This document shows, one piece after another, positions 1-64,000 of a stretch of 64,000 bases of DNA. This stretch comes from Candidatus Methanohalarchaeum thermophilum (GTDB lineage: Archaea > Halobacteriota > Methanonatronarchaeia > Methanonatronarchaeales > Methanonatronarchaeaceae), in the NCBI GenBank assembly GCA_001914405.1, contig MSDW01000001.1, positions 1,367,169 through 1,431,168 of the forward strand. Direction: 5' to 3'. The notes beneath the pieces were generated by a model. It saw only the letters and a list, made by a program, of their open reading frames with translations, made no database searches and had not been told where the DNA came from. How positions within the stretch are numbered: position 1 is the first letter of the stretch; every line of letters starts with the position of its first letter. Both the position numbers and the translations under genes were made by a program.

Positions 1-1416
1 TTAAATGATTTACATGGTTATTTGGAGCCTCATCAGGAGTTATTTTGGAAAGATGGTGATGAAGTATACAGGGAGACAGGTGGTCTTGCACGGATTAGTT
101 CATTTATCGAGAATAAATTTGAAAGTAGTTCTAGAGCTGTTTTTTTGGATAATGGAGATACATTTCATGGAACATATGTTCCAGTAAAGAATAAAGGCAT
201 ACGAATGGCTGAAGTTATGAACGAGTTAGGTATTGATGCAATGACTCTTCATTGGGAGTTTGCCTACGGACCAGAGAGAGTTAAGGAGTTAGAAGATGAA
301 CTAAGTTACCCAATTCTAGCGATAAACTGTTATAGGGAAGAAGATGAAGAGAGGTTATTTGATCCTTACAAAATTATTGAGAGAAATGGCCTAAAGATAG
401 GTATAATCGGTATTGCTGCTACTATAGTAGATAAAACTATGCCAAAAGAATTTAGTGAAGGCATATACTTTACATTAGGAGATCAAGAGTTACCTTACTT
501 CATTAATCTTCTCAAAGAAGAAGAAAACGTTGATTTGATCTTGGTTCTGTCTCATCTTGGTTTTCCACAAGAAGCAAGATTAGCCAAGGAAGTTGATGGA
601 ATAGATGTATTGCTGAGCGGACACACACATAATCGATTATACGAAGCTTCAGAGATTAACAACACTATTATATATCAGTCTGGATGCCATGGCTCGTTTA
701 TAGGAGAACTAAATTTAAAAATGAAAGATAACAAGATAAAAGATTACAGGCATATCTTAAATATAATCGACAAATCAATTGAGGAAGATAAAGAAATTAC
801 TGAAACTATAAATAAGATAAAGGAACCCTATAAAGATTACTTATCAAAAAAAGTAGGTAAATCTATTGATGGCCTTCACAGGTATAATGTAATGGAATCT
901 AAGATGGACAACTTATTGCTTAAATCTATCAGAGATTTTAAGAATACTCAATTAGCTTTTTCAAATGGATGGCGCTACGGTTCACCAATACCCCCAGATT
1001 CAGAAATTACTGTGGAAAACCTCTGGCAAATAGTTCCAGCCAATCCACCAGTTTCAACATGCGATTTAAAGGGAAAAGAAATCTGGGATATGATGGAAGA
1101 AAATCTAGAGAAAACATTCTCTAGAAATCCCTATAACCAGATGGGTGGCTATATCAAACGATGTATTGGCCTAAACATCTACTTTAAGGTAGAAAACCCT
1201 AAAAACGAAAGAATACAAGAAATATATATAGGAGATAACAAAATACAGGAAGAAAAATACTACTCAACAACTTATCTAAGCACTCAAGCCGTACCAAGAA
1301 AATATGGAAAAAATAGAAAAACGCATCAAATAAACGCAATAGAAGCATTAAAAAGATACATCAAAAATAATTCACCAATAAAAATCGGAAAAACTAATTC
1401 GATTGTACCAATATAA
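1..1416 (+). CDS. 5'-nucleotidase / 2',3'-cyclic phosphodiesterase family metallophosphatase (5' end cut by window)
   Basis: The reading frame is open from base 1, so the N-terminus lies outside the window. The first visible residues contain the NDLHG metal-binding motif of the calcineurin-like phosphatase domain. Further metal ligands follow: DNGDTFHG (about residue 50), the His of LVLSHLGF (about 190) and GHTH (about 207). The second half contains the 5'-nucleotidase C-terminal substrate domain, recognisable from FSNGWRYGSPIPP and from ENLWQIVPANPP. The family removes phosphate from nucleotides or related esters with a dinuclear metal site, often outside the membrane; localisation cannot be judged because the N-terminus is missing. 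It appears monocistronic, with a repeat-rich gap downstream. The family is clear; the exact substrate is not. Confidence 0.85.
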   Translation, partial: LNDLHGYLEPHQELFWKDGDEVYRETGGLARISSFIENKFESSSRAVFLDNGDTFHGTYVPVKNKGIRMAEVMNELGIDAMTLHWEFAYGPERVKELEDELSYPILAINCYREEDEERLFDPYKIIERNGLKIGIIGIAATIVDKTMPKEFSEGIYFTLGDQELPYFINLLKEEENVDLILVLSHLGFPQEARLAKEVDGIDVLLSGHTHNRLYEASEINNTIIYQSGCHGSFIGELNLKMKDNKIKDYRHILNIIDKSIEEDKEITETINKIKEPYKDYLSKKVGKSIDGLHRYNVMESKMDNLLLKSIRDFKNTQLAFSNGWRYGSPIPPDSEITVENLWQIVPANPPVSTCDLKGKEIWDMMEENLEKTFSRNPYNQMGGYIKRCIGLNIYFKVENPKNERIQEIYIGDNKIQEEKYYSTTYLSTQAVPRKYGKNRKTHQINAIEALKRYIKNNSPIKIGKTNSIVPI

Positions 1417-1508
1417 ACTAAAGAAAAAAGAGATCCATCTACCTCTAATCATGATGGAGACTCATTTATTCATTACTAGAGGCATTTTTAAGCTCTTTTA
1501 GATATCTT

Positions 1509-1724
1509 TTATTCCTTTTTGTTTTTTAGTACTTCTGAATATGTAATGTATTCTACAACTAAAAGTGAGAGAGGAAAAAGGAAAGATAGCAGTATCTGAG
1601 TATCTAAGCCAATAACCTTTTTTCCAGAGATTTCGTTGAAGAATTGAAACATTAGAAAAATAATCGCTCCTAAAGTTGCATTTTGTAGTAAAGCAAATAT
1701 CCAAAAAGATTTTTTACTGGTCAT
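1509..1724 (-). CDS. Small two-helix membrane protein, unknown function
   Basis: This 71-residue frame begins with ATG and has two hydrophobic stretches (about residues 8-28 and 43-60), with charged residues at both ends (N-terminal TSKKS, C-terminal LKNKKE). The profile fits a small integral membrane protein. An AT-rich TATA-like stretch precedes the start, and no clear Shine-Dalgarno sequence is present. It faces the nucleotidase gene tail-to-tail. No family is recognised. A shorter overlapping frame on the same strand (1498-1704) is judged a shadow. The gene may be spurious, since it is short and AT-rich. Confidence 0.45.
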   Translation of the reverse strand: MTSKKSFWIFALLQNATLGAIIFLMFQFFNEISGKKVIGLDTQILLSFLFPLSLLVVEYITYSEVLKNKKE

Positions 1725-1956
1725 TAATCTAATTTAAATAATAAACTAATTTTAAGTTTTCTATTGTGAGCTAGAACGTAGATAAAAATAAAGTTTTTGA
1801 ATAGTATATTAAAATTAAAACTTAAGGGTTTATCAGAAATTTTATTTTAGTAGTTGAGAATCCTCTTTTTTCTTGTGGGCTTCAATTGGGTAAGATTGGG
1901 TTATTTCCTATGGTTTTTGATTTTTTGAGATGTTTGGTTTTTGATTTTCTTTTTAT

Positions 1957-2408
1957 AGTAGAGAAAGGCAGATAACCTCTCGGCTCTGCTGTGGGGATGA
2001 ATGCAATAACTTAAATGGTCCAACACCAATTAAAAGCTGGTAGTTAGGCGTTCTGCTTCATCAAATTACGCGGTCTCATCATTCATTGGCCAAAGAAAAT
2101 TGGGTGGCCATGAAACTTTTTGAATTAGGGGGTCTAGGTGGCTGATGTGGAGCAGCTGGTGGGAATGAGAGGCCTAGCACCTAGGTGACATATGCTGGTG
2201 GAACATTTGCGGGGCACGCCAGCGGAGTGGATGCAAAGAGCTAACTAATTTTTGCTGTTTTGCCAAAAATTGAGCCTGTCTCTTTCCACGGGGCGCAGGT
2301 TTCTCCTGTTGGCTGGATGTATGAGATAAGTCCAGCGGAGATGCAAAACTTCTTCCATGGATAAGGCTCACAGGGTATGCTCACAGTTTTGCTTTGGGGG
2401 CACTTTAC
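1957..2408 (+). mobile_element. Family A non-coding IS605-like element, copy A1
   Basis: About 450 bp, without a plausible gene, immediately after TTTAT (1952-1956). It matches 12236-12687 closely over most of its length, and shares its core (about 2133-2175) and 3' part (about 2300-2375) with copies at 23560, 40823, 58522 and 61383. A stem GCTGGA/TCCAGC (2312-2317 with 2331-2336) encloses a 13-nt loop. The right end closes with a hairpin-like segment and CACTTTAC, a variant of CACTTCAC in other copies. It looks like a non-autonomous IS200/IS605-type element (MITE/PATE-like) carrying a structured RNA. The frame at 2174-2371 (minus) is only a shadow of the repeat. Confidence 0.7.
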
Positions 2409-2672
2409 ATATGCTATTCTTAAGATTATTTTTGTGTTATTATTGTTTATTTGATTTTGTTATTTTGCTTTATTTTCTGGTTTCTAGTTTTAGATCTGAG
2501 TGTTTAAGTTTTTTATGTGTGCTTGATGGTTTTTGAATTTTTTAGAGTCTATTTAACTAGTTTTATTAATATTTAGTTGTTTTTAGTATTTTTTAGGTAT
2601 ATATAGGTTTATTTATTTTTTATTTTGGTTTATAAGTTATTAGAAATCTTTATAGTTTAGTAAAATAAATTA

Positions 2673-3407
2673 TTGTTTATATGGAATAAGGAGAGGTTGT
2701 CCTTGGATCTAAAAAAGGCTTTGAAGGGGTTGAAGCAGCGAATAATAGATGTTGATATTCAAAAGGTTAAAGATAAGATAATTGAAATCAACCATTTCTT
2801 TTCGAGAATATTTAGAAAAATCATTATTATTGACCATGATGTTTTGGCTTTCTTGTCTGTAGTTTTTTTAATAACTGGATCCTTAGTTGGTTTTGGTATA
2901 TGTACAATGAGGCAAGAAGATGGACGAACTGGGTATCATGGAGATCCAGATGCTATGATTTTAGAGTTGGAGACGGAGTTATCCAGTGTTCGGAGGATGC
3001 TAGAGGTTAAGGATTCGAAAATAGAGGCCCTTGAGAGTAGTCTTAGTACCTTGAGAAAGGAGGATGAAAAACCTAGGATAATTGCTGTGGAAATGAATTC
3101 AACGACAGGTAATGTTAGTGTTTGCGTTGATTTTTTTGATCCTCAAGTTAATCAGCTTGGTTTAATTGCAATAGGTGTTAAAAGCGTTGAATCGGAGTCC
3201 GAATGGTATTACCAGGATCCAATTGCAGGAGATATAACATCAACGAAGATTGCATACTATTGGCTGAAAGAAAATGTAGAGGCCCCACAGGATTTCTTAG
3301 AAACTGATACTTGGTATAGAGTAGCTGTATGGTATTTTGGAGGTTACGATGAAGTTATAGTAAATTCTTCTGAAGGATATTACGAAAATGATATACAGGT
3401 GAAGTGA
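2673..3407 (+). CDS. Single-pass membrane protein with coiled coil, unknown function
   Basis: This 244-residue frame opens with TTG at 2673. A GGAGAGG ribosome-binding-like sequence sits at 2690-2696, so a later TTG (2697 or 2703) could be the real start. The protein has a basic amphipathic N-terminus, one hydrophobic helix (about residues 57-78), a predicted coiled coil (about 93-125) and then a beta-rich soluble domain that probably lies outside the cell. No family is recognised. The last codons and stop fall inside GTGAAGTGACCC (3399-3410), which is the reverse complement of the right-end sequence of the local mobile elements. The C-terminus may therefore have been created by an insertion. 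A promoter is not obvious because the upstream region is uniformly AT-rich. Confidence 0.6.
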   Translation: MFIWNKERLSLDLKKALKGLKQRIIDVDIQKVKDKIIEINHFFSRIFRKIIIIDHDVLAFLSVVFLITGSLVGFGICTMRQEDGRTGYHGDPDAMILELETELSSVRRMLEVKDSKIEALESSLSTLRKEDEKPRIIAVEMNSTTGNVSVCVDFFDPQVNQLGLIAIGVKSVESESEWYYQDPIAGDITSTKIAYYWLKENVEAPQDFLETDTWYRVAVWYFGGYDEVIVNSSEGYYENDIQVK

Positions 3408-3446
3408 CCCTACTTTACTCATATACGTTTGTGAGAGAGTAGTTCC
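3399..3446 (-). repeat. Orphan right end of an IS605-like element (inverted)
   Basis: GTGAAGTGACCC followed by a short hairpin (ACTCA pairing with TGAG) matches, in reverse, the right ends found at 41270-41287 and, on the same strand, at 58522. No left end or cargo is recognisable beside it, so it is probably a decayed remnant. It overlaps the stop codon of the upstream gene. Confidence 0.45.
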
Positions 3447-3760
3447 GATGTGGGCTTTGGGTCCTGAAGGGAGGTTATTTTAATTTCAGGATTATCTCAG
3501 ATACCTGGTTTAACATTAGAACTATTCCCCTGGAAGAAGCCCTTGAAATAAAGCGGAAAGAGAATCCATATGTTAGATCTTTGGATATTTTTTTTAACCT
3601 GTTAACCAAGAAGTTACCTTTCTAGATCTTTTGGTTTAGGTGGGTGGTGAATTGGTTTTTTATTTGGATTAGAGAGGTATATAGGCTTTCCAACTAAGAA
3701 TTGTTTATGTAGAAAATGTTATGGATATTATTTGGGGATGGGGATAAAGGAAGTGTTTCT

Positions 3761-3880
3761 ATGAAAAATAAAGCTATAACTATTAGAGAAGATTAAGTTG
3801 AGTGGTTGGAAGAAAATCACATAAATTTTTCAAGTTTAGTTAGAGAAAAATTAGATGAAGAAATGAAGAGTGAAAGTTGA
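3761..3880 (+). pseudogene. Small ribbon-helix-helix-like ORF upstream of tnpB, in-frame stop
   Basis: Read through one TAA (codon 12), the frame encodes about 39 residues: a beta-strand-like KNKAITIREDxVEW, then WLEENHINFSSLVREKLDEEM. This pattern resembles the N-terminal half of ribbon-helix-helix DNA-binding proteins. The stop would derive from a CAA or similar codon. The 3' end overlaps the start of the tnpB remnant (GTG at 3870), suggesting translational coupling before decay. A role in transposon regulation is inference. Confidence 0.4.
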
Positions 3881-4970
3881 AAAAACCATCGTTTGCAGGA
3901 TATTGGAACCTACAACAGAGAAAAAAGGATTAGTAGTCAAAGAATTATCTAGTGTTAATGGGTACATTCGAGGGGGAACAGGTGACTTGTATTCAGCGAC
4001 TAAGCAGGCTATGGGTAAATATATACAAAAAGATAAGCTAAAGGAACAATATACTTATCCTTTGTTCCTAAGAAATGATACATTTAGGGTTGAAGAAGCG
4101 AAAATATACCAATGAATTTAGTTATTGGGCTAAGATACCTGTTTCTGGTGTTTGGGGTGGGATTTGGGTTCCAATATAAACCACATGGACCAATAAAAGA
4201 AGAATATGAAATAAGTGATTCTAAGGTTGTGTGGAAACCTTATGGTTTTGAGTTGCATCTTTCAGTTGGTTTTGGAGTAGAGCCACAGTCTCCTAAAAAC
4301 ATTCTTGCCATTGACTTGGGGGAAAGGGTTGTGGGTGTGACCGTGTCCACTTCTGATAACGGGAACCCTAAGTCTATATGGCAGGGATGTTAGAGGGATT
4401 AGAGGACATTACGCTTACTTAAGAAAAAAACTACAAGAGAAATCAAAGTCTAAAGTAAAAGAGGTTAAAGACAAAGAAAGTAGAGTAGGGTTGTTGAAGA
4501 TAGATTGCACAACGTATCTAGAGAAATCGTAGGGAAGGCAGATGAAGAGGGTGCGTTGGTTGTTTTGGGTGGTCTCAAAGGGCCTAGGTAACAGAGATAC
4601 GGGTAAGGGGAAGCGAATGAATTGGATATCGAATACAATGCCTTATTACAAACTAACTAAGATGATTACTTATAAAGCCAAGGAAAAAGGAATAAGAGTA
4701 ATCAAGATAAGTGAACGCTTTAGTTCAAAGACCTGTCACAAGTGTGGTAGCGAGAACACAGATAGACCAACACAAGCTAGATTCGATTGCAATACCTGTG
4801 GCTTAAAGAACTATAATGCTGACCTAAATGGAGCCAAAAACATACTATATAGGTCTTTCGCCTACATGGCTGGAGACGGGGCTGTCGTGAACCAGCCCAA
4901 AACCAAGGCATCAATAACGAAACAAGATTATGACACAGAAAAAGTCCTTGGAAACTCCTTCCTAATCTAA
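3870..4970 (+). pseudogene. tnpB: TnpB (IS605 OrfB) RNA-guided nuclease remnant, frameshifted
   Basis: Three successive frames (3870-4115, 4112-4393, 4542-4970) together reconstruct a TnpB. The second contains the first RuvC motif, ILAIDLGERVVGV. The third contains the zinc-finger pairs CHKCGS and CNTCG and the last RuvC motif NADLNGAKNI. At least two frameshifts and missing central sequence make it non-functional as written. TnpB proteins are omegaRNA-guided DNA nucleases that favour retention of IS200/IS605 elements. The C-terminal frame is the best preserved part. Confidence 0.75.
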
Positions 4971-4990
4971 GATTAGGCAGGAGTAGTTCA

Positions 4991-5964
4991 CTGTTCCTCT
5001 TTGGCCGACTCTAAACCAGTCACCAAGACTATATTTAACCAAGGAAATTGTTTTTCTAGGTTACCTTTTACGCCTATTTGTTGTTAGAGTCTGAGGATTC
5101 ATCCAAATTAGATAGACAGTGGGATTGTTTTTTTTATTTAGAAGTCAGATTAAAGCCAATACCCTGTTTTTTTCTTTTATTTAAGTTATTAGAACTATTT
5201 AGGTGTTATGGTTGATTTATTTTTCTATCTGAAGTCAGAAATTTGTGAAGAAGTTTTTTTTAATTTTTAAGATATATAAATGGTTGAGTAAATGTCAGAT
5301 AATGAAAGTAGACTAAGGAATTTTTTATAATTGATGAAGTAGAAGATTTATGTCTTTTAGTTGTAATGGGGTGGGGCATTCTGTGAGAGATTTAGGTTTA
5401 AAGGGATTGGGGGTTATTAATGTTGTTTTTGATTGAAACTGGTTGTTTTTTTGGGTTTTGTCTGATTTTTTGGCCAGTTGCAATATCCTTTTTGTTTGCA
5501 TGAGGTGTATTTGTTGTTCTGCATAGGGGGTTGTGTTGTGAAGGCAAGTCGATGTAGGGTGATGTGAGTAGTTATGGGTAGGTGGGTTAGCGTGAAAAAT
5601 TTAGGATAGGGTGTATGGGTGTGATGTTGTGGACTTGTTGAGGGATGATAAGAGTGATTTCTTTGAGGTTGATGTGTGGTTTTGGTAAGAGCTTGTTTTT
5701 AGGTTTTTCTTTGGAATTTCTTTTTTTTTGGGTGAAAATTAGTTTATTTACTTTAGTTTTGGGTTTTTATTAGGTTTTTTTGTTTTTGTTTTATTGTTTT
5801 TGTTTTGGTTGGCTGGTTTGTTTGGTTAATTTTTGGGTTTGTTGTGGTTTCTGATCTGTTTTTTGGGTGGGTTTTTATTTTTGTTTTTTTATCTGATGGG
5901 ATATGTTTTAAGTAGCATAACGATAATGTTACACATATGTTTGATTTTAGCGTGGTTTGATAAA
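4991..5964 (+). other. Gene-free stretch with a decayed family A copy
   Basis: No convincing gene is seen in this T/G-rich stretch. Between about 5450 and 5700 the order of short blocks matches family A: a GATGTAGGG block, GGGTAGGTGGGTTAGC, a GTGAAA block, then a GTGATGTTGTGGACTTGTTG region matching the conserved core. It is best read as an old, strongly diverged copy (A9). Frames between 5753 and 5964 are low-complexity artefacts. Confidence 0.4.
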
Positions 5965-6744
5965 ATGGAGAAAACCCAAAAAATTTTTTCAATATTTGTT
6001 ATATTAGCGGTAGTTTTAGCTGGTGGTGTTGTTCTTTGGAATCAATCAAGCCAAGATCAACAGTCACTTTATGTCTACTGTGGAGCAGGACTAAGAGAAC
6101 CAATGGAAGAAGTAGCACAAAAATTCGAAGAAAAACACGATATAAAAGTAAACTTTAATTTTGCCGGTTCCAATACATTACTCAGTCAAATAGAATTAAA
6201 CCAAGAGGGAGACGTCTACATGCCAGGAGCTAAATATTACATTGAACAAGCTGATAAAAAAGGGTTTATCGAAAAAAGTGAACTAGTTATATACCATACA
6301 CCGGTTATAACAGTTCCAGAGGGAAATCCAGAGGATATAACTTCCTTAGAAGACCTAACAAATGATGGAGTTAAAGTTGTCTTAGGGGACCCAGGAGCCT
6401 GTGCAATTGGTAGATTGAGTAATAAAATCCTCGAGAAGAATGGAATTTTCAATGGAACAGACGAAAATGTAGTTTCTAGAACCGCTACAGTCAATGAACT
6501 AGTAGTCTACATAACTCAAAAGCAGGGAGAAGCTGCGATAACATGGAAAGCAGATGTCCACGGATTAGAAGAAGAAACCGATGTAGTAATGATCCAAGAA
6601 GATAAAAACCTAATAAAGACATGTCCAATAGGCAGTTTAACTTTTTCAGAAAATAAAGAAGCTGCAAATAAATTTGTGGAATTCGTTTCAACGAACGGAA
6701 AAGATATCTTTGAAGATTATGGATTCATCGAGTACGCAAAGTGA
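5965..6744 (+). CDS. Molybdate/tungstate ABC transporter, substrate-binding protein
   Basis: The protein (259 residues from ATG 5965) binds an oxyanion outside the membrane and delivers it to the permease encoded next door. An N-terminal hydrophobic segment (residues 6-25) acts as signal or membrane anchor. The mature part begins with SLYVYCGAGLREPMEEVAQ, typical of the ModA/WtpA periplasmic-binding fold, and contains FNFAGSNTLLSQIE, GDPGACAIGRLS and the late GEAAITWKAD region found in this family. A frame extending to 5833 is open, but the added sequence is low-complexity and lacks homology, so ATG 5965 is preferred. It is the first gene of a three-gene operon. Whether tungstate or molybdate is preferred cannot be read from sequence. 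Confidence 0.88.
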   Translation: MEKTQKIFSIFVILAVVLAGGVVLWNQSSQDQQSLYVYCGAGLREPMEEVAQKFEEKHDIKVNFNFAGSNTLLSQIELNQEGDVYMPGAKYYIEQADKKGFIEKSELVIYHTPVITVPEGNPEDITSLEDLTNDGVKVVLGDPGACAIGRLSNKILEKNGIFNGTDENVVSRTATVNELVVYITQKQGEAAITWKADVHGLEEETDVVMIQEDKNLIKTCPIGSLTFSENKEAANKFVEFVSTNGKDIFEDYGFIEYAK

Positions 6745-6807
6745 AAACAGAAAACCTAATGACCTTTTTATTTTTTTTAATTTTAAGGAAAAAAGGAGAT
6801 TATTAAA

Positions 6808-7596
6808 ATGAATCAAAAAAGCTTTAGAACTCTAACAGGATCATTCACTTTTCTTATGGTTGCATTTATAGTTACAGTAATATTATGTATTGTAACACAT
6901 ACGACACTAAATGCATTAATAACAAATATACTTTCAGATGAAATACTTTTCGCTATAAGACTAAGTTTAGTTACAGCTACAGTTTCAACAGTAGCTTGTA
7001 TGGTTGTTGCTATACCAGTAGGATATGCATTGTCGAGAATGAACTTTAAACTAAAGACATTAGCAGATACAATAATAAATTTGCCTTTAGCTCTTCCACC
7101 ACTTGTTGCAGGAGTAGGATTACTATTATTCTTTGGTCAAACACCAGTAGGAAAGGCTCTGGAAACAATAGGCCTTAAATTCGTTTTCACGCCACTTGGA
7201 ATCATAGTAGCACAGTTCCTAATTAATGTTCCCTTTGCAATTAGAATAATGAAATCAACTTACAATAGCATAAATCCAAGATACGAACATGTAGCTAAGA
7301 CCCTCGGATGTACGAAATCGAAAGCATTTTGGAAAGTTACGCTTCCTATGTCTAAAAATGGTATACTTGCGAGTTCAGCGATATCCTGGGCTAAAGGGAT
7401 TGGAGAGTTTGGTGCTGTACTTATGTTAGCAGGAGCAACGAGAATGAAAACAGAGACACTTCCAATAGCCGTCTATTTAAACATGTCAAGTGGTAACTTG
7501 AGATTGGCAATAGCAGCTGCAACAATCTTGATTATAGTAGCTTTCTTAGCTCTCTATGTACTAGAAAGATACGGAGGAGAAGCAAAAATCTATTAA
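6808..7596 (+). CDS. Molybdate/tungstate ABC transporter, permease
   Basis: A 262-residue integral membrane protein with about six hydrophobic helices. It forms the channel through which the oxyanion passes. The cytoplasmic coupling loop is visible as EHVAKTLGCTKSKAFWKVTLP (about residues 155-175), followed by the conserved GIGEFGAVLMLAGATRMKTETLP typical of ModB/WtpB permeases. A good ribosome-binding site (AAGGAGAT, 6793-6800) precedes the ATG. It lies 63 bp after the binding-protein gene and 16 bp before the ATPase gene, so co-transcription is very likely. Confidence 0.9.
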   Translation: MNQKSFRTLTGSFTFLMVAFIVTVILCIVTHTTLNALITNILSDEILFAIRLSLVTATVSTVACMVVAIPVGYALSRMNFKLKTLADTIINLPLALPPLVAGVGLLLFFGQTPVGKALETIGLKFVFTPLGIIVAQFLINVPFAIRIMKSTYNSINPRYEHVAKTLGCTKSKAFWKVTLPMSKNGILASSAISWAKGIGEFGAVLMLAGATRMKTETLPIAVYLNMSSGNLRLAIAAATILIIVAFLALYVLERYGGEAKIY

Positions 7597-7612
7597 AAGG
7601 AGATAATTAAAC

Positions 7613-8659
7613 ATGCTAAAAATAAAAGATTTAAGTGCAGACTTAGGCGAATTTTCAATGGAAAACATAAACCTGGAAGTCGAAAACGGCCAATACTTTG
7701 TTATACTTGGTCCAACAGGAGCAGGAAAAACCGTTCTCTTGGAAGTTATAGCAGGGATTTACTCAGCTGATAGTGGAGAAATAGTTCTTAATGACCAAAA
7801 TATAACAAATAAGCCACCAAAAGACAGACCTATTAGCATGGTTTACCAAGATTACATGTTATTTCCTCATCTGACTGTAGAAGATAACATTAAGTTTGGC
7901 CTCGATTCTGAAGGTTATTCAAACGAAGAAATCGAAAAAAGAACCAAAGAGGCGGTAGAGTTACTGGAAATCCAAGATATCTTACATAGATATCCAAGAA
8001 CGCTTAGTGGAGGGGAAAGACAAAGAGCAACTTTAGCTAGAGGATTAGTAATGGACCCAGATGTATTTTTACTCGATGAACCGGTAAGCGCTTTAGATGT
8101 TCCTACTCAAGAAAAAATAATAGATGAACTTAAAAAAATCTACCGAGAAACCGAGATAACTATAATCCATGTAACCCATAGCCGAGAAAAAGCCGTAAGA
8201 TTAGGAGAAAGAATTGCAATAATGAAGGAAGGAGAAATAAAACAGACCGGAAATTCAAGTAAAGTCTTCAGAGAACCAAATTCAGAGTTTGTAGCAAATT
8301 TCGTAGGAGCTGAAAACATATTCAATGCAACCTCCAAACTCAACAATGGAACAGCCAAAGTAAAATTAAAAGACGAAATAGAAATAGAAGCACTTTCAAA
8401 CAGAGAAGGAAAGGTCAAAGCATGTATTCGGCCCGAAGAAATCATGGTATCCAAAACCCCTATAGACTCAAGCGGAAGAAACATGCTAGAAGGAGAAATA
8501 ATCGAAATCTCCGAACGAGAAAACACTATGCAACTAAAAGTTGATACAGGCATCGAACTCGTAGTTACGATAACAAAGAAATCATATGCAGATATGAACC
8601 TAAAAGTAGGAGAAAAGATACATCTAGCATTCAAAGCAACAGCAGTCCACTTAATCTAA
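7613..8659 (+). CDS. Molybdate/tungstate ABC transporter, ATP-binding protein
   Basis: A 348-residue ABC ATPase that powers the transporter. Visible motifs are Walker A GPTGAGKT (33-40), Q-loop Gln79, signature LSGGE (131-135), Walker B VFLLDEP (151-157) and the H-loop HVTHS. The C-terminal 110 residues form a TOBE-type domain (KVKACIRPEEIMVS and following), which in this family senses or binds oxyanion and regulates transport. AAGGAGAT (7597-7604 region) precedes the ATG. It closes the operon. Tungstate or molybdate import fits a methanogen-like cell that needs the metal for formylmethanofuran dehydrogenase and related enzymes; that link is inference. Confidence 0.9.
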   Translation: MLKIKDLSADLGEFSMENINLEVENGQYFVILGPTGAGKTVLLEVIAGIYSADSGEIVLNDQNITNKPPKDRPISMVYQDYMLFPHLTVEDNIKFGLDSEGYSNEEIEKRTKEAVELLEIQDILHRYPRTLSGGERQRATLARGLVMDPDVFLLDEPVSALDVPTQEKIIDELKKIYRETEITIIHVTHSREKAVRLGERIAIMKEGEIKQTGNSSKVFREPNSEFVANFVGAENIFNATSKLNNGTAKVKLKDEIEIEALSNREGKVKACIRPEEIMVSKTPIDSSGRNMLEGEIIEISERENTMQLKVDTGIELVVTITKKSYADMNLKVGEKIHLAFKATAVHLI

Positions 8660-8816
8660 AATAAATACCAAAAAATAACAAATTAAAGAAAAAACTTTTT
8701 TAATACCCTAATCAAGTTCAAAGACAATCTAATATGTCTTCTTAACTCCATATAAGATTTAAAAATAAGGTTAAAGTAAAAATAAAAACACCCAAAATGA
8801 AGGAGAGTTATAAATA

Positions 8817-9299
8817 ATGGTTGAGTTAGAAGAAATTGGAATAATCCAAACACCCTACAAAAAAGACGAGGATGTACCCCATCAAGCATATAAATCAAAT
8901 AAAAAAGGTAAAATAAAAATTAAAGAAGAATACGAAGAAGCCCTAAAAGACATACAGGGCTTCTCTCACTTAATACTATTATACAAATTCCACAAACCAA
9001 TAAAAAAATCTATAAAGAAAGACAAAAACCTATTCCTCAAGACCAAAAACCAACTAGTAAATCCCTTCCTAGACACCAAATACCACGGAATCTTCTCTAC
9101 TAGATCACCAATCAGACCAAACCCGATCGGCCTATCAATAGTTAAACTACTAGAAAAAAAAGAAAACACCCTAAAAGTAAAAGAAGTAGACATGCTAGAC
9201 AAAACCCCACTACTAGATATAAAACCCTACGTACCAGAATTCGATCAAAGAAAAAAAGTAAAAACAGGATGGCTAGAAAAAAACTTCAAAAACAAATAA
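8817..9299 (+). CDS. trmO: tRNA t6A37 N6-methyltransferase TrmO family
   Basis: A 160-residue protein of the TrmO (UPF0066/YaeB) family, which uses S-adenosylmethionine to methylate the threonylcarbamoyladenosine at position 37 of tRNA. The hallmark GIFSTRSPIRPNPIGLSIVKLL is present (about residues 95-116), as is the start IGIIQTPYKK and the C-terminal LLDIKPYVPEFD. AAGGAGAG (8800-8807) lies about 9 nt before ATG 8817. It appears monocistronic. Codon use is very A-rich even for this window, with long runs of lysine. Confidence 0.9.
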   Translation: MVELEEIGIIQTPYKKDEDVPHQAYKSNKKGKIKIKEEYEEALKDIQGFSHLILLYKFHKPIKKSIKKDKNLFLKTKNQLVNPFLDTKYHGIFSTRSPIRPNPIGLSIVKLLEKKENTLKVKEVDMLDKTPLLDIKPYVPEFDQRKKVKTGWLEKNFKNK

Positions 9300-9518
9300 A
9301 TATACAAACAAAACACAGAAAAGAAAAAAACACTTAAACAATCCAAATAAACAAAAGGACACAAACCTTTAAATTAATAAATCCAAAGAAAGACCTAGAG
9401 ACTAAGAAATCTCAGAAAATACCAAAAAGACTTAATCTAGAAATAAAAACCAAGCAAAAAAACAAAAACAAAAAAAGAAAATAAAAAAAAGAAATTATTT
9501 GATTTTAAGATCTATCTT

Positions 9519-11150
9519 TTAGTCGTTCCCTAAATTTATGTTGTCACTTACTAAGTTTGTCCAGCCCCATCTCTGTATGTCTCCTTCAGAGGCATCGGTA
9601 AATGTGGTTGGGTCATCGCAATGGGCGAATCCGGTTTCTCCATTAGTTAACTCAACATGGAGAATAAAGTGAGCGTCCTCATCTAGTTCAGTCACATTTT
9701 GGAACGTATATGTCATTGCACCATCTAGATTCTCTGCCTTGTATGGGAACTGTCCGGGTGCTACAGTGTAACTATCCCCTCTGCCTTTACCTGGATTCTC
9801 TCTCATTGGTAGAGCTTCTTCTCCAACATAGAGGTGTGCTTCCTTCAGTCCAAAGCCCTCAAATAAGGTTATAGTTATCTCTTGAGACATAACATCTACA
9901 GTTATATTACCTACATGAGTTGCCTTTGTTATGTCGTTTTGTCCAGCTCCAGCGTAGATCTCACAGTCAAAGGTTTCTCCTGGGACATCATACATTATTT
10001 CCGTTGAAGCTTCTCTTACATCTGTTAACTCTCCGACGGTCATGTCACCATAACCAACTTGATATTCGTCGGTTCCTAGATAGGTGTTGTAGGCATTTCC
10101 TACATTAGCAGTAGTTGGATCTAAAACATATATTGGACTATGATCGCCATCTGAGTGTACTGAAGCGACTAAATCACCTGTACCTGCTTCTAGTATTGCT
10201 AAACCAGTGAAATAATAGTCTTGAGAAGGTGATCCCATGTTGACTGCCTTGGCACTTGGATCAGTTACATCTTCAACCTTGTACAGTGTTGATGGATTAA
10301 CCCATATATATAGTGTTCCGTCCGCTGCAAAAACCAAGTCAGCTCCCTGTATATCTAAGTTACCGCCAGTAGATTTCTCAACTTCTCCTATTGAATCGGC
10401 TGTTAGAGTTTGCTGAGTTACATCTATAGTATATAATTGATCTGTGTTGTCACCAGCTACATAAAGTAGGTCATTATTTGGTGAAAAAGCTGCTAGAACA
10501 ACTTGATCTTCTGGAAGCCCACTTATCTCACCTAAATCAGTGAAACTACCGTCTGTTACATTATATACTCCTAAGTGCTCTGTGAACTTCTCTATTGCAT
10601 ATATCTGTTTACCATCAGCTGAACAGGCCAAAGCATCAACTTGATCAAAACCTGCTAAATCTTTTAGATGCGTTAAATACGCTTTATTTTCAGTTTCATT
10701 TACTTCAACTTCAAACAACTTCGCATCAAGACCATCTCCTGTCTCTAATCCGCTATCTGTTAGATATAGTGTTTCTTTTGTGATTTTGTCTTTTATCGTT
10801 GCTTCTGCTGTGATTTCTACAGTTTCGCCTCTAGGAATGCCTTGGTCATCTATGTTGACTACATAGGTGTATGTATCTTTGCAAGGTGAGTGGATTACAT
10901 TTTCATTGTAGTATGATTCAATTGAGATCATTGTTTCAGTGAAACACCAGTCTGAGTCAGTTACTGTGAATTCTATTGACATGTTATATCCATCGTCTGT
11001 AACACGGACTTCACCTAACTCGTCTCCATCGGCTGTTAGGGTTTTTGTGTAGGAGCCATTTGTGGCTGTGGTGATTGGAGCCATTCCTACACTTATTATT
11101 GATATTACGAATGCTGATATAACTGTCAGTGCTAAAATTTTTTTAGTCAT
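9519..11150 (-). CDS. Secreted beta-propeller-like surface protein
   Basis: A 543-residue protein with a classical Sec signal peptide: basic MTKK, hydrophobic ILALTVISAFVISIISVGM, and a likely cut near ATTATNG (about residue 30). The centre (about 160-380) contains repeated motifs such as DALACSADGKQIYAIE, FSPNNDLLYVAGDN and DGTLYIWVN, which are blades of a beta-propeller. The flanking regions look like beta-sandwich domains. No C-terminal membrane anchor is seen. The protein is acidic with few lysines, as expected outside the cell or in saline conditions. AGGAGG (11162-11167) lies 11 nt before ATG 11150. Function is unknown; a structural or binding role at the cell surface is inference. Confidence 0.75.
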   Translation of the reverse strand: MTKKILALTVISAFVISIISVGMAPITTATNGSYTKTLTADGDELGEVRVTDDGYNMSIEFTVTDSDWCFTETMISIESYYNENVIHSPCKDTYTYVVNIDDQGIPRGETVEITAEATIKDKITKETLYLTDSGLETGDGLDAKLFEVEVNETENKAYLTHLKDLAGFDQVDALACSADGKQIYAIEKFTEHLGVYNVTDGSFTDLGEISGLPEDQVVLAAFSPNNDLLYVAGDNTDQLYTIDVTQQTLTADSIGEVEKSTGGNLDIQGADLVFAADGTLYIWVNPSTLYKVEDVTDPSAKAVNMGSPSQDYYFTGLAILEAGTGDLVASVHSDGDHSPIYVLDPTTANVGNAYNTYLGTDEYQVGYGDMTVGELTDVREASTEIMYDVPGETFDCEIYAGAGQNDITKATHVGNITVDVMSQEITITLFEGFGLKEAHLYVGEEALPMRENPGKGRGDSYTVAPGQFPYKAENLDGAMTYTFQNVTELDEDAHFILHVELTNGETGFAHCDDPTTFTDASEGDIQRWGWTNLVSDNINLGND

Positions 11151-11423
11151 TTAAATTTTTTCCTCCTTTAATTTTTTTTTATGTAGAAGATGTATAAAAA
11201 ACTAGGAAACCCAAAAAAAGTTTTTAATGGATTCTTTATGCATCTATTATTTTCTACATCTATATATTGGTTTTATTAGGTATTAAACATGTAAGACATA
11301 TTTATATATCATATAAAGTTGTTTTATTATTGTATTATTTAGATATGTTTTTAGAAAATGTCTTTATAAAACATTATTTTACATGTTTTTGTAATGGACC
11401 TGTATAACCCTGTTTTTTAATTT

Positions 11424-11486
11424 ATCTTAGTGGTTGAGAAGAGCCCTTCCAAAATCCCTTGATTTTGGTAGGGGAGGAAGTCACAA
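11424..11486 (+). repeat. Internally deleted mini-element (left end fused to right end)
   Basis: The first half (GTGGTTGAGAAGA) matches the left end of the element at 50904, while the second half (CCTTCCAAAATCCCTTGATT then AGTCACAA) matches its right end at 51195-51238. The whole interior is missing. It sits just after TTTAT, the same context as the full elements. Recombination between the two terminal hairpins is the likely origin. Confidence 0.6.
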
Positions 11487-11599
11487 GTGTCATTCTGTTT
11501 TTTTAATTTATAAGTGTCTGAAGAAACAGCCGAGTCCTTTAATAGTTTAGGTTAGATATAAAAGAGATAAATAATCTACCAGAGTGAATAAGTAAATTA

Positions 11600-11770
11600 T
11601 AGGGAGTTAATTTTTGACATTTTTGTTCCTGATCAATCTCTTTTCTTAGGAATCAAGTGGTTTCCCGTGTTGATGGAGTGTATTAGGTAATGCTCTATGT
11701 TAATTATGCCAAACTTCTTTTTGGATAGGGGTTGTCGTGAAAAACTTATTTCCTTTAGAGGAGTGAATTG
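11600..11770 (+). repeat. Decayed 3' half of family A element (copy A8)
   Basis: The block TTTCCCGTGTTGATGGAGTG and what follows aligns with the 3' half of copy A5 (GTTCCCTGTTGACGGTGTGG). The conserved stem is still possible here with different bases: ATGGAG (11673-11678) and CTCTAT (11693-11698) pair with one G-U. The 5' half is not recognisable. Confidence 0.4.
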
Positions 11771-12235
11771 TTTATCTGTTCTTTTTAGGTAGGTATAGTG
11801 TTAGATATCTATTGGTGGTTTTGGTTTATTGTTTAACTTTTTACGCTGTCAGGATATGTTTTATTTAGTCTGGGTTTACTTGTTTGGTTGGGTTGTAGAT
11901 CGGTGGTATGACCGTTGGAGAAAGTTTCAATGGGTAAGTGAATTTTTAAGTTTTAAAGGTATTGTATGTATTTTATAGCGGGTTTAATGTTTACTATTGG
12001 TTTTCTTTATTTTCTTTGTTTTCATTTTCTTTGTATTGCGATCTCATTGATTTGTTGAGTTTTTTGTTGTTTTTATCTATATCTTCTATTGGGTTGTTGT
12101 GGGACATAAGAGGAGGTTGCTTTTTTTCGTCTTCCGGCATTTTGACCACAATATCCTGTAATCTGTTGTCACACTTAAACTTTATGTGTAGGTAGGTTAC
12201 TTAACTTAATTCTGTAGGTTTTTTTATAGTTTTAT

Positions 12236-12687
12236 AGTAGAGTAAGGCAGATAATTATATGGCTTGTTGTGAGAGATGAATGCCATAACTTAAATGGTTC
12301 CAACATCAATTAAGACCTGGTAGTTAGGCGTTCTGCTTCGTCAAACGATTTTGGTTACCTTGTTTATTAGTCAAAAAATTGGGTGGCCATGAAACTTTTT
12401 GAAATAGGGGGTCTAAGTGGCTGATGTGGAGCAGCTGGTGGGAATAAGAGGCCTAGCACCTAGGTGACATATGCTGGTGGAACATTTGCGGGGCACGCCA
12501 GCGGAGTGGATGCAAAGAACTATCCACCTCTGGCTGTTTTGCCAAAACTTGAGCCTGTCTCTTTTCACGAAGCGCAGGGTCCTCCTGTTGGCTGGATGTA
12601 TGAGATAAGTCCAGCGGAGATGCAAAACTCCTTCTATGGATAAGGCTCACAGGAAAGCCACTCAACTTAACTGTGAAGGCACTTCAC
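12236..12687 (+). mobile_element. Family A non-coding IS605-like element, copy A2
   Basis: Closest to copy A1 (about 450 bp, same order of blocks). It follows TTTAT (12231-12235) and ends GCACTTCAC. The stem GCTGGA/TCCAGC (12591-12596 with 12610-12615) and the loop TGTATGAGATAAG are intact. A second possible hairpin, GGAG/CTCC, follows it. Two minus-strand frames (12413-12625, 12453-12665) are repeat shadows that recur in A1 only because the DNA recurs. Confidence 0.7.
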
Positions 12688-12784
12688 AGTATATAACTAA
12701 CTCGTTCACTAATTAAGAAAAATAGAATAAAAATACAAGTCTTAAGGAAAATATTAAAAAAACTAAAGGAATACAGATTAACTT

Positions 12785-13222
12785 TTCACTCAATAAGTTA
12801 TTTTCCTAGATTTCTGGCTTAGGTGAGTGATGAGTTGGGTAGTTTTTGTGTAGCTGGGTGAAGACGTTTATGGTAACGGGGGTTTCTGAAAGTTTTCGAT
12901 TTCTTCTATCGATGTGGAGAAGGTATATAGGACAGGAGTAGATAGAGTAACTTTTCTGAATGAAGAAAGACCCTCTTTTGGCATTAGGGGTGCTGTGACC
13001 TGCTCAAAAGCCAAAACTGTTGATCTTGACCTTTGCCTATGAAAGGGCTAGCGTAGGTAAGTAGGTAGTAACTAACAAAAAGGCGGATGTTACATCTCTA
13101 TTAGGACATTCCTGGTAGATTTCTGTCAGGTACCTCTGAAAGATTGGATGATATGGACGGATGGAAGAAAGAAACTTCCAAATCCTTAGATTTAAAGGAT
13201 GAGGAGCCCAAAAAAAGTTCAT
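12785..13222 (+). mobile_element. Family C-like non-coding element, diverged copy C2
   Basis: A left-end hairpin region (about 12790-12835: CTTAGGTGAGTGATGAGTTG) resembles the left end at 3605-3655. The interior shares short ordered blocks with the element at 35075: CTGTTGATC, then GCTAGCGTAGGTAAGTAGGT, compared with GCTAGGCGAAGGTAGGTAGG. The 3' end near 13176-13222 contains a hairpin (AATCCTTAGATTTAAAGGAT). The similarity is partial, so the boundary and family assignment are tentative. No gene is seen within it. Confidence 0.4.
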
Positions 13223-13267
13223 AGTAATAATTTATGTTTATGTAAAATATTAGATGAAGTAAAACTA

Positions 13268-13322
13268 AAGTGAAGTAACCCCTACCTAAAGGAGAGGGAT
13301 ATATACTGCTCCCTTACAAACC
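13268..13322 (-). repeat. Mini-element or solo end (inverted)
   Basis: Read on the minus strand, TTTGTAAGGGAGCAGTATAT, then a hairpin CCTCTCC/GGTAGGGG and a TACTTCAC end. It matches the plus-strand sequence at 19659-19713 in layout and in the leading TTTGTAAGGGAGCA. It lacks any cargo. Confidence 0.5.
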
Positions 13323-13479
13323 CACAACAGGATAATTCAAGAAGGAACTCTTTGTTGGGTTAAAGTTTTTGGGATTGGATGTTTGGTTGAAAGGTTTAAT
13401 TGCAGTTTATTTTGTTTTAGATAACATAAAAAACTCTGATTTATCTATTAAACTCAAGGTGGTATTTATTAAGGAAGTT

Positions 13480-15702
13480 ATGGTAGATGGAATTGATAAC
13501 GAGGGTATATCGGATATAGTTGGTGCAGTTGGAGGGGAAACAAGTTTAGATCCTAGCTGTTTAGGTGAAATTGAGGTAAACGGTAATTTTGCCGTGGTAG
13601 AGGTGGAAGAGAATAAGGTGGAGAGATTAGTGGATGAACTTGATGGCAGTAAAGTTGGTTCTTCAAATGTAAATGTCAGTCAGATCCAGGATAGTGATAG
13701 AAAGAAGATTCGGTCTATTAGGAACTACATTGTGGAAAAAAATAGACTGGTTGAAATGGAAAGAAAAGAAGAAATGCGAGAACATGAAAAAAGTATTAGA
13801 AATTTAAGTGGAAAAGAAAGACAGAATAAAGGAAAAACTATTCTTCATTTAAGTGGTAAGGATAGGGGAGAATCTCTGGAAGGTTATAAGGTAAAGTTTA
13901 TGAGGAACCGTAAAGGCGAGAAACTGCCTGAGACTGAGATCTCAGTAAGCGACTTAGTGATGTTATCAAAGAAGGATCCATTGAGAGATGATAATCCAAC
14001 TGGAACTGTTATTCAAAAAACAAATTACTCAATAACTGTAGCTTTCAAAGAAAAACCTCCAAGCTTTCTGTATGGAAAAAATATTAGAATGGATCTCTAT
14101 GTGAATGATATAACCTATCAAAGAATGAAGGACGCGATAAATAAGATGATAGGTAGTGATTTCAACTCTGATTTAAGGGATATAATTATAGGAATACAAT
14201 CTCCAAAAGAAAGAGGAAAAACAGACATAGAAAAGTGGTTTAATGAAGAATTAAATTATTCACAGAGGAAAGCAGTAGCTAGAGCCCTTGAATCAGAAGA
14301 TTTTCATCTAATTCATGGTCCACCAGGAACTGGAAAGACAACAACGGCAATAGAAGTAATTGAACAAGCTATTAGCAGAGGAAAGAAAGTTTTGGTAACG
14401 GCAGACTCAAATATAGCTGTAGACAATATTTTGGATTTCTTATTAAACGAAGGTGTAAATGCAGTTAGAGTAGGTCATCCGGCAAGAGTAACACCTAAAT
14501 TAAGGAAAAACACATTAGATAGCTTAATTAGAGACTTAAATGAATATAAAGAATCTCAAAAAGCAAGAGAAAAGGCTTTTAGTTTAAAAGAAAAACAAGA
14601 GAACTATACTCATCCATCAGGTCGGTATAGAAGAGGAATGAGCGATAAGAAAATAAAAAATCTAGCAGAGGAAAATAAAGGATCAAGAGGAGTTTCTCCT
14701 AAAAAAATAAAAGAAATGGCGAAATGGATTAAATTAAACGAAGAAATCGACAAATTATTCGAAAAATCAGATAAATTAAGAGATAAAGCCGTAAAAAAAG
14801 TTTTAGAGAATAGTGATGTAATCTGTACAACTAATTCAACGGCAGGAACAGAATTGATAGAACAAATGGATTTTGATATATTAGTAATCGATGAAGCCAC
14901 ACAAGCAACGGAACCATCATGCCTAATTCCTATAACCCATGCGAACAAGGTTATTATGGCAGGAGACCACAAACAACTACCTCCAACTGTTAAAAACCCT
15001 AAAGCTAAAAAAGAAGGCCTCACTGAAACCTTGTTCGAAAAATTGGCCTGTAAACATCCCTACACAAAAGATCTATTAGAAACACAATATAGAATGAACG
15101 AAGAAATAATGAAATTTCCAAGTAAAGAATTCTACAACGGCAAACTAAAGCCACATCCATCAGTAAAAAACCACACTCTCAAGGACCTTGACCTGGAACT
15201 AGAGAGAATCGAAAAAACCCTAAGAAAGCTATTAAATCCAGAAAACCCAACCATCTTTCTGGATACATCAAACTTAAACGCACCAGAAAGAACTAGAAAG
15301 GACTCGACATCAAAAGAAAATCCAAAAGAAGCAAAAATAGCTAAAAATATCACAGAAGAATACATTAAAGCAAAGATAAACCAAGAAAACATAGCCATAA
15401 TAGCACCCTACGATGATCAAGTTGATCTAATAGACAGAAAACTCAACTACGATGACCTAGAAATTAAAACAGTAGACGGTTTCCAAGGAAGAGAAAAGGA
15501 AATTATAGTAATATCACTAACCAGAAGCAATGAATCAAACGAAATAGGATTCCTAAAAGATCTAAGAAGATTAAACGTCTCATTAACCAGATCCAAAAGA
15601 AAACTAATAGTTATAGGAGACTCATCTACATTAAGAAAAAACAGAACATACAAAAGACTAATAGACTACATAAAAAACCAAAACGGTTATTACAGAATTT
15701 AA
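13480..15702 (+). CDS. Superfamily 1 helicase, UPF1/DNA2/IGHMBP2-like
   Basis: A 740-residue protein from ATG 13480; an upstream TTG (13369) in frame would add 37 residues without visible homology. The helicase core shows Walker A GPPGTGKT (about 280-287), motif Ia VTADSNIAVDN, motif II DEATQA (about 471), motif III GDHKQLPP (about 495), motif IV TQYRMNEEIM, motif V DGFQGREKEIIVIS and motif VI NVSLTRSKRKLIVIGD. The N-terminus (about 70-240) carries a charged segment and a beta-rich OB-like stalk domain as in IGHMBP2. Such enzymes unwind DNA or RNA 5' to 3'. Archaeal members are little studied; a repair or RNA-processing role is inference. The gene stands alone between repeat clusters. Confidence 0.88.
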   Translation: MVDGIDNEGISDIVGAVGGETSLDPSCLGEIEVNGNFAVVEVEENKVERLVDELDGSKVGSSNVNVSQIQDSDRKKIRSIRNYIVEKNRLVEMERKEEMREHEKSIRNLSGKERQNKGKTILHLSGKDRGESLEGYKVKFMRNRKGEKLPETEISVSDLVMLSKKDPLRDDNPTGTVIQKTNYSITVAFKEKPPSFLYGKNIRMDLYVNDITYQRMKDAINKMIGSDFNSDLRDIIIGIQSPKERGKTDIEKWFNEELNYSQRKAVARALESEDFHLIHGPPGTGKTTTAIEVIEQAISRGKKVLVTADSNIAVDNILDFLLNEGVNAVRVGHPARVTPKLRKNTLDSLIRDLNEYKESQKAREKAFSLKEKQENYTHPSGRYRRGMSDKKIKNLAEENKGSRGVSPKKIKEMAKWIKLNEEIDKLFEKSDKLRDKAVKKVLENSDVICTTNSTAGTELIEQMDFDILVIDEATQATEPSCLIPITHANKVIMAGDHKQLPPTVKNPKAKKEGLTETLFEKLACKHPYTKDLLETQYRMNEEIMKFPSKEFYNGKLKPHPSVKNHTLKDLDLELERIEKTLRKLLNPENPTIFLDTSNLNAPERTRKDSTSKENPKEAKIAKNITEEYIKAKINQENIAIIAPYDDQVDLIDRKLNYDDLEIKTVDGFQGREKEIIVISLTRSNESNEIGFLKDLRRLNVSLTRSKRKLIVIGDSSTLRKNRTYKRLIDYIKNQNGYYRI

Positions 15703-15764
15703 ATTAAAAAAATAAACCAAAATTAACTCTTTACCCAAGAAATCTTTTCTTTAAATATTTTATT

Positions 15765-15975
15765 TAGGTAGGTGAGGAGGCTACAAGGGTTTATACCTTA
15801 TACTTATAATCTTCCTATATAAGGGCCGCCCGGGAATGAGATGATTTGACGGTGGCAGGAAGTAAAACCTCCTTTGACTCTGGAAGCATCCTTCCAAAAT
15901 CCCTTGAGTTTGGTAGGAGAGGAATTCACAAATGGATCAATAATATAATAAGGGAGGGAACCTCATGGATTGCCA
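15765..15975 (+). mobile_element. Family B element remnant with two successive right ends
   Basis: 15836-15928 matches 51147-51238 (TGAGATGATTTGACGGTGGC and following) including its terminal hairpin. A second hairpin (CCTCATGGATTGCCATGAGA, 15961-15980) again ends GGCTTCACAAATGG, the same flank as the first (AATTCACAAATGG). The 5' part of the element is lost or replaced by unrelated sequence (15770-15830). Confidence 0.55.
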
Positions 15976-16034
15976 TGAGAGGGCTTCACAAATGGTTGTT
16001 TAGTTTATGTTTGTCGTACAACTTTGAATTTGAT

Positions 16035-17249
16035 TTACATTCGTAGTACAACTTTGAATTCAGTTTTTAGGTCTCTAACTTTGATGAGGTAGCTTCCTTC
16101 TTGCTTTATTTTGAAGCTATAGGTTAATAGTCTTTGTTCGCCACTTTTCAGCGTTAATTCGTCAGTTTTAGTTAATTTATCGTTTATGTAAATTTTTAAT
16201 GTGTCTGTAATGGTAAAATCTTTATTGTTGGTGACTGAGACGTTTACGGTTATGTTGGATATTTCTTTGTAGCCTGGTAGGCCTGGAGGTGGGACTGATA
16301 ATGTTTTGGGAGATACACTTAGTTCTTGGACTTGTATTTCTCCCTTCTGAGGTTTAATAACTTCAAATGATCCTACTAGATTTCCTATTCTTATTGTATA
16401 ATTTTTAGGTATATCTTTTTTTAAAGAAAAAGAAGACTTAATTTGGTCTTTTGCCTCTATTGTTAGTTTTTTACTATTTTCGATTTTACCGTCAACTACT
16501 AGATCTATTGTATAATTTAGGGTTTTATTTATCTTGTTGTAGACTGTAGCGTTTATATTGATGTTTTCTCCGGTTTCAGACTTTTTGGGAGATATAGTTA
16601 AGTTTATTACTTCGATATCGTATCGGGGTTGTCCTTCCATGGGATTTGATTTTTTGCCTTCTAATTTATTTTTTATTGCTGAAATTTGATATGTGTATTT
16701 TTCCTGGTAACTACATTTTTCGTCAATGTAGAATGTGTTTTTGGTTGTATCTATTAGTTTTTCTTTTCCGTCTACGGATCTGTAAACTTTGTAACTTTCT
16801 GCATCTTCTACTAGACTCCAATTTAGCCTGATGTATCCTGCTTTACTTGTTAAACTGAGATCCTTGACCTTTTCTAAGGAAAATTGCTTTATAGTTAGAG
16901 TATCTGTTAGGTTTCCTATTTGGATCTGGTGATCGCCAATAGATTCCTTTAAGATATTAAAAGATACATTAATTTTTTCTCCTGCAAGTAAATAGACTTC
17001 TTCGGAACTATAGCTTTTGTTATCTAGGTAAAGGTTTATTATATGAGAATTAGCCTGGCTACCAATGTTAGAAACTTTTACAGTTACCTTTACTTCTTTT
17101 CCAGATTTCACCTCTTTCGGATTTACTGTTAAATCGCTTATTATGAAATCAGATTGGGGGTTTGTGTGCTTTTCCAAACAACCGCAAAAGGTTAAAGTTA
17201 TCAATATACAGATAGCTAAACTAATCAAAGCTTTTTTATTCATAATCAA
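16035..17249 (-). CDS. CARDB/FN3-domain lipoprotein in the reductive-dehalogenase-like operon
   Basis: A 404-residue exported protein. A hydrophobic leader (residues 6-22) ends in a Cys pair (CGC, residues 22-24), consistent with a lipobox. Domains in order: a CARDB-type adhesion domain (about 33-110; DFIISDLTVNPKEVKSGKEV), a fibronectin type III domain (about 118-205; GYIRLNWSLVEDAESYKVYR), a second CARDB domain (about 210-295) and a third (about 305-400). It would sit on the outer face of the membrane. Its start overlaps the stop of the preceding membrane gene by 4 nt (ATGA), so the two are translationally coupled. A role in holding or shielding the dehalogenase-like enzyme at the surface is inference. 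Confidence 0.75.
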   Translation of the reverse strand: MIMNKKALISLAICILITLTFCGCLEKHTNPQSDFIISDLTVNPKEVKSGKEVKVTVKVSNIGSQANSHIINLYLDNKSYSSEEVYLLAGEKINVSFNILKESIGDHQIQIGNLTDTLTIKQFSLEKVKDLSLTSKAGYIRLNWSLVEDAESYKVYRSVDGKEKLIDTTKNTFYIDEKCSYQEKYTYQISAIKNKLEGKKSNPMEGQPRYDIEVINLTISPKKSETGENININATVYNKINKTLNYTIDLVVDGKIENSKKLTIEAKDQIKSSFSLKKDIPKNYTIRIGNLVGSFEVIKPQKGEIQVQELSVSPKTLSVPPPGLPGYKEISNITVNVSVTNNKDFTITDTLKIYINDKLTKTDELTLKSGEQRLLTYSFKIKQEGSYLIKVRDLKTEFKVVLRM

Positions 17250-17524
17250 TTCTCTAAATTCTTTGTATTATTTTTTGTATCTTTTCTAGGTTTTTTCCAC
17301 ATATATGCTAATAAACCAATAGTTATCCAAATAATTAACATTAAGATAAAAAAACCACCTGCAGTATCTACGCGCTCCCTAAAAGCTCCTAAAGACCAAT
17401 CTAAAAGGACATATATGCCTAAAAGCCAAAAGATAGCTAATAAAACTTCGATTAAATCTATGTACTTGATTTTATCTAATAAAATCCTTTTTAGTTTCAT
17501 TAAAAAACTATTCATTTTTATCAA
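17246..17524 (-). CDS. Small membrane protein, RdhB-like anchor candidate
   Basis: A 92-residue protein with two hydrophobic helices (about 24-44 and 57-76), a short charged loop between them (GAFRERVDTAGG) and a basic C-terminal tail. It starts 6 nt after the stop of the RdhA-like gene and overlaps the next gene by 4 nt. In organohalide-respiring bacteria, rdhA is almost always followed by rdhB, a roughly 90-residue membrane anchor, usually with three helices. Position and size fit that role, but one helix fewer is seen, and direct sequence similarity cannot be shown here. Confidence 0.6.
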   Translation of the reverse strand: MIKMNSFLMKLKRILLDKIKYIDLIEVLLAIFWLLGIYVLLDWSLGAFRERVDTAGGFFILMLIIWITIGLLAYMWKKPRKDTKNNTKNLEN

Positions 17525-17530
17525 GACGAA

Positions 17531-19147
17531 TTAAAAATCATCTAGGCCTGGGTCCTGGTTTATTCCATAAGGGAGGAAATCGATGTCCCAGACATCTTCG
17601 GGGGATAAAGGTTCTTCATATCCTAACGCATGATGCATATTACGAAGCTGTTTATCCAATAAAGAAGAATTACCTGCTAAAACCCTAAATATATCGTGCA
17701 ACCAACTTCGCCCAACTGTAAAGGGACAAGTATTTATACATTGTTCACAAGATGCTCCATTTTCCATCCAAAACCTTAAACATGTCTTAGGCCTTGAATA
17801 CCACTTATAAACTCCTTCATTCTTACTTCCATCAAACTTAACATCTGAGTTAACTCTTTCCCAGGATGTAGGGGTTTTTTCCTCATAACCCCATGTTTTT
17901 TCACCATAGGTAATAGTGTTAGAAGGACAGTTAATAGCACACAATTTACATCCCTTACAAAACTCCTGTAATCCAAAGTAAATAGGTTTATCCGGCTCAA
18001 GCGGCATATCAGTAAATACCTTAGCAATAGGACGATGGTTACCTCCAAAAACAGGATGAACATGTCTGCTATGCCGACCTCCTTCACCAAGACCAGCATC
18101 TACAGCTAGAGGAACATTAATCGTCCACTCATTTCCTCCCCAATGGGACTTAGCCCTGTATCCCATTGAACGAATAAAAACCTCTAACATAAACCTTAAA
18201 AGATTCGTACGAGAATAACCCATGGAGTTAGGTCTAGGAGCAAATGTCCTAGTATTATACTGTGTCTGAAAAAAAGGTTGTTCAACTGTGGCAACAACGA
18301 TTCTATCCATCTCGGAAGGGACAAGTCTTTTGCCATTTCTCACTTGAACTTCATCTACCTCATCAGTGAATTCAACATTAGCATTAACCCAGTTAATAGA
18401 CCTCTCTACAGTTGTAACTCCCATGTCACCTGCACCACATAACCTTGCCGCTGTCCAAACCATCTTTCTAAGTGTTTTTGGATCAGAAATCTCAGGAGGC
18501 CGATTTTCAAGTTCCTCAGGAATCAACTCATCTGTAGCAGCTTCAGCTCCATGCATCGCTTCACTCATATCATAAGCACCATTAACAACACTTAAAGCTG
18601 CTAAAGCCCTGGCCATACCAGGACTCGAAACCTCTATATCATCCACTTTCTTACCAAAAGATGCACCTGCGGCAATCTTAGACTCATCAATTAATGCAAT
18701 TTGCCTAGGATTCGTGTAATCAAAACTATAACGTAATACACCACCCTGTGACTTCAACCATTTAGCAATATCACCAAAAACAGCAAAATCATTTTTATCT
18801 TCTTCTCTACTTCCCCACCTCTGATAAACTTCATCATCTACCCTATAAAGAGTTGGAGTTGGACTATCCAGTTCCTTAACCCCTAAAACCCTACTACTAC
18901 TCTCATCCGCAATAGCCTTTAAACCACTCTCAAGTGAACCATCCAAGAATTTTTTATGAGCAAAAAGCTGGGCTAAGACAGCTGTACCTGCTCCCCCACC
19001 AAAAAACTTCAGTAGAGTCCTTCTAGATAATTCAGTATCCCTTATCTCTTTAAATATCCTTTTAAACTCCTTATCGACCTCCTTGCTATCAACGCCATCA
19101 CCCTTCGACATCTCCTCCAATCCTTCAGAAAAACCCTTAATCTGCAT
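17531..19147 (-). CDS. Reductive-dehalogenase (RdhA) homologue, Tat-exported, two [4Fe-4S]
   Basis: A 538-residue protein with the architecture of RdhA, the corrinoid and iron-sulfur enzyme that removes halogen from organic compounds. A twin-arginine signal SRRTLLK (41-47) is followed by a Gly/Ala hydrophobic stretch. The catalytic region includes MVWTAARLCGAGDMGVTTVE, similar to the RdhA segment preceding the active-site Tyr. Two ferredoxin-like clusters follow: CKGCKLCAINCP (397-408) and Cys456, 467, 470, 474 (Cys-x10-Cys-x2-Cys-x3-Cys-Pro). No cobalamin box of the DxHxxG type is present, as expected for RdhA. Upstream is a TATA-like CATATTTATG about 30 nt before ATG, suggesting a nearly leaderless mRNA; a second ATG is at codon 13. 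Whether the substrate is a halogenated compound is unknown. Confidence 0.8.
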   Translation of the reverse strand: MQIKGFSEGLEEMSKGDGVDSKEVDKEFKRIFKEIRDTELSRRTLLKFFGGGAGTAVLAQLFAHKKFLDGSLESGLKAIADESSSRVLGVKELDSPTPTLYRVDDEVYQRWGSREEDKNDFAVFGDIAKWLKSQGGVLRYSFDYTNPRQIALIDESKIAAGASFGKKVDDIEVSSPGMARALAALSVVNGAYDMSEAMHGAEAATDELIPEELENRPPEISDPKTLRKMVWTAARLCGAGDMGVTTVERSINWVNANVEFTDEVDEVQVRNGKRLVPSEMDRIVVATVEQPFFQTQYNTRTFAPRPNSMGYSRTNLLRFMLEVFIRSMGYRAKSHWGGNEWTINVPLAVDAGLGEGGRHSRHVHPVFGGNHRPIAKVFTDMPLEPDKPIYFGLQEFCKGCKLCAINCPSNTITYGEKTWGYEEKTPTSWERVNSDVKFDGSKNEGVYKWYSRPKTCLRFWMENGASCEQCINTCPFTVGRSWLHDIFRVLAGNSSLLDKQLRNMHHALGYEEPLSPEDVWDIDFLPYGINQDPGLDDF

Positions 19148-19941
19148 CTAAACTAGAATAAGTAACTAACATAAATATGTCTTTCGGCTATAATAAAAAA
19201 TAAATCACAGCACCTAAAAAAAATAAAAAAAAACCAAAAAATAAAAACTAAATAAAAATAAAAAACTTAAAAAATAATAAACCTAATTAAGTCCTCAAAA
19301 TATGTAATAAAATCAAAATACCAACAAACAACATGGAATATACCTCTTTTTTTTGAAAAACAAAAACAGCTTCTACAAAATCGAGAAAAAAATAATCTCT
19401 CTTTAGATTAGATATTAAAAACTACAAAGGTTAAATATTAAAGATCACAAAGATATCAATTTATTTAACTTTATTACTTAAAAACATATCCCTTGTATCT
19501 CCATATACTAAATATGTAGTATAAGAATAGTTAGAGATTATTTCAACAATTAAAAAAATCTTTAGCCCAATAGCAACTAAACAAGTTTTCGGTAGACCAA
19601 TCTTTCTTTCTAGCTGCTCCTCTTAAGATTAAGATAAATAAATTAATTATCTTTTGTAGGTTTGTAAGGGAGCAACATAGACCCCTTCCTAATCCCTGAT
19701 TAGGAATGGGTAGTTCACTGTAAGATTTTTAGTCTGGAAATTCAAAAATATAAGATGAAAGCTTTTTACAGCAGTAGAAACAATATTTTTCAAAACAAAA
19801 CAATATCAATTTAAAGGGCGTTGCTTACATGTTTAATGATTTCTATAATTTATTTTTAGTTATCTGAAGAATTTCTTTTTCATGATCGTGAGCGAGTAAG
19901 CCGAAGAGTATTTCATGGTTATTTTGAAGGGGTAATAGACT
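19148..19941 (+). other. Gene-free AT-rich stretch
   Basis: No gene is supportable here. The stretch holds the promoter of the RdhA-like operon (minus strand, near 19170-19185), A-rich low-complexity sequence to about 19600, and one cargo-less mini-element at 19659-19713. Confidence 0.5.
19659..19713 (+). repeat. Mini-element or solo end
   Basis: TTTGTAAGGGAGCAACATAG is followed by the hairpin CCTAATCCCTGATTAGG and GGGTAGTTCACT. The leading part matches 13268-13322 in reverse, and the hairpin and end match the right ends of the TnpB elements (for example 27343-27378). There is no cargo between them. Confidence 0.55.
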
Positions 19942-20208
19942 ATGATGGAGGAAGATTCTGTTTTGGAGAAAAAATACGAGAAGGCCTTCAATGAATTAGA
20001 TAAAGAGATTAAAGAAATTGCCAAGAAAAGGGACTGTTTTCCAAGTACAATAAAGAATTATATAAAAGAAGAATGTAACAAAGAAGTTGTGAAAGAAACC
20101 AAGGATGAGAAACTTTTTAGATATATAAAATCAGTTTTATACACCGTAAGAGATGAATTGAAGAGAAAACAGGATATATTTAGAGAAAAAGACAAAACTA
20201 GAGAATAG
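19942..20208 (+). CDS. Small helical hypothetical protein
   Basis: An 88-residue, highly charged frame starting ATGATG (19942 or 19945). It is predicted almost entirely helical, with a possible coiled coil at 8-30 and a charged C-terminus. No membrane segment or Cys pair is seen. A GGGGT stretch about 10 nt upstream may serve as a weak ribosome-binding site. No family is recognised, and the gene has no obvious partner. The motif FPSTIKNYIKEE might be a short helix-turn-helix, which is speculative. Confidence 0.5.
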   Translation: MMEEDSVLEKKYEKAFNELDKEIKEIAKKRDCFPSTIKNYIKEECNKEVVKETKDEKLFRYIKSVLYTVRDELKRKQDIFREKDKTRE

Positions 20209-20400
20209 GGAAAAGTGGAAGAATCTTTTAGTTTGTAAAGTTTAAATTGGCTCCAGAAAGAGAAGAGAGTTTTTTATTTTTTTATATGGGGAAGGGCATT
20301 AGCTCTAATTATTTTTGTTTGGTAATAGGAAACCATTATTTATTTTCTTTCTCAAATATTTATTAAAGGAATTTTACGGGTTTTTGAGAGGTAATAGAGT

Positions 20401-21090
20401 ATGATTCTTGTAGCTGGAGCAAGTGGGAGAACTGGGAGAGAGGTTGTTAGGGAGTTAAATTGTTTGGATGAGAGTATAAGAGCGCTTACAACGGATTCAA
20501 CTAAAGAGGATTCTTTGAAAAATTTAGGGGTTTCAGAAGTTTTAATAGGAAATTTGTTTAATAAATCATATTCAGAAAAGGCAGTAGAGGGATGTGAAGC
20601 AGTTATTTGTTGTGTTGGAACAAGATTAAATTTTAGGAAACTATTATTTGGTGATTTAGTTGATGGGGAAGGAGTAATAAATCTTATAAAATCTTCTGAA
20701 AAGGTGAGTGTAAACAAATTTGTTTTACAGTCTTCTCAGGGTATAAATGAATCCAGTGATCTAATTCCTTTTTACATGAAAATTGGTTTTAACTTAACTG
20801 GAATAAAAAAAGCTAAAGAGCGTTCAGAAGAATACCTAAGAAACTCAGGTCTTGATTACACAATTGTTCGTCCTGGTAGATTAGTAAACGATCCACCTAC
20901 GGGAGAGGTTCTTCTTGGTGAAGGAGGTAAAACTGTGATGGGTGAAATCACCAGAGGGGATGTAGCTAAAGTATTGGTAAATTCACTATTCTCAGAAAAA
21001 GCAAAAAATAAAACCTTTGAAATAGTAAACAAATCTAGAGTACAAAAAAAGTATGGTAAAGTAAGGGAATTAAAAAACTTCGAATATTGA
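20401..21090 (+). CDS. NAD(P)-binding SDR-like protein (NmrA/atypical SDR)
   Basis: A 229-residue protein with a Rossmann fold. It has an N-terminal ILVAGASGRTGREVV dinucleotide-binding motif (residues 2-16), GCEAVICCVG as the second nucleotide-binding strand (about 64-73) and a downstream DYTIVRPGRL typical of atypical SDR/NmrA-like proteins. These act as oxidoreductases, epimerases or redox-sensing regulators; the substrate cannot be assigned. The classical YxxxK catalytic pair is not clear. It starts with ATG preceded by GAGAGGTAATAG. It is convergent with the UspA-like gene downstream. Confidence 0.75.
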   Translation: MILVAGASGRTGREVVRELNCLDESIRALTTDSTKEDSLKNLGVSEVLIGNLFNKSYSEKAVEGCEAVICCVGTRLNFRKLLFGDLVDGEGVINLIKSSEKVSVNKFVLQSSQGINESSDLIPFYMKIGFNLTGIKKAKERSEEYLRNSGLDYTIVRPGRLVNDPPTGEVLLGEGGKTVMGEITRGDVAKVLVNSLFSEKAKNKTFEIVNKSRVQKKYGKVRELKNFEY

Positions 21091-21195
21091 TCAAATCTAG
21101 TCAATTAATAGTATTAACTTTTAAATGAATTTTGGCTGAATTGCCATCATTTGTTTTAGATATTAGCGTTTTGATTGATTGTTTTTCTTTGTTTT

Positions 21196-22110
21196 TTAGC
21201 GAATGAATTTCTGGAATCTATTTATTATTTTGTCTAGGAATGATTCCTTAAATGGTTTTTTGGTCATTAAGACTGTGTCATCTGTTTCGTGTGCGATTTT
21301 TTCAGGTAATGTACCAAATAATGTTCTTTGCAATGGTTTTCTTCTTGTTCCTCCTAAACAAACTGTATCATAGTTTTCGGTTTGTTTGAGTAGGGCCTGT
21401 TCTATGTTTTGATTTTGAGCTACTTCTATTTTTGATTGGTATTCTTCTTCTGGTATTGATGTCTTTTCTGCTGCTTTTTTTATTATCTCTTGGCCTTTTT
21501 CTCTTTGTCTTTTTTTGTCTTCTTTTTTCTCTTGGATTCTTAGAAGAGTTAATTTGGAGAGTTCTGTATATTTATGAAGTTGGTAGGCTTTTTCTATGGC
21601 CAATGGGGCGTTTGGGCCATCTCCGACTAGAGCGACTATATCTTTGAATTTTGCTGGACCTATTTTTACAACTGTGGTTTCACATGGTGCGTTTCTTACG
21701 ATTAAATCTATTTTTGAGCCAAATATATAGTCTCTTTTACTTAGTCTTCCTTCCCATCCTATTATTAATTCATTTGCTTCTTCTTCCTCAACTACATCGA
21801 GAATTGTTTCAGATATCGATCTACTTATTATCCCTCTTGTTCTTACTGGTGTTTCTTCTGCTATTATGTCCTTTGAATGTTCTAACATCTTTTTTTGGTT
21901 TTCTAATCTCTTTTTTTCAAATTCTTTGGCTTGGCGAGGAGATACTTGTGTTGGAATAGGTAATATATTAAGAGCCAATATTTCTGGTTCCTTTTTCTGA
22001 TTAGCGACAGCGTTTGCAGTTTCTAATAATCCTCTCTGAGTCTCTGGATTAGCTATAGGTACAACTATCGTGTATTTTTCTTTTGTAGCTTCTTTTTCTT
22101 TTTGAGCCAT
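21196..22110 (-). CDS. Universal stress protein (UspA) domain protein
   Basis: A 304-residue protein with two UspA-like halves. The first (about 12-150) begins KYTIVVPIANPETQRGLLETA and contains ANELIIGWEGRLSKRDYIFGSKIDLIVRNAPCETTVVK. The second (about 158-285) begins FKDIVALVGDGPNAPLAIEKA and ends GTLPEKIAHETDDTVLMTK. In haloarchaea such tandem UspA proteins are commonly encoded beside, or fused to, APC-family amino-acid permeases. Here the gene starts 54 nt after the permease stop on the same strand, so an operon is likely. It probably regulates the transporter by binding nucleotides, which is inference from family context. Confidence 0.8.
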   Translation of the reverse strand: MAQKEKEATKEKYTIVVPIANPETQRGLLETANAVANQKKEPEILALNILPIPTQVSPRQAKEFEKKRLENQKKMLEHSKDIIAEETPVRTRGIISRSISETILDVVEEEEANELIIGWEGRLSKRDYIFGSKIDLIVRNAPCETTVVKIGPAKFKDIVALVGDGPNAPLAIEKAYQLHKYTELSKLTLLRIQEKKEDKKRQREKGQEIIKKAAEKTSIPEEEYQSKIEVAQNQNIEQALLKQTENYDTVCLGGTRRKPLQRTLFGTLPEKIAHETDDTVLMTKKPFKESFLDKIINRFQKFIR

Positions 22111-22164
22111 TGCTTCCTTTAGAACTCCTTTTGAAGGTGCTTTTTCTTTTGCATATATAAGGTA

Positions 22165-23412
22165 CTAGATTATTCCAACTACTATTATAGCTGTTCCTAC
22201 AGCCTGTACTGTTGAACTCATTAGTGCTACTATAGCTATTGATGAAATTATTCCAAGTATAGGAACAACTGGATATAGTGGGACTTGAAAGCTCGGGTTG
22301 TAGTCATCCGCTTTGGTTTCTCTCATAACTATTAGAGAGATATGGACAAGTATATATGTGATTAAATATGAGAATCCTGCTATTCTCGATAATGTATCTA
22401 TTTTAACTCCTAATGCGATTAACCCTAATATAAAAATCCCTGTTACAAGAATTGAACGATAAGGGGTTCTGTATCTTTTATGTATTTGATTCAGCCAGTT
22501 ACTCAGTATTTTATCTTTTCCCATTGCAAAATTTATTCTACTTGCAGATAATATAGAAGCGTTTGCGCTTGATATTGTAGCAAATGCTGCTCCTATTATC
22601 ATTGCTGTTGCACCTATCGGCCCAAGAAATATTTCTGCTACATCAGCTACAGGTATTTGGGATTGTGCTAGGCTTGGAGTGGATAATGTTCCTATGCTAA
22701 TGAACATAACTAATGCATATAATGCGGTGGGTGTTAATACAGCAGCTATCATCGAGAGAGGGAGGTTCTTTCTTGGGTTCTTTATTTCTTCTGCACTTGA
22801 TGCAATTACTTCAAAACCAATGAAACTAACATATAGCGTTCCTATTGCAGTGAACACATTTCCCCAGCCTTTTGATACAAATGGATCAAGATTAGAAAGA
22901 TCTACTTTGAAAAATCCTGCTCCTATAAATACAAAAATAAGTACTAGTAATAATATCACAATTATATTTTGTAGGAAACCTGTTTCTTTTACGCCTCTAT
23001 AATTAACCGCTATCAATATAGCTGCCATCACCAATGCAGCTATAGCTATATTCTGAGGAGTAGATGCTACATACCTTCCAAATCCACGCATATAAAAAGC
23101 AGATGCAAACATTAACCCTATCCACATGCTGAATCCAGCTATACATCCAAATATAGTTCCTAGACTATGATTAACATAGTAATAACTCCCACCAGTCTTT
23201 GGCATACCCGTAGCTAACTCAGAAAGAGATAATGCAGCTAATAGAGAAATTACTCCTCCTCCAATAAATGAAATAATACTAGCTGGTCCTGCATCCTGAG
23301 CAGCTACACTGGGCAAAACAAATATACCTGCCCCTATCATTGTCCCAAGGCCCAAAGTATATGCTTCTAAAAAGCCTAGATCCCTTGCAAGTTCTCCATC
23401 AGATTCAGCTAT
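22165..23412 (-). CDS. APC-superfamily amino-acid permease, probable ATA start
   Basis: An integral membrane transporter with about twelve helices. Family motifs include [15 protein letters not shown] in the first helix and [19 protein letters not shown]-like sequence ([13 protein letters not shown]) in the second and third. The usual first ATG/GTG/TTG is TTG 23355, which would cut the conserved N-terminus. The frame continues upstream through [19 protein letters not shown], as in homologues. An AGGAGG (23420-23425) sits 7 nt before ATA (23410-23412), so ATA is the probable initiator, or a decayed ATG. No alternative start exists in between. It is the first gene of an operon with the UspA-like gene. 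Confidence 0.8.
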
Positions 23413-23425
23413 TCTTTGTCCTCCT
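23413..23425 (-). promoter_or_regulatory. Ribosome-binding site placing the permease start at ATA
   Basis: AGGAGG (reverse complement of 23420-23425) lies 7 nt upstream of the ATA codon at 23412-23410. No other start codon has a comparable signal in this frame. Confidence 0.6.
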
Positions 23426-23449
23426 ATTACTTTATCTCTTAATTTTACA

Positions 23450-23524
23450 ATATATTTTATCTAAATTTAAATAACATATATTTTTTAGAACATATTTTAT
23501 CTAGATTTAAATAACATATATTCT
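23450..23524. repeat. Tandem duplication in the permease upstream region
   Basis: The unit ATTTTATCTAAATTTAAATA with a following ACATATATT is present twice, about 38 nt apart, with one or two base differences (AAATTT against AGATTT). Both copies hold TATA-like sequence, so the duplication may affect the permease promoter. Confidence 0.65.
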
Positions 23525-23559
23525 AATTCTATTTGTCCTTTTTACTTTTAAAATTTTAT

Positions 23560-24006
23560 AGTAGAGTATGGCAGAAGATCCTCGCGGCTCTTCCTTTTGG
23601 GATGGATGCCTTAAATAACACTTAAAGGGTATTATTAACCGGTTGAAGTAGTTGGAAGTTGGTTGGATTGGTTGCTCTATCAAAAAGCGATTTCCATGTC
23701 TCTTGAGGTATTATGGCTAAGTTAAAAGCCCCAATACTCTACATCGAATAAGGTGTATTTGGGGAACTTGAAACCTTTGTGGGTGAGTCCTAGTGGCTGA
23801 TGTAGGATCAATCAAGGCTGAATTAAGGGAACCACTTGGTTAGTATATGACACTATTTTGTGTCCTAATTTAAGTCTTTTCTTGGAGCAAAGAATTCCGA
23901 TGATGATCAGGATGCAGTAAGAGAAGCTCCTCTGGATGGAAAATCAAACTCCACCCCAGATAAGGCTCACACGGAAGCCCCACAGCTTTGCTGTGTAGTC
24001 ACTTGA
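23560..24006 (+). mobile_element. Family A non-coding IS605-like element, copy A3
   Basis: It follows TTTAT (23555-23559) and ends near CACTTGAT, a decayed CACTTCAC. Conserved blocks in order are ACATCGAATAAGGTGTAT, TCCTAGTGGCTGATGTAGGA, TTAGTATATGACA and GATAAGGCTCACA. The characteristic stem is present in a third form, CAGGA pairing with TCCT-C-TG (one bulge). It is about as long as A1 and A2 but clearly diverged. Confidence 0.65.
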
Positions 24007-24012
24007 TGAATA

Positions 24013-24205
24013 GTTTATTTTAGATGTGACATCCTAGCCCTAAAGGACGAGGTCTTACCCAACCACAAAAGATAAGCTTGAAATGCTTGAATAGGATGTT
24101 GTGGCGATGTTTCAACGGCACAGAGGACAAGATTTTATTGAGGCTAAGGTTTTATGGAAGCTATATTCTTTTTGTCCAATAGAGGACATTACTCGGCTAG
24201 TTTTT
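24013..24205 (-). repeat. Inverted element fragment with a haloarchaeal-type right end
   Basis: GATGTGACATCCTAGCCCTA, read in reverse, ends AGGATGTCACAT, the same terminal sequence as the right end of the element at 35498 (GAGGATGTCACAT). GCCCTAAAGGACGAGG can form the terminal hairpin. The matching left end is not recognised. It lies directly after copy A3. The 71-residue plus-strand frame inside it (24101-24316) is rejected. Confidence 0.4.
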
Positions 24206-24276
24206 GGGGTTTTTATTTTTCTTGTTATCTCTCGAATTTATATTTATAAAAATAAAATGTTGGTTTTGTGTGGTTG

Positions 24277-24681
24277 TTATTGTAACTCTTTACCTGCATT
24301 TGGGCCTGGAGTATGATTTATGACTTTTTTTACTTTTACTTTAACGGCATATTCTGGCTTAGGCAGATCCATTGGCAGTTTACTAACTTCTTCAACGACT
24401 TTATCGTAAATTGGTCCACTATCTAGTAATTCTGCTTTTCCTTTTATTTCGTATCCTTCCATTTCTTGGTAATTCACTACTGAGATAGCAACTTCAGGAT
24501 TTTTCTTTATGTTTTCTGATGTTCTTCCTGGATACATATCTGCGTAAACTATGGTTTCGTTATCCATGGCTTTTAATGAACCCTTTGGAGCGACATTTGG
24601 TATTCCCTTTTCGTCTACAGTAGCTACCTCGCAAGAGTTATTTTCTATAAACTCAATTAGTTCTTCATTTAAAGAACCCAA
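24277..24681 (-). CDS. Pyridoxamine 5'-phosphate oxidase-like (PNPOx) FMN-binding protein
   Basis: A 134-residue split-barrel protein. The N-terminal half has CEVATVDEKGIPNVAPKGSL (17-36), followed by VYADMYPGRTSENIKKNPEVAISV, the usual FMN-phosphate contact region, and the C-terminal PEYAVKVKVKKVINHTPG. The family binds FMN, F420 or heme and is often annotated only by fold; the substrate is unknown. It starts with TTG at 24681, supported by AAGGAGG about 10 nt upstream. It appears to be monocistronic. Confidence 0.8.
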   Translation of the reverse strand: MGSLNEELIEFIENNSCEVATVDEKGIPNVAPKGSLKAMDNETIVYADMYPGRTSENIKKNPEVAISVVNYQEMEGYEIKGKAELLDSGPIYDKVVEEVSKLPMDLPKPEYAVKVKVKKVINHTPGPNAGKELQ

Positions 24682-24774
24682 AAATAAAACCTCCTTTAAA
24701 ATTATTTAAGTGAAAATTACTTTAATATTTTACCTAAATACTTCATTTTTTTCTAGGAAATTGTAGTAGAATTT

Positions 24775-25188
24775 AACTTATTTGGTGAGAAATCTCCTTC
24801 CTTTCTTTGATAGGATGGAGGATGAATCATTACAAGATATTTGTACTTGGGTGGCCAATGGGGGTTTTTGTTGAGAGGTTTTCAGCCTATGAGTCAAGTT
24901 TGAGTGGGCAAGCACTTGAGCGCAAGGCTCCATCGCAATAGATAGGTGGTGGGGTTGGGAACGGGGCTCTTGTGGCCGAGCCTAGGACCAAGGCACATGA
25001 TGGCGATGGACATGGCCATAAGTACTGGAAACCAGTATTTAAGTCCTTGTAGGACCTGCAATATCCTATCAGACCGTGCCTACCTTCGTTAGACCATTCG
25101 GTAACAAGACACCAAACCCTGGATCCCGGTCCTGTGAATGGATGGAAGCACCTTCCTAATCAAGGATTAGGTAGGTGAGGAGGTCACG
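24775..25188 (+). mobile_element. Family D non-coding IS605-like element
   Basis: The left end (ACTTATTTGGTGAGAAATCT, then CCTTCC...GGATGGAGGATGAATCA) and the right end (GGAAGCACCTTCCTAATCAA, GGATTAGGTAGGTGAGGAGG, TCACGC) match the general end layout of the other elements. The roughly 330-nt interior is more GC-rich than its surroundings, contains many short self-complementary blocks (for example AAGTCCTTGTAGGACCTG, GAACGGGGCTCTTGTGGCCG) and is not similar to family A. No gene is seen. A structured RNA is likely. Confidence 0.55.
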
Positions 25189-25319
25189 CTAGGTTGTTGT
25201 TACATTAGTTGAGGTGGATGGATCTTTTTCTTGCCTGTTTGTATCTGGTGAGGGACTGGATCTAATGAGTTATTTATTTTTTATATCTGGTTTTTAGGTT
25301 TTTGGAGTTTGTTGGATTC

Positions 25320-25823
25320 TTATGCGAAGTTGTCGGCTGTTCCTGCTCCTAGTGTGGAGAATAGAGAAGTTATTATTATTACATTGATAACGTTTTGAGT
25401 TAGGTTGATGAAATTTGGTATTATTCCTAAGAATAGGAGAACTAAGGTTGGTAGAATGTATCCTACAAATAGTAATGATACGAGTCTTAGGGAGAATTCG
25501 GGTTCTCCTTCGTTTTCTTTCATTTTTTGAAATTTTGCTTCGTATATAATCATGTATCCAATTGTAAAAGTTAGTAAAACTGTTATTAAGCTATGTATTG
25601 GATTCATTGCTTTTGCTATATTCCATACTTCTTCGGTTACGCAGAAGGGAGAGGTTAGTAGTAGTCCTCCAATTATTTGCTGAGCAAGATCATCGTATCC
25701 AAATCTATCAGCTCTGCTTTTGTAGTGAAAACGGTCTCTGATTTTTTTAAATCTAGTTATTTCATTTTTTAGCTCTTTTAAGTCTTCTTCTACTTTTTCT
25801 GATCTGTCTTCTTTTCTACTCAT
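25320..25823 (-). CDS. DUF2391-like integral membrane protein
   Basis: A 167-residue protein with a charged, coiled-coil-like cytoplasmic N-terminus (1-40) followed by four hydrophobic helices (about 47-65, 72-93, 107-130, 138-160). DDLAQQIIGGLLLTSPFCVTEEVW (about 45-68) resembles the signature of the DUF2391/COG4711 membrane family found in many archaea and cyanobacteria. Function is unknown. It stands alone between a family D element and a TnpB element. Assignment to DUF2391 is from memory of the motif. Confidence 0.65.
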   Translation of the reverse strand: MSRKEDRSEKVEEDLKELKNEITRFKKIRDRFHYKSRADRFGYDDLAQQIIGGLLLTSPFCVTEEVWNIAKAMNPIHSLITVLLTFTIGYMIIYEAKFQKMKENEGEPEFSLRLVSLLFVGYILPTLVLLFLGIIPNFINLTQNVINVIIITSLFSTLGAGTADNFA

Positions 25824-26007
25824 GGTTTTAGCGTTATTTAGATTTGGGTTTTTATCTTATTTTATAGTTTTTTTGTTGTAACTAATTTAAAGTTTTATCT
25901 ATTTGACTGAGAAGACATCCTCCTATATCTCTGATTTAGGTGGGTGATGAATCAGTCCTAGGAAAAGGTTTAAACATAATCAGAAATATATGCTATATGT
26001 TAGGAAG

Positions 26008-27310
26008 ATGAAGAAGTCTTTGAGACAGAATCTACGTGGACTAACTAAACAAGAATATGAGATATTGAAGAAGATGAGTCATAAGTCCAAGGATCTATAC
26101 AACGAAACTCTCTATGAGGTAAGACAATTTTTCTTCAACAATGGAGAATACCTAAGTTACTACGACGCTTATGAACGGCTTAAAGGTGAAAGCGAGAACT
26201 ACAGAGTCTTATCTTCTCAAATGGCTTAACAAACAATGAAACACGTGGATAAGGCGTTCAAATCATTTTTTAATTTAATTAAAAAGAAAAGAGAAGGTAA
26301 ATACGATGCTGAAGCACATCCACCCCGTTACTTAGATAAAGATGGGTATTTTTCACTAATTTATCCAAATCAGAGTTTCCAGGTTAAAGAAGACCACATA
26401 AGAGTTGGTGTTCCAAAAGGTTTCAGGGAAAAATATGGGTATGACAAAAGAGAAATAAGGATTGATTTCACTTATGAGAAACTTAAACAGAGCCATATAG
26501 ACATTAAGCAATTACATATAATTCCAGGGGCAAAGGCACAGTATTTTGAGTATAGGGTTGTTTATGAGGAGGAGAAGGAACCAGTTGAGGCAAAGGGAGG
26601 GTGCTTGGTTAGGTATTGATTTGGGGTTGAATAATTTGGCTACTTGTGTTGACTATTTTGGGCGCTCATTTATCTTGGATGGGTGATTACTCAAATTGTA
26701 TAACAGGTGGTTTAATAAAGAAGTAGCTAGGTTACAGAGTATTAGGGATAAGCAAGGCATCAAAGAGAATACTAGGAGAATAAATAGATTGTTTCGGGAT
26801 CGAGATAATTACGTGCATGATTATTTGAATAAAGCAATCAAGGCAGTCGTTGACTATTGTAGGGAAAATAAGGTTGAGAAAGTGTTTTGTGGGGATGGAA
26901 AGGGTTGGAAACGAGGAATTAATTTAGGTGGTAGCAACAATGAGAAATTTGTTCAAATATCTTTTGATAAGTTCAAGCAGAAACTTAAGCATAAGTTAGA
27001 GTTCTATGGTATAGAGTTTGAGTTAGTTGATGAATCTTACACTAGTAAGTGCAGTTTCTTTGATAGCGAGTCTATAGAACATCACGAAGAGTACGTTGGT
27101 TCAAGGGTGGAAAGAGGCTTATTTAAAACAAGTGATGGAGTTTTAATAAATGCTGATGTAAATGGAGCGTTAAATATCGCTAAGAAAGGATTAAAAGAAA
27201 TTGATATGGGTAAGCCTGAAACTTTGGGGGTAGGGTGTAGTGGTGGTGTGGACACGCCAAGGAGAATGAGGAAACCTCTTTGGGTTAGGATGCGGCTCAG
27301 GTATAAGTGA
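26008..27310 (+). pseudogene. tnpB: TnpB RNA-guided nuclease, interrupted
   Basis: Four defects interrupt an otherwise near-complete TnpB of about 430 residues: TAA at 26227 (from a Gln codon by context SSQMA-stop-QTMKH), a +1 frameshift near 26600 in a G-rich run, and TGA near 26685 where related copies have CGA. The first RuvC motif, [12 protein letters not shown], lies in the second frame. The late part retains DESYTSKCS and the final motif [15 protein letters not shown]. The usual second CxxC of the zinc finger is not obvious. The fragments 25990-26229, 26236-26619 and 26696-27310 are parts of this gene and not separate genes. Confidence 0.8.
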
Positions 27311-27378
27311 GAGCCTAATTCAAACTTCTCCTGAACCCTCTACCTAATCTTTTGATTAGGTAGGGGTAGTTCACTAAT
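27262..27378 (+). ncRNA. Predicted omegaRNA (TnpB guide scaffold) region
   Basis: The 3' end of the tnpB frame and the right end are nearly identical in the three copies here (27262, 37360 and 60375) despite broken reading frames. GGATGCGGCTCAGGTATAAG followed by TGAGAGCC can fold (GGCTCA with TGAGAGCC). The terminal palindrome follows. By analogy with known TnpB systems this would be the scaffold, with the guide read from the flank after TTCACT. Confidence 0.45.
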
Positions 27379-27484
27379 TTTTAGTTAAGTGAATTTTCTG
27401 AAATAGCATCTGTAAGGAAAGTTTAATTTAAGGTAAGGGATATATTAAGACAATAAATTTGTAACCCTAAAGGAGGTGTATAAA

Positions 27485-27679
27485 ATGAAAGGTACCGTGA
27501 AATTTTTCAATGAACAAAAGAATTATGGTTTCATTGAACCAGATGAAGGCGGAGAAGATCACTTTGTTCATAAGAGTGACATCGAGTCTGGATCATTGAA
27601 TGAAGGTGATTCTGTCGAGTTTGAATCTGAAGAAGGAGAAGAGGGCCCAAAGGCAGTTAGAGTCAGAAAGATCGAGTGA
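27485..27679 (+). CDS. Cold-shock-domain protein (CspA family)
   Basis: A 64-residue single-domain OB-fold protein that binds single-stranded nucleic acid. It begins [20 protein letters not shown], with RNP1 (KNYGFI) and RNP2 (DHFVHKSDI) motifs. It is very acidic in the second half ([10 protein letters not shown]), as in haloarchaeal homologues. AGGAGGT (27471-27477) lies 7 nt before ATG 27485. An in-frame GTG at 27476 overlaps that site and is not the start. The gene is free-standing, with a T-rich stretch downstream. Confidence 0.93.
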
Positions 27680-27798
27680 ATGAATCTGGTGACTAGCTTC
27701 TAGTATCTTAGGTTCTTTAATTAACTTTTAAATAATATTAAAACTTTTAATTTTTATTAATATTTGTTTTTTTGGTTTTGTTAGTTTATTGAGGTTTT

Positions 27799-28668
27799 TT
27801 ATTGTCTGGAGAGGGCTATAGCAATATGTTGGGAAAGTATTTCTAATAGTTTTTTGTCTTCTTTTTTTAACTTGGATATGTCTTTAATTTCTACTAAAAT
27901 AATAGCTAGAGGTTTTTTTCTAATTACTGGGATAATTAACCAAAATTCTCCTTTTTTGCTTTCTTTTATTGTGATCTCTGTTTTGTTCGTATCTATGTTA
28001 TCTTCTTGATCTACGATACTTTTGTAGTATTCTTTGGCTATTTTTTTTATATCTTTATCTCTCTTGTCTACGGTTTTTTGTATTAATTTGGGGCTTTCTT
28101 TTTCTTTGGTTAATTTGAAAAAGAATGTGTTACTGTACCCTATTAGTGAGCTTATAACTTGTATGGAGTAAGCTGAGATGTCATCTATTGAGTCTGATTC
28201 TTGTATTAATTCAGTGTACTTATTTAGATCGGCTGTTTTATCTGCAAACTTTTTTATTCTCTTATTCTTGTTTGAAAGTCTCTGATTTCTTAATTTTAGT
28301 TTGTTGTAGTAAATTCCTATGATCATTCCTATTAATGTACCTGAACTTACTTCATCGAGTATTAGTGATGTATTTATTGTGTGGAGGCCTACTCTGAAGT
28401 TGATTAAGTAACCGATACTTAGAAATGTTAAAAGCCCACCCATTGTCCATTTAAGGAGATTATATTTATTAAATTCCTTTTGTTTGAGTGTAGAAAAACT
28501 GAGTATGACTATTGATAGTGATATTATTAGGAAGGGGAAGGTCGTGATTAGGGAAACATCTTTTGATATTAAGATCTCTAATATATATGTTATGAGTAAA
28601 AAGAAACCTAATCCACCTGTTATTAAGAAATAGATAAAGTCGCTTGAGGAAATTTTGGTTCTATTCAT
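27799..28668 (-). CDS. Multi-pass membrane protein with GAF-like C-terminal domain
   Basis: A 289-residue protein with about four or five hydrophobic helices in the first 135 residues (about 10-30, 38-56, 68-86, 107-130), a short coiled-coil linker (about 133-150) and a GAF-like sensor domain (about 150-288; IDDISAYSIQVISSLIGYSNTFFFKL to LEILSQHIAIALSRQ). No histidine-kinase or output domain follows, so it looks like a sensor without its own enzymatic output. It is located 117 bp downstream of the HyuB-like gene on the same strand, so it may belong to that operon. Ligand unknown. Confidence 0.6.
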   Translation of the reverse strand: MNRTKISSSDFIYFLITGGLGFFLLITYILEILISKDVSLITTFPFLIISLSIVILSFSTLKQKEFNKYNLLKWTMGGLLTFLSIGYLINFRVGLHTINTSLILDEVSSGTLIGMIIGIYYNKLKLRNQRLSNKNKRIKKFADKTADLNKYTELIQESDSIDDISAYSIQVISSLIGYSNTFFFKLTKEKESPKLIQKTVDKRDKDIKKIAKEYYKSIVDQEDNIDTNKTEITIKESKKGEFWLIIPVIRKKPLAIILVEIKDISKLKKEDKKLLEILSQHIAIALSRQ

Positions 28669-28784
28669 TTTTTCTGAAGTTAATTTCTATTTCTTGGTTA
28701 TTTTGTGGTCTTTTTATGTATTTAGATGTCTAGTTTTTTTTATATTGAATAGAGAGTTAAAAAATGTTTGTTGAGTTACTGGAG

Positions 28785-30317
28785 TCAGTTTTTGCCCCAT
28801 CCTCCTCCTCCAGGGGTACAGATTCTTATACTTTCAGATTTTTTTATTTTTCTTGAAACTTTGCTATTTAATTTGATTTCTTGGTTTCCTTTGATAAGTA
28901 TATTTTTTCCTTTTTTTCCGTTTTCTCCTTTTTTTGCACCTTTAGGGGTATTTTTTCTTCTTTCTGATTGTATACTTAATTTAGAATCTTCTTTAACTTT
29001 AATCTCTCTGATTAATCCTTCTCCTCCATTATATTTTCCTTTTCCCCCTGAATTATTTCTTAGCTTATATTTATCAACTTTTAGGGGATAATAATTTTCT
29101 AAGGCTTCTATTGGGGTGTTTTTAGTGTTTGTCATATGTACATGAACTCCATCTTCTCCATCTTGTTTGGAAGTGGCTCCTGCTCCTCCTCCAATTGTTT
29201 CATAGTATGTGAATCTATCGTTTCCGATAGCTAGGTTGTTCATTGAACCTGTGCTTTCTGCAGGAATTTTATCTGGTAATGCAGGCTCTAGAGCTCTTAA
29301 TATTAATTCTACTATCCTTTGAGATGTTTCTACATTTCCTGCTGAAACTGCAACTGGTGGTTTTGCATTTACAACGCTTCCCTCTGGTGCTTTTACACCT
29401 ATAGGATCATAAGATCCATAATTTAATGGTACTTCTTTTGGAAGTAGACATTTTAAAATATAATAAATTGCTGACAAGGTAACTTGAAAAGGAGCGTTAA
29501 TGTTTCCATAAATTTGATCGCTTGTTCCCTGGAAATCAAAGGTTAATTCATCGTCACTAATTTCTATTTGTACCTTGATTTTTACTTCCTTATCTCTCCA
29601 TTCAAGATAGTCTTTGCTATTGAAAACACCATTGGGCAGTTTTTGTATCATTTTGTGGCTTTTTGATTTTGAATAATTAAAGTAATCTTCGATAAAGTTC
29701 TTATATCTATTTAAACCAAATTTATCAATTGTTTTGATAAATTCACTAGCTCCTTTGTTATTGGCTCCTATTTGTGCATTAAGATCCCCTATTCTTTCTT
29801 TGGGTGATCTCATTTCTTTAAAGAGATTTTTGATATCCCTGTTTAGCTTTTTGTCTTTGACTGCTAAGGTTGGTGATATTATTATTCCTTCTTCTTCAAG
29901 TTTTTTAGAGTCTCCGGGCATGGAACCGGGTACATCTCCTCCTACATCTGCATGGTGAGCTCTGTTCACTGTGTATCCAACATGTTCGTTGTTGTAATAA
30001 ACTGGTTTGATGAGTGTTACATCAGGGAGATGAGTTCCTCCCTTGAATGGGTTATTTAATATTACTTGATCTCCTTCGCTTGGTTTACATTCTTTAGTTG
30101 CGACTTTTACTGCAACTGGCATTGCTCCTAGGTGAACTGGAATATGTTCAGCCTGTGCTAATAAGTGGCCTTTTGGCGAAAATATTGCACATGATTCATC
30201 TTTCCTTTCTTTTATATTGGGGGAATATGCGCTTCTCATTAGAGAAGCTCCCATCTGTTCTGGGATTGCAGTAAAACTATGTCTCATTACTTCAAAATCA
30301 GAAGGAGATATATTCAT
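28785..30317 (-). CDS. Hydantoinase B / oxoprolinase family protein (HyuB-like)
   Basis: A 510-residue protein of the HyuB (Pfam Hydantoinase_B) family, the beta subunit of ATP-dependent hydantoin, 5-oxoproline or related amide or ketone-transforming enzymes. Signatures are the N-terminal FTAIPEQMGASLMRSAYSPN, DQVILNNPFKGGTHLPDVTL, NRAHHADVGGDVPGSMPGD (putative metal-binding His-His) and the glycine-rich C-terminus GGEGLIREI ... TPGGGGWG. It begins directly after the HyuA stop, so the two are coupled. The substrate is not readable from sequence; relatives act on hydantoins, oxoproline, caprolactam, acetone or acetophenone. Confidence 0.88.
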   Translation of the reverse strand: MNISPSDFEVMRHSFTAIPEQMGASLMRSAYSPNIKERKDESCAIFSPKGHLLAQAEHIPVHLGAMPVAVKVATKECKPSEGDQVILNNPFKGGTHLPDVTLIKPVYYNNEHVGYTVNRAHHADVGGDVPGSMPGDSKKLEEEGIIISPTLAVKDKKLNRDIKNLFKEMRSPKERIGDLNAQIGANNKGASEFIKTIDKFGLNRYKNFIEDYFNYSKSKSHKMIQKLPNGVFNSKDYLEWRDKEVKIKVQIEISDDELTFDFQGTSDQIYGNINAPFQVTLSAIYYILKCLLPKEVPLNYGSYDPIGVKAPEGSVVNAKPPVAVSAGNVETSQRIVELILRALEPALPDKIPAESTGSMNNLAIGNDRFTYYETIGGGAGATSKQDGEDGVHVHMTNTKNTPIEALENYYPLKVDKYKLRNNSGGKGKYNGGEGLIREIKVKEDSKLSIQSERRKNTPKGAKKGENGKKGKNILIKGNQEIKLNSKVSRKIKKSESIRICTPGGGGWGKN

Positions 30318-32222
30318 TTATTTAAACACCCTAATCAAACCATTTTCATTTAGATTAAAACTCCAACCTGGAGGTATCAGAGTTGTAGAGTTTTTGTCCA
30401 GTATTACGGCAGGTCCCTCTTCTTTTTCGCCTAAAAGTAGTTCTTCTCGCTTAAATATATTAGTATCAAATTTACCTGAAGGAAAAACACATTCTTTTGT
30501 CTTATAAATTTCTCTTGTATTATTTGGTTTATTAGTTATTTCATACTTTTTGTCTCTTTTTTTGATAACTTCAAGATGAACTCTAACTACTTCTATCTCT
30601 GCCTCGGTATCTTTGTAGCCATATTTTAATTTATGAGATCTGTGGAATCTTTCTTCTATGTCTTCACCATTTTCTAAATTGATGTGATATCCTTGGCCCT
30701 TATATCTTAGGCCTAAAACGATCTTTTCTTGTCCCTTGATTTCTTTTTTGTCTTTAAGTTCTTTAATTGTTTTTTTGATTTTTTCTTTGTTATTTAAATC
30801 TGTTAATACTGTTTTTGCGTAATCTTGGACTATATCACCAGTTATCATACCGAAAGCCGAAAAAACACCTGGTGAATATGGTATTACAACTTCTTCTACG
30901 CCTATTTCCTCTGCTAATGAACAAGCGTGCAGAGGACCTGCTCCTCCAAAACCAACTAGAACAAAGTCACTGGGGTCTAATCCTTTTTCAACTGTCACTT
31001 TTTTCATAGTTCTTGCCATTTTGGAATTTGCAACCCTGTAGATTCCCAGCGATGTAGAATCAAATTCCACTCCAAGTTCTTGACTGAGTTCTTCGATCGC
31101 TTTCTTTGATGCTTTTACATCTAGCTCCATTTCTCCTCCTAGAAAATAACTCGAATCAATGTATCCTAGTTGCAGTAGGGCATCGGTGACTGTGGGTTTT
31201 TCTCCTCCTCTACCGTAGCAAACTGGTCCTGGGGAAGCTCCAGCACTTTCAGGGCCTATTCTAAGGCTTCCTCCCTCGTCAGCCCATGCTATACTTCCTC
31301 CTCCAGATCCTACGGTCACTATGTCTATCATCTTTGACTGTATGGGAAAACCATTTATTTTTCCTTCTGGTTTCCATGTTATCTCTCCGTCTACGATTGT
31401 TGCTATATCAGCGCTTGTTCCTCCCATGTCGAAGGTAATTAAGTTTTCTTCTCCTAATAGCTTTGATATATACTTTCCTCCGGTTACTCCTCCAGCTGGT
31501 CCTGAATATATTGTATCGATAGGATCTATGCTGTGTGCTCTTCTTAGTCCTCCTCCAGATTTCATTATTAGTGGTTCTCTTCCCATTATCTGTGTTACTT
31601 TTTTCATATAATTATCTACTAGAGGAGAGAGATATGCATCAAAAAAAGTCGTCATTCCTCTTTCGTATTCCCTAAATTCATTAGAAACTTTGTGGGATAG
31701 TGAGTAAAAGATGTTATATTTGTCTAGGATTTCTCCAATATTTTTTTCTTGTTTGTTGTTTTTATATGAATGAAGGAGACATATTGCAGCTGATAGATTT
31801 TTTTCTTGTAGTTTTTTGGCTATGTTATGGATTTCATCTTTATCTATCTCTTTGATTATCTTTCCTTCTTCATTTATTCTACAGTTTATTCCAAAACAGT
31901 TTTCTTTTTTTAATGGTGGTTTGGGTTTTGAGACATTAAAGCTATATAAGTTTTCTCTAGTTTGCCTGCCTATAAATAATAGATCTTCAAATCCTTTATT
32001 TGTGATAAAAGCTGTTTCTCTTCCTTTTCGTTCTAAAAAAGCATTAGTAGCTATTGTAGTGCCATGAAATATCTCTTTATATTTTTTCTCCTTTAATCCT
32101 TTTCTTACAGCTTTTTCTGGTTCTTCTGGCGTTGATGGAACTTTGTATCTTTTTATTTCTTCTCCTACTTCTACGAAATCAGTAAATGTTCCTCCTACAT
32201 CTATTGATATAATTTTGCCCAC
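30318..32222 (-). CDS. Hydantoinase A / oxoprolinase family protein (HyuA-like)
   Basis: A 634-residue ASKHA-fold ATPase-type subunit that acts with the adjacent HyuB. It opens ISIDVGGTFTDFVEVGEEIK (phosphate-1 motif), followed by FHGTTIATNAFLERKGRETAF, the phosphate-2 motif LITFDMGGTSADIATI and the SVGSGGGSIAWAD-like VTVGSGGGSIAWADEGG, then the conserved FVLVGFGGAGPLHACSLAEE. ATP phosphorylates the substrate during hydrolysis in characterised members. The start is preceded by GGAGGTATTGAG. A symporter gene lies 30 nt upstream on the same strand, which suggests uptake and use of one substrate. Confidence 0.9.
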   Translation of the reverse strand: MGKIISIDVGGTFTDFVEVGEEIKRYKVPSTPEEPEKAVRKGLKEKKYKEIFHGTTIATNAFLERKGRETAFITNKGFEDLLFIGRQTRENLYSFNVSKPKPPLKKENCFGINCRINEEGKIIKEIDKDEIHNIAKKLQEKNLSAAICLLHSYKNNKQEKNIGEILDKYNIFYSLSHKVSNEFREYERGMTTFFDAYLSPLVDNYMKKVTQIMGREPLIMKSGGGLRRAHSIDPIDTIYSGPAGGVTGGKYISKLLGEENLITFDMGGTSADIATIVDGEITWKPEGKINGFPIQSKMIDIVTVGSGGGSIAWADEGGSLRIGPESAGASPGPVCYGRGGEKPTVTDALLQLGYIDSSYFLGGEMELDVKASKKAIEELSQELGVEFDSTSLGIYRVANSKMARTMKKVTVEKGLDPSDFVLVGFGGAGPLHACSLAEEIGVEEVVIPYSPGVFSAFGMITGDIVQDYAKTVLTDLNNKEKIKKTIKELKDKKEIKGQEKIVLGLRYKGQGYHINLENGEDIEERFHRSHKLKYGYKDTEAEIEVVRVHLEVIKKRDKKYEITNKPNNTREIYKTKECVFPSGKFDTNIFKREELLLGEKEEGPAVILDKNSTTLIPPGWSFNLNENGLIRVFK

Positions 32223-32252
32223 TCAATACCTCCAGTATCTTATAGATCTAGT

Positions 32253-33731
32253 TTATAGATCTAATTCCTTGACCTTTTCTTTAGGTTTTTCTGTAATTAA
32301 ACTGATCACTATAATAAAGATTGTCGAAACTATTATACCTGGGATAGCTTCATATATGTTGGCGATATTTGACGAAAACTGTGATAATATAAATCCTTCT
32401 TGGATTGATTTCCAAATCACTACTGTTAGGAATCCTGATAATATGCCTGATAAAGCTCCTTCTCTGCTAGTTTTTTCCCAAAATAGTGAAAAAGCCATTA
32501 ATGGGAAAAATGCTGAACCTAGTCCTCCCCAAGCAAATAAAATAAACCAAAATACGGCTTCTTTCCAATAAATACCAGCTATAATTGCTAAGACACCTAA
32601 AATAGCTACCAACAATCTAGTGTAAATTAATCTTTTCTTTTCGCTGGAATTTGGTCTTACTTTTTTGTATATGTTACGTATAAATTCTGCGCTTGCTGTT
32701 AAAAGCTGAGAATCGGAGGTAGACATTATAGCTGCTAATAACCCTCCTAGCATTATTCCTCCAATTACGGGGTGGAATAGTTCAATGACGAGAGCACCAA
32801 AAGCTGTATCCACATTTCCTAGATTAGGTAAAAGTGCTCTAGCTATAAGCCCACCTAGGACTGCGGTGGCGTATGTAGGTGCGTAAACCATAGCTGCAGT
32901 GATACCTGAAATCTCCATCTTCGAGTCGTCTTCCATTCCCATAGGTCTCACTGATACCTGTGGGTTACCCATTCCAGCTAATCCGCTAGCGATCCACCCT
33001 GAAAGGAATAAGGTAAAGCTAATAGAAATAATTGGTCTTCCTCCAGTTATACTCACCAAGGAACTATTTTGAGCAGCAAGTTGAGCAAATAATTCTTCAA
33101 ATCCACCGATCGTGTATAGACCTGCAATGGATAAAAGAATCATAGAAAAAAGCATTGTCAATCCTTGGAGAGTATCAGTCCAAACTACTCCCCTAAATCC
33201 TGCGAAAAATGTGTAACCGACAATTATTATCCCCATTAAGACTGCTCCGAAAAGTATGGGCCATTCGAAGAATGTCTTAAACTGTAACCCAGCAGCTCTT
33301 ATTTGGCCTCCAACATAGAAGAATAGAAATATAAAGGATATTAGTGCACCTATCCCGCCTATCATACCTTTTTCATCTTCGAACCTATTATTTAGATATT
33401 CTACTAATGTGTATGCTCCTAGTGTTTCTGAAAAATTTCTCAGTCTTTTTCCGAAAACCCAGAAAAGCACGGGACCAACTAAGGTTGCTAGCATAGCATA
33501 CCACATTATTGATAGCCCAGTGCCATATGCTAATCCAAATAAACCTACAAAAACGAAGGCACTAGAGGCACTAGCAAATGTACTAACCATTATAGGGAAC
33601 CAATGAATGCTTCTGTTTCCAAGGTCGTATTCCCCTTCACCCCAGTCTTCTATTCCTCTCTTATGAGCCCACCAACTAATTAATATAATAATAAATAAGT
33701 ATGCAACCGCAACAAACAATGTTAAGTTCAT
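32253..33731 (-). CDS. Sodium:solute symporter (SSS) family transporter
   Basis: A 492-residue integral membrane protein with about thirteen hydrophobic helices and the family pattern STFASASSAFVFVGLFGLAYGTG in the first part, consistent with an Na+-coupled importer of small organic molecules such as amino acids, pantothenate or carboxylates. The centre contains GFRGVVWTDTLQGLTMLFSM, a typical SSS segment. It is followed 30 nt later by hyuA and hyuB, so it likely imports the HyuAB substrate. A TATA-like stretch (TTATATATTATC, about 33765-33776 on the minus strand) lies about 35-45 nt upstream of the ATG. Confidence 0.88.
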   Translation of the reverse strand: MNLTLFVAVAYLFIIILISWWAHKRGIEDWGEGEYDLGNRSIHWFPIMVSTFASASSAFVFVGLFGLAYGTGLSIMWYAMLATLVGPVLFWVFGKRLRNFSETLGAYTLVEYLNNRFEDEKGMIGGIGALISFIFLFFYVGGQIRAAGLQFKTFFEWPILFGAVLMGIIIVGYTFFAGFRGVVWTDTLQGLTMLFSMILLSIAGLYTIGGFEELFAQLAAQNSSLVSITGGRPIISISFTLFLSGWIASGLAGMGNPQVSVRPMGMEDDSKMEISGITAAMVYAPTYATAVLGGLIARALLPNLGNVDTAFGALVIELFHPVIGGIMLGGLLAAIMSTSDSQLLTASAEFIRNIYKKVRPNSSEKKRLIYTRLLVAILGVLAIIAGIYWKEAVFWFILFAWGGLGSAFFPLMAFSLFWEKTSREGALSGILSGFLTVVIWKSIQEGFILSQFSSNIANIYEAIPGIIVSTIFIIVISLITEKPKEKVKELDL

Positions 33732-33981
33732 TATATCCCTCTATCTATCTAACGAAATTTAACAAGATAATATATAAAACCAATTATAGGCCATAACAAC
33801 AGCCCTATTATGGTGAAAAGTGTCTGTGCCTGATACATGCTAACTATTAACAATGGATTATGTTATTTAAGTTTTTTGGACTATAATATCCCAATTAAGA
33901 AAAGAGAAAAAAAATTATTGAAACAGAAATGTATTTTTACCTAGACTTTGATACTTTTTTGTTGTCCTCTAAACTATTCAA

Positions 33982-35013
33982 TTAATGGATTAAATTGTCT
34001 ATAGCTTCTAGGCAGTAATTTATGTCCTCTTTTGAAACTTCCCTATGAGTAACGAATCTGATTTTATCCTCGTGGCTTAGAGCCTTAATACCTTTTTCCT
34101 TAAGTAAACCTAGAAATTCATTTGTTGAGTAATTCATTTGATCAAGAGATAGATAGACGATGTTCGTTTTGAATTTATTGGGGTTAATTTCAAACCCTAG
34201 ATCTTTAAGTCCCTCAGCCAACCTGTTAGCTTTTTCATGATCCTTTTTCAATCTATCGATCATTTTATCTAGAGAAATTAAACCAGTTGCTGCTATAACT
34301 CCAACCTGTCTCATTCCACCCCCAACTATTTTCCTATTCTTTCGAGCTCTGGAAATAAAATCCCTAGATCCAACTATTATGGATCCTATAGGAGCGCTTA
34401 ACCCCTTTGACAGACAGAATTGAATTGAATCAGCCGGTTCACATAAATTACTGACATCTTCTTCTAGGTAAACTGAAGCATTAAAAATTCTCGCGCCATC
34501 GATATGTAACTTTAGATCCTTTTGCATACAAATCTGGCCAATTTTTTCAATGTAATCACCTGAAACTGGAACGCCTCCATGGCCGTTATGGGTGTTTTCT
34601 AGACAAACCAAAGATTGCTCGGGAAAATGTATATCGCTTCCTTTAATGTTTTCAATAAGTTTCTCAAGAGGTAACCTCCCTTTTTCCTCTTTTATAGGTC
34701 TCGCAGATAGACCTCCTAGTCTAGCAAATCCACCGACCTCGTAGTTAAAAATATGACTATCCCTACCTAAAATAACCTCTTCCCCAGACTGTGCATGGGT
34801 TAAAAGTGAAATTAGATTACCCTGCGTTCCTGAACTAACAAAAAGACCTGCTTCCTTATCAAAAATTTCTGCAGCTTTATTTTCTAACTTACTTACAGTA
34901 GGATCTTCTTTGAATACATCATCTCCAACTTCTGCTTTTTTCATCTCTCTACGCATCTCATCAGTAGGCTTCGTTACGGTATCGCTTCTCAGATCAACAA
35001 TTTTATCTACCAT
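33982..35013 (-). CDS. ltaE: Low-specificity L-threonine aldolase
   Basis: A 343-residue PLP enzyme that cleaves threonine or allo-threonine to glycine and acetaldehyde (fold type I). Family motifs are DLRSDTVTKPTDEMRREM at the start, SGTQGNLISLLTHAQSGEEV, CLENTHNGHGGVPVS, LHIDGARIFNAS and FCLSKGLSAPIGSIIVGS, with the PLP-binding Lys in SKGL. It lies about 250 bp upstream of the symporter on the same strand; that gap holds a separate promoter-like region, so co-transcription is uncertain. Confidence 0.92.
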   Translation of the reverse strand: MVDKIVDLRSDTVTKPTDEMRREMKKAEVGDDVFKEDPTVSKLENKAAEIFDKEAGLFVSSGTQGNLISLLTHAQSGEEVILGRDSHIFNYEVGGFARLGGLSARPIKEEKGRLPLEKLIENIKGSDIHFPEQSLVCLENTHNGHGGVPVSGDYIEKIGQICMQKDLKLHIDGARIFNASVYLEEDVSNLCEPADSIQFCLSKGLSAPIGSIIVGSRDFISRARKNRKIVGGGMRQVGVIAATGLISLDKMIDRLKKDHEKANRLAEGLKDLGFEINPNKFKTNIVYLSLDQMNYSTNEFLGLLKEKGIKALSHEDKIRFVTHREVSKEDINYCLEAIDNLIH

Positions 35014-35074
35014 TACATCAGCTCCTATTCCAATTAAAAAAATTAACTTAAAAAAGAATTCGATTCATAATTAA

Positions 35075-35498
35075 CTTTTGTGAGAGTTTGAGAGAGCAGC
35101 ATAGTCCCCGTCCTTTAGGTAGGGGATGTACTGTCTCTCTCATAAAGCTTATGTATCTTCACGCTTTAGCTTGGGAGTAATGGGTTTTGCTGTAAGCCTC
35201 AAGTCCCCAAGCTGCATGCGGGTGATAGGGCGGTAAGGGACTGAAAACTCCATCGAACATTGGCAAAGCCTATATCGCAAACAGGAGCCCTTTGACAGGG
35301 CTCGACTTGAAGCCACTGCTGTTGATCCAGCCTCTGGAAGCTATTTGGCTGACAAGCTAGGCGAAGGTAGGTAGGTAACCGTTTAGAATGGCTACGAAGA
35401 GAGCGTTTCTCTTCACGCCACTTCCACCGATAACCCGAAAGCAGATGACACCGGTGGATAAGTGGAAGCCTCTCCTTTTAGGGAGAGGAGGATGTCAC
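35075..35498 (+). mobile_element. Family C non-coding IS605-like element (copy C1)
   Basis: A left end with CTTTAGGTAGGGGATG hairpin (about 35108-35130) and a right end CCTCTCCTTTTAGGGAGAGG then AGGATGTCAC. Between them is about 350 nt of GC-richer, strongly self-complementary sequence. Visible stems are CCACCG with CGGTGG (35425-35460), GAGAGCGTTTCTCTTC, and GGAGCCCTTTGACAGGGCTC. A diverged relative is at 12785. There is no open frame worth noting. It is best read as a mobile structured RNA; its relation to known families cannot be decided without a search. Confidence 0.6.
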
Positions 35499-35545
35499 AT
35501 GAAATTAAAGCAATTAATTAAACTGTTAGAAATCAATAGATAAGT

Positions 35546-35845
35546 ATGGATATAATGAACCTGAACCTAAAATTATTCTACGGACAAGGATGCCCCCATT
35601 GCAAAAAAATGATTAAAAATCTAAAAGAACTTAAAGAGGAATTTAGTTTTGAAGTAAAAAAATATGAAGTCTATGAAAATGAAGAGAACAGAAGGAAATT
35701 AGAGAAAATTAGCAGAGGAAAATGTTCCGGAGTCCCATTTATTATTAGTCAAGACAAAAAAGATTATATCTGTGGATCAACCAGCTACGAAAAAACCAAA
35801 GAATGGCTCAAAGAAGTATTAAAAGAAAAAGAAAAAATAAGGTAA
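35546..35845 (+). CDS. Glutaredoxin/thioredoxin-like small redox protein
   Basis: A 99-residue protein with a thioredoxin fold. An N-terminal beta-strand LKLFYGQGCPHCKKMIKNL contains the CPHC active site (about residues 15-18). CSGVPFIIS supplies the cis-proline after the second strand and a further Cys. It would reduce protein disulfides, or carry thiol electrons in the cytoplasm. Two in-frame ATG codons (35546, 35558) are possible, and no strong ribosome-binding site is seen. The gene stands alone after the family C element. Confidence 0.8.
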   Translation: MDIMNLNLKLFYGQGCPHCKKMIKNLKELKEEFSFEVKKYEVYENEENRRKLEKISRGKCSGVPFIISQDKKDYICGSTSYEKTKEWLKEVLKEKEKIR

Positions 35846-36089
35846 AAAATGATAATAGCTTTTCAAAGGAATTAGCTTTTGATTAGTTTTTTGAAGAGTA
35901 ATAGCTTCTAGTTTCTTTGGATTAGAAAAATTTTTTCTCTAGTGTTTTTATTAGTTTTGAGTTCGATTTTTTATCTATTTGACTGGGAAGACATCTTTCT
36001 AAGTCTTTGATTTGGGTGGGTGATGGTTCAGTCTTCTTGAAGACGTTTAATATGATAGTAAATATTAGATGTAAATAATTTTAGTAGGA

Positions 36090-37408
36090 TGAGGAAGTCT
36101 TTGAGACAGAATCTACGAGGGCTAGATAAACAAGAATATGAAATCCTAAAGAAGATGAGTCATAAATCTAAGGACCTATACAACGAAACTCTCTACGAGA
36201 AGGAGACAATACTTCTTCAATAATGGGGAATACCTTAACTACTATAACACCTACAAACGCCTAAAAGATGAAAGCGATAACTACAGGTTTTTATCCTCAC
36301 AGGCCGTACAGCAAACGATGAAGCATGTAGATAAAGCATTTCAATTTTTTTAAGTTAATATAGAGAAAAAAAGAAAAGAGAAGGCAATATACGATGGCGA
36401 AACAAGTCCGCCTAGTTACTTAGATAAAGATGGGCACTTTTCATTAATATTTCTAGGTCAGAGTTTCCAGGTTAAGGAGGATCATATTTGAGTTGGTGTT
36501 CCAAGATGTTTTAGTGAAAGATATGGGTATGATAAAAGAGAAGTCCAAATTGGTTTTTCTTATGTAAGATTTTAATAGGGTTATACTGGTATTAAGCAGT
36601 TATATATTGTTTTAGGAGTAAGAGTAAAATGTTTTGGATGTAGGATAGTTTGTGGGGGGAAAGAGAATTAGTTGGGACGAAGAAGGGTCTTTGGTTAGGT
36701 ATTGATTTGGGGTTAGATAATTTATCTACTTGTGTTGACCACTTTGGGCGCTCATTTATTTTGGATGGGTGATTACTTAAATTGTATAACAGGTGGTTTG
36801 ATAAGGAGGTAGTTAAGTTAGGTTGCAGTCTATAAAGGATGGGCAAGGATTTGAGGGGTGCATAGAGAGAATAAACAAATTATTTTGGAATCGAGATAAT
36901 TACATCCATGATTACTTGAATAAGGTGATTAGGGCAATTGTTGACTATTATAAAGAAAATAGGATAGAGAGGGTGTTTTGTGGTGATGGAAAGGGTTGGA
37001 AGCAGGAGGTAGATTTAGGTGACGGCAATAATGAAGGATTTGTGGAGGTTCCGTTTGATTGGTTTAAGCAAAAGCTCAAGCACAAACTAGGGTATTATGG
37101 TATTATTTAGGGTATTATGGTATTGAATTTGTGTTAGTGGATGAATTTTACACGAGCAAGTGTAATGCTTTAGCTAGCACCGGGTTAAGGAGGAAACCAA
37201 GTTATAGAGGAAGAAGAGTTGAAAGAGGGTTATACAAAACAAATAATGGAACATATATTAATGCTGATGTGAATGGTGCTTTGAATATTGCTAAGGAAGG
37301 TATGTCTGAAACTAATTTAGAGCTGGGGGTAGGAGGTAGTGGTTGTGTGGACACGCCAAGGAGAATAAGGAAACCCTTTGGGTTAAGATGCGGCTCAGAT
37401 ATAAGTGA
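36090..37408 (+). pseudogene. tnpB: TnpB RNA-guided nuclease, heavily interrupted
   Basis: Fragments in several frames correspond in order to the copy at 26008. A frameshift appears in the first 110 nt (near 36200) and a TTTTAA interruption near 36350. The TGA before TTACTTAAATTGTATAACAG (36770) is shared with copy TnpB-2, and a repeated GGTATTATGGTATT (37090-37120) duplicates a few codons and introduces TAG. The +1 insertion of the other two copies near the first RuvC motif is absent here (AAGAAGGGTCTTTGG). The late part still encodes [15 protein letters not shown]. Confidence 0.75.
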
Positions 37409-37475
37409 GAGCATAATTCAAACTTCTCCTGAAATCCCCTTCCTAATCTTCGATTAGATAGGGGTAGTTCACAGT
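37355..37475 (+). ncRNA. Predicted omegaRNA region of TnpB-3
   Basis: Nearly identical to 27262-27378 through GGATGCGGCTCA-like AAGATGCGGCTCAGATATAA, TGAGAGC and the terminal hairpin. One base in the loop and in the palindrome differs (CTTCGATTAG). Confidence 0.4.
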
Positions 37476-37704
37476 GGAACTAGTTCTAAAGGAGTTTGCT
37501 TTTAAAGGTTTATATTTTATACTTTTTGTTTTTGTTGTGTTTAGTTGAATTTTGGTTTTCGCTTTTTTTATGTATTCTATTATTTAATTTATAGTTTGAA
37601 TGTTGTGTTTAAGTGTTAGAGAGTCTTTTTAGGTGATTTTCGGTGAATTGTGAGATGTTAATCTTTAACACAAAATTAATGTATTTTTGGCATTAGTGTT
37701 GATT

Positions 37705-37713
37705 GTATAAATT
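37705..37713 (+). promoter_or_regulatory. TATA box for the GltB-like gene
   Basis: GTATAAATT is centred about 23 nt before ATG 37732, which fits an archaeal promoter giving a leaderless or very short 5' end. Confidence 0.45.
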
Positions 37714-37731
37714 TTTTGATTGGTGGGATTT

Positions 37732-39378
37732 ATGGTAAGAAGAAGAAAGAAACTTGATGTGCTTGGTACTGTAAATAGAGGAGATCCTGCTCCTTCGGGT
37801 CTGTGTGAATTGTGTAGAGCTGACTGTAAAGGTAAATGTGAAACTTTTATGTCCTGTTTGAAGGGAACAGAGATGTTGTACCCGCGGGATTTTGGCGAAG
37901 TAACTGCTGGTAGTGGAAATATTGATCCCACGGGAGTTGGTTATCACTCGCTGAGAGCTCATGGATTTGCTCATGGAGCTGAGGGTTTGCCCGAAGATGT
38001 TGAAAGTACTGCTGATAACTGTCTTTACCCTAATGTCGATATAGAGACTGAATTTGGTAACAAAATAAAGACTAAATCCAAGGTTCCATTAATGACTGGA
38101 GCCCTTGGTTCGACATTTATAGCGGAAAAATATTGGGATTCTTTTGCAATTGGAGCTGCTCTGTGTGGTTTTCCTATCGTGATCGGTGAAAATGTTGTTG
38201 GTGTAGATAGAGAGGCTGAATTTAATGAAGAAGGTAAGGTAGTAAAGGCTCCTGAATTGGACAGAAGAATAGATACCTATAAAAAGTACGCTGATGGAGA
38301 ATATGGGGGGATTTTCGTTCAATTAAATGTTGAAGACACTAGGAATGGTGTTGCTGAATATATAGCAGAAAACTACGGAAATGATTTAATAATAGAACTT
38401 AAATGGGGGCAAGGAGCTAAAAGCATTGGAGGAGAGATCCAGGTAAATAGCTTAGATTATGCAAAGTTCTTAGATGAAAGAGGTTATTTGGTCGAACCAG
38501 ATCCAAATAAGAAATCTAATGAAGAATCATTTAAGCACGGAGGTATCGATAACTTCGCTAGACACAGTAGACTTGGAGGAACCGAAGCTTCTAATGTAGA
38601 TGAAATGAGAGAGGATTTTATGACTAGAGTGGATTACTTAAAGGAATTAGGTTTTAAGAGAATCTCCTTAAAAACTGGAGCATATGGAATGAAGGACTTA
38701 GCTATGGCCCTAAGATTTGCAGCTGAGGCAGATCTTGACCTTCTCACAATTGATGGAGCCGGAGGAGGAACCGGAATGAGTCCTTGGAATATGATGGATC
38801 ATTGGGGAGTTCCATCCATGGTATTACATGATAAGGCCTATAAGTATTCTAAGATATTGGAAGAAGAAGGATTTGATGTACCAGATTTATCCTTTGCAGG
38901 TGGTTTTGCAAGAGAAGACCATCTCTTCAAAGCACTAGCACTTGGATCTCCTTATGTTAAGACTATATGCATGGGTAGAGCTTTAATGGTACCTGGGTTT
39001 GTAGGAGCAAACATAGAAGGCGTTTTCAATCCAGGAAGAAAAGAAGAGCTAAATGGTAACTGGGATGAATTACCTAGGTCCGTTAAGGAAGTAGGAGAAA
39101 AGCCGGAGGAAATATTTTCTGGTTGGTACGATGTAAAGGATAAGGTCGGGGAAGATGAGATGGAAAATATACCTTTTGGAGCTGTAGCTCTGTGGAACTT
39201 AGTTAATAAACTAGGTACTGGGTTGAAACAATTTATGGCTGGAGCCAGGAAATTTAATATAGAATCAATTGATAGAGGGGACTTAATGTCAGCTAATAAG
39301 AAAACAGAGAATCTAACTGGTATCCCATTTATGTCAGATTCTTACGATGAGGAAGCAAAAGATATACTAAAAAAATAA
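37732..39378 (+). CDS. FMN-binding glutamate synthase-family protein (GltB domain 2-like)
   Basis: A 548-residue protein of the archaeal GltB-like family, a TIM-barrel FMN domain without an amidotransferase part. Its N-terminus has four Cys (CELCRADCKGKCETFMSC, about 22-39), which could hold an iron-sulfur cluster. The FMN/substrate region includes VPLMTGALGSTFIAEKYW, ELKWGQGAKSIGGEI, LLTIDGAGGGTGMSPWNMMDHWG and LSFAGGFAREDHLFKALALGSPYVKTICMGRALMVPGF. Related proteins occur in methanogens and other archaea; the in vivo acceptor is unknown. A TATA box is 23 nt upstream. GTG and TTG codons further upstream are in frame but lack support. Confidence 0.85.
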   Translation: MVRRRKKLDVLGTVNRGDPAPSGLCELCRADCKGKCETFMSCLKGTEMLYPRDFGEVTAGSGNIDPTGVGYHSLRAHGFAHGAEGLPEDVESTADNCLYPNVDIETEFGNKIKTKSKVPLMTGALGSTFIAEKYWDSFAIGAALCGFPIVIGENVVGVDREAEFNEEGKVVKAPELDRRIDTYKKYADGEYGGIFVQLNVEDTRNGVAEYIAENYGNDLIIELKWGQGAKSIGGEIQVNSLDYAKFLDERGYLVEPDPNKKSNEESFKHGGIDNFARHSRLGGTEASNVDEMREDFMTRVDYLKELGFKRISLKTGAYGMKDLAMALRFAAEADLDLLTIDGAGGGTGMSPWNMMDHWGVPSMVLHDKAYKYSKILEEEGFDVPDLSFAGGFAREDHLFKALALGSPYVKTICMGRALMVPGFVGANIEGVFNPGRKEELNGNWDELPRSVKEVGEKPEEIFSGWYDVKDKVGEDEMENIPFGAVALWNLVNKLGTGLKQFMAGARKFNIESIDRGDLMSANKKTENLTGIPFMSDSYDEEAKDILKK

Positions 39379-39380
39379 AT

Positions 39381-40031
39381 TCAAAACCTGTCTCTCTTAT
39401 CCATATCTCTTTTATTTTTCTTTATTATGCTATGGATGTTTCTCCAAACTTCTAAAGACTGAGTAGGTATAATTACTTTCTCATAACAGTTGCATGCATT
39501 AAATAAACCTGCTTCTATGAGTTCCTTTATTCCTTTAAATCCAAATTCATCGTCTCTGATCGGATCTTTATCGAAAGTTATCTCATAAGAAAATTTAAAC
39601 TCATCTAGATCAAGTCTAGGCTCCTTTCTTTCACATATACTAGTTTCTCTTGATATTTTATCGAAACTAGATATCTCTTCAATGGCTCTATGGAATATAA
39701 AGGGTGATAAGAAGGCAAATTTCTTACCTTCTTTACTTAAGTCAATCATTCTAAGTTTAATTAACTCAGAAATTAACTCAAGGAATTCAGATCCTATGAG
39801 ACAACAGGTTACCTTTTTAACTCTTTGTGGCCGTTGACCATTTTGCCTACAGATTGAATCTAGATCTTTTTTCAGAGAATCGAAATAGCTATTAGAATTA
39901 TATCTCAATTTTGATGTCCTGTCAAGTCCATTAAAATCCTTTGACCATAAATAAGCTGCTTCTATTTTTTCTATACCCTCTGAATAGTAATAATCGTCCA
40001 ACTTTTTTTTAATGTCCTCAGTTAAGCTCAT
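39381..40031 (-). CDS. Hypothetical protein
   Basis: A 216-residue soluble protein without signal peptide or membrane segment. It is mixed alpha/beta with many Lys and Glu; two Cys pairs (VTCCLIGSE and ACNCYEK) stand out. It is convergent with the GltB-like gene, with only 2 bp between the stop codons. No family is recognised. Start ATG 40031 has no clear ribosome-binding site; a leaderless start is possible. Confidence 0.6.
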   Translation of the reverse strand: MSLTEDIKKKLDDYYYSEGIEKIEAAYLWSKDFNGLDRTSKLRYNSNSYFDSLKKDLDSICRQNGQRPQRVKKVTCCLIGSEFLELISELIKLRMIDLSKEGKKFAFLSPFIFHRAIEEISSFDKISRETSICERKEPRLDLDEFKFSYEITFDKDPIRDDEFGFKGIKELIEAGLFNACNCYEKVIIPTQSLEVWRNIHSIIKKNKRDMDKRDRF

Positions 40032-40359
40032 AACTCTTGGGCATCCAGTATTTTATCCTCTTTAGGTTTATCTACAGTTTAATTACTAAAACAATCATCT
40101 GTTTTTGATGACAATTAATCAAACTTGAATCGAATTACTATATCCCTTTAAACCAATATTAGTTTTATTTCACTAAATAAATTAAATCTCCGATAAGTTA
40201 AAATAGTAGATGATGTATTGAAATAAAAGTTTAGGACGGTTTTTTAATTATAAATAATGAACCAGAAAATCTGTGTCTTTTAGGGATTAGGAAGAATACT
40301 ATTTGATGAAAAATTTAGATAAACAAAGAAAATATATGTTTTTTAATGAAGACTTTTAG

Positions 40360-40735
40360 TTGGCTGTCTTTTGTTGCCTTTGATATATCAAAAATCGATC
40401 CCACTGTCTTTTCTGGATTGGCTGAAGCCTTAGACTTCTACATTGAATAGTTTCCAGGGTAAGCTTGAAACCATTTTGGTGTAGGGTGTAGGTGTAGTGT
40501 TTGGTGTGGGTTTGTTTTGAAGGGAGCAGAAGAGAAAACCAATTAGGTCGGTATATGACATTTTTTTGTGTCTTGATTCATGTGTTTTCTTGGAGCAAGT
40601 AGTTCCTCGATGTTGAATCTGTGTTGTGGGAGAATGTCTGGATGATTAAAGCAAACTTTTCTGGTTAAGAGGTCACATGGAAAAACTATTCCCTACCCGA
40701 ACGAACTTGAGTAGGATATGGGGAGAGGCATTTCT
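40360..40735 (+). mobile_element. Family A element, diverged copy A4
   Basis: The order of blocks CTTCTACATTGAATAGTTTCC, TGGTGTAGGGTGTAGG, TTAGGTCGGTATATGACA and TTTTCTTGGAGCAAGTAGTT matches family A, but with many changes. The right end is decayed (CCCTACCCGAACGAACTTGA with a short hairpin). The left end is not clear. It lies directly before copy A5 in the same direction. Confidence 0.45.
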
Positions 40736-40822
40736 CATCAGTTCCATTGGATCTAAGGTTAAAAATTTTAAAAATTTAAGTATTGTTGATCTTGGGATTT
40801 TGTTATTAATCTCTATTTTTAT

Positions 40823-41287
40823 CTATTCATCGGGGAAGACCTCTTCTTTTCTTTGATTGGAGGGGGATGAATTCGATGTTTTTTAAAATAAAAAAAACTA
40901 ATATTGTGTTGATGGCAGTTGGTTGATTTGTCTGCCTCTTGAACAAAAAGCAATCCCATTGTCTTTGAGGCAATGGTTAAAGCCTCAGACTCTACATCGA
41001 GAGGTGTATAGGTAAGTATTGGGGTGGATAGGTAAGCCCGAAACTTCGGGAGTAGGGAGTCTAGTGGTTGGTGTGGAGCAGCCGCTGAGGAATAAGAGGA
41101 ACCAATGTGAGTTAGTATATGGGAACTGTTCCCTAATCCAATTCTTCCTCAGAGCAATAGGTTCCCTGTTGACGGTGTGGATGAGACAAGGCACCGTGGA
41201 AAACAAACTCCCTTTCTTGGGATAAGGCCTCACAGGGAAGCTTCTTTCTCACCGAACGGATGTGAGGTTAGGTAGGGGGCACTTCAC
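40823..41287 (+). mobile_element. Family A non-coding IS605-like element, copy A5
   Basis: It follows TTTAT (40818-40822) and ends CACTTCAC. It is closely similar along its length to copy A6 (58522-58992, opposite strand). Stem ACGGTG/CACCGT (41172-41177 with 41192-41197) encloses GGATGAGACAAGG. Another hairpin, CCCGAAACTTCGGG, lies near 41037-41050. The right end hairpin is CTCACCGAACGGATGTGAG. The element ends 1 nt before the stop codon of fpoN/nuoN. Confidence 0.78.
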
Positions 41288-41288
41288 T

Positions 41289-42674
41289 TTATGTTAGTGT
41301 GTTTGCAGCTTCTATAGCTAGTTCTAATATTGGGTCGTATCCTAGGCCTACTGCTATTAGTGATAGTATGGCGAATACTGCTATGATTTTAAATGGTCTA
41401 CTTATTTCAGATTTTATCTGTTTGTCGTAAAAGTACATGTTTTTGATTACATTTGCGTAATAATATATTGATATGGCTGAATTTATTATTCCAATAACTG
41501 CTAGCCATAGCATATTTTCTTCTATTGCGCTTAAGAATAATATAAATTTACTTAAAAATCCTGCAAAGGGGGGTATTCCTCCTAGTGATAGTAAACAGAT
41601 TGTTAAGGCTAGTGCTATTAATGGAGAGCTTTTACCTAATCCTTTGAACTCTTCTATTAGCTCAGTGTTGATGGTTAATGCTATCCCTCCTATTAGTATG
41701 AAGGCTGCCCCACTTCCGAGGTTATGGGCTAGGATCTGTATTAGGCTTCCGGCTAATCCGATTTTTGTTGCAACAGCTAAACCTATTAGTATGTAACCGG
41801 ACTGTGATATACTAGAGTAAGCTAACATTCTTTTTATGTTTTCTTGTTTAATAGCAGCTATGTTACCGAGGGTCATAGTTCCGACTGCGAGTATTGCAAA
41901 AACGGTTGTCCAATTGGCTTGATATGAGGCTAGAGCCATTGGGAATATTAGTAGGGCGACTCCAAATCCCATTTTTTTGCTCGATGAACTTAGGAAAGAG
42001 GTTATTGGAGTTGGAGCTCCTTCAAATGTATCTGGAGCCCAGAAGTGAAATGGTACGGCTGATATTTTGAATCCTATTCCCACTACTACAAATGCTAGGG
42101 CCGGTAGAGATAATGGCCCTAGAGATATTTTGCTTAATTGAATTAGGTTGGTTGTGGAAGTTGATACGTAAAATAGTGAAATCCCGTATATGAATAATGC
42201 TGATGAGATTCCGTTTAGGATAAGGTACTTTAAGGCGGCTTCAGTTGATTTTTCTTTTTTCTTGAAGAAGCTAACTAATGGAATTAGGCTCAAACTGGCT
42301 AGTTCCATTCCGATATAGATCATTATGAGGTTCTTGGTTGATACTGCTAGCATCATTCCTAGAAGGGAGAATGATAAGAGGGAATAGAATTCTGCATGTG
42401 CGGATTCTAAAAACTCGTTACTGACTGTGGCGGTTAGAATTCCTCCGATTAGGAAGATTATTGAAAGATATATGGAAAACTTGTTTACGGAGATCATGTA
42501 TTTGTTGAAGCTTGTTCCGCTTAACAGTATATCTAGGAATAGTGATATGGATATTAGGATCCCAATGATAGTCAAGAGATACGGTATTCTTTTGGAGTTA
42601 ATTACTAGATCTATTGCTACAACTGTTAAGGGAACTATTAGCATTATTAAATATGGAGTTAACTCAAAATACAT
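41289..42674 (-). CDS. fpoN: F420H2 dehydrogenase / complex I-like subunit N (NuoN-type antiporter)
   Basis: A 461-residue membrane protein with about fourteen helices, one of the three antiporter-like ion-pumping subunits. GMELASLSLIPLVSFFKKKEKSTEAALKYLILN contains the conserved Glu and Lys of the half-channel, and FKISAVPFHFWAPDTFEGAPTPITSFLSS the second Lys/His-rich segment. It starts 10 nt after the subunit M stop and is the last gene of the operon. Its stop codon is 1 nt from mobile element A5. The C-terminus looks complete. Confidence 0.92.
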   Translation of the reverse strand: MYFELTPYLIMLIVPLTVVAIDLVINSKRIPYLLTIIGILISISLFLDILLSGTSFNKYMISVNKFSIYLSIIFLIGGILTATVSNEFLESAHAEFYSLLSFSLLGMMLAVSTKNLIMIYIGMELASLSLIPLVSFFKKKEKSTEAALKYLILNGISSALFIYGISLFYVSTSTTNLIQLSKISLGPLSLPALAFVVVGIGFKISAVPFHFWAPDTFEGAPTPITSFLSSSSKKMGFGVALLIFPMALASYQANWTTVFAILAVGTMTLGNIAAIKQENIKRMLAYSSISQSGYILIGLAVATKIGLAGSLIQILAHNLGSGAAFILIGGIALTINTELIEEFKGLGKSSPLIALALTICLLSLGGIPPFAGFLSKFILFLSAIEENMLWLAVIGIINSAISIYYYANVIKNMYFYDKQIKSEISRPFKIIAVFAILSLIAVGLGYDPILELAIEAANTLT

Positions 42675-42684
42675 CTATTGCACC

Positions 42685-44139
42685 TTATATTGAGGTTATT
42701 AATTTAACGAACGGATTGATATAGTCAAATAACAAATCTGGGTAAACTCCGAATATTATTATTAATATTATTAATGGAATTAGAGAAGTTATCTCGATTT
42801 TCCAATTTATTTCCTTTGAATTTAATTGTGATTCACCGAAGATTGTTCTTTGTAACATCCAGATAAAGTAGGATGCGGTTACGATCAAGGAAATTATAGC
42901 TAATATTGTGTAAATCTCCCATGTACTAAAAGCACCTATGAAAACTGTTAGTTCGGCTATAAATCCAGATAAACTTGGTAGTCCTAAACCCGCGAAGGAG
43001 CCAAAGACCAAGATACCGGTTAAAGTAGGTGTTTCTTTAGCTAAGCCACTTAATTTGCTTATTTTTCTTGTTCCTACGTCTTTCTTTATCATTCCACATA
43101 TTGAGAATAATAATGCGGAAATAAGTCCATGACTGATCATCTGGTAGATTCCTCCAGCTATCCCGTAAACTGTCATTGAAGCAACTCCAAAAAGGACTAT
43201 TCCCATATGGCCAACGCTTGAATAGGCTATTAATGATTTTAAGTCTTCCTGTCCCATAGCCACGAAACCTGCGTAGAACATGGTTACTATTGAGATTATT
43301 GCTAGGATAGGCATTGCTAGGTCTATTGCACTTGGAAGCATCATGTATCCTACTCTTATTAGTACGTATCCTCCCATTTTTAGTAAGACGCCAGCTAACA
43401 TAACTGAACCAGGGGTAGGGGCTTCTACATGTGCATCGGGTAGCCAAGTGTGGAAAGGAACTATCGGCATTTTCACAGCGAACCCTATGAAGACTCCTAT
43501 GAATATCATCAATTGGAGTTGTGGACTAAATGTCTGAGTTATTTCTGTTAGTACTGGGATGCTGAAGGTCTGAATTGGAGAATGAAGGTAAATTGCTATT
43601 ATTGATATCAGTAGGAATAAGCTGCTGAGGTGGGTGTAAATGAAGAATTTGATTGAAGCGTAAAGTCTTCTTTCACCCCCCCAGATAGCTATAATAAAGA
43701 ACATTGGTATTAGAGTGATCTCCCAGAATATGAAGAATATAATAAAGTCTAAGGATAGGAAAACTCCAATTAATCCGGCTTCTAATAGTAAAAGTAGAGG
43801 ATAGTAGCTTTTTTTCTTCTTTTTTATTTTTTTCCAGGACATTCCTATTGCTACGATTGTCAGTAAGATCGTTAATCCTACTAGAGTTGCGCTTAGTCCA
43901 TCTATACCTAGTAAAATCTGTGATCCAATTGAATTTAGCCAACTATACTCTTCTACGAGCTGATATTTACCTATTTTTATATTAAATTTGGTTAAAGTCA
44001 ATAGGAACAGGATTCCTGTAATTATAGAGATTGATAGGGCACTATATTTAGTTGCTTCTTTATTGAATCTACCAACTAAATATGTGATTACTCCACCAAC
44101 TAGTGGTATTAATATTAGTAGAGAAAGTAATTGATTCAT
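42685..44139 (-). CDS. fpoM: F420H2 dehydrogenase / complex I-like subunit M (NuoM-type)
   Basis: A 484-residue antiporter-like membrane subunit. FWEITLIPMFFIIAIWGG carries the conserved Glu, and KMPIVPFHTWLPDAHVEAPTPGSVMLAGVLLKMGGY contains the proton-channel Lys and His. The frame extends to 44202, but AGGAGG-like GGAGG (44149-44153 reversed) lies 9 nt before ATG 44139, giving the typical start MNQLLSLLILIPLVGG. It begins 6 nt after the subunit L stop. It works with subunits L and N in ion translocation. Confidence 0.93.
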   Translation of the reverse strand: MNQLLSLLILIPLVGGVITYLVGRFNKEATKYSALSISIITGILFLLTLTKFNIKIGKYQLVEEYSWLNSIGSQILLGIDGLSATLVGLTILLTIVAIGMSWKKIKKKKKSYYPLLLLLEAGLIGVFLSLDFIIFFIFWEITLIPMFFIIAIWGGERRLYASIKFFIYTHLSSLFLLISIIAIYLHSPIQTFSIPVLTEITQTFSPQLQLMIFIGVFIGFAVKMPIVPFHTWLPDAHVEAPTPGSVMLAGVLLKMGGYVLIRVGYMMLPSAIDLAMPILAIISIVTMFYAGFVAMGQEDLKSLIAYSSVGHMGIVLFGVASMTVYGIAGGIYQMISHGLISALLFSICGMIKKDVGTRKISKLSGLAKETPTLTGILVFGSFAGLGLPSLSGFIAELTVFIGAFSTWEIYTILAIISLIVTASYFIWMLQRTIFGESQLNSKEINWKIEITSLIPLIILIIIFGVYPDLLFDYINPFVKLITSI

Positions 44140-44144
44140 TTTAT

Positions 44145-46052
44145 TTAACCTCCGCTGATTTTTAAGATTATTAATATAGTAATGGTTCCTATTAATATCC
44201 AAAGGCTGTAGTCTCTAACTAATCCAGTCTGTATCTTTCTAGCTAAGCTACTGGAGAATTTAATTGAATCTGCGACACCGTTAACTACTCCGTCTATTCC
44301 TATGTCGTCAAATGATTTAGATTTGGAAGAGACTTTTCTACCGAATGCTCCGAATGCGTTTATTACTCCGTCTACATATTTGTCGTCGAATTTAGAGGCA
44401 AGTATAGAGAATGAAAAAGCCTTGAAACCTAATTTGGTGTATGAGTCATCTATGTAAAGTGCATTGAAGGAAAACTTGTGTAATATCTCAAACAGTGTAT
44501 TTTCCTTGATTCTATTGATATCTATTAATTTAAGGTGATATATCAGGATAGCGAGCGTGAATCCTGTTAGTACGACTAGGGTAGAACCTATTGCTAGTAT
44601 AGCGTGTGATCCGTGATGAAGTGACCAAGGCATCCATTCGTTGAAGCTTGAATTAAATAGCCCTGCTAGTCCCGCTATAGTTGCTAAAGCAACTATTGGA
44701 AGTACCATGAGGTATCCTGACGATTTATCGCCTACTTTTTTCCTTCTGTTGGTTGAAAAAATAAGTGAATACCATCTGAAGATGTAAATTGGACTTAGGA
44801 AGGAAGCTAATATGAATAATGATACTAGTATGTAGTTTCCGCCCTGCATGGTGGCTGTTAGTATCATTTCCTTGCTGAACCAACCACCTAGTGGTGGTAT
44901 TCCTGCGAGGGAGAGACAACCTATCAGAGTTGCTATAGGAACTAATTTTCCTCTTTTCCAGAAGTTACCCATTTTAGTTATGTCATGTTTTCCTGTTTCG
45001 GTTATTACGACGCCAGCAGCTAAGAACAATAATGCTTTGAATGCACTATGGTTGAATAGGTGGAATAAGCTGGCGCTGTATCCCATAACCCCTATAGCAA
45101 AGACCATGAAACCAATGTGGCTTATTGTACTGTAAGCTAATATTTCTTTTATGTCTTTTTGAGTTAAAGCCGAATAAGCTCCAAATAGAGCTGTTAATAT
45201 ACCGAAATACGCTATTATTGAGGTAACTAATGGAGAAGAACTTAGTAAAGGAGAAATTCTAGCTAATAAATATACTCCTGCTTTAACCATTGTTGCAGCA
45301 TGTATTAAAGCTGAAACTGGAGTAGGGCCTACCATTGCATCGGGTATCCATACTTGAAGAGGTAATTGAGCGCTTTTACCTACTGCTCCTCCAAAAAGTA
45401 ATAGGAGCGTGATCGTCTGAAGATCTCCTGAAAGCTGACCAAATGAGTTAAAAGTTTCTTCGAAACCAAAACTACCTATTTGAGTGAACATCAACATTAT
45501 TCCACTTAACATAAGGATGTCACCGATTCTAGTTATAAGAAAAGCCTTTTTGCTTCCGCTTGCAGCTTCACTTTTCTCCATCCAAAATCCGATCAGTAGG
45601 TAACTGCACAAACCAACGAGTTCCCAGAAGATAAACATCAACAAAAAGTTATCTGCTAGAACTAATCCAGTCATGCTTCCGCTGAATAATGCAAGTTCCC
45701 CGAAGAATCTAGGCTTACTTCTGTCGTCTTCCATAAACTCTAAAGAGTAAATAAAAACTAAAAATGAAACTAGAGACACAACTAGTAGCATTAGAGAGGA
45801 TACTGGATCAATGAGGTACCCAGCTTTTATTACATGTTCCCCTAATTGGAACCAGGTCACACTTCCATGGAACTTGCTTCCAGTTAGAAGAGACGAAATA
45901 AAGATCAAAGTAGACAGGATGAATGAAAAAGCTACTGCACCAGTAGCTAAATATCCTGATGTCCTATTTTTTAATCTCTTATTTAACAGGATGTTTATTC
46001 CAAAAACGATAAACAGTGGAACAGGAATTAACCAAGCGTATTCCATTACCAT
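44145..46052 (-). CDS. fpoL: F420H2 dehydrogenase / complex I-like subunit L (NuoL-type)
   Basis: A 635-residue membrane subunit with about sixteen helices. Conserved segments are FWELVGLCSYLLIGFWMEKSEAASGSKKAF, SAQLPLQVWIPDAMVGPTPVSALIHAATMVKAGVYL and AYSTISHIGFMVFAIG. The C-terminal extension (about 480-610) is amphipathic and corresponds to the lateral helix that spans the membrane arm. ATG 46052 overlaps the end of subunit K; a second ATG (46046) is 2 codons later. A GGAGG-like signal is at 46066-46070. Confidence 0.93.
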   Translation of the reverse strand: MVMEYAWLIPVPLFIVFGINILLNKRLKNRTSGYLATGAVAFSFILSTLIFISSLLTGSKFHGSVTWFQLGEHVIKAGYLIDPVSSLMLLVVSLVSFLVFIYSLEFMEDDRSKPRFFGELALFSGSMTGLVLADNFLLMFIFWELVGLCSYLLIGFWMEKSEAASGSKKAFLITRIGDILMLSGIMLMFTQIGSFGFEETFNSFGQLSGDLQTITLLLLFGGAVGKSAQLPLQVWIPDAMVGPTPVSALIHAATMVKAGVYLLARISPLLSSSPLVTSIIAYFGILTALFGAYSALTQKDIKEILAYSTISHIGFMVFAIGVMGYSASLFHLFNHSAFKALLFLAAGVVITETGKHDITKMGNFWKRGKLVPIATLIGCLSLAGIPPLGGWFSKEMILTATMQGGNYILVSLFILASFLSPIYIFRWYSLIFSTNRRKKVGDKSSGYLMVLPIVALATIAGLAGLFNSSFNEWMPWSLHHGSHAILAIGSTLVVLTGFTLAILIYHLKLIDINRIKENTLFEILHKFSFNALYIDDSYTKLGFKAFSFSILASKFDDKYVDGVINAFGAFGRKVSSKSKSFDDIGIDGVVNGVADSIKFSSSLARKIQTGLVRDYSLWILIGTITILIILKISGG

Positions 46053-46339
46053 TTTAATGCGTTAACCTCCATTACATCGATATCTTTTTTCAGCCTATAT
46101 AGGTTATAAACTATAGCTAAACCCACGCATACTTCTGCAGCAGAAATAGCAATAACTAATGAAGCGAATCCTTGGCCTATGAGGTTTTCAGTCGAAAATG
46201 CAACTAGATTAATATTTGCTGCATTTAAAATTAATTCTATGGACATTAAGATCTTAATTGGATGTCTTAGAGTAATAACCCCATATAATCCAATTAGTAC
46301 TAAACCAATAGATGTTATCAAAAAGTGAAAGGCAATCAA
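46046..46339 (-). CDS. fpoK: F420H2 dehydrogenase / complex I-like subunit K (NuoK-type)
   Basis: A 97-residue protein with three helices. The first loop and second helix contain LRHPIKILMSIELILNAANINLVAF, with the conserved membrane Glu. The third contains AISAAEVCVGLAIVYNLYRLK with the second conserved Glu. Its start overlaps the subunit J stop by 4 nt (ATGA). Length is as usual for the family. Confidence 0.93.
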   Translation of the reverse strand: MIAFHFLITSIGLVLIGLYGVITLRHPIKILMSIELILNAANINLVAFSTENLIGQGFASLVIAISAAEVCVGLAIVYNLYRLKKDIDVMEVNALKW

Positions 46340-46806
46340 TGATCTTCCCTCCTGATTATATAAGTTGCACCTATAATTGCAGATAAAAGAACAATTGAAA
46401 TAACTTCAAATGGAATTAATAAGTCGCTAAAGAGTAATCTTCCAATGTTTTGGGTTAATCCTTTGGTTCCACCAACTTCACGCGTAATAGAAATTGATGG
46501 ATAAAGAATCAAGAACCCTAGTAAACCGACTAAGACTATACCAGAGTATTTTCCTTCTCTCTTTATGCTTTTTCCTTCCTTACTTGTGAAATAAATCATT
46601 AATAACATCATTACACCGACTGCACCAGTATAAATTAAAATCTGAATTGCACCGAGGAACTGTGCTCCTACTGATAGGAAAAGTGCACCAACCCCACCAA
46701 AGCTAAATATCAGAAATAGGGCGGAGTGAACCATATCTTCAGATAATATAACCATTAAAGCGGATATTAGTACTAAAAAACTAATTATTAGCATTAGAGA
46801 TTGCAT
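46336..46806 (-). CDS. fpoJ: F420H2 dehydrogenase / complex I-like subunit J (NuoJ-type, undivided)
   Basis: A 156-residue membrane protein with five helices, including the conserved LGAIQILIYTGAVGVMMLLMIYF segment. In Methanosarcina and in haloarchaea this subunit is commonly split into two genes; here it is a single frame. Its start lies inside the last codons of subunit I (13-nt overlap). Confidence 0.9.
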   Translation of the reverse strand: MQSLMLIISFLVLISALMVILSEDMVHSALFLIFSFGGVGALFLSVGAQFLGAIQILIYTGAVGVMMLLMIYFTSKEGKSIKREGKYSGIVLVGLLGFLILYPSISITREVGGTKGLTQNIGRLLFSDLLIPFEVISIVLLSAIIGATYIIRREDH

Positions 46807-47312
46807 TCATCATCCTCCTCGTTATCTTCTTTTTCCATAAAAAGATCCTCAGGGGAAAACAACATATCTTCTCTCTTAGATGTGGAAAGCTTGTGCTCGG
46901 TAGTATTGAACATAGCTCCAGTTGGACATATGTCTACGCAGAAACCGCAGAAACTACATCTACCAAAGTAGATCTGAGGATACTCTTCTCCACCGTATTC
47001 AGGATTTTCTTCACTATCTATTTCAACCAATTCAATACAGTTATTTGGACAAATTTTCTCACATAACCCACAGTGAATACAGGCTTCTGGATCTACTCTT
47101 CTAAATCCTCTAAACCTTTCAGGTATTTCAAAGTCTTTTTTATACTGAGAATCAAACTTTTTCTTAATATCCTTGCCAAATTTATCTTCTAGAAATTTTA
47201 TTCGTTTTGGATAAGCCTCTTCAGGATATTCTCTGGTTTCAATATTCATTGCAGACTTAATGGTATACTTAAATGCTTTAAAAGTTTTTAGAAATTTCTT
47301 CACTAAATCCAA
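46794..47312 (-). CDS. fpoI: F420H2 dehydrogenase / complex I-like subunit I (2x[4Fe-4S] ferredoxin)
   Basis: A 172-residue iron-sulfur protein carrying two [4Fe-4S] clusters: CIHCGLCEKICP (about 78-89) and CSFCGFCVDICP (about 120-131). It passes electrons from the input module to subunit B. The C-terminus is unusually acidic (MEKEDNEEDDECNL). The start overlaps the subunit H stop by 10 nt. Confidence 0.93.
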   Translation of the reverse strand: MDLVKKFLKTFKAFKYTIKSAMNIETREYPEEAYPKRIKFLEDKFGKDIKKKFDSQYKKDFEIPERFRGFRRVDPEACIHCGLCEKICPNNCIELVEIDSEENPEYGGEEYPQIYFGRCSFCGFCVDICPTGAMFNTTEHKLSTSKREDMLFSPEDLFMEKEDNEEDDECNL

Positions 47313-48304
47313 CTAAACCACCCCATACTGACCAAGGCACCCGTAATCAATAGATTAAGAATCGACAAAGGAAGCAGATACTTCCATCCAATATCTATTA
47401 TTTGATCAATCCTAAATCTAGGTATAGCCCAGCGACTCCACATTAATATAACCAACGCAATATTAGTCTTTATTATGAACCAGATTACCGGTGGAAGAAA
47501 TCCAAAACTCTTCCAGCCTCCAAAATAAAGCAAAACAACTAACATTGACCCTAATATTAGGTGAATGTATTCTCCTACCATAGTAAGACCAAATCTCATT
47601 CCTGAATACTCTACGTTCCAACCACCCATAAGTTCTTGTTCTGATTCTTGCATATCAAAAGGAGTTCTTCCTGCTTCAGCATGTATAGCCAGAAGAAACA
47701 CAACAAAGCCAAGTGGCTGGAGTGCAAAGAACCAGATCTGATCCTGTGCTTGAACAATCTCTTTAATCCTGAGGCTGCCAACCATCACTACTACGGCAAC
47801 TATAGAAAGCGATAAAGGTATCTCAAAGCTAAGCATCTGTCCAATGTTACGAAGCGCACCTAGTAATGAAAACTTGTTATTAGACCCCCATCCTGCCATA
47901 AAAACTGCTATAGGGGAAATAGAAAACATTGCAATTAGGAAAAGAATACCTACATTTACATTACTTCCTATCAAACTAGGTGAAAAAGGTATAATAGATC
48001 CTGCAGCAATTAATGTAGACACTAAAACTATTGGAGCTAACTTAAAGACTTTTTTGTCTCCATCTGGAGGAACGAAATCCTCTTTTGAAACTAATTTAAT
48101 CAAATCTGCAACGAACTGTAAGATCCCAAATGGACCTACTCTAGTTGGCCCTAATCTAGATTGAAGTAAACCAGCCCATTTCCTTTCTATCCAGATGGAT
48201 AAGCCACCAATTGAAAAGACATAAACTAAAAAAACCGTGGCCGCAATTATACCCCAAAGAAGAGGGTCGCTTCTGATGTAATTAAACAATTCAACTAAGT
48301 TCAT
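47303..48304 (-). CDS. fpoH: F420H2 dehydrogenase / complex I-like subunit H
   Basis: A 333-residue membrane protein with eight helices forming the quinone- or methanophenazine-side pocket. Conserved segments are SIWIERKWAGLLQSRLGPTRVGPFGILQFVADLIKLVSKED, the loop AEAGRTPFDMQESEQELMGGWNVEYSGMRFG, and the C-terminal WAIPRFRIDQIIDIGWKYLLPLS. The start overlaps the subunit D stop (ATGA). Confidence 0.95.
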   Translation of the reverse strand: MNLVELFNYIRSDPLLWGIIAATVFLVYVFSIGGLSIWIERKWAGLLQSRLGPTRVGPFGILQFVADLIKLVSKEDFVPPDGDKKVFKLAPIVLVSTLIAAGSIIPFSPSLIGSNVNVGILFLIAMFSISPIAVFMAGWGSNNKFSLLGALRNIGQMLSFEIPLSLSIVAVVVMVGSLRIKEIVQAQDQIWFFALQPLGFVVFLLAIHAEAGRTPFDMQESEQELMGGWNVEYSGMRFGLTMVGEYIHLILGSMLVVLLYFGGWKSFGFLPPVIWFIIKTNIALVILMWSRWAIPRFRIDQIIDIGWKYLLPLSILNLLITGALVSMGWFSWI

Positions 48305-49401
48305 CGGTCTGCCTCACTTACACAGAAATCTAAGCTTCCAGCAATCGCATATAGATCTGCAATATACTCACCAACTAATAGTTTTGGTAATGGCTGCATG
48401 TTAGAATAGGTTGGACCACTCATTTTAAGCCTGTATGGTTGATCGCTTCCATCACTTACTAAATATGCTCTAAATTCTCCTCTAGCAGCTTCTACTCTAG
48501 TGTAAACTTCTCCTTCAGGTGGATTAATATTTAACAAAGGAATTTCATCTGGAGGCGTAGGATCTCCCTCAGGAAGGTCATCTAATACCTGTCTTATTAT
48601 CTTTATGCTTTCCAGCATTTCATCTAATCTAACCATAGTTCTAGCATAAGCGTCTCCTCCCTTGTATGAGGGAACGTCAAAGTTCAGTTGATCGTAAGCT
48701 GCATAAGGATCAAGTTTTCTTATATCAGTTTGAACGCCACTTCCTCTAATCACTGGTCCAACAACACCCAGTTCTTTAGCTTCCCTTTCCGACATTTTTC
48801 CAACATCTTTGGTTCTATTAATAAAAACAGAGTTATCTGTTAGTATATCCTTATATTCTTTAACTCTTTCTTCAATTGTTTCGACTTCTTCGTAGATATT
48901 TTGTATCATATCTTCTGTAATATCTTTTCTAACTCCTCCTACTCTATGGGTTGACATGTTTAGTCTTCCACCAATTGTTTCCTCAAATAACTTTAAGATG
49001 TGTTCCCTATCTCTAAAACCCCATAAAAGGAATGAAAACCAACCTAATTCAGATAACCATTCACCTAGCCAGACATAGTGAGAAATTAATCTCTGCATCT
49101 CCATAAACAGTACTCTAAGATATTTAGCTCTCTCAGATACTTCGATCCCAGCTAGTTCTTCTATAGCCTGGCAATAAAATTGGTTATTATTTACTGAATC
49201 TACATAACATACTCTGTCAGATAGAGGTATGAAACCGGTGTAAGTTCGATTTTCTGCTATCTTTTCGACGCCCTTATGAACATACCCAATATCTATCTCT
49301 GCATCGACAATTTCTTCTTCATCAACGGTCAGAAAAAGCTGATATGGCCCAGGTTGCTGAGGGCCCTGTGGACCGATGTGGATCTCCATCTCCTTTGTCA
49401 T
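48301..49401 (-). CDS. fpoD: F420H2 dehydrogenase / complex I-like subunit D (49-kDa type)
   Basis: A 366-residue peripheral-arm protein homologous to the large subunit of group 4 [NiFe] hydrogenases but without the nickel Cys pairs. It starts MEIHIGPQGPQQPGPYQLFL; the position of the loop matches GPQHPxxHG of complex I, but both His residues are replaced (Gly and Pro). The Tyr of the quinone site appears retained in CYVDSVNNNQF. The C-terminus ends GSLDFCVSEADR, as expected. The start overlaps subunit C by 4 nt. The altered loop suits a different lipid electron carrier such as methanophenazine; this is inference. Confidence 0.93.
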   Translation of the reverse strand: MTKEMEIHIGPQGPQQPGPYQLFLTVDEEEIVDAEIDIGYVHKGVEKIAENRTYTGFIPLSDRVCYVDSVNNNQFYCQAIEELAGIEVSERAKYLRVLFMEMQRLISHYVWLGEWLSELGWFSFLLWGFRDREHILKLFEETIGGRLNMSTHRVGGVRKDITEDMIQNIYEEVETIEERVKEYKDILTDNSVFINRTKDVGKMSEREAKELGVVGPVIRGSGVQTDIRKLDPYAAYDQLNFDVPSYKGGDAYARTMVRLDEMLESIKIIRQVLDDLPEGDPTPPDEIPLLNINPPEGEVYTRVEAARGEFRAYLVSDGSDQPYRLKMSGPTYSNMQPLPKLLVGEYIADLYAIAGSLDFCVSEADR

Positions 49402-49829
49402 TCTCTTCCCCCAATTGGATATTCTTTTCTTAGGGGATTTCCATCTATCTCTTCAGGTAAAAGCAGCTTCCTTAAATCTGAATTATCTTTGAAATCTATT
49501 CCAAACATCTCCCATACTTCTCTTTCATACCAGTTTGCGTAGCTCCATATATCACTTACAGTTGGAACCTTGGGATCTTCCTTGTCAACCTTAACCTTCA
49601 CTACCAAGACCTCTTTATGTTCATAACTTCCTAAGTGATAGACAACTTCCATATAATCTTTGTAGTCTACTGCAGTTAAAGAAGAGAGCCTATCAAATTC
49701 ATTTTCTATCGCAGTTTTGCATATGTTTTTTAGGTTATTTTTGTCTACTTTGATCTTTCCTTCTTTATCTTTTTCAATTGAGTATTCTTCTAGCTTATCC
49801 ATTAATTCTCTAGTCTTCTTGTTCTCCAC
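49398..49829 (-). CDS. fpoC: F420H2 dehydrogenase / complex I-like subunit C (30-kDa type)
   Basis: A 143-residue protein supporting subunits D and B in the peripheral arm. The conserved region VSDIWSYANWYEREVWEMFGIDFKDNSDLRKLLLPEEIDGNPLRKEYP is present. The longer frame begins at 49850, but GGAGGT (reverse of 49839-49844) lies 9 nt before GTG 49829, which gives a smaller overlap with subunit B. It is encoded separately from D, unlike the fused NuoCD of haloarchaea and many bacteria. Confidence 0.9.
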   Translation of the reverse strand: MENKKTRELMDKLEEYSIEKDKEGKIKVDKNNLKNICKTAIENEFDRLSSLTAVDYKDYMEVVYHLGSYEHKEVLVVKVKVDKEDPKVPTVSDIWSYANWYEREVWEMFGIDFKDNSDLRKLLLPEEIDGNPLRKEYPIGGRE

Positions 49830-50331
49830 TGTACTCGTACCTCCATTCAACTTTCTCCTCAGGTAATTTTCCCTCTAAGTCACCTTCTTCCTGTATTTTT
49901 TCTTGAAGTTCTCTTATACCATCCAAGAGAGCCTCTGGTCTAGGTGGACATCCTGGGATATGTACATCTATAGGTATATGTTCATCTACATCGGTGACCA
50001 TGGCGTAAGAATCATAAAATGGGCCACCAGAAATAGCGCATTCACCCATTGCTAAAACATACGTTGGATCAGTCATCTGGTCGTAGACATATTTTAGCCT
50101 AGGCAAGTATTTTTTTGTTATATATCCTCCGACTATTATTAGATCACATCTCCTGACTGATTCGAAATATAAAACACCCCATCTATCTGCATCGTAATGA
50201 GGTGTACTGGTCGCTAACATCTCCATACCACAACATCCTATAGGCTGTATAGCAGCCCAAAGGGAATTTTTTCTACCCCAATTCGAGATCTCTTTAAATA
50301 GTTTCTCTACTTTTCCGACTATTATCCCCAT
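49810..50331 (-). CDS. fpoB: F420H2 dehydrogenase / complex I-like subunit B (cluster N2)
   Basis: A 173-residue protein that carries the terminal [4Fe-4S] cluster N2, next to the lipid-carrier site. All four ligand Cys are present: the CC of PIGCCGMEM, MGECAISGGPF and IPGCPPRPEA. A start at 50352 is also open; ATG 50331 has GAGG about 9 nt before it and a shorter overlap with subunit A. It is one of the best-conserved subunits. Confidence 0.95.
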   Translation of the reverse strand: MGIIVGKVEKLFKEISNWGRKNSLWAAIQPIGCCGMEMLATSTPHYDADRWGVLYFESVRRCDLIIVGGYITKKYLPRLKYVYDQMTDPTYVLAMGECAISGGPFYDSYAMVTDVDEHIPIDVHIPGCPPRPEALLDGIRELQEKIQEEGDLEGKLPEEKVEWRYEYSGEQED

Positions 50332-50693
50332 TCTAACGCCCTCTTCTTCCATGCAAAAGCTAATCCTAGTAATAATACTAATATAAAGAATGATAGTTCA
50401 ATAAAGCCAATTAATCCTATTTCTTCAGCTATTAATGCCCAAGCATATAAAAAGATTACCTCAACATCGAATACCACGAACAGTATAGCGTATCTAAAAT
50501 ACTTTACCGATCTCTGTCCTACTGCCTCCATCGTAGGTTTCGAGGCACATTCGTATGGTATGTTTTTGTTCGGATTAGGGTTATTTGGCCTAATAAACTT
50601 TCCTGGCATCATTAAAATGATACATATAGCGGCACCTGCAACCCCAAAAAGTAATGGCGGTAACCAAGAACTTATCAACGTTATCCAACCCAC
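50322..50693 (-). CDS. fpoA: F420H2 dehydrogenase / complex I-like subunit A (NuoA-type)
   Basis: A 123-residue protein with three helices, the first gene of the 11-gene operon. The conserved FRYAILFVVFDVEVIFLYAWA segment is in the second helix, with its buried acidic residues. It starts with GTG at 50693, about 26 nt after a TATA box, so the transcript is probably leaderless. FpoF, FpoO and NuoEFG genes are not in the operon; the electron-input partner must be encoded elsewhere. Confidence 0.93.
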   Translation of the reverse strand: MGWITLISSWLPPLLFGVAGAAICIILMMPGKFIRPNNPNPNKNIPYECASKPTMEAVGQRSVKYFRYAILFVVFDVEVIFLYAWALIAEEIGLIGFIELSFFILVLLLGLAFAWKKRALEWG

Positions 50694-50718
50694 TTATACC
50701 TATTCTTAATTAATAATT

Positions 50719-50728
50719 GTTATAAATG
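50719..50728 (-). promoter_or_regulatory. TATA box of the fpo operon
   Basis: CATTTATAAC (reverse complement of this stretch) is centred about 30 nt before the GTG start of fpoA, the expected distance for a leaderless archaeal transcript. Confidence 0.5.
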
Positions 50729-50903
50729 TTTCGAGGGGGCTTTAACTAAAGAAAATAAAAAACACGAACCCTTCCCCCCAAAACCCAACTACTACCATCT
50801 TTAAATAAAATTAACTCTCAAGCCGAAGTAGTGATCCCAAAGAAACAAGTCAAAAAATATCAAAAGAACCTGACCCGAGCTTAAATAAAAAAAAATAATT
50901 TAT

Positions 50904-51239
50904 CTAGGTGGTTGAGAAGACCCCTTCCTAATCTTTGATTTTGGTAGAGGGATGAATCAACCCAAGGGGTTAAATGATTCTGTGTTTTAGTTAGGTTTTG
51001 GTTGTAGGGCAGGGGCTTTGGCCGAAGTTTATAGCCCGTGGACACAAGGACCTCTGTACCCATCTCCTTGGGTATTTAAAGTTCCTTGGATGAACCCAGG
51101 GGAACCTCCCCGAATAAAGCTTTTTGGATACTCTTGGCCCTGGACTGAGATGATTTGACGGTGGCAGGAAGTAAACCCCTCTGACTCTGGAAGCCTCCTT
51201 CCAAAATCCCTTGATTTTGGTGGAGGAGGAAGTCACAAC
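50904..51239 (+). mobile_element. Family B non-coding IS605-like element (complete copy)
   Basis: It follows TTTAT (50899-50903) and ends GGAAGTCACAA. The left end has CCTTCCTAATCTTTGATTTT hairpin and GATGAATCAA, and the right end CCTTCCAAAATCCCTTGATTTT. The interior holds GGGGCTTTGGCC and GTACCCATCTCCTTGGGTAT inverted repeats and a 3' block TGAGATGATTTGACGGTGGC, shared with the fragment at 15836-15928. There is no gene. It lies 49 nt downstream of the tRNA-Arg 3' end. Confidence 0.65.
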
Positions 51240-51288
51240 ATTAATAGTAATAAAAAACTAAAAAAAGATTTTTTTAGGGTTTTTGAGA

Positions 51289-51376
51289 CGGGCGTGGCGG
51301 GATTTGAACCCGCGATCTGCAGCTTTCACCCAAAAAAGGTAGGAGGCTGCCGCCCTATCCACTAGACTACACGCCC
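51289..51376 (-). tRNA. tRNA-Arg(CCU) with a 15-nt intron
   Basis: The acceptor stem is GGGCGTG (51370-51376 reversed) pairing with 51290-51296, with discriminator G at 51289. The T-loop reads GGTTCAAATCC. Anticodon CCT lies at 51341-51343, preceded by CT. The anticodon stem GCAGC/GCTGC encloses 22 nt rather than 7, so 15 nt (51325-51339) after A37 form an archaeal-type intron at the canonical 37/38 position. CCA is not encoded. The 5' end lies 1 nt after the ilvC stop codon. Confidence 0.93.
51325..51339 (-). other. tRNA-Arg intron
   Basis: The intron, read on the minus strand, is CCTTTTTTGGGTGAA. Removing it restores a 7-nt anticodon loop CTCCTAA. It would be removed by the archaeal splicing endonuclease from a bulge-helix-bulge-like fold. 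Confidence 0.8.
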
Positions 51377-51377
51377 A

Positions 51378-52361
51378 TCACTCACCATCTAACCACGGCA
51401 TCATTTCACGAAGTTCTTTTCCTACCTCTTCGATCTCATGGTTCTCTTCCATTTCTCTTAATCTCTTCATTGAGGGCAACCCTGTTTGGTTTTCAGAGAT
51501 CCACTCTCGTGCGAATTTACCTTTTTGTATATCGTCAAGTATCTTTTTCATATTCTGTTTTGATTTATCGTTAATGATATTTTCTCCCCTAGTTAAGCCA
51601 CCGTATTCTGCTGTATTACTCACTGAATTCCACATACCTTTTAAGCCCTTTTCGTGTATAAGATCTACAATTAGCTTTAATTCATGTAGTGATTCGAAGT
51701 AAGCTACTTCAGGCTGGTATCCTTCTTCAACCAATGTTTCGAAGGTTGTTTTTATCATCTCGGTTACCCCTCCACAGAGATCCACCTGTTCTCCGAATAG
51801 ATCTGTTTCTGTTTCTTCCTTAAATGAGGTTTCGATGACTCCTGCCTTGGTGCACCCAATTCCTTTTGCATAGGCGAGGGTTATCTCTTTTGCATCTCCA
51901 GTAGCATTTTGATTTACTGCAATCAATCCTGGAGTACCTGTATCTTCCTTGAATACTCTTCTAACTAGATGACCTGGGCCCTTAGGTGCAACCATTACTA
52001 CATTAACCTCTTCTGGTGGCTTTATTTGGTTGTAATGCACATTAAAGCCGTGTGCAAAAAACAATGTGTCTCCTTTATCTAGATAGGGTTCAATCTTATT
52101 TTCGTAAACCATAGGCTGTACTTCGTCTGGTATAAGCATAGAGATATACTTTGCTTCCTCTACAGCATCCTGTATTTTTTTAACCTCTAGTTCATCATTT
52201 TTTGCTTTCTTCCAAGATTTACCATTTTTTCGTGCTCCAACTACAACATCTAATCCTGTATCATCTAAATTAAGTGCATGTGCATGTCCCTGGCTACCAT
52301 ATCCTATTACAGCTATTTTTTCATTTAGGTAACTAAGATCTGCATCCTCTTCGTAGTACAT
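51378..52361 (-). CDS. ilvC: Ketol-acid reductoisomerase
   Basis: A 327-residue enzyme (short class I form) that converts acetolactate or acetohydroxybutyrate to the dihydroxy acid using NADPH and Mg2+. The Rossmann part has [17 protein letters not shown] (about 17-33). [16 protein letters not shown] and the knotted C-terminal domain with [22 protein letters not shown] supply the metal-binding Asp/Glu. ATG 52361 gives the typical start MYYEEDADL; a TTG start (52379) 18 nt upstream would overlap ilvH. The stop is 1 nt from the tRNA-Arg gene. Confidence 0.95.
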
Positions 52362-52371
52362 TTTTGTAATT

Positions 52372-52869
52372 TTAATCAACCTCCATTGATTTTTTTCCTC
52401 TATTTAAAGCTACAGTACCAGTTTTAGCTATTTCTTTTATCCCATGTTCTTTAAGCATCTCAATTATAGCTTCTATTTTGTCTCTATCTCCAGTTACTTC
52501 TATCGTTACATTTTTTTTGCTTACATCAACTACATTTGCTCTAAATACATCAGCTATTTGCATAATCTCAGATCTGTCTTCGGAATCCGAAGTATTCACT
52601 TTTATCAAAGCTAACCTTCTTTCTACATAATCTTTAGATATTTCACTGACCTTTATTACTTCTATTTGTTTATTAAGTTGTTTTGTAACCTGTTCAAGTT
52701 CTTTTTCGTCTCCTTTGATGGATATCGTCATCCTGGAGATATCAGGGTTTTCAGTCATTCCCACTGAAATAGTGCTAATATTAAACCCTCTTCTACTAAA
52801 TAAGCCAGCAACTCGGTTAAGTACCCCAGGTTTATTTTCTACCAACAAACCAAGTATATGGACCCCCAT
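52372..52869 (-). CDS. ilvH: Acetolactate synthase regulatory subunit
   Basis: A 165-residue protein with an N-terminal ACT domain ([34 protein letters not shown]) and a second ACT-like domain (about 85-155). It binds valine and controls the catalytic subunit IlvB encoded immediately upstream. GGGAG about 9 nt before ATG 52869 acts as ribosome-binding site. Confidence 0.95.
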
Positions 52870-52873
52870 CTTC

Positions 52874-54568
52874 TTAATCTCCCTTTATATCTTTTCTTTC
52901 TAACATTTCTGTTAGAGTAGATCCGGAAGGAACCATTGGATAAACATTTTCTTCTTTTTTTACCTTAAAGTCAATTAAAACAGGTTTATCAGTAGAATTT
53001 GCTATATCTATGGCTTCCTCGACTTCGCTATCTTTCTCGACAACCATTCCTTTAGCTCCAAAACCTTCTGCTATCTTACTGAAATCTGGGTTTTCACCTA
53101 AATGTGTCTGTGAGTATCTTTCATCGAAGAAGAGTTCCTGCCACTGTCTAACCATTCCAAGATAGTTGTTGTTAAGTATTGCGATATTAATAGGTAGATT
53201 GAATTTAACGGCTGTAGCTATCTCTTGTATATTCATCTGTATGCTTCCGTCACCAGCTATATTCCAAACTTTTTTATCGGGAGCCGCGATCTGTGCTCCG
53301 ATCGAAGCTGGTAATCCATAACCCATTGTTCCAAGTCCACCGCTGGTTAAAAAAGTCCGAGGTTTCTTAAACTTGTAGTAGTGAGCAGCCCACATTTGGC
53401 ACTGCCCAACTTCAGTTGCCAAAATGGTGTCATCAGGAGTTTTCTCGCTAATTTTTTTAACCACAAATTGGGGTTTTATCCTTTTTCCTTCGCTTTTAAG
53501 TGATTCTGATTTTTCTTTTTTCCATCTCTTTATTTTATTGTGCCATTCTGTGTTTTCCTTTTTGATTTTTTTTCTATTGATTCTTTTTATTAATTTATTA
53601 AGCGCTTTTTTAGCATCTCCAACTATTGGTATATGGGTCTTTACATTTTTCCCTATCTCAGCTGGGTCAATATCGATATGAACTATTTTAGCATTGGGGG
53701 CGAATCCTTCAATTTTTCCGGTAACCCTATCATCGAACCTAGCTCCAACAGCAATAATTAGATCTGATTCAGTTATAGCATAGTTAGCTTCTTTTGTTCC
53801 ATGCATACCTAGCATACCTAGACATAAATCACTTTCTTCATTGTAACATCCCTTGGCTAGTAATGTAGTAGTTACAGGAGCCATTATAGTCTCTGAAAGT
53901 TCTCTAAGTTCTTTAGATGCGTTACTTGCTATGACTCCTCCTCCAGCATATATAACAGGTCTTCTTGCTTCCATTATAGCATCGACTGCTTTTTTGATCT
54001 GAAGCTCGTGAGGGCGAAATGTTGGATTGTAACCGGGTAAGCTTATATCCTTAGGGTAATCAAAATCAATATCTTCACTTTGTAGGTCTTTAGGTATATC
54101 GATTAAAACAGGACCATTTCTACCGGTTTCTGCAATATGAAAACTCTTTTTGATTGTACTTAAAATGTTTTTACTTTCTTTTAGCAATTGGTTATGTTTA
54201 GTAATAGGAATTGTGATTCCAGTGGTATCGGCTTCTTGAAATGCATCGTTTCCTATCATCTCTACCGGAACCTGTCCAGTTAAGGCAACTACCGGAACGG
54301 AATCCATATGTGCAGTCGCTATCCCTGTAACTAGATTTGTGGCACCTGGACCTGATGTTGCGATGCATACTCCAGCTTTTCCTGTTACTCTTGCGTATCC
54401 ATCTGCTGCATGTGCTGCACCCTGCTCGTGTCTTGTTAAAATATGCTTTAGGTCATCATCCTCGTGAATAGCATCGTATAGGTCGATAACTGCTCCACCA
54501 GGATAACCAAAGACATGTTCAACATCCTCTTTTTTAAGAGCTTTGATAATGGCTTCAGCTCCCTTCAT
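52874..54568 (-). CDS. ilvB: Acetolactate synthase catalytic subunit
   Basis: A 564-residue thiamine-diphosphate enzyme that condenses pyruvate with pyruvate or 2-oxobutyrate, the first common step of branched-chain amino-acid synthesis. Seen are [39 protein letters not shown] (catalytic Glu), [27 protein letters not shown] and the ThDP-binding [29 protein letters not shown]. It overlaps cimA by 14 nt. Confidence 0.95.
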
Positions 54569-56048
54569 TATTTTCTTCCTCCATTAGTAACTTGTTCACA
54601 CCTTCTAACATGGCTTCAACTGAAGCCATAATAATATCGGTTCTAGCTCCTCTCGCAGATACAATTTTTCCTTTTCTACTTAATTTAACGCTTACATCTA
54701 CTAGTGCTTCTGTTCCTCCCGTAATAGATTCTACTTTGTAGTCTTCAAGTTGAATTTCAGCTATCTCTGAAATTGCTTTTTTAACAGCCTTTATGGATGC
54801 ATCTACAGGACCTGTTCCAGTTCCTGATTGAGTAATCTCTTCTTGGTCCTTGTAATCAAGCTTAATAGATGCCGTTGGAGTTACTTTATTGCCAGAAACA
54901 ACTGTAAGTTCTTCTAGTTTGGCTCTTGCTTCCTTTTTAACCTTTAAGACTGTTTCGACTATAGTCTGTAAGTCAGCGGTTGTAACTTTCTTGCCTTTGT
55001 CTCCTATTTCTTTGACCCTGGAAACTATCTCCTTGAGCTGTTCATCGTCTGCTTCAACTCCCATCTCCTTTAAAATAGCTTTAACTGAAGCTCTGCCCGT
55101 ATGTTTGCCCAAAGTAAATTTTCTTTCTCTTCCTACTTCATCTGGGGAAATTGGTTCATAGGTCGCTGAATCGTTTAAAACACCGTGAGCATGAATTCCG
55201 GATTCATGGGTAAAAGCATTTTCTCCTACTATCGCTTTGTTCTCTGAAACGCTGACTCCAGTCAACCTTGAAACTAATCTAGAGGTTTCATAAAGCAGTT
55301 CTGGATTAGCATTAAACCCAATGTCATACAGCTCCTTTCCAGATATAACCACTTCCTCTAACGAAGCGTTACCTGCTCTTTCCCCTAGGCCATTTACGGT
55401 TACATGAACCTGTTCGGCTCCACTTAATAAAGCATTAATAGAATTAGATACCGCAAAACCAAAATCATCGTGACAATGTATGCTTAAAGGAATATCAATG
55501 TTCTCGGTTAATTTACTTATATTTTGTTCAGTTTTTTCGGGATTGAGCACTCCAACCGTGTCACAATAACAGACCCTATCGGCTCCAAGAGAAGCTCCCC
55601 TATTGAAAATTTTTTCAACAAAATCTTGGTCTGCTCTCGATGCATCCTCGGCTCCTAATTCAACATTAAGACCGTAGTCCTTTGCATATGGTATTACTTC
55701 ATCGAGAGAATCTAGTATTTCGCTTTTATTCTTCTTTAGCTTCTTTTTTAAGTGTAGCTCGGAAACAGGAGCAACCAAATGTATTGATTCAACTCCACAT
55801 TCGTGTGCAGCGTCTACATCTGACTTAAGAACTCTAGTATAACTACATATCTCAGCTTCCAATCCTTCATCGGCAATCTTTCGTATACCTTCTCTTTCTC
55901 CTTTGGAAGTTATTGCACTACCTGCTTCTATTACATCCACACCTAGTTCGTCAACCTTTCTTGCTATCCAAAGTTTTTCTTTTGGGGTTAATGAAACCCC
56001 AGGAGTTTGTTCACCATCTCTAAGTGTTGTGTCAAACAACTTAGCCAA
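54555..56048 (-). CDS. cimA: (R)-citramalate synthase / 2-isopropylmalate synthase family (CimA-like)
   Basis: A 497-residue enzyme that condenses acetyl-CoA with pyruvate (citramalate) or 2-oxoisovalerate (isopropylmalate). The HMGL-like barrel begins [22 protein letters not shown], with [30 protein letters not shown] (metal-binding His) and [18 protein letters not shown] LeuA allosteric domain covers about 375-490. The overall N-terminal wording matches archaeal CimA closely, and the ilv genes alongside point to isoleucine synthesis via citramalate. LeuA cannot be excluded. TTG is the start (56048). Confidence 0.85.
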
Positions 56049-56126
56049 TAAAACGATCCCTCATATTTTCCACCTGTTTGATAATAACAAGGTATATAAT
56101 GACATAACTAAATATCAATTTTTCGA

Positions 56127-57182
56127 CTAAACCCAATCAGATGCTTCTTCTAGCACTCGAGATAAAACCTTAATTCCTTTTTTCATATCATTTAGTGAAA
56201 CAACTTCTACAGGGGTATGTACATTTCTGGTTGGGATTGAAAGCACTCCAGATGGAATCCCACTTCTAGACAAACTAATTGCTGTTGCATCAGTAGTTCC
56301 TCCCTTCATTACATCTAATTGATAAGATACATCCTCTTTTTTAGCTGATTTTTTGAGCAAGTCAAGAACCTTCTTAGGTGTAATTATTCCTCTGCCGGAT
56401 CTATCTGCAACAGTAAAAGCTGGTCCTTTCTCCAATTCGATTGAAGATTCTTTATCCTCTATATCAGGTTGATCCCCAGCTAAACACACATCCAGAGCCA
56501 AACCTAGATCCGGATCAACATTAAATGTAGAAACCTTTGCTCCTTTCAATCCTACTTCTTCCTGTGTAGTTCCAACTGCATGAATAGTGGCTTCTGTATC
56601 TATTTCCTTTAGTGCTAAAATCATACAAGCTACTCCAACTCTATTATCAAAGCTTTTACCGGTAACTAAGTTGTTATTAAGTTTTTTATATTCTCGATCC
56701 ATTGTTATACTGTTTCCCTCTTCAATACCCATCTCTCTAGCTTCTTCAGCATCTTCAGCACCAACATCAATGAACATCTCTTCCTGTTTAACGATTTCTT
56801 CTCCATCTTTATCTCGCATGAGGTGAGGAGGCTTACATCCTATAACCCCAAAGTGACTTCCCTCCTCAGTATGAATAACCACTCTCTGATTGAGCAAAGT
56901 CTGATCGAACCAACCGCCTAACTTAATAGCTCTAATATATCCATCATCCTGAATATGTTTTACCATCAAACCAATTTCATCCATATGTGCAGCAAGCATC
57001 AACTCAGGAGCATTTTCCTTACCTTTCTTAGTACAGATAAGATTACCAAAATCGTCTCTCTTAGTTTTATCTACATATTCACTAATTTCTTCTTTAACAA
57101 TTTCCCTGACCTCATTTTCACTACCCGAAGCAGAATTAGCATTTGATAATTTCTCTAATAAAGAATCTATTTCATCAATCAT
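56127..57182 (-). CDS. M42 family aminopeptidase/endoglucanase-like metallopeptidase
   Basis: A 351-residue cytosolic di-metal enzyme of the M42 (TET) family, which removes residues from peptides. Motifs are LMLAAHMDEIGLMVKHI (metal-binding His and Asp), VTGKSFDNRVGVACMI (bridging Asp), GTTQEEVGLKGA (catalytic and metal Glu), LALDVCLAGD and SIPTRNVHTPVEVVSLND (metal His). It lies between the aminotransferase and cimA in the same direction, with short gaps (24 and 78 nt). Confidence 0.92.
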   Translation of the reverse strand: MIDEIDSLLEKLSNANSASGSENEVREIVKEEISEYVDKTKRDDFGNLICTKKGKENAPELMLAAHMDEIGLMVKHIQDDGYIRAIKLGGWFDQTLLNQRVVIHTEEGSHFGVIGCKPPHLMRDKDGEEIVKQEEMFIDVGAEDAEEAREMGIEEGNSITMDREYKKLNNNLVTGKSFDNRVGVACMILALKEIDTEATIHAVGTTQEEVGLKGAKVSTFNVDPDLGLALDVCLAGDQPDIEDKESSIELEKGPAFTVADRSGRGIITPKKVLDLLKKSAKKEDVSYQLDVMKGGTTDATAISLSRSGIPSGVLSIPTRNVHTPVEVVSLNDMKKGIKVLSRVLEEASDWV

Positions 57183-57206
57183 TCAAAATTCCTCCAATCA
57201 TTATTT

Positions 57207-58340
57207 TTAAAATTCTAGATCTTTACATAATTTAGAGAACCGATCTAGGCCTTCTTTTAATTTTTCTTTTGAATTAGCATAAGACATTCTGATATAATCT
57301 CTTCCCTCTCTTCCAAAAGCGCTGCCTGGGACGGTTATGACATCTCTCTCAGCAAGTTTCCTTGAAACTTTTTTCCCTCCACCAAGCTTTGAGACATTGG
57401 GAAAGATATAAAAAGCACCGCTTGGTTCTACATAATCTATTTCCTTAATATCATCCAACTTCTTCATGACGAGATCTCTTCTTTTCATAAATTTATCTCT
57501 AATGTAACTAATGTAATCCATAGAATCACTTAGTGCTTTATTAGCGGCTTTCTGAGATATAGAAGGAGCACATGCTTGAATATATTGATGTACCTTCAAA
57601 GATTGGTCAATAACTCCTTCATCAGCTAATAGGTACCCGACTCTCCACCCCGTCATTGAAAAAGTCTTTGAAAAACTATCGACAACTATAACCTTGTCGT
57701 AAAATTCTTTAGGTGAAACATGGTTTTTTCCATAAATTATTTCACTATAAACTTCATCTGATATTATGTAAGCTCCATAATCGTCCGCTAGTTCAGTTAC
57801 CGCTTTTACTTCCTCTGGACCCAATACAGCTCCAGTCGGATTACTAGGTGAATTTAAAAAAACAACTTTAGTTTTATTATTAATTCTTTCCTTAATAGAC
57901 TCTAAATTCAAACTAAATCCATTTTCTTCATTAAGAGAATATGGAACACTTTTCCCACCAGCTATCTTCACTAGAGGATCATAAGAAACAAAACCTGGAT
58001 CAGGGATCATAGCCTCATCATCAAATCCAATTAAGGCTTCAGTTGCTATATGTAAGGCCTCACTTCCTCCTGAAGTAACAATCACATTACTTGGATTAAC
58101 AAAAATATTAAATTTCTCAATATAATCACAAATAGATTTCCTTAATCCGATTAAACCTTTATTTGATGTATAATTAGTTTGATTTTTATCAATAGATCTT
58201 TTTGCTTCTTTTTTAGCTTCAATTGGGGTATCCAAATCTGGTTCACCAAGCCCAAGATTAATTGAATCTTCTCCAGCTTCTTCAAAAACCTCTCTTATAG
58301 TAGAACCACTAATCTCCTGAATTTTTCTTGAAAAACTCAT
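57207..58340 (-). CDS. Class I/II aminotransferase, aspartate-aminotransferase-like
   Basis: A 377-residue PLP enzyme (fold type I). Seen are INLGLGEPDLDTP, VTSGGSEALHIATEAL (PLP phosphate binding), VVFLNSPSNPTGAVLG, YIISDEVYSEIIYG and the Lys of VVDSFSKTFSMTGWRVGYLL, with the Arg of YIRMSYA binding the substrate carboxylate. The first gene of the branched-chain set; it may transaminate branched-chain or aromatic oxo acids. A family A element (A6) sits about 180 bp upstream. Confidence 0.92.
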   Translation of the reverse strand: MSFSRKIQEISGSTIREVFEEAGEDSINLGLGEPDLDTPIEAKKEAKRSIDKNQTNYTSNKGLIGLRKSICDYIEKFNIFVNPSNVIVTSGGSEALHIATEALIGFDDEAMIPDPGFVSYDPLVKIAGGKSVPYSLNEENGFSLNLESIKERINNKTKVVFLNSPSNPTGAVLGPEEVKAVTELADDYGAYIISDEVYSEIIYGKNHVSPKEFYDKVIVVDSFSKTFSMTGWRVGYLLADEGVIDQSLKVHQYIQACAPSISQKAANKALSDSMDYISYIRDKFMKRRDLVMKKLDDIKEIDYVEPSGAFYIFPNVSKLGGGKKVSRKLAERDVITVPGSAFGREGRDYIRMSYANSKEKLKEGLDRFSKLCKDLEF

Positions 58341-58521
58341 TTTTATCAGTTGGGTAGAAATATCTTCTTTTTAATAGACACAAAAACCCAACGAATACTC
58401 ATATAGGCCAAAGAATTATAAAAAACTTTGGAAGTTAATAAAAAGTAATTAAGACAGATAAAAAAAATACAATCATTTTAAAATTAAACAAAACCCAGAA
58501 ATTCCTCTTAAAGAATGATAT

Positions 58522-58992
58522 GTGAAGTGACCCCTGCCTAACCTCACATCTGTTCGGTGAGGAGAGAGGCTTCCCTGTGAGGCCTTATCCTCGAAAGGGA
58601 GTTTGTTTTCCACGGTGCCTTGTCTCATTCACACCGTCAACAGGGAACCTATTGCTCCAAGTGAAGTCTGGACTTAGGGAACAGTTTTCCCATATACTAA
58701 CTCTCAATGGTTCCTCTTATTTCTCAATGGTTGCTTCACACCAACCACTAGACTCCTTACTCCCAAGCTGTTTCGGGCTTACCCATCTACCCCAATACTT
58801 ACCTATACACCTATTCGATGTAGGGTCTGAGGCTTTAGCCATTGCCTTAAGGGCATGGGATTGCTTTTTGTTCAAGAGGCAGACAAATCAACCAACTGCC
58901 ATCAACACAATGTTAGTTTTTTTTATTTTAAAAAACATCGAATTCATCCCCCTCCAATCAAAGAAAGGAAGAGGGTCTTCCCCGATGAATAG
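58522..58992 (-). mobile_element. Family A non-coding IS605-like element, copy A6 (inverted)
   Basis: The minus-strand sequence is closely similar to A5 (40823-41287), with the same left end (CTATTCATCGGGGAAGACCC after TTTAT) and the same right end (hairpin CTCACCGAACAGATGTGAG, then GGGGTCACTTCAC). Stem bases ACGGTG/CACCGT (58612-58617 with 58631-58636) are kept. The left end abuts that of TnpB-4 head to head. Confidence 0.78.
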
Positions 58993-59122
58993 ATAAAAAT
59001 TATCTATTTGACTGAGAAGGCACCTTGCTAAATTTTTTGATTTGGGTGGGTGGTGGTTTAGTCTTCTGGAAAAGCTTTTAGATATAGTGTGGTAAGCATT
59101 AGGTATGGTCGGATATAGTAGG

Positions 59123-60422
59123 ATGGAGAAGTGTTTGAGGCAGAATCTATGTGGACTAATCAAAAAAGAATATGAGATCCTAAAGTAGATGGGTCATAAG
59201 TCCAAGGACTTATATAATGAAGTGTTCTACGAGAAGGAGACAAATACTTCTTTGACAATGGGGGATACCTTTAACTATTGCAATGCCTACAAACGTTTAA
59301 AAGTTGAAAGTGAGAGCTATAGAGTTTTGGCCTCTCAAATGGCTCGGTAAGCGATGAAGCATGTAGACAAAGCTTTTAAATCTTTCTTCAAGTTAATAAA
59401 GAAGAGAGGAGAGGGGGTAGGTATGATGGTGAAGCTAGTCCACTCCGTTACTTAGAAAAGGATGGATATTTTTTATTGATATTTCCTAAGTCAGAGTTTC
59501 CAGGTTAAAGAAGATCATATTTGAGTTGGTGTTCCAAGAGGTTTCTGTGAAAGGTATGAGTATGATAAAAGAGAAATCCAAATTGATTTCTCTTATGAGA
59601 AGCTTAAACAGAGCCACATTGATATTAAGTAATTACATGTTTTTCTTAGGGCGAAGGCGGAGTATTTTGAGTATAGGGTTGTTTATGAGGAGGAGAAGGA
59701 ACCAGTTGAGGCAAAGGGAGGGTTTTTGATTAGGTATTGATTTGGGGTTAGGTAATTTGGCTACTTGTGTTGACCACTTTGGGCGCTCATTTATCTTGGA
59801 TGGGCGATTACTTATAATCGTATAACAGGTGGTTTAATAAAGAAGTAGCTAAGTTACAGTCAATTAAGGATAGGCAGGGATTTGATGGGAACACGAAGAG
59901 AATAAACAAATTATTCCGGGATCGAGACAACTATGTGCATGATTACTTAGATAAGGCGGCTAAGGCAATTGTTGACTATTGCAGAGAAAATAAAGTTGAG
60001 GAAGTGTTTTGTGGTGATGGAAAGGGGCTGAAAGCAGGATATAAGCTTGGGGGATAAGAATAACCAGAGTTTTGTTGAGGTTCCGTTTGATTGGTTTAAG
60101 CAAAAACTCAAGCACAAACTAGAGTATTATGGCATTAAATTCATGTTAGTGGATGAATCTTACACAAGCAAATGTGATGCTTTAGCCAACACTGAAGTGA
60201 GGAGGAAACCAAGTTATAGGGGAGAAAGAATCGAGAGAGGCTTATACGAAACAAGTGATGGCGTACTGATTAATGCTGACTTAGATGGTGCTTTGAATAT
60301 TGCTAAGAGAGGGTATGTCTGAAACTAATTTGGAGTTGGGAGTAGGAGGTAGTGGTGGTGTGGACACGCCAAGGAGAATAAGGAAACCTCTTTGGGTTAG
60401 GATGCGGCTCAGATATAAGTGA
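59123..60422 (+). pseudogene. tnpB: TnpB RNA-guided nuclease, interrupted
   Basis: Several stops and frameshifts: TAG after ATCCTAAAG (59184), TAA in CTCGGTAAGCGATGAAG (59347), TGA in CATATTTGAGTTGG and TAA in ATTAAGTAATTACATG, plus a frameshift near 60040. It shares the +1 insertion near the first RuvC motif with TnpB-2 (AAAGGGAGGG), but it has CGA where TnpB-2 and TnpB-3 have TGA. The last part retains [16 protein letters not shown] and [15 protein letters not shown]. The frames at 59526-59729 and 60047-60322 are fragments of this gene. Confidence 0.78.
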
Positions 60423-60487
60423 GAGCCTAATTCAAACTTCTCCTGAAATCCCATTCCTAATCTTTTGATTAGGTAGGGGTAGTTCAC
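60375..60487 (+). ncRNA. Predicted omegaRNA region of TnpB-4
   Basis: GGATGCGGCTCAGATATAAG, TGAGAGCC and the final palindrome match 27262-27378 almost base for base. The putative guide would begin with GGAGATAAATAAG after TTCACT. Confidence 0.42.
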
Positions 60488-60566
60488 TGGAGATAAATAA
60501 GTTTTATGGCAAGTAAAGAACATAATAAGGGTTTTCTAGAAAAATAAAATAATTATTTATTTAACT

Positions 60567-60626
60567 TATTTGGTGAGAAACTCTTCCACCTAATCGGCAG
60601 CCTTTGAAGAGGTGATTAGCTCTTTT
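60567..60626 (+). repeat. Mini-element or orphan left end (family D type)
   Basis: ACTTATTTGGTGAGAAACTC matches the family D left end (24775-24794), and the hairpin region CCTAATCGGCAGCCTTTGAA, GAGGTGATTAG follows. No cargo or further end is present. Confidence 0.45.
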
Positions 60627-60740
60627 TAAAGTATCTAAGAGATAGTTAATTATATACTTTTGATTCCTGGATTTTTATGGGATTTATATAACCTTTTTCG
60701 AGGAAAAAGTTAAAATGATGCTTTAATTTATGCGCATCCT

Positions 60741-61307
60741 TTATTCGAGTGTGGCGTGCATTTCTTCGAGGTATTCCTCGCTTATATCTTTAGTTTTCAT
60801 TATTTGAGAAACAATTGAGTCTAAAAGTACTAGGGCTGTAATTTCAAATAAGGTTCCAAGTGGAGCTATTTTCGTTTTGTCTATTTTCTTGTTACTAAAT
60901 TCACTTTTAACAGATATTATGTTGTCAGATAAACTGGATAAGGTTGAATCTCGGTTTGATGTAACAGATATTAAAGTTGCATTATTTTCTTTGGTTGTTT
61001 TTGCCAATTTTATAGTAGATGAGGTTTCTCCTGATCCTGAAATTGCTACAACTGTGTCTTCAGAAGATAAAGCAGGGGTAATGGTTTCACCGACTACAAA
61101 TGAATTAAAACCTAAGTGCATAAGCCTCATAGCGAACATTTTAGCAACAAACCCAGATCTGCCTGCTCCAAGCACAAAAACTTTATTTCCTTCTTTAATC
61201 TTGTTGATAAATTCGTTAACCATCTCTTGTTCTAATTCACTACTAGCTTCTTTAATGTGGTTTCCTATAATCTCCATAGAATTTTTAGTTTGGTTCATTT
61301 TACTCAA
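60741..61307 (-). CDS. hxlB: 6-phospho-3-hexuloisomerase (SIS domain)
   Basis: A 188-residue sugar isomerase (SIS) domain protein that interconverts 3-hexulose-6-phosphate and fructose-6-phosphate. The domain runs from GNKVFVLGAGRSGFVAKMFAMRLMHLGF to GTLFEITALVLLDSIV, with the Ser-rich phosphate site ISGSGETSST. In archaea lacking a classical pentose-phosphate pathway it works with hexulose-phosphate synthase to make ribulose-5-phosphate. The synthase gene is not adjacent here. Confidence 0.85.
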   Translation of the reverse strand: MSKMNQTKNSMEIIGNHIKEASSELEQEMVNEFINKIKEGNKVFVLGAGRSGFVAKMFAMRLMHLGFNSFVVGETITPALSSEDTVVAISGSGETSSTIKLAKTTKENNATLISVTSNRDSTLSSLSDNIISVKSEFSNKKIDKTKIAPLGTLFEITALVLLDSIVSQIMKTKDISEEYLEEMHATLE

Positions 61308-61382
61308 CTCAAATTTAACTTTATTTTAAACAAATCATCTTTTTAATCAATGAAAGAGAAATTCACTTTTTATTTATTTTAT

Positions 61383-61838
61383 CCCAATGGTTAAGAAGAC
61401 TCCTTCCAAGGTCTTTGATTTTGGTGGGGGATGAATCAATCTATAAGGCTTAAATAGCTCCATCACCAGTTAAAGGTTGGTAGTTGGTTGGCTTTTCTGC
61501 CTTTTTTGAAAAGGCAATTCCATACCCCTTTTGGGGAAATGGGCTAAACGCCCCATGACCAGCATCGAGAGGTGCATGGGTAATCCTGAAACTTTTGGAG
61601 TAAGGGGTCTAGGTGGCTGGTGTAGGGCAGCTGCTGGGAATAAGGGAAAAGCCATTGTGTAGCTAATATATGGGTTCTTGTTTTTGTTCTAATCCAGTTC
61701 TCCCCTCAAAGCATAAGTTCATCTGTTGGCTATATGCATATAGACAAATCCAGCAAATAAAGCAAATTCCTCCTATAGATAAGGCCTCACAGGGAAGCCC
61801 ACTTCCTAAATCTCTGACTTAGGTAGGGATCACTTCAC
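61383..61838 (+). mobile_element. Family A non-coding IS605-like element, copy A7
   Basis: It follows TTTAT (61378-61382) and ends CACTTCAC. The left end is CCAATGGTTAAGAAGACTCC with GATGAATCAA; the right end hairpin is CTTCCTAAATCTCTGACTTA, then GGTAGGGATCACTTCAC. Core block GTCTAGGTGGCTGGTGTAGG is kept. The diagnostic stem is partly broken (GCTATA against TCCAGC). A plus/minus frame at 61470 is a shadow. Confidence 0.68.
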
Positions 61839-61876
61839 ACTTCCTGTTTAGTGAATCTAAAAAACCTAGAAGTAGA

Positions 61877-62494
61877 TTAATTTTCTTTTGTTTTTTTAAT
61901 AATTTTTTCTTTTGTTTCTTTAGCTGTTTTTCCTTGGTTGGATAGATTTAACTCCAAGTTTTTTCCATTAACAAATTTGATGGTTGAAACTTTCCAGTTT
62001 AGGTTCTTTAATTCTTTGCATAATTTGATTAATCTTTTGTCTCCTCCGTCCCATAGAATATCTTTTTTGATCTCTTGATCTGAGTTGTAGATTGACAGAG
62101 CCATTTTTTTTAGAGCCGATGGACTCGAAAATGGGATTTCAAATATTACTTTGTAATAGTCTCCTTCTATTTTGCCGTAGGAAACAACTACATAACCTTC
62201 TTTTTCGTATTTTTCTATCTTATCATATTTGAGTTCCATACTAATTTCATGTTCGGCGTTGTTATCGATTTCTGAAATATTGATTAAAGTCTTTGCTATC
62301 AAGCTCCAGCTCGCATATTTGGAGAATGTTAGTTCTATTTTTCCTGTGGTTGAAGAGATCTTGTTTTCTCCGTTAACTAGAATTACCTTGGATATATTTA
62401 GGTTGGTGAGATTCTTAACTTCCGTTATTAGTTTCTTAATCTCTTTAAATGATACTTTGCTTTTGTCTAGATTCAGTTTTTCACTAGAACTCAT
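61877..62494 (-). CDS. Hypothetical protein following arfC
   Basis: A 205-residue Lys-rich soluble protein with alternating helices and strands, without signal or membrane segment. It contains two similar-looking halves with VNG motifs (SKVILVNGENKISS near 37-51 and STIKFVNGKNLELN near 170-183). It starts 26 nt after the arfC stop on the same strand, so an operon is likely. No family is recognised, and nothing in it suggests an enzyme. Confidence 0.6.
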   Translation of the reverse strand: MSSSEKLNLDKSKVSFKEIKKLITEVKNLTNLNISKVILVNGENKISSTTGKIELTFSKYASWSLIAKTLINISEIDNNAEHEISMELKYDKIEKYEKEGYVVVSYGKIEGDYYKVIFEIPFSSPSALKKMALSIYNSDQEIKKDILWDGGDKRLIKLCKELKNLNWKVSTIKFVNGKNLELNLSNQGKTAKETKEKIIKKTKEN

Positions 62495-62520
62495 TAAGTA
62501 TTAATTCACTAGAAGAGGGA

Positions 62521-63174
62521 TTATAATCCTTTGGGATGAGGTAACTCCCAAAAAAGTAGAAGTCCTTCACCTAGTTTTTCAACATTCTTCAATTTTAGCT
62601 CAATAGCATCCTGTTTTTCCTTCACCCCTTCTCCATCTACAAAAGTGGGGGCGTCTTTCCCTCCAAAAATTAGATTTGATATATAAACACATACTTCGTC
62701 CGCGTACCTATTTTTTAGAAATGACCAGTTAACTGTTCCTCCTCCTTCTACTAGGAGTTTTTTTATTCCTTTTTCCCTTAACTTTTTCAATAAATTTTTT
62801 AAATCAACCTTTGAGCCTTTAAATTTTATTACTTCAGCTTTTTCCTCTATTCTTTTGACTCTACTTAATGGAGCTTTTTCGGTTATTGCGACTAAAACGG
62901 GTAGCTCGTCTTCCAATAGATTGGAATCTAAGGGGATTCTCCCCCTGCTATCTAGGACGATCCTTAATGTGTTTTCCACATTTAGTTTAGGGTCATCAGC
63001 TAGAACTGTTCCTATACCGACTAAGATCCCATCAAATCTTTTTCTCAGTTTCTTAACTCTTATAAAATCCTCTTTTGAAGATATTTTAATTTTTTTCCTT
63101 TTTTTAGTAGAGATTTTTCCGTCTAGGGTTAAAGCAGAATTAATTAATATGTAAGGTTTCTTCATGTTTTTCAC
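62521..63174 (-). CDS. arfC: 2,5-diamino-6-ribosylamino-4(3H)-pyrimidinone 5'-phosphate reductase
   Basis: A 217-residue protein of the RibD C-terminal (dihydrofolate-reductase-like) family. In archaeal riboflavin and F420 precursor synthesis it reduces the ribosyl side chain with NADPH. Motifs are YILINSALTLDGKISTK, FDGILVGIGTVLADDPKLNV, LRIVLDSRGRIPLDSNLL and KLLVEGGGTVNWSFLKN. The length is standard for the single-domain archaeal enzyme. F420 demand fits an Fpo-bearing cell. Confidence 0.9.
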   Translation of the reverse strand: MKNMKKPYILINSALTLDGKISTKKRKKIKISSKEDFIRVKKLRKRFDGILVGIGTVLADDPKLNVENTLRIVLDSRGRIPLDSNLLEDELPVLVAITEKAPLSRVKRIEEKAEVIKFKGSKVDLKNLLKKLREKGIKKLLVEGGGTVNWSFLKNRYADEVCVYISNLIFGGKDAPTFVDGEGVKEKQDAIELKLKNVEKLGEGLLLFWELPHPKGL

Positions 63175-63188
63175 TAATTATCTCTTAA

Positions 63189-63201
63189 AATTTTTTTTAT
63201 A
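63189..63201. promoter_or_regulatory. TATA-like element between arfC and the RPA-associated gene
   Basis: TTTTTTTATATAAC lies about 20-25 nt from the arfC start (minus) and about 50-60 nt from the plus-strand ATG. It more likely serves arfC; the 75-bp interval must hold both promoters. Confidence 0.35.
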
Positions 63202-63249
63202 TAACATCTAAAAAATATTAAGGTTCTATCCCTAAGTAAAAAGTGAAAA

Positions 63250-64000
63250 ATGAGACGAGAAGTTGCTTGGAGGATATTTGCAGAGGAGTTTAGTAGATCA
63301 GATCTAAAGATAGAATCCGAAGGAGAGATGGAACCAAATTACTTGATCACTGAAACGGGAGCAAAGTGTAATAGAATTTTTGTGGTCGGGGTTTTAACGG
63401 ATATAGAAGTCGTGAATGAAGATTCTGTTAAGGGCAGGTTATCGGATCCTACAGGGATATTTAATTTATTTGCGGGCAGATACAATCCGAAATCAAGAGA
63501 TAAGTTAAGTAAAATGGATCCACCTAAATACCTAGCTATTACAGGGAAGATAAATGTATTTGAAACGAATTCAGGGGATATTTATAACTCTATAAGACCA
63601 GAGAATGTAAATGAGATAGATGAAAAATCTCGGACCAATTGGACATTATCTACAGCAGAAAGGACTAGTGAAAGAATTAAATACTTAAGCAAGGCTGTTG
63701 AATCTGACTTAGAGTCTGATGAATTGGTTAATTATCTCTTAGATCAGGGTGCAAGAGAAGATTTGGCAAATGGAATAAAACTATCGCTAGAACATTATGA
63801 TTTAGATTTAAATAAACTTAAAGATATTGTCAAGAAATCATTGGGTTCATTTACGGATAAAATAAGTGAAGAAAAAAATGATTCACCAAAAAAAGTAATA
63901 AAAGATGTAATAGATAAATTAGATAATCCTGAATACTCTAAGGTACTTGAGGAAGCTTCAAAATCAGATTTTAGTGAAGATGAATTAGAAGATGCTATAA
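63250..64000 (+). CDS. RPA-associated OB-fold protein (Rpap/COG3390 type), 3' end cut by window
   Basis: 250 codons are open from ATG 63250 to the window end, without a stop. The N-terminal MRREVAWRIFAEEFSRSDLKIE followed by an OB-fold region (GAKCNRIFVVGVLTDIEVVNEDSVKGRLSDPTGIFNLFAGRYN) is characteristic of archaeal RPA-associated proteins, which accompany single-stranded DNA-binding protein RPA. After about residue 125 the sequence is helical and acidic. The RPA gene itself would be expected nearby, beyond the window. Confidence 0.8.
   Translation, partial: MRREVAWRIFAEEFSRSDLKIESEGEMEPNYLITETGAKCNRIFVVGVLTDIEVVNEDSVKGRLSDPTGIFNLFAGRYNPKSRDKLSKMDPPKYLAITGKINVFETNSGDIYNSIRPENVNEIDEKSRTNWTLSTAERTSERIKYLSKAVESDLESDELVNYLLDQGAREDLANGIKLSLEHYDLDLNKLKDIVKKSLGSFTDKISEEKNDSPKKVIKDVIDKLDNPEYSKVLEEASKSDFSEDELEDAI

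Follow-up and report, generated by a model that had tools for sequence, protein, structure and literature searches.

The segment at 12236–12687 of the window (the whole stretch of 64,000 nt that was analyzed) raises the question of what a sequence is that recurs many times in one genome without encoding a protein. An initial annotation, made from the letters alone, had described it as a dispersed family of roughly 450 nt without a plausible protein product, and as an undescribed mobile structured RNA with a covarying stem near its 3′ end. We identify the segment as one complete, tnpB-less copy (A2) of a dispersed ~450-nt family, which is probably, at about 0.8, a non-autonomous IS200/IS605 element of the PATE type that contains an omega-RNA core and is mobilized in trans.

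A dispersed family with IS200/IS605-type ends

While blastn with the focal copy gave 43 matches in its own 2.14-Mb genome, iterated nhmmer searches recovered many full-length copies of about 410–470 nt. A covariance model covering ~134 positions at the 3′ end returned 142 genome matches, 141 of them at E < 0.001, with the limitation that 24 of these copies were used to build the model and match by construction. A contiguous left end is present in 101 of the 142, and among the loci fetched, which comprise most of them, 100 copies span an HMM of the family from near its left end to its right end. If every copy were full-length, the family would amount to ~3% of the genome (142 × ~450 nt, an arithmetic estimate). 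The dispersed repeat is therefore borne out, and most of the copies initially listed reappear in our window scan (Table 1), except that the nearest match to the one placed at 5450 is the decayed minus-strand piece at 4923–5245.

No ORF of at least 100 aa overlaps 12236–12687, in agreement with the earlier view of a noncoding sequence; a 139-aa ORF antisense to the copy at 58522–58996 and a 117-aa antisense ORF in another copy (L033) are taken as chance. Searches with the Rfam 15 covariance models yielded no match to the family at the gathering score and none at E ≤ 1. Hence, "undescribed" holds at the level of the family, but not in kind, since PATEs and TnpB omega-RNAs, to which its core is homologous, are known. 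The sole Rfam match within the window is a tRNA gene (51289–51376, minus strand).

In 85 copies, the ends are sharp, with the element starting directly after TTTAT and closing with CACTTCAC, and with unrelated flanks; the left-end sequences following TTTAT differ among these copies. The focal copy has TTTAT directly before 12236 and the last bases CACTTCAC ending at 12687, so that its boundaries had been placed essentially exactly. No terminal inverted repeats were found; instead, each end contains a subterminal hairpin. For the copy at about 848 kb of contig C1, the joined flanks are contiguous with an insert-free paralogue that has a single TTTAT and no target duplication, and the copy at about 1454 kb of the same contig interrupts an IS605 left region with uninterrupted homologues in its own genome and in a relative from another genus of the same family (G001), the identities in these comparisons being only 67–76%. 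The sequences thus support a mode of insertion directly 3′ of TTTAT that leaves the target unduplicated. Moreover, near-identical copies occur in groups at different sites (five at ≥98% identity, seven at ≥95%), which indicates recent spread. The claim of mobility thus stands on the ends, the target, the empty-site paralogue and the near-identical copies at separate sites.

Sharp ends, a fixed target, the lack of duplication and dispersal are marks of IS200/IS605 transposition. They are also described as such in the study on Haloquadratum walsbyi PATEs (PMC3119063). As in PATEs, subterminal palindromes at both ends are combined with a length of ~450 nt, too short for a transposase, and with a fixed target that is not duplicated. 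The ends are shared with autonomous IS200/IS605 elements of the same genome: an HMM built without TnpB sequence finds left ends in four TnpB loci (E 1e-8 to 3e-5), and by inspection the right ends are like those of IS200/IS605 elements in the genome, while the left end of an intact TnpA element (L052) is similar to that of the family. Mobilization by TnpA in trans, with L052 as a candidate, appears well supported by these similarities.

Table 1. Features of the focal copy, further copies and TnpB-linked cores, in window positions unless a locus is named.
Feature	Position	Strand	Remark
TTTAT target	12231–12235	+	outside the element
Complete tnpB-less element, copy A2	12236–12687	+	match 12227–12687 in window scan
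Left-end subterminal hairpin region	12250–12280	+	degenerate in copy A2
Omega-RNA P1 hairpin	12419–12436	+	12419–12423 with 12432–12436
P1 loop GGAG	12428–12431	+	predicted pseudoknot with CTTC at 12682–12685
Stem 2	12438–12568	+	12438–12444 with 12562–12568; encloses P2 and P3
P2 hairpin	12451–12465	+	12451–12455 with 12461–12465
Extra hairpin GCTGG/CCAGC	12473–12502	+	in copy A2 and few other copies; read from sequence/alignment
Added domain, P4 enclosing Pd	12584–12653	+	P4: 12584–12588 with 12649–12653
Pd	12591–12615	+	12591–12596 with 12610–12615; stem of the initial annotation
Right-end hairpin	12657–12680	+
TEM, TTCAC	12683–12687	+	last bases of element; role by analogy with PMC10097598, PMC12558985
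Full copy A1	1947–2408	+
Partial copy	3399–3577	-
Decayed partial copy	4923–5245	-
Partial copy	11576–11732	+
Near full copy	23553–24004	+
Decayed copy	40243–40683	+
Full copy	40820–41287	+
Left-end fragment, partial copy	50900–51010	+
Full copy	58522–58996	-
Full copy	61379–61838	+
TnpB element a	25894–27374	+	homologous left end 25894–25961, broken tnpB, omega-RNA core 27172–27335, right end near 27374
Omega-RNA core at end of tnpB b	37279–37433	+
Omega-RNA core at end of tnpB c	60291–60447	+
Family B loci	L161, L162, L165, L174, L175, L177, L181, L183, L185, L191, G000 C2:411617–411726

The core is homologous to a TnpB omega-RNA

The window contains 3 TnpB genes with ends near 27.3, 37.4 and 60.4 kb, all of them broken, the C-terminal codons of which overlap an RNA that reads GTAGTGGTGGTGTGGACACGCCAAGGAGAATAAGGAAACC...GGGTT...CTTCTCC...right-end hairpin...GTAGTTCAC. 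With the HMM, which had been built from tnpB-less copies only and is thus free of TnpB sequence, the core was found at all 3 of these loci and at 7 of 8 further ones (L192–L199; E 7e-14 to 7e-6), and the order of left end, core and right-end hairpin is common to tnpB-less copies and TnpB elements. By sequence homology, the family core is therefore related to the omega-RNA of one TnpB group in the same genome. While the genes of this cognate group are mostly broken in the loci read, L192 (1023–2384; G000 C2, about 143.8–145.2 kb) retains a TnpB frame of 453 aa that is free of interruptions and contains OrfB_IS605 and Cas12f1-like_TNB domains, for which the only match to a solved structure is weak. 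Read by eye, the C-terminal domain of this TnpB group seems to be devoid of the usual CxxC zinc-binding pairs. The IS200/IS605 load of the genome is very high, with several TnpB lineages that each have their own right end.

Besides homology to the RNA at the 3′ end of tnpB genes and a right-end hairpin, the family shares with omega-RNAs a pseudoknot between the stem-1 loop and the TEM. In 96.6% of cells, the GGAG loop of P1 can pair with a CUUC close to the element end (alignment positions 177–180 with 492–495, which replaced a first register of 178–180 with 493–495). The corresponding motifs in TnpB elements are a GGAC loop and a GUUC end in 8 of 8 elements counted by motif, and L192, missed by this count, has AGAC with GUUC. 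GGAG with CUUC versus GGAC with GUUC is, as read from these sequences, a compensatory G-C to C-G swap, which separates the tnpB-less from the TnpB-linked groups and may go back to a single event. In a second family (B), the loop GAAG faces CUUC, as read by eye from the alignment. The pseudoknot, the IS605 ends, the TTTAT target and the TnpB genes with homologous RNA in the window had all been missed in the initial annotation.

Covariation and an additional domain

Across 37 aligned sequences, 25 pairs show standard pairing in 87.8% of cells, compared to 33–50% with the partner strand slid, and changes on both sides of a pair occur in 111 cells, compared to 42 ± 5 in shuffles. Permuting helix arms among 48 representatives under 85% identity (23–29 scorable per helix) separated cognate from permuted arms for P1 (z −3.2), stem 2 (z −2.4), P2 (z −3.3) and Pd (z −6.0), while no significant covariation was detected for P4 in the same set (z −1.2). 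Pd, the strongest of the helices tested, is the stem noted before (GCTGGA/TCCAGC, ACGGTG/CACCGT), in which single pairs have both-side changes in up to 16 of the 37 sequences; it is thus a real stem. A free fold of one copy gives stem 2, P4, Pd and the right-end hairpin, with a total energy that is not extreme (z −1.5), whereas RNAalifold on the whole alignment gives only part of the structure together with a long-range AGTG/CACT pairing that competes with the pseudoknot.

The helices contain G-U in 73 cells and A-C in 53 cells, and since G-U does not clearly exceed A-C, covariation alone cannot distinguish an RNA from a single-stranded DNA fold. Of the earlier description, "mobile" and "structured" are confirmed, while a function at the level of RNA is what we infer.

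A tnpB-less family in two genera

Only 8 of the 142 copies have a same-strand TnpB domain no more than 1.5 kb upstream, compared to 3 with such a domain downstream as a control. The family is not encoded at the 3′ end of tnpB in cis; in either genus, practically no copy contains tnpB, and copies outnumber the matches to the TnpB C-terminal domain (142 versus 89 in 2.14 Mb, next to 24 matches to TnpA). The closest TnpB-adjacent case (L055), a left end followed by tnpA, tnpB and the 3′ part of the family, was considered as an autonomous parent and rejected: because haloarchaeal relatives of its TnpB come with an omega-RNA and a right end of their own, and a right end of this kind precedes the 3′ part in L055 as well, it represents an unrelated IS605 inserted into a family copy.

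The relative G001 contains 9 matches, 5 of them near full-length and none with tnpB inside. One further genome of the same class harbored neither TnpB nor the element, and a search of 120 related genomes gave no other genus with it. No related sequence was found in plasmids, and 9 viral contigs gave a 15-mer match only and no match to the model. None of the TnpB-linked omega-RNAs examined showed the ~90-nt P4/Pd domain, which was found only in tnpB-less elements. Copies without tnpB in two genera, together with Pd covariation outside the TnpB omega-RNAs, therefore point to an established tnpB-less family rather than mere debris.

A possible role in trans and alternative explanations

The element comprises a left end, which bears a subterminal hairpin, the omega-RNA core (P1 with its pseudoknot loop, stem 2, P2/P3), P4/Pd, the right-end hairpin and the TEM UUCAC. 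In the mechanism that we propose, it would be moved in trans by the HUH transposase TnpA. Its transcript, with the 3′ flank as guide (in the focal copy, by analogy, a putative guide that would start at 12688), could be bound in trans by a TnpB with a homologous omega-RNA of its own. The complex would then cut empty donor or sister sites carrying TTTAT and the guide sequence, whereby the element would be restored by copying and thus kept. The extra domain might tune how an RNA produced without a cis-encoded tnpB binds protein, is processed or persists. The use of the element RNA by TnpB in trans is plausible from sequence, at slightly below even odds. P4/Pd does not resemble the TnpB scaffolds known so far and might interfere with binding by TnpB. 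In the 345 kb searched for guide targets, only chance matches of 12 nt were found; the absence of intact targets is expected if each site is occupied, yet provides no support either. A more far-reaching version, which we consider rather doubtful, is that the more than 100 tnpB-less elements form a dispersed guide-RNA library on which one TnpB protein or a small number of them would act in trans, i.e., a parasitic, CRISPR-like multi-guide system in which the insertion site sets the guide and the extra domain, having evolved in the tnpB-less elements, helps to compete for the nuclease.

The strongest competing explanation, which carries a considerable minority share of the probability, is a PATE that acts at the level of DNA only: nothing but its left and right ends would be of importance, as sites for TnpA in trans, while the omega-RNA core would be an inherited remnant and the stems would reflect single-stranded DNA folding or common descent. 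The missing excess of G-U over A-C on one strand and the lack of guide targets would fit this, as do the Haloquadratum PATEs, which are described as transposase-free and defined by palindromic ends (PMC3119063). However, helices far from the ends covary, most strongly Pd, both genera retain the internal domain, and the pairing of the pseudoknot loop with the TEM is almost always preserved. Repeated recent internal deletions of tnpB elements, leaving decaying remnants that do not propagate independently, are improbable and already disfavored: core deletions of IS605 are documented in Haloquadratum (PMC3119063), and some copies are decayed or partial, but all full copies share one anatomy including P4/Pd, which TnpB elements lack, near-identical tnpB-less copies form groups at different sites, and the same form exists in another genus. 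A host regulatory or housekeeping RNA unrelated to TnpB, as strong covarying structure without an Rfam match might suggest, is already contradicted by the IS605-type ends, the insertion into other IS elements and the homology to TnpB omega-RNA, and has a very remote chance of being correct.

Comparison with known systems

The element, read as a non-autonomous IS200/IS605 element with an omega-RNA core, shares with H. walsbyi PATEs the lack of a transposase and of terminal inverted repeats, near-terminal IS605-like palindromes, a short left target and the absence of duplication, as described in the accessible portion of that study, which gives 177–194 copies per genome and notes a similarity of HqIRS71 to a 3′ segment of IS605 elements that is extended to include C-terminal coding sequence (PMC3119063). 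In contrast, a complete omega-RNA core with pseudoknot and a covarying added domain are present here, while no RNA structure is given in that portion. Similarly, a PATE-like element of 271 nt in Halanaerobium hydrogeniformans lacks a transposase gene and joins its left end directly to the final 58 nt of tnpB, with the whole right end; it is single-copy, and its description, to the extent available, contains no RNA analysis (PMC7290912). With the omega-RNA (reRNA) of ISDra2 TnpB (PMC10097598) and the omega-RNAs/sotRNAs of Halobacterium salinarum (PMC12558985), the family has in common a stem 1 that forms a pseudoknot with the terminal bases of the element, stem 2, stem 3, the right-end hairpin, the TEM and the guide position at the right flank. 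It differs from both in lacking tnpB in cis, in the extra ~90-nt P4/Pd between stem 2 and the right-end hairpin, and in copies that far exceed the cognate TnpB genes found.

What is new is thus a tnpB-less family with an added RNA domain, while PATEs and TnpB omega-RNAs are already known kinds. The standalone IscB omega-RNA of Ktedonobacter (HEARO) reportedly also has many guide-RNA loci without a nuclease gene in cis. HEARO belongs to the IscB system, with a scaffold unrelated to the TnpB-type scaffold of this family. If the RNAs are made and used, they would represent a natural uncoupling of guide RNA from nuclease gene in a TnpB system, with guide loci far exceeding cognate nuclease genes and a selfish element living on guide RNA alone, which bears on the route from single-guide TnpB to multi-guide systems such as Cas12 CRISPR. 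Moreover, the ~140 copies are naturally occurring versions of a single scaffold that includes an extra domain and are useful for mapping what TnpB tolerates, and the identity proposed here accounts for a repeat family in the annotation of this genome.

Several minor observations concern the diversity of these elements. Family B comprises about 11 tnpB-less elements with the same left-end type, P4/Pd domain and right end and a divergent core. At the nested locus (L055/L043; G000 C1, about 1498.7–1500.7 kb), the IS605 inside the family copy is of haloarchaeal type with tnpA and tnpB, and its TnpB shares 63% identity with a TnpB from a Halobacteriales MAG, which suggests that it was transferred between halophiles; a scan of genome contigs gave haloarchaeal relatives of this nested TnpB and none of the family. 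Finally, the copies look mosaic, with left ends, middle blocks and right-end hairpins combined differently among them, suggesting recombination between elements.

Follow-up and report, generated by a model that had tools for sequence, protein, structure and literature searches.

According to the available excerpts of two studies, non-coding elements related to IS200/IS605 transposons are already known under the name of PATEs (PMC3119063; PMC7290912). In IS608, the left cleavage site TTAC is recognised by the guide AAAG and the right cleavage site TCAA by the guide GAAT; insertion takes place 3' of the tetranucleotide, which is read by base pairing and not by protein (PMC5934647). TnpB requires a TAM, which is the insertion motif of its element, and the guide records the flank of the insertion (PMC11870625). 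In the omega-RNA of ISDra2, the last nucleotides of the scaffold pair with a segment ~100 nt upstream, forming a pseudoknot common with Cas12 guide RNAs (PMC10097598). Here we describe short elements of Candidatus Methanohalarchaeum thermophilum that are, quite probably, non-autonomous IS200/IS605 elements with the omega-RNA scaffold of TnpB as their sole cargo, for which both TnpA and TnpB would be borrowed in trans.

The window analysed here is a stretch of 64,000 nucleotides (C1:1367169-1431168) from a genome of 2.14 Mb in four contigs. The element at 50904..51236 on its forward strand is an RNA-only member of the group designated family D below. It consists of a left end (LE), a D core (50970..51173), part of which shows homology to the omega-RNA region at the 3' end of tnpB6-type genes, and a right end (RE) with GTCAC as the final bases. 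The first-pass annotation had set the right border at 51239, 3 nt beyond the true end. The element follows the target TTTAT (50899..50903), of which TTAT is the left cleavage tetranucleotide, judging from the sequence and the target rule. In the left guide AAGA (50917..50920), the fourth base, A, pairs with the T of TTAT according to the IS608 rule, and the right guide GAAG (51190..51193) pairs with the right cleavage site TCAC (51233..51236), comparable to GAAT and TCAA of IS608 (PMC5934647). The right cleavage site is assigned from the sequence and from the empty site of a B element. A tRNA-Gly(gcc) gene of 91 nt, possibly with an intron, is located 50 nt from the RE of this element (51287-51377, reverse strand).

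The end layout that had been proposed from the window does recur in nhmmer searches: LEs carry GAAGAC, a hairpin and GATGAATCA, and REs carry GGAAGC, a hairpin and a terminus closing with TCAC, both across the window and in tnpA-bearing loci. In the genome as a whole, covariance and sequence models gave at least 150 LE and at least 150 RE matches, with a best LE E-value of 6e-15, so that the recurrence of the ends is far beyond chance. The first base of the elements is a C, directly 3' of TTAT or TTAA, and the last bases are TCAC. As is characteristic of IS200/IS605, the hairpins are subterminal and a guide lies 5' of each; the left guide is AAGA with TTAT and AAGT or AAAT with TTAA, and the right guide, by reading, is GAAG for TCAC. 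These are IS200/IS605-type ends, common to tnpB elements and several RNA-only interiors. The fourth target base and the fourth base of the LE guide make a Watson-Crick match in 137 of 149 elements (T-A in 92, A-T in 45), a count that overstates the number of independent events because the copies are related. The co-variation was not forced by the search, since the LE models had no pair at the target and guide positions. Among class IV ends, read by eye, guides behind TTAA mostly end in T and those behind TTAT in A or G, and another tnpA group has TTAC paired with an AAAG guide. The 5' T of TTTAT varies, with ATTAT, GTTAT and CTTAT also found, which leaves the tetranucleotide TTAT as the working target; about one third of the elements are preceded by TTAA in its place. 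The clearest empty site, that of a B element at C1:282915, shows insertion 3' of TTTAA, no duplication and an element end of TCAC. Other comparisons of this kind, including a site from an interrupted tnpA-tnpB element, were less clean.

Clustering of the LE-defined elements (n = 149, from stretches around end matches) yielded families whose letters are our own and may differ from those of the first-pass annotation. Family A has 47 members, mostly of 415-495 nt, family B 25 + 3 members of 413-425 nt, and family D, which includes the element at 50904-51236, has 21 members, mostly of 315-339 nt. Family C, represented in the window at 35075-35498, has another LE and was found via DNA search. The remaining classes among the 149 include tnpA/tnpB and tnpB-only elements. 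There are also 15 copies of terminal-only elements of 60-63 nt, with one hairpin common to LE and RE; across these 15 loci several LE types and RE linkers are seen, as in Haloquadratum. One such element of the window (11421..11484, forward strand, including its TTTAT) has an LE fused to a D-type RE, and another (19646..19717, forward strand) joins a class IV LE (TTAT) to a right end of the GTAGTTCAC type. Too short for a transposase gene, with palindromes near the ends and IS605-related termini, the short elements have the hallmarks of PATEs.

In the window, cargo A is found with class III ends at 1957..2408 and 12236..12687 and with class I ends at 40823..41287 and 61383..61838, all on the forward strand, and with class I ends on the reverse strand at 58522..58992; the target is TTTAT in each case. 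A further forward-strand copy with a class III LE has a degenerate right end (23560..24006). The family B element at 24777..25187 follows TTTAA and has the guide AAAT, the family C element at 35075..35498 has a class IV LE and the target TTAA, and a remnant at 15723..15929 keeps the 3' part of cargo D, all on the forward strand. Elements with tnpB, likewise on the forward strand, are a remnant with a class II LE (TTTAA) and an RE of the type ..GTAGTTCAC (3592..4991) and three tnpB-only elements of the tnpB4 group. The latter are located at 25899..27374 (broken tnpB, A-like omega-RNA at 27203-27337, target TTTAT), 35975..37472 (broken, A-like omega-RNA at 37297-37428, target TTTAT) and 59004..60487 (A-like omega-RNA at 60310-60450). 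At 58992-59004, a reverse-strand A element and a forward-strand tnpB element stand head to head and have a common palindromic flank, ATAGATAAAAATTATCTAT.

The nature of the cargoes became apparent when 465 kb of genomic sequence (stretches around end matches) was searched with models of the cores, trimmed of the ends. Besides the standalone copies, all four models recover tnpB 3' ends; these matches invariably have the orientation of tnpB and lie 5-47 nt past the Cas12f1-like_TNB domain (PF07282). Within these 465 kb, A matches six tnpB loci (E-values to 7e-14), B six (7e-7), C four (5e-18) and D 11 (7e-8). The A core matches the tnpB4 group, B and C match genes around C2:71260, C1:1170296 and C1:911014, with B additionally matching the el5 group, and D matches the tnpB6 group as well as C1:680303 and C1:842067. 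Since the matches fall where TnpB guide RNAs are encoded, the cargoes are identified as TnpB guide-RNA scaffolds. For A, B and C, the conclusion that they are omega-RNA scaffolds without a nuclease gene is well supported; D is a candidate scaffold by homology only. The interiors had been described as unrelated cargoes; all four prove to share homology with the stretch of tnpB 3' ends that encodes the guide RNA. In family A elements, nt ~104-205 (GGCAGTTGGTTGG..TCTGCC) form a 5' part that shows conserved pairing and has no counterpart at tnpB 3' ends. A reading of B as the 5' portion of tnpA elements (C1:1242949) was abandoned, as a complete B element adjoins a truncated element there.

The standalone copies of A and B have a conserved secondary structure with compensatory changes, and the signal in D is weak. 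Compared with column-shuffled alignments, the RNAalifold energy has z-scores of -10.8 for A, -8.2 for B and -2.7 for D, and pairs changed on both sides number 30 of 90, 36 of 107 and 11 of 79, respectively. A second computation found compensatory changes in 16 of 52 pairs in A and 23 of 69 in B. The sense strand folds better for A, B and D, and C has no clear strand preference. In the omega-RNAs of tnpB4, 88% of cells retain the structure of standalone A (28-69% for slid partners), and the structure derived from C is retained in 73% of cells in tnpB sequences (31-50% for slid partners); the standalone structures of B and D do no better in tnpB sequences than slid controls.

A near-guide pseudoknot is found in three of the cargoes. 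The terminal hexamer has a full interior partner, of the form GUGNNN, in 38 of 42 A and 23 of 24 B elements, against 14.7 and 5.1 expected from shuffled hexamers, and C has an interior partner in 7/7 tested. In D, a full hexamer partner is present in just 1 of 24 elements, with 7.1 expected by shuffling, and near-guide pairing is likewise absent from the D-like tnpB6 genes. Among the RNA-only cargoes the pairs are GUGGAG/CUUCAC in A, GUGACC/GGUCAC in B and GUGACA or GUGGCA/UGUCAC in C. Among tnpB elements they are GUGAAC/GUUCAC in el5 and GUGGAC/GUUCAC in tnpB4, and one C-like tnpB has GUGACU/AGUCAC. The RE hairpin and TCAC are separated by a linker that varies by cargo: it is ..TCACTTCAC in A, ..AGGANGTCAC in B, C and D and ..GTAGTTCAC in most tnpB elements. 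The A linker accompanies cargo A on ends of class I (51), class III (5) and class IV (4). As the linker hexamer pairs with the interior of the RNA, the cargo-specific RE linker belongs to the RNA.

Homology to tnpB 3' ends could also be had for free. A deletion that takes tnpB must spare the RE, and the adjoining omega-RNA stretch would then survive without function; the elements would be ordinary PATEs, passive deletion derivatives of tnpB elements. PATEs with remnants of the tnpB C-terminus, and terminal-only forms of 52 nt produced by repeat-mediated deletion of the core, are known from the available parts of earlier reports (PMC3119063; PMC7290912), and the 15 terminal-only copies of 60-63 nt described above agree with such a process. 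So do fresh-looking chimeras, such as the one at C1:307126, in which the left part of family A is joined to a tnpB4-type right end, and the youngest copies may indeed have arisen by deletion, with the tnpB 3' end retained through its position next to the RE. As an account of the elements as a whole, however, we consider passive deletion unlikely: the compensatory changes across diverged copies favour selection on the RNA, and the pseudoknot changes in step with the RE linker. The behaviour of the target and the phyletic distribution of family A, considered below, speak against it as well.

End classes and cargoes have been recombined. Cargo A occurs with LEs of class I (GATGAATCA), class III (GGCAGAAAACC..GATGAATGC) and class IV (..GATACAC), and C and some A copies have a wholly different LE and hairpin. 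Across classes I, III and IV, cargo A is nonetheless found at TTAT in 86 cases and at TTAA in none. Cargo B is at TTAA in 30 cases and at TTAG in two, its single TTAT being that of an adjacent class III LE, and cargo C is at TTAA in 12 cases and at TTAT in one. Cargo D is at TTAT in 32 cases and at TTAA in one, and the LE of that copy resembles the LE of the TTAA-type tnpB at C1:680303, which has a D-like RNA. Among class IV LEs alone, A is at TTAT in 7/7 and C at TTAA in 11/11 (Fisher 3e-5, kinship ignored), a value that overstates the evidence because the copies are related and represent, by our own estimate, ~7 independent cases. The tnpB elements behave in the same manner, with TTAT in 5/5 of those with A-like RNA and TTAA in 3/3 of those with C-like RNA. 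The target of each cargo is that of the homologous tnpB group, namely, TTAT for A and D and TTAA for C and for B (el5 group). For D the target is mixed, with one TTAA exception each in the D elements and the D-like tnpB group. The target thus tracks the RNA cargo, not the end class, and this match places the elements at the putative TAM of the homologous TnpB. That a cargo keeps one target through exchange of ends is expected from a TAM constraint; under passive deletion, a target that stays with the cargo despite exchanged ends is harder to accommodate. Adjacency to TTTAT, which the first-pass annotation had taken as the common target, holds for A, D, tnpB4 and tnpB6; B and C use TTAA instead, and where TTTAT does occur the working motif is TTAT.

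Family A is also found beyond this genus. In a genome taken to be that of archaeon SCG-AAA382B04, which belongs to another genus and is the nearest relative among the genomes compared, the A core is matched at E-values of 1e-57 to 5e-69 and the B core at 5e-41. One of these A copies is complete, with a class III LE, a TTTAT target and an RE. A full-length A core in another genus argues further against functionless deletion remnants. BLAST of low sensitivity, limited to the best two candidates per genome, found family A in 2 of 295 genomes of the phylum. Among the proteins, the full-length A-type TnpB (L300 347-1684, 445 aa) has GDGKGWK at the expected site of the RuvC-II glutamate; by eye, neither a clear RuvC-II glutamate nor a zinc ribbon of the usual CxxC form appears to be present. 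Full-length TnpB proteins also include L030 (358 aa) and L289 (400 aa). The TTAT-type tnpB closest to D, tnpB6, is represented in the genome of Ca. M. thermophilum by short open frames, and the intact D-like TnpB at C1:680303 is TTAA-type.

HEARO elements, which carry the omega-RNA of IscB, are also many-copy RNA elements, often without an ORF. Their partner is IscB, not TnpB, and the guide lies at the opposite end of the RNA. In favour of an assignment of the standalone RNAs to IscB, RRXRR/IscB matches are present both here (6) and in the SCG-AAA382B04 genome (12). That the RNAs belong to IscB is nevertheless exceedingly improbable. An iscB gene of the SCG-AAA382B04 genome (L258 820-2034, reverse strand, 404 aa) lies antisense inside class I ends, against the LE-to-RE direction. 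By eye, the RNA-like sequence that precedes iscB in L258 and L259 differs from the cargoes, and the homology of the cargoes is to tnpB 3' ends. An Rfam search that covered the window and the D and A regions returned just one tRNA and sub-threshold matches, with no family for A or D. Blastn of the cargoes against IscB loci, tried with IscB guide RNAs in mind, gave end-like and nested-element matches alone, and the candidate was rejected. The broken iscB of Ca. M. thermophilum itself (L259 1501-2004, forward strand) is split by a further element, one end of which is RE-like (..GTAGTTGAC).

The genome contains 24 tnpA matches, four of them intact. No RNA-only or tnpB-only element has a TnpA of its own; the RNA-only elements must therefore be moved in trans, as the first-pass annotation had anticipated. 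The same annotation had them all moved by a single TnpA, as unrelated structured-RNA passengers with one set of ends and TTTAT as the target. The hairpin layout common to classes I and II, the mobilisation in trans and the TTTAT adjacency of A, D, tnpB4 and tnpB6 are in line with that reading. The strong form is contradicted by the TTAA targets of B and C and by the presence of cargo A on three end classes. In addition, there are at least four tnpA groups with different LEs, and the cargoes are homologous to tnpB 3' ends, all of which makes that reading very improbable. The ends are not uniform either: they differ systematically between cargoes, mainly in the target/guide base and the RE linker. 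Among 17 tnpA loci inspected, none has TTTAT/GAAGAC/GATGAATCA ends. The intact tnpA of the alpha group (C1:1551317-1551679) has class II ends with the same hairpin layout and TTAA, and its relatives in SCG-AAA382B04 and Methanolliviera have TTAA ends too. By eye, the LE of the beta group (C1:452514) resembles class IV and that of the broken delta group resembles class III. One TnpA for all elements is accordingly not supported; the genome has more than one TnpA. One TnpA for end classes I and II alone is possible. Given that each element reads its target through its own guide, the alpha TnpA may serve TTAA and TTAT elements alike. Four tnpA copies of the gamma group (L025, L026, L027 and L028) have two in-frame TAA codons in identical places, as would be expected had an inactivated lineage been mobilised by a different copy and so spread.

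Use of TnpB in trans by these elements is, on present sequences, what would best explain both the conserved RNA and the target rule. In the mechanism that we propose, TnpA acting in trans would cleave the element in single-stranded form, 3' of TTAT or TTAA at its left end and 3' of TCAC at its right end, and the excised element would be pasted 3' of a new TTAN. The element would transcribe a scaffold that ends at TCAC and continues into the right flank, which would make the flank the guide. TnpB supplied in trans would bind this RNA and cut the empty site left by excision, where the TTAN motif would serve as the TAM beside the guide sequence, and the filled sister copy, used as the repair template, would restore the element. 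As it is the TnpB protein that reads the TAM, the only insertions from which an RNA would work are those at the TAM of its TnpB, and such a limit would explain why the target follows the RNA despite exchange of ends. In a broader view, these elements would form a guild of guide-RNA-only transposons that borrow TnpA and TnpB, have been under long selection, swap end systems and are constrained by the TAM, so that the partnership of TnpB and RNA, not the transposase, sets their location. For this broader view we consider the arguments to be evenly poised.

If the proposed mechanism is correct, PATEs, which are common in halophilic archaea, would have a possible function as portable guide RNAs with a shared nuclease. 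It raises a testable question, namely, whether non-coding relatives can use TnpB in trans and whether such use sustains non-autonomous elements. For the guide rule of IS608, the genome serves as a natural experiment, with TTAT/AAGA and TTAA/AA[AG]T, to which a further tnpA group adds TTAC/AAAG. It also provides a large set of natural omega-RNA variants that could be matched to TnpB orthologues. Our partial coverage of the literature turned up no account of RNA-only TnpB elements with an RNA-determined target; Meers 2023, for example, may touch on the subject.

Compared with known systems, the elements are closest in form to the PATEs of Haloquadratum, for which the available part of the description reports no gene, IS605-like subterminal palindromes, no target duplication, many copies and terminal-only forms of ~52 nt, and draws no connection with guide RNAs (PMC3119063). 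They differ in that the four interior families are homologous to tnpB omega-RNAs, with A and B covarying, and in that the target tracks the RNA. With IS608 they share a left TTAN with a guide of the form AARN', a right TCAN with GAAN' and insertion 3' of the tetranucleotide (PMC5934647). Unlike in IS608, natural TTAT and TTAA variants, with guides changed to match, coexist in one genome, and the RNA-only elements lack tnpA. The omega-RNA of ISDra2 is similar in having its scaffold 3' of tnpB, a pseudoknot strand ~100 nt upstream and a 3' guide (PMC10097598), whereas here the element has no tnpB, family A carries an additional 5' segment and is longer on the 3' side, and TnpB would act in trans. 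Finally, TnpB-mediated retention, or gene drive, likewise couples a TAM equal to the TnpA insertion motif with a guide that records the flank (PMC11870625), but the TnpB is encoded by the element in that system, whereas here it would be borrowed.
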